Positions 1 to 10,102 of a stretch of 10,102 nucleotides of DNA are shown in pieces (positions within the stretch are counted from its first letter, which is position 1; every line of letters begins with the position of its first letter). The DNA lies in contig CAJHIR010000037.1 in NCBI GenBank assembly GCA_905067535.1, positions 1 through 10,102 of the forward strand. Reading direction: 5' to 3'. The position numbers were made by a program, and so were the translations under genes. Origin of the DNA: Candidatus Argoarchaeum ethanivorans (lineage in GTDB: Archaea; Halobacteriota; Methanosarcinia; Methanosarcinales; EX4572-44). The notes beneath the pieces were generated by a model. That model saw only the letters and a program-made list of their open reading frames with translations, had not been told where the DNA came from and ran no database searches.

Positions 1-854
1 ATGAAATACAATTAGCAGACATAATAGATAAACATAGATTTAAACAACGGCTTGAAGAGCTGCTTCCACAGAAAAAAGAAGCAATAGCAAGCTTTGGCGG
101 AGATTCAGACAAAATAGAAGGAGATTGGGTAAACAGATATATTCAACTTGGACAAACCCTCAAATCTTACATCACAGATGTTTCCTATGAGATACACAAC
201 GCTTTGAAGAGAGGGGAAAATGTGCTTGCTGAAGGTGCACAGGGTACATACCTTGATGTTATTCACGGCACCCAGAAATACGTTACTTCTTCAAGTACCA
301 TAGCTGGTTCAGCATGTGCAAATCTCGGCATCGGACCAACCAGAGTGACTAACGTTATAGGCATTGTGAAAGCATATATTACAAGGGTCGGGGAGGGACC
401 ACTTCCTACAGAACTTGGTGGAAAAATTGGCGATCAGATACGTGAAAACGGAGGCGAATACGGTACTACTACAGGGCGACCAAGACGATGCGGCTGGCTT
501 GACCTACCTATGCTTCGTAAAGCTATTAATCTTAATGGTTACACACAACTGGTCCTGACAAAACTGGACGTACTGACTAAACTTAGTCCGGTTAAAATCT
601 GCACAGTCTACAAACTAAACGGGAAAACACTTAAGTATCCACCACTGCAAACACACGAGCTTGCCAATGTCAGCCCGGAGTATACCGAACTTGAAGGCTG
701 GAATCAGGATATAACTAACATCAAGCAATATAGTGAATTGCCTGGTGCGGCAAGAGACTACATACAATACATAGAAAACGTAGCAAAGATACCAATAACC
801 AGCATATCATTGGGAGCTGGAAGAGAGCAAACAATTACAAAAGACAAGATATAA
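1..854 (+). CDS. purA: Adenylosuccinate synthase, C-terminal part (5' end outside window)
   Basis: Converts IMP and aspartate to adenylosuccinate using GTP, the first committed step of AMP synthesis in the cytoplasm. The reading frame is open from base 3 (the first full codon) to TAA at 852-854, about 283 codons. Archaeal PurA is usually near 340 residues, so some 50-60 residues, including the N-terminal glycine-rich GTP loop, lie off the left edge. Family motifs appear in order: EGAQGT (from 231), YVTSSSTIAG (from about 279), TRVGEGPLPTEL, GRPRRCGWLDLP (from 474), the guanine-binding TKLD (558-569), and a C-terminal LPGAARDYI...SLGAGREQTI. No frameshift is seen. The NMD3-like gene follows after 45 bases on the same strand. 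Identification is by recognition of these conserved blocks. Confidence 0.96.
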   Translation, partial: EIQLADIIDKHRFKQRLEELLPQKKEAIASFGGDSDKIEGDWVNRYIQLGQTLKSYITDVSYEIHNALKRGENVLAEGAQGTYLDVIHGTQKYVTSSSTIAGSACANLGIGPTRVTNVIGIVKAYITRVGEGPLPTELGGKIGDQIRENGGEYGTTTGRPRRCGWLDLPMLRKAINLNGYTQLVLTKLDVLTKLSPVKICTVYKLNGKTLKYPPLQTHELANVSPEYTELEGWNQDITNIKQYSELPGAARDYIQYIENVAKIPITSISLGAGREQTITKDKI

Positions 855-899
855 CGAACTTACGCACTCCATGTGCAGAAACAAAGAATATTTGAGTAG

Positions 900-1886
900 A
901 TGCCAGTGGTTCACGAATTCGTATCATTACTTCACCACCCGAATGCAGTATCAATACATGTATGTCCAGTCTGTAGTGCATATCGCAAAAAGGGTCAGTG
1001 GATTTATAGTAAAAACCAGACAGTTTCGGTTAACGATATTGTATTAGCTGTAGCAAAAGAAAACATCAAGCTTGAGAGCTTTGCTGAAAACTCATCTATT
1101 GAATTGGAAGTTGAACATTATGGGCATTCCATTTATCCTGTTCACATCCATGCAGAAGCGATATTATCCGGAAAACCTGTTATTTATGACGGACTGCTTC
1201 AGGTACAAATACATTTTGAAACCTGTGGTGTGTGCAATAGAATTGCAGGTGGATACTACGAAGCTATTATTCAATTGCGGGGGGATAGTCGCATTCCAAC
1301 AGAAACGGAAGTACAGGAATGCAGCAAAATAATACAAAAACTGCTTGAGCGAATCAATAGGCAGGGGGACCGTTTAGCTCTTATAACAAGAACAGAAAAA
1401 CTCAAAGAGGGAACAAACTTCTACATTGCCTCAAACAAAGCAGCCAAAAACGCCTGTAGAAAACTGGTCATTGTGTATGCAGCTACCCTCACTGAGTCAA
1501 ATAAACTTGTTGGAAGAAAAGACGGCAGAGATGTGTATCGTATGACATACGCACTGAGACTGCCGCGGTTTAAGGAGGGCGACATAATAAAGTGTAACAG
1601 CAGCTACCTCAATGTTACAAGGATCGGAAAAAACATCACTGCTGTAGACCTTTTGAGCGATGTTTCAGTGACACTGCATAAAGAACAAATGAAACAGGCA
1701 AAAAAAATCGCTGGAGCAGATGATGCAAAAACAGCAATATTAATCAGTAGTGATAAGACTTCTGTACAAATAATGGACCCTGATACCTATAAAACCATCA
1801 CCATGAGAAAACCAGCTTTTATATCAGACGATAGGAGAGAAGTAAAGATAATAAAAATAAATGATGAAATATTAATAGTAAAGTAA
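900..1886 (+). CDS. NMD3-family protein (60S export factor homologue), apparently short at the N-terminus
   Basis: Archaeal relative of eukaryotic NMD3, the adaptor that binds the large ribosomal subunit; its archaeal role is thought to be in large-subunit assembly but is little studied. The 328-residue protein has one CxxC pair at C22/C25 (VCPVCSAYRKKGQW) and another at C109/C112 followed by the family hallmark CNRIAGGYYEAIIQLRG. Middle and C-terminal parts (about 130-328) fit the NMD3 core and its small beta domains. Family members normally begin with a further CxxC...CxxC knuckle, roughly 25-35 residues, which is missing here. The ATG at 900 directly follows an in-frame TAG (897-899), so the frame cannot extend upstream, and no clear ribosome binding site precedes it. 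A weak TATA-like AGATATAA overlaps the purA stop. Function call is firm; the exact start is less certain. Confidence 0.85.
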   Translation: MPVVHEFVSLLHHPNAVSIHVCPVCSAYRKKGQWIYSKNQTVSVNDIVLAVAKENIKLESFAENSSIELEVEHYGHSIYPVHIHAEAILSGKPVIYDGLLQVQIHFETCGVCNRIAGGYYEAIIQLRGDSRIPTETEVQECSKIIQKLLERINRQGDRLALITRTEKLKEGTNFYIASNKAAKNACRKLVIVYAATLTESNKLVGRKDGRDVYRMTYALRLPRFKEGDIIKCNSSYLNVTRIGKNITAVDLLSDVSVTLHKEQMKQAKKIAGADDAKTAILISSDKTSVQIMDPDTYKTITMRKPAFISDDRREVKIIKINDEILIVK

Positions 1887-2182
1887 TGGGAAAAAGGCTG
1901 ATTACTTGTGTTGGTTAAATAACAGCAGTTTCCGTTGTGACCGTAAACGCATGCAGTCAAAGGATCGATTCCTTATACGTTCGTCAACATTTATGTACAA
2001 TTGCTCGATCAAGAAACTGCACAACTTTGTTGTGCAGAGTTATCAATAACCTTTGATTCTCGATTGCGTCAGCAATCGAGTGCAAGAGAATATTGTGCGT
2101 TTTATACTTTCCTACACGTTAAAAAAATAGAGTAAATCCAGATAGTGTCGCTAAATTCGAAATTTAAAGGGTGGTGTTTTGC
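1887..2182. other. Non-coding spacer with inverted repeats
   Basis: About 300 bases without a supportable gene. It holds, left to right, a weak inverted repeat AAGGA/TCCTT (1960-1974), the two-hairpin element (2017-2081), a TATA-like TTTATACT (2101-2108), and the ribosome binding site GGGTGGTG (about 2169-2176) of the transposase remnant. No T-rich run typical of an archaeal terminator follows the NMD3 gene closely, and no complete tRNA or other standard RNA gene could be folded by eye. Confidence 0.6.
2017..2081 (-). repeat. Two-hairpin dispersed element, copy 1 (minus orientation)
   Basis: Two perfect 9-bp inverted repeats lie in tandem. CTGCACAAC (2017-2025) pairs with GTTGTGCAG (2029-2037) over a 3-base loop, and CTCGATTGC (2059-2067) pairs with GCAATCGAG (2072-2080) over GTCA. 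Between them is a small stem GTTAT/ATAAC (2039-2050). Read on the minus strand, the order is hairpin ACTCGATTGC..., then GAGAAT, then TCTGCA...TGCAG, which matches the element at 6637-6687. The internal spacer is longer here (carrying the extra small stem) than in the other copy. No T-run follows the stems, so they do not look like an intrinsic terminator. Confidence 0.8.
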
Positions 2183-2383
2183 ATGAGCAAAACAAAAATA
2201 AAACTTCGGAAGCATCTGAACGCTGATGAATTATTTGGCAATGTCCATTCAGGTTTTGATAGAATATTAGATCGTCGATCAAACAATATCAGAACCCCTC
2301 CGCACGTAACTCTCATAAGCGCACCCCACACAAAGCTTACGATCACGAAATATTTTGACAAATATTTACACAAACCTGCCTGA
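2183..2383 (+). pseudogene. Probable transposase N-terminal remnant
   Basis: A 66-codon frame starting at ATG 2183, preceded by a strong ribosome binding site (GGGTGGTG ending at 2176, 6-base spacer). A GTG at 2171 could extend it by four codons. Residues such as LNADELFGNVHSGFDRI followed by LDRRSNNIRTP resemble, from memory, the start of a DDE transposase family whose members read roughly FDxIxDxRxxNIxxPLxDALMSAFAMFSLK. RTPPHVTLISA can be laid ungapped over the RTPLxDxLMSA stretch, but the glycine-poor tail after it (to HKPA) no longer matches, and full transposases run to several hundred residues. I read it as a truncated, decayed copy. No terminal inverted repeats or target duplications were recognised around it. 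It could instead be an unrelated small protein. Confidence 0.45.
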
Positions 2384-2403
2384 TTAAGAGTTGAAAACCG
2401 AGT

Positions 2404-2417
2404 GGTTTATATAGTGG
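2404..2417 (+). promoter_or_regulatory. Likely promoter (TATA box) of the aha operon
   Basis: TTTATATA at 2406-2413 fits the archaeal TATA box. Transcription would be expected to start about 25 bases downstream, near 2433-2438, giving a leader of roughly 40 bases before ahaH. A short inverted repeat, AAACC (2395-2399) GAGT GGTTT (2404-2408), overlaps the upstream edge of the box where the BRE lies, and could be an operator, but this is inference. It is the only good TATA box seen just ahead of the otherwise compact operon. Confidence 0.6.
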
Positions 2418-2474
2418 ATATGCTATTCAAGGAATAATTTCAGGTTCATCACACCGTGCGTGGGAGGAATTACA

Positions 2475-2798
2475 ATGGCTAAAACCGAGATACTATCGCA
2501 GATAAAAAAAGCAGAGGAAGATGTGAACAAAATGGTCTTAGATGCCGTGCAGGAAAAAGAGAGAAAAATTAAAGAGGCAAACGACCAGACATATTTAATC
2601 ATAAAAACTGCGAAAGAGGAATCAAACAAGTATAGAAAGAAAACACTCGAAAATACGAAAGAATTGATCAAAGAAGAACGGGAGAAAATAATCTCTGCTG
2701 GAGCCAAGGAAGCTGATATTTTCAGACAAAAATCACAGAAAAACATGGATGATGCAGTGGATTTCCTGGTCAATGAATTTGAGAGGACTATAGTTTAA
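2475..2798 (+). CDS. ahaH: A-type ATP synthase subunit H (peripheral stalk)
   Basis: First gene of the operon; encodes a 107-residue, highly charged protein that is almost entirely predicted coiled coil (alternating Lys/Glu-rich heptads from about residue 5 to 90). Subunit H pairs with subunit E to form the right-handed coiled-coil peripheral stalk holding the A3B3 head still against the membrane part. ATG 2475 was chosen because GGGAGGA (2462-2468) sits 6 bases upstream. A GTG at 2460 in the same frame would place the binding site inside the gene. Its TAA stop (2796-2798) overlaps the ahaI ATG by one base (TAATG), suggesting translational coupling. Coiled-coil stalk proteins have little sequence signature, so the call rests on size, composition and position. 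Confidence 0.88.
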   Translation: MAKTEILSQIKKAEEDVNKMVLDAVQEKERKIKEANDQTYLIIKTAKEESNKYRKKTLENTKELIKEEREKIISAGAKEADIFRQKSQKNMDDAVDFLVNEFERTIV

Positions 2799-4747
2799 TG
2801 CTTAAACCTGAAAAAATGACACGGGTGGTGGTCGTTGGTACCAGTGATGCACTTGATCAAACAATAGAGAACCTTCACAAGCTAAACCTTCTTCATATCA
2901 TCGACTATGACGAGGAGGAAGCTGGTTTCAAGATTGGAAAACCAGGATCAATGGCATCAAAATTCTCAGAGCATCTTGTGACATTACGTTCAATAGAAAA
3001 CCAGCTTGGAAGCGAGGAAGAGGCTGGTTTTGACAAAAAAATCTCAGCAAAAGAGCTTCCATCGCAGATAGAATCCACACTCTCACAACTTGAAGAGGAA
3101 GTTTTAAAACAGCATAATTTGATGCGAAAAATAGAAACAGAATTGAAACAGAAGCAGGATATCGAAGACACAATAAAACCACTGGCTTCACTGCCGCTGT
3201 CACTTGAAGATTACACCGGGTACCAGTCGATAAAGGTCTTCGTTGGTTTTATCGACAGCAACATCGAAGATGCAATAAAAGCAGAAACAAGCCAGTATGA
3301 AATGTACACTGGAGAAATTGAAGGTAAGAAAATTATTGCGGTAGCAGTTGCAAAGGAAAAAGAAGATGAGATAAACAAAATACTGCAAAATGATAGTACT
3401 TATATAGAAATCAGGCCACCGGAACTGATAGGTAATCCGCAGGCAGCACTCGAAGAAATGGCAGCAGCAAAAGCAGAGCTAACCGAAAAGTTAACAAACG
3501 CTGAATCTGAACTCGTTCGACTCAAGCAAGAATATGCAAAGTTTATGCTTGCATCAGAAGAATATCTTACAATAGAAACACAAAAATCAGAAGCACCGCT
3601 TAGATTCGCTACAAGCGATCATGCTTTTGTTGTTGATGGCTGGGTACCAATTAACAAATATGACGATTTTGAAAAAACAATCGAAGGAGGTGCTGGCAAT
3701 GTATATGCATCAAAGCTTGAGGATGAAGAAGTGAAGGATGCACCGATATCACTTGACAACCCAAAAGCAGTAAAACCTTTTGAGCTGCTTGTCGACACAT
3801 TTGCCACACCAAAATACAAAGAAATAGATCCTTCATTAATTCTGTTTATTACATTTCCTCTGTTTTACGGGTTTATGCTTGGAGACACTGGTTATGGTGT
3901 GTTACTTATCTTTCTTTCATGGACTATAATGTCAAAGGTCAAATCCGGGGGGCTGCACGAGCTTGCAATTATTCTTTTGTACTCAGCTTTCTCAACGATC
4001 ATATTTGGTATAATATATGGTGAATTCTTTGGGGCACCATTGTTTAATATGGTGCATCATGGAGCTGTGGAAACCGGCATTCTTGGTATTTCTGGTCCAC
4101 ACATTGGAGCGTTACATCTCCCTGTGCATCGATTCGCATCAGTGGAGCTACTACTTGTTCTGGTGTTTGGCATAGGAATAATCCATGTGACGCTTGGCTT
4201 GCTCCTTGGAATTAGGAATGTTGCCATTGAGCATGGTTTTAAACATGCTGTGACTGAAAAGCTGTGCTGGCTTATGATACTTTTTGGCGGAATTATGGCA
4301 ATTGTAACTGCCATGCCAGCAATACTTGGGGGGGACGTCTTAAACACACAGGATCCAGTCTTTGCATCAGGAATTGTGTTTGGGATAATCGGAATCATCC
4401 TTCTGGTTAAAGGTGAGGGTGTTATAGCGATCATGGAGATTCCAACACTTTTGAGCAACATCTTTTCCTACGCAAGGCTCCTCGCGATAGGGCTCTCATC
4501 AGCAGGCATTGCCCTTGCAGTAAATACCATCTGCAGGGATGTACTTTTTTCACAAGGGGGAGTGTTTATTGTAATAGGCATACTGGTGTTGATATTTGGT
4601 CACACCATCAATTTACTTCTTGGAATTATAGGCCCTGGACTGCACTCGTTAAGGTTGCAGTACGTGGAATTTTTCACTAAATTTTATGAAGGCGGCGGAA
4701 CAAAATATGATCCGTTTGGCTTTATACGAAAATATACAGAGGAATGA
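2798..4747 (+). CDS. ahaI: A-type ATP synthase subunit I (membrane stator, a-subunit homologue)
   Basis: The 649-residue membrane stator that forms the two half-channels for the coupling ion against the AhaK ring. Residues 1 to about 345 are the cytoplasmic arm, with charged coiled-coil stretches near 90-125 and 215-265 and the typical FVVDGWVP segment near 277-283. Residues 346-620 hold about eight hydrophobic membrane segments, starting with PLFYGFMLGDTGYG. The essential rotor-facing arginine is R560 in FSYARLLAIGLS, and a second conserved arginine is R619 in LHSLRLQYVEFF, both matching the V/A-type a-subunit pattern. Length is usual for the family. The ATG overlaps the ahaH stop; GAGAGGA about 11 bases upstream can serve as binding site. 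ahaK starts six bases after the stop. Confidence 0.96.
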   Translation: MLKPEKMTRVVVVGTSDALDQTIENLHKLNLLHIIDYDEEEAGFKIGKPGSMASKFSEHLVTLRSIENQLGSEEEAGFDKKISAKELPSQIESTLSQLEEEVLKQHNLMRKIETELKQKQDIEDTIKPLASLPLSLEDYTGYQSIKVFVGFIDSNIEDAIKAETSQYEMYTGEIEGKKIIAVAVAKEKEDEINKILQNDSTYIEIRPPELIGNPQAALEEMAAAKAELTEKLTNAESELVRLKQEYAKFMLASEEYLTIETQKSEAPLRFATSDHAFVVDGWVPINKYDDFEKTIEGGAGNVYASKLEDEEVKDAPISLDNPKAVKPFELLVDTFATPKYKEIDPSLILFITFPLFYGFMLGDTGYGVLLIFLSWTIMSKVKSGGLHELAIILLYSAFSTIIFGIIYGEFFGAPLFNMVHHGAVETGILGISGPHIGALHLPVHRFASVELLLVLVFGIGIIHVTLGLLLGIRNVAIEHGFKHAVTEKLCWLMILFGGIMAIVTAMPAILGGDVLNTQDPVFASGIVFGIIGIILLVKGEGVIAIMEIPTLLSNIFSYARLLAIGLSSAGIALAVNTICRDVLFSQGGVFIVIGILVLIFGHTINLLLGIIGPGLHSLRLQYVEFFTKFYEGGGTKYDPFGFIRKYTEE

Positions 4748-4753
4748 AAAAAT

Positions 4754-4981
4754 ATGGTAGCAGCTGAAGCAGCAGGATTTATTGCACTTGGTGCAGGTAT
4801 AGCAGTAGGACTAACAGGTCTTGGCGCTGGTATTGGCGAGCAGAGCATTGGCGCTGCAGCCATCGGTGCTATGGCAGAAGATCCAAAGTTTTTTGGTAAA
4901 GGTTTGCTAATGACCGTTATTCCGGAATCAATCGTAATTTTCGGGCTCGTTGTGGCATTGATATTACTCTTCGTGTTCTGA
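4754..4981 (+). CDS. ahaK: A-type ATP synthase subunit K (rotor ring, c-subunit/proteolipid)
   Basis: A 75-residue proteolipid that forms the ion-carrying rotor ring. It has two membrane helices (about 6-28 and 48-75) joined by the polar loop AEDPKFFGKG (41-50). Helix 1 is glycine-rich (GAGIAVGLTGLGAGIGEQ, ending in Q30). Helix 2 has P57-E58-S59 in VIPESIVIFG, where E58 is the expected ion-binding carboxylate. This is the simple two-helix, one-carboxylate form as in Methanosarcina, not the duplicated forms of some other archaea. Q30 and S59 near E58 would suit Na+ coordination as well as H+ (inference). GAGGAA at the end of ahaI (4739-4744) supplies the binding site. Confidence 0.96.
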   Translation: MVAAEAAGFIALGAGIAVGLTGLGAGIGEQSIGAAAIGAMAEDPKFFGKGLLMTVIPESIVIFGLVVALILLFVF

Positions 4982-5014
4982 ATATCGTTTAACTTTTGAA
5001 CAGGAATCACGTCC

Positions 5015-5566
5015 ATGGGACTCGAAACAGTTGTAGCAAGTATTATAGAAAAGGGAAAAGAACAAGCGAAGGTAATACTACAAGAGGCAGACGAAGAAGT
5101 AACTAACATTCTTAAAAGAGCGAAAGGTGAAGCTGAAAAAGAGCGAGAGGAACTGGAAGATGCAGCACGTGGAGAAGCTGAGCAACTTAAAAAACAGGAG
5201 ATTTCAAGTGCACATCTCAGAGTGAAACGGGAAGCCTTGAATGCGCGTCAAGCAATGTTTGAAGAAGTGCAGAAGAACGTAGCAGATCGCATAGGTAGTA
5301 TTTCCGATGAAAAGAATGCGAAATTTTTGGAAGCACTTCTTAAAAAGCATGCTACAGCAGGTTCAAGGATTTATTCTAACAAGAAAGATAAAACACTTGT
5401 TGAGAGAATTTCTAAACTTGAATACGCAGGGAGCATCGATTGTCTTGGCGGTGTGGTAATCGAGAGCAGTGATAGAACGGTGCAGTATGATTATACATAC
5501 GATACAATACTGCAGGACATTAATGAGAAATCACTAAAACAAATATCAGGGATGCTTCTTGGGTGA
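5015..5566 (+). CDS. ahaE: A-type ATP synthase subunit E (peripheral stalk)
   Basis: A 183-residue peripheral-stalk subunit that pairs with AhaH and grips the top of the A3B3 head. Residues about 10-90 are a charged coiled coil (KGKEQAKVILQEADEEV...). The C-terminal globular part carries the family signature CLGGVVIESSDRTVQYDYTYDTIL (143-166), corresponding to the LGGvv...dG.i..dnT pattern of V/A-type E subunits. The usual glycine after the aspartate is an arginine here (SSDRT), a minor deviation. Start at ATG 5015, 33 bases after ahaK, with a weak AGGA site about 9 bases upstream. Its stop lies inside the GGTGAT binding site for ahaC. Confidence 0.93.
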   Translation: MGLETVVASIIEKGKEQAKVILQEADEEVTNILKRAKGEAEKEREELEDAARGEAEQLKKQEISSAHLRVKREALNARQAMFEEVQKNVADRIGSISDEKNAKFLEALLKKHATAGSRIYSNKKDKTLVERISKLEYAGSIDCLGGVVIESSDRTVQYDYTYDTILQDINEKSLKQISGMLLG

Positions 5567-5572
5567 TTCTTG

Positions 5573-6604
5573 ATGTGCGGACTATTCAAAACTCCAGCTT
5601 ACGCATACATAACTGCCCGTGTGCGTGCACGAAAGAGAAAACTCATCCCTAAAGAGACATATCCCAAGCTATTAAACATGCAACTACCAGAGATCATCCG
5701 ATTTATTGAAGAATCAGAATACAAGAAGGATGTTGATGAACTTTCAGCTAAATTCAAGTCAATAGACCTTCTTGAGCATGCTCTTGGCAGGAGTCTTGGA
5801 GCTTCCTATAGAAAATTAATGGACATTTCCCGGGGAGAGGTCAATTATCTGATAACAGAATATATGCGTAGATGGGATGTCTGGAATATCAAAACCGTAC
5901 TCCGTGGTAAATACTACGGTGCTTCGGAAGAGGAGATCTTAAACTGTGTGGTATCAGCAGGTGAACTGCATTATCCGGAGCTTGAATTAATGGCAAAAAA
6001 GGAGAGCATTGGGGATGTAATCGCTTCCCTTGAACATACCCCATATTATCCGGTACTTACAAAATATGAGGGAGGAATGCTTAACAAAATAGAAGATGAG
6101 CTTGACAGGTTATCTTATACACGATTGCTTGATGCTGTTGGCGGCTCACCTGGGGAAAAATTCTTCTTAAAATTCATTCAAACAGAGATAGACATAAAGA
6201 ATTTAAAGATGCTGTTCAGACTGAAAAAGGCTGGAGTTGAGCGTGAATATGTTCAAAACATCTTAATCACCGGTGGTCTGGAGTTAAAAGAATCCGATTT
6301 AACCAGATTGTCAGGATTGTCCTTTTCCGAACTTGTTCACTCACTGGACGGTTATTCATACTGGCGGTCAATATCTGATGTGGTCAGTGATCAGATGACC
6401 ACGTTAATGGACGTGGATACGAAATTGGATGCTCACCTGATGAATTATGCATCACAAATTTCTCACTATTATCCTTTGTCTATACTTCCAGTGCTTGATT
6501 ATATCCTGAGCAAAAAGATTGAAGTTGACAATTTGCGGGTTATTGCACGAGGAAAAGAGCTAAAATTGGCTGATGAGATCATACGAAGCCATCTGGTGAT
6601 GTAG
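5573..6604 (+). CDS. ahaC: A-type ATP synthase subunit C (central stalk to ring adaptor)
   Basis: A 343-residue subunit of the V-ATPase d-type family, the funnel-shaped socket on the K ring that receives the central axle (D/F). The N-terminal AYAYITARVRARKRKLIPKE, IRFIEESEYKKDVDEL and YMRRWDVWNIKTVLRGK are characteristic, as is the repeated IDIKNLKMLFRLKKAG and the final VDNLRVIARGKELKL. ATG 5573 is preferred because GGTGAT (5562-5567) is 5 bases upstream and overlaps the ahaE stop; an in-frame TTG at 5570 would add one residue. It ends in TAG (6602-6604). Unlike the other junctions, a 93-base gap follows before ahaF. Confidence 0.94.
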   Translation: MCGLFKTPAYAYITARVRARKRKLIPKETYPKLLNMQLPEIIRFIEESEYKKDVDELSAKFKSIDLLEHALGRSLGASYRKLMDISRGEVNYLITEYMRRWDVWNIKTVLRGKYYGASEEEILNCVVSAGELHYPELELMAKKESIGDVIASLEHTPYYPVLTKYEGGMLNKIEDELDRLSYTRLLDAVGGSPGEKFFLKFIQTEIDIKNLKMLFRLKKAGVEREYVQNILITGGLELKESDLTRLSGLSFSELVHSLDGYSYWRSISDVVSDQMTTLMDVDTKLDAHLMNYASQISHYYPLSILPVLDYILSKKIEVDNLRVIARGKELKLADEIIRSHLVM

Positions 6605-6606
6605 CA

Positions 6607-6696
6607 ATGGAATTATCACCACTCGATTGCTTCACAACTCGATTACTGCGTAATCGAGAATTATTTCTGCAAAGCGCAGCTTTGCAGGTGATCTAA
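6607..6696 (+). CDS. Possible 29-codon mini-ORF ahead of ahaF
   Basis: Begins ATG GAA TTA at 6607 with GGTGAT (6595-6600) at a 6-base spacer, overlaps nothing after the ahaC TAG, and runs to TAA at 6694-6696, one base before the ahaF ATG. It encodes a 29-residue peptide starting MELSPLDCF and ending SAALQVI. Its first three codons equal those of ahaF. It has a better initiation context than several true genes in the operon and ends where translational coupling to ahaF would be possible. Most of it is made of the hairpin element, so the peptide itself may have no function. No relative is recognised. Confidence 0.3.
6620..6687 (+). repeat. Two-hairpin dispersed element, copy 2 (plus orientation) with extra partial copy
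   Basis: CTCGATTAC (6638-6646) pairs with GTAATCGAG (6650-6658) over loop TGC. CTGCAAAGC (6667-6675) pairs with GCTTTGCAG (6679-6687) over GCA. Both are perfect 9-bp stems. The order ACTCGATT-RC...GYAATCGAGAAT then TCTGCA...TGCAG is the same as in the minus-strand copy at 2017-2081, with a shorter internal spacer. CACTCGATTGCT at 6620-6631 exactly equals the left end of the other copy, so the left arm is partly duplicated here. The last two bases of the second stem (6686-6687) are the first two bases of the AGGTGAT ribosome binding site of ahaF. Confidence 0.85.
6686..6692 (+). promoter_or_regulatory. ahaF ribosome binding site partly inside a hairpin
   Basis: AGGTGAT fits the archaeal 16S anti-Shine-Dalgarno and lies 5 bases before the ahaF ATG. 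Its first AG belongs to the 3' arm of the CTGCAAAGC/GCTTTGCAG hairpin, so folding of the messenger could modulate ribosome access; the effect is inferred. Confidence 0.75.
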
Positions 6697-6697
6697 T

Positions 6698-6994
6698 ATG
6701 GAATTAGCAGTGGTTGGACAGAGTGAATTCACTCTTGGATTCAGACTTGCAGGAGTTAAAAAAGTGTATGATATAACAGATGATAATTTAATTGAGATAG
6801 TGCAAAACACTATGCATAATCCGGAAGTTGGAATCATTGTAATGCATAATGATGACCTTCTCAGGCTTCCAGCACAACTCATGGCGGAACTCAATGAATC
6901 AGTTGAGCCAACTGTAGTTGCAATTGGCGGAAAAGGTGAAAGTAACTTAAGAGAAAAAATAAAACAATCAGTAGGTGTTGATCTGTGGAAATAA
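6698..6994 (+). CDS. ahaF: A-type ATP synthase subunit F (central stalk)
   Basis: A 98-residue central-stalk subunit that binds the axle subunit D and turns with it, and can regulate the head. The Rossmann-like fold is visible: [26 protein letters not shown] at the start, [14 protein letters not shown] in the middle and [13 protein letters not shown] before a helical tail. Length is usual for archaeal F. The ATG has an AGGTGAT site 5 bases upstream. Its TAA stop (6992-6994) lies inside ahaA, a 10-base overlap, so the two are probably translationally coupled. The upstream sequence contains a duplicate of its own start region and a hairpin element. Confidence 0.95.
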
Positions 6995-8724
6995 AAGGTG
7001 AAATTTATCGAATCTCAGGGCCTGTTGTCACTGCCCTTAACATCAATGCTCGCATGTATGATGTGGTCAAAGTAGGAAATGAAGGTCTGATGGGCGAAGT
7101 GATAGGTATCAAAGGAGAAAAAACCATTATACAGGTGTACGAGGACACGTCAGGTGTTAAACCTGGTGAACCGGTTATTGATACTGGCATGCCATTATCA
7201 GTAGAACTTGGACCTGGTCTTCTCGAGAGCATATACGATGGCATCCAGCGACCGCTTCCCGTACTAAAGGAGAAGATGGGAGATTTTATTCAGCGTGGAG
7301 TAAGCGCAAGCGGTCTTGACCATAACAAACAATGGGAATTCAAACCAGTTGTAAAGAAGGGTGACAAACTTGAAGGTGGCAAAATCATTGGAACTGTGCA
7401 GGAAACAGAGAATATTCTACATCGGATACTTCTTCCACCAAACGTGTCAGGCGTGGTTGATGAGATTAATGAGGGTACGTTTACTGTTGATGATGTGATT
7501 GGCAGGCTCTCCGATGGCACAGAGCTCAAACTCATGCATTACTGGCCTGTGCGACATCCGAGACCGGTAAAGAATAAACTGCGTCCAACAATCCCACTCA
7601 TTACCGGACAGCGAATCTTCGATGGATTATTTCCACTTGCAAAAGGTGGAACAGCAGCTATCCCCGGACCATTTGGCAGCGGTAAAACCGTAATGCAGCA
7701 GCAGCTTGCAAAATGGAGTGATGCTGAAATAGTGGTATACATCGGATGCGGTGAGCGCGGCAATGAAATGGCTGACGTATTGAATGAGTTTCCGGAACTG
7801 GAGGACCCAAAAAGTGGCAGACCGTTAATGGAGAGAACTGTTCTTATAGCTAATACTTCCAATATGCCTGTTGCAGCAAGAGAAGCATCAGTGTACACTG
7901 GAATTACCATAGCAGAATACTATCGTGACATGGGATACGATGTGTCACTTATGGCAGATTCAACTTCCAGATGGGCTGAAGCAATGAGGGAAATCTCGTC
8001 GCGACTTGAAGAAATGCCTGGTGAAGAAGGTTACCCGGCATACCTTGCAGCAAAACTTGCAGAGTTCTATGAGCGTGCCGGAAGAGCCAAAACTCTATGT
8101 GGAGACGAAGGATCTGTCACTGTTATCGGTGCAGTATCACCACCAGGCGGTGACTTCTCAGAGCCGGTTACTCAGAACACATTACGAATTGTGAAGGTGT
8201 TCTGGGCATTAGACGCGAAACTTGCACAACGTCGACACTTCCCGGCTATAAACTGGCTTACAAGCTACTCTCTTTATGGCAGAACCCTTGATGAATGGTA
8301 CAATGAAAATATATCAACCGAATGGACAAAGCTTCGGTCCGATACAATGAATTTGCTTCAAAGAGAAGCAGAACTCCAGGATATTGTGCAGCTTGTAGGT
8401 TCGGATGCTCTGCCTGATGATCAGCAGCTAACACTTGAAATTGCCCGCATGGTGCGAGAGTATTTCCTACAGCAGAATGCATATCATGACGTTGACAGCT
8501 ACTGTCCGATGATTAACCAGTATAAAATGCTAAAAGCAATCCTCACGTGGGGCGAAAAAGCAGTATTAGCTCTTGAATCGGGTGCATCAGTGACAAATAT
8601 CGTTGCACTTGAATCGAGGGATATGCTTGCAAAGGTTAGATTTGAAAAGGATATCGATGCAGTTCTTGATACTGTGATGAAGAAAGCAGATGAAGAGTTC
8701 GCAGCTCAAACGCAACAGAGGTAA
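6985..8724 (+). CDS. ahaA: A-type ATP synthase subunit A (catalytic)
   Basis: The 579-residue catalytic subunit; three alternate with three AhaB in the soluble head and make ATP from ADP and phosphate. It has a beta-barrel start ([12 protein letters not shown]), the A-type non-homologous bulge region (about 115-190, ending [11 protein letters not shown]), the P-loop GPFGSGKT (228-235, K234), catalytic E257 in GCGERGNEM, and Walker [13 protein letters not shown] with D325. [12 protein letters not shown] (385-396) and the C-terminal helical domain complete the protein. The P-loop is uninterrupted: no intein, unlike some archaeal and yeast homologues. The start is GTG at 6985 with AGGTG (6973-6977) upstream, overlapping ahaF. 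ahaB begins five bases after the stop. Confidence 0.98.
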
Positions 8725-8729
8725 ATAAA

Positions 8730-10102
8730 ATGGCAAAAGAGTATAAAACCATTGGTGAAATTGCAGGACCACTTATATTTGTTGAAAAAACAGAACCTAT
8801 TGGTTACAACGAGCTTGTAAATATTACGCTTGCTGACGGTTCTGTTAAACGAGGGCAGGTGCTCGACACCTCAAAGGACATTGTTGTAGTACAGGTATTC
8901 GAAGGTACCGGAGGATTAAACAAGGACTCAGGTGTGCGATTTACAGGAGAGACCATCAAACTGCCAGTATCATCTGAACTACTTGGGCGTATCCTTTCCG
9001 GATCTGGAGAGCCACTTGATGGCGGTCCAAGAATCGTTCCAGAGGATCGGTGGGAGATTACAGGAGCAGCCATCAATCCATATTCAAGAAAGCCTCCGGA
9101 AGAATTTATTCAAACAGGCATATCAACGATTGATGGAATGAACACTCTTGTTCGCGGACAGAAGCTTCCTATATTTTCTGGCTCAGGTCTACCCCACAAT
9201 GAGATAGCCCTCCAGATTGCACGCCAGGCAAAGGTGCTTGGTGCAGAAGAAGAATTCGCAGTTGTGTTTGCAGCCATGGGCATCACCAGTGAAGAGGCAC
9301 AACACTTTATGTATGACTTCGAGCGAACAGGCGCACTTGAGCGTGCAGTAGTATTTACAAACCTTGCCGATGACCCTGCAGTGGAACGACTAATCACCCC
9401 AAGACTGGCACTCACAGCAGCAGAATATCTTGCTTATGAGTGTGAAATGCACGTGCTTGTCATTCTAACAGACATGACTAACTACTGTGAAGCTCTGCGG
9501 CAGATGGGCGCTGCAAGAGAAGAAGTACCTGGGCGGCGCGGTTATCCGGGTTACATGTACACCGATCTCGCATCACTCTACGAACGTGCTGGTGTGATAA
9601 AGGGGCGAAAAGGTTCTGTTACCCAGTTCTCTATTCTCTCGATGCCTGGTGATGATATCACTCACCCGATACCAGACCTCAGTGGCTACATCACCGAGGG
9701 GCAGATTGTTATTTCAAGAGAACTTCACATGAAAGGCATCTATCCACCAATAAATGTACTGCCATCTCTCTCACGCCTGATGAACTCTGGCATAGGAGCC
9801 GGAAGAACAAGGGAAGATCATAAAGCAGTCTCTGACCAGTTGTATGCAGGCTATGCAGAAGGTTTAGACCTTCGTGGTTTGGTGGCAATCGTTGGCAAGG
9901 AGGCACTTTCTGAACGAGATCAAAAATTCCTTGAGTTTGCAGATTTGTTTGAGGATCGATTTGTGCGACAGGGGATGGAGGAAGACAGGGATATCGAAAC
10001 AACTCTTGATCTTGGCTGGGAACTGCTTGCAACGCTTTCCGAGGCGCAACTCACACGTATCGACAACAAATATATTGAGAAATATCATCCTGCACACAGA
10101 AA
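8730..10102 (+). CDS. ahaB: A-type ATP synthase subunit B (non-catalytic), last few residues outside window
   Basis: The non-catalytic partner of AhaA in the A3B3 head. 457 codons are open to the right edge, close to the normal length of about 460, so only a handful of residues and the stop are missing. It starts at ATG 8730 with GAGGT (8718-8722), which overlaps the ahaA stop. The site corresponding to the P-loop is degenerate ([12 protein letters not shown], about 149-160, with no GKT), as normal for B subunits. R349 in [14 protein letters not shown] is the arginine that reaches into the catalytic site of the neighbouring A subunit. The tail ends [13 protein letters not shown]. ahaD and ahaG would be expected next. 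Confidence 0.97.

Follow-up and report, generated by a model that had tools for sequence, protein, structure and literature searches.

Why does a paired-hairpin element occur twice in one short stretch of archaeal chromosome, with stems that differ between the copies and are nevertheless perfectly paired in both? A first-pass annotation took the matched differences as a sign of selection or of a copying process that preserves the fold, and its leading readings were a dispersed REP- or MITE-like element and a structured RNA. The window (the whole stretch of DNA that was analyzed, 10,102 nt) carries genes for adenylosuccinate synthetase, an NMD3 protein, and the A-type ATP synthase operon; its DNA has 93% identity to a contig of Candidatus Ethanoperedens thermophilum (L016). 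We compared it with six genomes that are 56–94% complete, four from the genus (G001–G004) and two from a sister genus (G005 and G006). G002 (56% complete; G002–G004 span 56–78%) matches the window region at 94–98% in aligned pieces and at 98% overall, and G001 matches it at 95%. Genus stretches were chosen for matches to hairpin H1 or to the window, which biases their hairpin density but does not fix loop type. A second sample consisted of 200 kb of evenly spaced stretches from each of G001 and the sister genome G005.

Results

Paired Hairpins at Two Sites in the Window

Perfect hairpins with 9-bp stems lie at positions 2017–2037, 2059–2080, 6638–6658, and 6667–6687, giving the window four stems of at least 9 bp against a mean of 0.1 in Markov shuffles of the same sequence (20 draws). 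The reported paired-hairpin element, present twice (2017–2080 and 6638–6687) with four perfect 9-bp stems, was therefore borne out, as was the claim that every stem difference is two-sided: pair 8 of H1 is G:C in one copy and A:T in the other, pair 6 of H2 is C:G against A:T, and pair 8 of H2 is A:T against G:C. The loops also differ between the copies (GTCA and TTT against TGC and GCA). The arms of H1 and H2 are different, and each hairpin folds alone, with no pairing between the two. The unit is two outward-pointing hairpins around one spacer, so that either of its strands ends in a hairpin. Three features described below, the flanking direct repeats, the loop rule, and the polarity, go beyond what the first-pass annotation anticipated.

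The downstream unit stands between the genes for ATP synthase subunits C (atpC, 5570–6604, plus strand, PF01992) and F (atpF, 6698–6994, plus strand, PF01990). On its left lies a target-site duplication copy, GGTGATGTAGCAATGGAATTA (6595–6615, plus strand), which contains the atpC stop codon and is present as a single copy in G005 (L151) and G006 (L150). H1 follows with a CTCGATTAC stem (6638–6658, minus strand; minus-strand loop GCA), G001 and G002 having this hairpin at the corresponding position; then come a recurrent family spacer, AATTATTT (6659–6666), and hairpin H4 with a CTGCAAAGC stem (6667–6687, plus strand; plus-strand loop GCA). The 3′ foot of H4 touches the right target copy, GGTGATCTAATATGGAATTA (6687–6706, plus strand), which includes both the atpF start codon and a GGTGAT resembling a Shine-Dalgarno sequence, and shares base 6687 with the hairpin foot. 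The extent first given for this element, 6620–6687, holds for the hairpins; its start also covers an incomplete additional left arm of H1, ACTCGATTGCTTCACA (6621–6636, minus strand), which is missing here in G001 and G002 and is a 16-nt insertion of the window relative to G002.

At the upstream site, H2 has a CTGCACAAC stem (2017–2037, minus strand) and an exceptional loop, AAA on the minus strand and TTT on the plus strand; its G001 orthologue has the loop GAA, and G002 lacks the hairpin. The spacer AGTTATCAATAACCTTTGATT (2038–2058) separates it from H1 with a CTCGATTGC stem (2059–2080, plus strand; plus-strand loop GTCA). A remnant left arm of H1, CTCGATCA, lies at 2004–2011 (plus strand), and its G002 counterpart, CTCGATTGA, stands directly against a loop and right arm. 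At this site, 55 nt are present in the window and G001 and missing from G002, and the flanks of 2017–2080 carry no target repeat.

Two further features lie nearby. A 70-aa frame at 2171–2383 has no Pfam match and is largely retained in G001; in G002, an additional ∼190 nt break it up. At 2340–2390, an AT-rich palindrome (2348–2367) and its flank resemble, by eye, the left end of an intact IS200-type element in L096 (∼1920–1980 there), and this intergenic DNA may carry an IS200 remnant.

A Dispersed Hairpin Family of One Genus

The expectation of many copies in the genome held. H1 (CTCGATT..AATCGAG) occurs 67 times in G001, where a reversed-pattern control gave 0, and 42, 38, and 41 times in the other three genus genomes; both sister genomes have 0, and 9 of 54 more distant genomes have one or two matches. 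The commonest form of H2, CTGCACAACGAAGTTGTGCAG, turned up in just 4 of the 185 order genomes, those of the genus, with 85, 58, 49, and 50 copies in G001–G004. The commonest hairpin had no match among the 181 order genomes outside the genus and none in viral contigs, which led us to reject viral carriage. The genus carries several stem families side by side (CTCGATTGC, CTCGATTAC, CTTGATTRC, CTCGACTAC, CTGCACAAC, and CTGCAAAGC), along with additional 8-bp stem types (CTGCATAC/CCGCACAC). In the evenly spaced stretches, G001 had 19 perfect stems of at least 9 bp, 16 of them with G..A loops, and sister G005 had 10, of which 2 had G..A loops, neither C-G closed; the G005 stretches also held three 8-bp stems with C-G closed G..A loops and no flank repeat.

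These copy numbers and the extragenic position of the palindromes support the first-pass reading of a dispersed, REP-like element. The window units belong to a dispersed, mobile hairpin family of one genus near Candidatus Ethanoperedens, in a group of archaea related closely to known ethane oxidizers. Among the open-access literature matches listed, there is no published account of these repeats in Ethanoperedens or Argoarchaeum.

Insertion with Target Duplication

The hairpin arrays insert with duplication of their target. Direct repeats scoring at least 13 flanked 30 of 204 arrays; in the controls, the figures were 3 of 1,011 when flanks were paired across arrays and 1 of 357 when they were displaced. 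When the evenly spaced and a few more stretches were included, 34 of 222 arrays were flanked by repeats, of 13–58 bp, and 188 had no clear target repeat. For the 28 arrays scoring at least 15, repeat length ran from 15 to 58 bp with a median of 29 bp, three orthologous arrays having been removed first.

Hairpin-free, single-copy alleles were found in relatives at nine sites in all. Seven came from the 19 sites with a comparable orthologous locus, and in these, the repeat length agreed to within one base: 58 bp (empty in G004), 34 bp (G001 and G002), 35 bp (G004 and G005), 38 bp (G003), 34 bp (G004), 25 bp (G004), and 36 bp (G004, with 37 bases in G005 and G006). The remaining 12 of the 19 were filled, rearranged, or ambiguous in the relatives compared. 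Among these 12 is the eighth site (L109), whose 17-bp repeat occurs once in G002, with one substitution; in L016, the site is occupied by a different array that has its own repeat. The ninth is the atpC/atpF junction, where the two genes are in direct contact in G005 and G006 with nothing between them. In the genus, two copies of ∼20 bp enclose the hairpins there; the atpC stop and the atpF start lie within these copies, which are identical at 20 of 20 positions in G003 (L148). The unit at window positions 6616–6686 is an insertion at this junction. G003 carries two versions of the junction on separate contigs (L148 and L152), one of them equal to L016 over the stretch compared, possibly because strains are mixed in the assembly.

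At two other junctions, a different insert occupies the site in another species (the L130 site in G001 and G004 and the L116 site in G003), and at three loci (L302, L300, and L301), units of repeat plus element later grew in tandem. The repeats at most sites contain the stop codon of the upstream gene, the start codon of the downstream gene, or both, and the adjoining genes thus stay whole: because the target is duplicated on insertion, entry at a tight gene junction can spare both. A simple frame test found no gene at 5 of the 34 sites, and one array (L185) is located within an open reading frame. We rejected targeting confined to start codons because the repeats contain upstream stops as well as downstream starts; this content fits the survival of harmless insertions. 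By eye, the 24 oriented sites showed neither junction microhomology nor a target consensus. Among the duplications in the evenly spaced G001 stretches, 10 of 12 were without a family hairpin. The hairpin arrays are mosaics and not regular repeat/spacer CRISPR arrays; the only regular array among the duplications listed, L234 of sister G005, is CRISPR-like, with repeats of ∼39–40 bp.

Apparent Compensation and Decay in Place

The matched stem differences had been attributed to selection on pairing or to fold-preserving copying. We tabulated pairs by anchoring on the left arm and loop and reading the right arm, leaving out occurrences with more than three mismatches, which gave 171 of 257 H1 and 206 of 243 H2 occurrences. 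Pair 8 of H1 was G:C in 84, A:T in 75, mixed in 11, and T:A in 1, and pair 3 was C:G in 110, T:A in 49, and mixed in 12; H2 pairs 6 and 8 behaved in the same way as H1 pairs 8 and 3. Pair 4 of H2 was C:G in 138, T:G in 36, C:A in 29, and T:A in 3, so that one-sided changes outnumbered two-sided changes by 65 to 3. This excess indicates that copies decay in place after insertion. The stem families are internally consistent, single copies decay one side at a time, and most of the “compensatory” differences set one coexisting hairpin family apart from another.

Orthologues of the window hairpins point the same way in having broken pairs. Next to atpF, the window and G002 share a hairpin of the CTGCAAAGC type, and the place is taken by an H2-type hairpin in G001 (with an A.G mismatch) and in L016 (with a T.G pair); this is module replacement or rearrangement rather than stepwise compensation. 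Simple compensation in place was rejected on the one-sided decay at H2 pair 4 together with the broken pairs in orthologues. Of the two proposed causes, copying survives, since intact hairpins do get copied; selection that keeps the two window copies paired does not, the differing pairs marking families that coexist in dozens of copies. In H2 and H4 stems, pair 4, which lies in a TGCA context, takes most of the decay (T:G in 36 and C:A in 29 of 206), as expected for C-to-T or G-to-A change, perhaps at a methylated cytosine or a deamination hot spot.

A DNA-Type Loop Rule

Stems vary, and the loops obey a rule. Among perfect stems of at least 9 bp in the genus stretches, 247 of 272 had a G..A loop on one strand, and 245 were C-G closed; in a control set of 79 other archaeal loci, G..A loops closed 2 of 42 perfect stems. 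The loops are GAA, GCA, GGA, GTA, and many of the form GNNA. The 27 perfect stems with other loops include 15 family members, the hairpin at 2017–2037 of the window among them. In stems of at least 8 bp, 40 of 66 tetraloops were outside the GNRA class, which makes the rule one of DNA rather than RNA. A structured RNA, one of the two readings first proposed, is accordingly unlikely, the window also having no match to any Rfam family at gathering score.

A paper on aptamers describes DNA mini-hairpins as nuclease resistant when the loop is GNA or GNNA and the stem has two or more G-C pairs, and such a mini-hairpin at the 3′ end as shielding a strand from 3′-exonucleases (PMC4686876). At least two G-C pairs adjoin the loop in the CTCGATTGC and CTGCAAAGC stems; stems of the CTGCACAAC and CTCGATTAC types have A:T in second place. 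Strand-dependent folding energy was rejected as the basis of the strand rule, since predicted DNA energies gave the GNA strand no advantage in most pairs: for three of the four window hairpins, the two strands were equal, and for one, the GNNA strand was better by 0.4 kcal/mol. A further hairpin type with a CCGYATCGC-like stem occurs in L243 (∼1440, loop AAA/TTT), in L239 (∼1814), and in L267, and has other loops elsewhere. These hairpins, too, are flanked by long direct repeats or occupy an insertion junction already known, and L243 and L239 are, by eye, repeat-flanked insertions of this other type with an AAA/TTT loop.

Insertion Polarity and Possible Mechanisms

All 16 single-hairpin insertions (15 of them independent) have one polarity: the strand that carries the G..A loop has the hairpin at its 3′ end. 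The 3′ tail beyond it is at most 2 nt in 14 of the 16 and 6 and 15 nt in the other two; the 5′ leader is ragged, from 11 to 48 nt. Over all 34 repeat-flanked arrays, the 3′ foot of a hairpin lay within 6 nt of a repeat copy in 29, and a 5′ foot lay that close in 1. Nine of the 16 leaders matched other arrays better than shuffled leaders did, by at least 3 letters (three shuffles each), and no leader source was found for the other 7, counting L167, whose best match is its own orthologue. By eye, the start of several leaders falls within the loop or at the foot of the hairpin that precedes them upstream.

We favor, as moderately probable, an account in which single strands ending in a 3′ hairpin are captured at staggered breaks or displaced flaps, by an enzymology that we infer. 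The mobile piece would be a strand of ∼33–150 nt, with a 3′ end formed by an 8- to 9-bp hairpin, C-G closed and with a GNA or GNNA loop, and a 5′ side formed by a ragged leader cut from an older hairpin array. By analogy with the aptamer mini-hairpins, the hairpin would shield the 3′ end of the DNA from exonucleases; hairpin-ended strands would outlast others and then be captured, and fill-in of the stagger would leave the 13- to 58-bp target duplication. Capture of protected strands would account for the 3′ hairpin, the ragged 5′ end, the staggered target, and the loop rule with no need for a dedicated gene. Selection would act on shape and loop and not on stem sequence, so that unrelated stems would spread in parallel and come to look compensated. 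Against this account, none of the six genomes (56–94% complete) has a match to Ku, which leaves the joining step without a named enzyme; Ku end joining itself was rejected on this result. Several observations given above and below also weigh against it: the 188 of 222 arrays, and the 2017–2080 site, with no clear target repeat; the 15 family stems with other loops; the two repeat-flanked insertions of another hairpin type; the folding energies; the duplications without a family hairpin; the clustering of hairpins upstream of Y1 genes; and the few C-G closed GNA hairpins of sister G005. A more tentative possibility is that the family is transposase-free selfish DNA that spreads because its 3′ end escapes digestion: any sequence able to fold into a GNA/GNNA mini-hairpin would persist in short single-stranded form, to be captured by host repair at breaks or flaps. 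Selection would then be on fold stability alone, again with unrelated hairpins spreading in parallel; the neighborhood of Y1 genes described below argues against so purely enzyme-free an account.

The strictness of the loop and polarity rules resembles recognition by a protein. A genus-specific and so far unrecognized transposase or endonuclease might recognize the GNA/GNNA hairpin and join it to widely staggered target cuts. The confinement of H1 and H2 to the genus, bar the few distant H1 matches, is in keeping with this, and IS1549 and IS1634 are examples of a transposase leaving long, variable repeats, of 8–514 bp (PMC2266710). We nevertheless consider such an enzyme unlikely: matches to DDE_Tnp_1 peak in sister G005, which lacks H1 and H2 (59 against 35 in G001), and unrelated stems that are alike in shape only, with one end ragged, are unlike terminal-repeat recognition.

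Template switching would also dispense with a transposase. A nascent strand would copy an array, close by or far away, its 3′ end would fold off as a hairpin, and it would be ligated to a displaced 5′ flap that carries the second target copy; the 3′ hairpin would mark the end point of copying, and the duplication would have the length of the flap. The arrays do change by gains and losses of short direct repeats, and units of target plus element grow in tandem at the three loci named above. The 24 oriented sites, however, showed by eye no evident junction microhomology, and we judge this route fairly improbable.

A precise 3′ end, a ragged 5′ end, and a variable target duplication are the classical signature of retroposition, and all three are present here. 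Small hairpin-ended RNAs could be copied by target-primed reverse transcription, as in SINEs, starting at the 3′ hairpin, stopping early, and using staggered nicks; by eye, the ends of some leaders coincide with the next hairpin or fall inside it, which would suit a halt in copying there. We give this route little credence, since a reverse transcriptase domain (PF00078) occurs in one of the six genomes, G001, and in none of the other three genus genomes (56–78% complete), since the loops are of the DNA type (40 of 66 tetraloops are not GNRA), and since decaying stems hardly favor T:G over C:A (36 against 29). The sole reverse transcriptase domain of the six genomes lies in a 416-aa open frame (L218, G001:C4:106604–107293), perhaps, at a guess, the protein of a group II intron.

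High-copy extragenic palindromes, often in outward-pointing pairs, would suit REP- or REPIN-type elements moved by a RAYT or IS200/IS605 (Y1) transposase, a partner that the first-pass annotation had suggested seeking. Matches to the Y1 domain (PF01797) occur in all six genomes, but full-length, stop-free ones number 5 in G003, 1 each in G001 and G004, and 0 in G002 (56% complete), G005, and G006, where the sister genomes have only partial or broken copies; full-length Y1 is thus present in three of the four genus genomes and neither sister genome. Of the 13 Y1 loci in the genus, 5 had a family hairpin no more than 300 bp away, compared with 342 of 4,000 random G001 segments that had one within 500 bp, an excess that may be smaller than it looks because the random segments were unmatched for adjoining intergenic DNA. 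All five neighboring hairpins are on the 5′ side of the Y1 gene, a clustering that points to some IS200-type tie. The arrays at these loci (L315, L317, L321, L322, and L323) lie 120–300 bp upstream of the Y1 genes and have differing flanks. In sister G005, two C-G closed mini-hairpins with GNA loops, one of them H1-like, stand beside a broken Y1 gene (L331, G005:C1:1158800–1163000), the H1-like one with no flank repeat, which also speaks for a Y1 connection. Y1 transposition is not known to leave a target duplication, and the 13- to 58-bp duplications with their single-copy empty alleles therefore speak against it. By eye, the sequence from hairpin to gene is not common to the five loci. No GTAG/CGTC tag stands at the hairpin foot among the flanks listed, and H1 does not pair with H2. 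The presence and position of the Y1 genes speak for the suggested partner, and the long duplications and differing flanks speak against it. Some link to Y1 genes may exist, although we regard REP- or REPIN-type movement by such a transposase as the least probable of these routes.

Discussion

In how it appears to work, the hairpin family comes closest to REPINs and to the double-hairpin elements of mitochondria, which are likewise short mosaics of palindromes that carry no gene. REPs, BIMEs, and REPINs, which are associated with RAYTs, are likewise short, high-copy extragenic palindromes that occur in opposite-orientation pairs and in mosaics or tandem clusters, some of them near Y1 genes. The two halves of a REPIN pair with each other (PMC3116915), whereas the genus hairpins fold singly. 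REP-type elements also carry a GTAG/CGTC tag; among the flanks listed, the genus hairpins have none, H1 being preceded by AACT or AATT and H2 by a TATTT-like sequence, and their insertion, unlike that of REPs, BIMEs, and REPINs, duplicates 13–58 bp of target. MITEs, the other dispersed element first considered, differ in having common terminal inverted repeats, whereas the genus elements have unrelated-sequence hairpins at one end and a ragged end at the other, and in having a target duplication of fixed length, whereas here it varies over 15–58 bp.

The double-hairpin elements of Allomyces mitochondria and the GC clusters of yeast are also noncoding mobile DNA, palindromic or with two hairpins, and they too merge and shuffle. 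The Allomyces elements are reported to have no flanking duplications (PMC2800124) and the yeast clusters to have the target dinucleotide AG (PMC4478555); the genus hairpins differ in their long target duplication and in having no AG-target character. The portions of the literature descriptions compared mention neither a GNA loop rule nor a 3′ polarity for these elements. SINEs and 5′-truncated retroposons share the precise 3′ end, ragged 5′ end, and long variable target duplication, but the genus insert is ∼33–150 nt with DNA-type loops, and a reverse transcriptase domain is present in one of the six genomes. IS1549 and IS1634 resemble the family in their long variable duplications, reported without a mechanistic model (PMC2266710), and differ in being 1.5–2 kb long with terminal inverted repeats and a DDE transposase, the genus elements being alike at their ends only in hairpin shape. 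Small tandem duplications by fill-in of break ends, described for mammalian cells with CST, Shieldin, and NHEJ (PMC8355091), also duplicate a short stretch of target by filling break ends; in the genus, however, the joint holds a hairpin, and none of the six genomes has a Ku match. Among the open-access literature matches listed, no described element was found to match this mode of insertion.

Apparent compensatory changes in short repeats can thus arise without RNA function, when one hairpin family replaces another. If the insertion signature holds, the family is gene-free mobile DNA of a few dozen bases that has no common sequence ends and, by duplicating its target, is able to enter overlapping gene junctions harmlessly. 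The empty alleles in near relatives make the insertion mechanism directly testable. The family links the chemistry of nuclease-resistant GNA/GNNA DNA hairpins, used in aptamer stabilization, to natural genome evolution, and if the capture of 3′-hairpin-ended strands is the right account, it would be a new class of mobile DNA, beyond short mobile palindromes.
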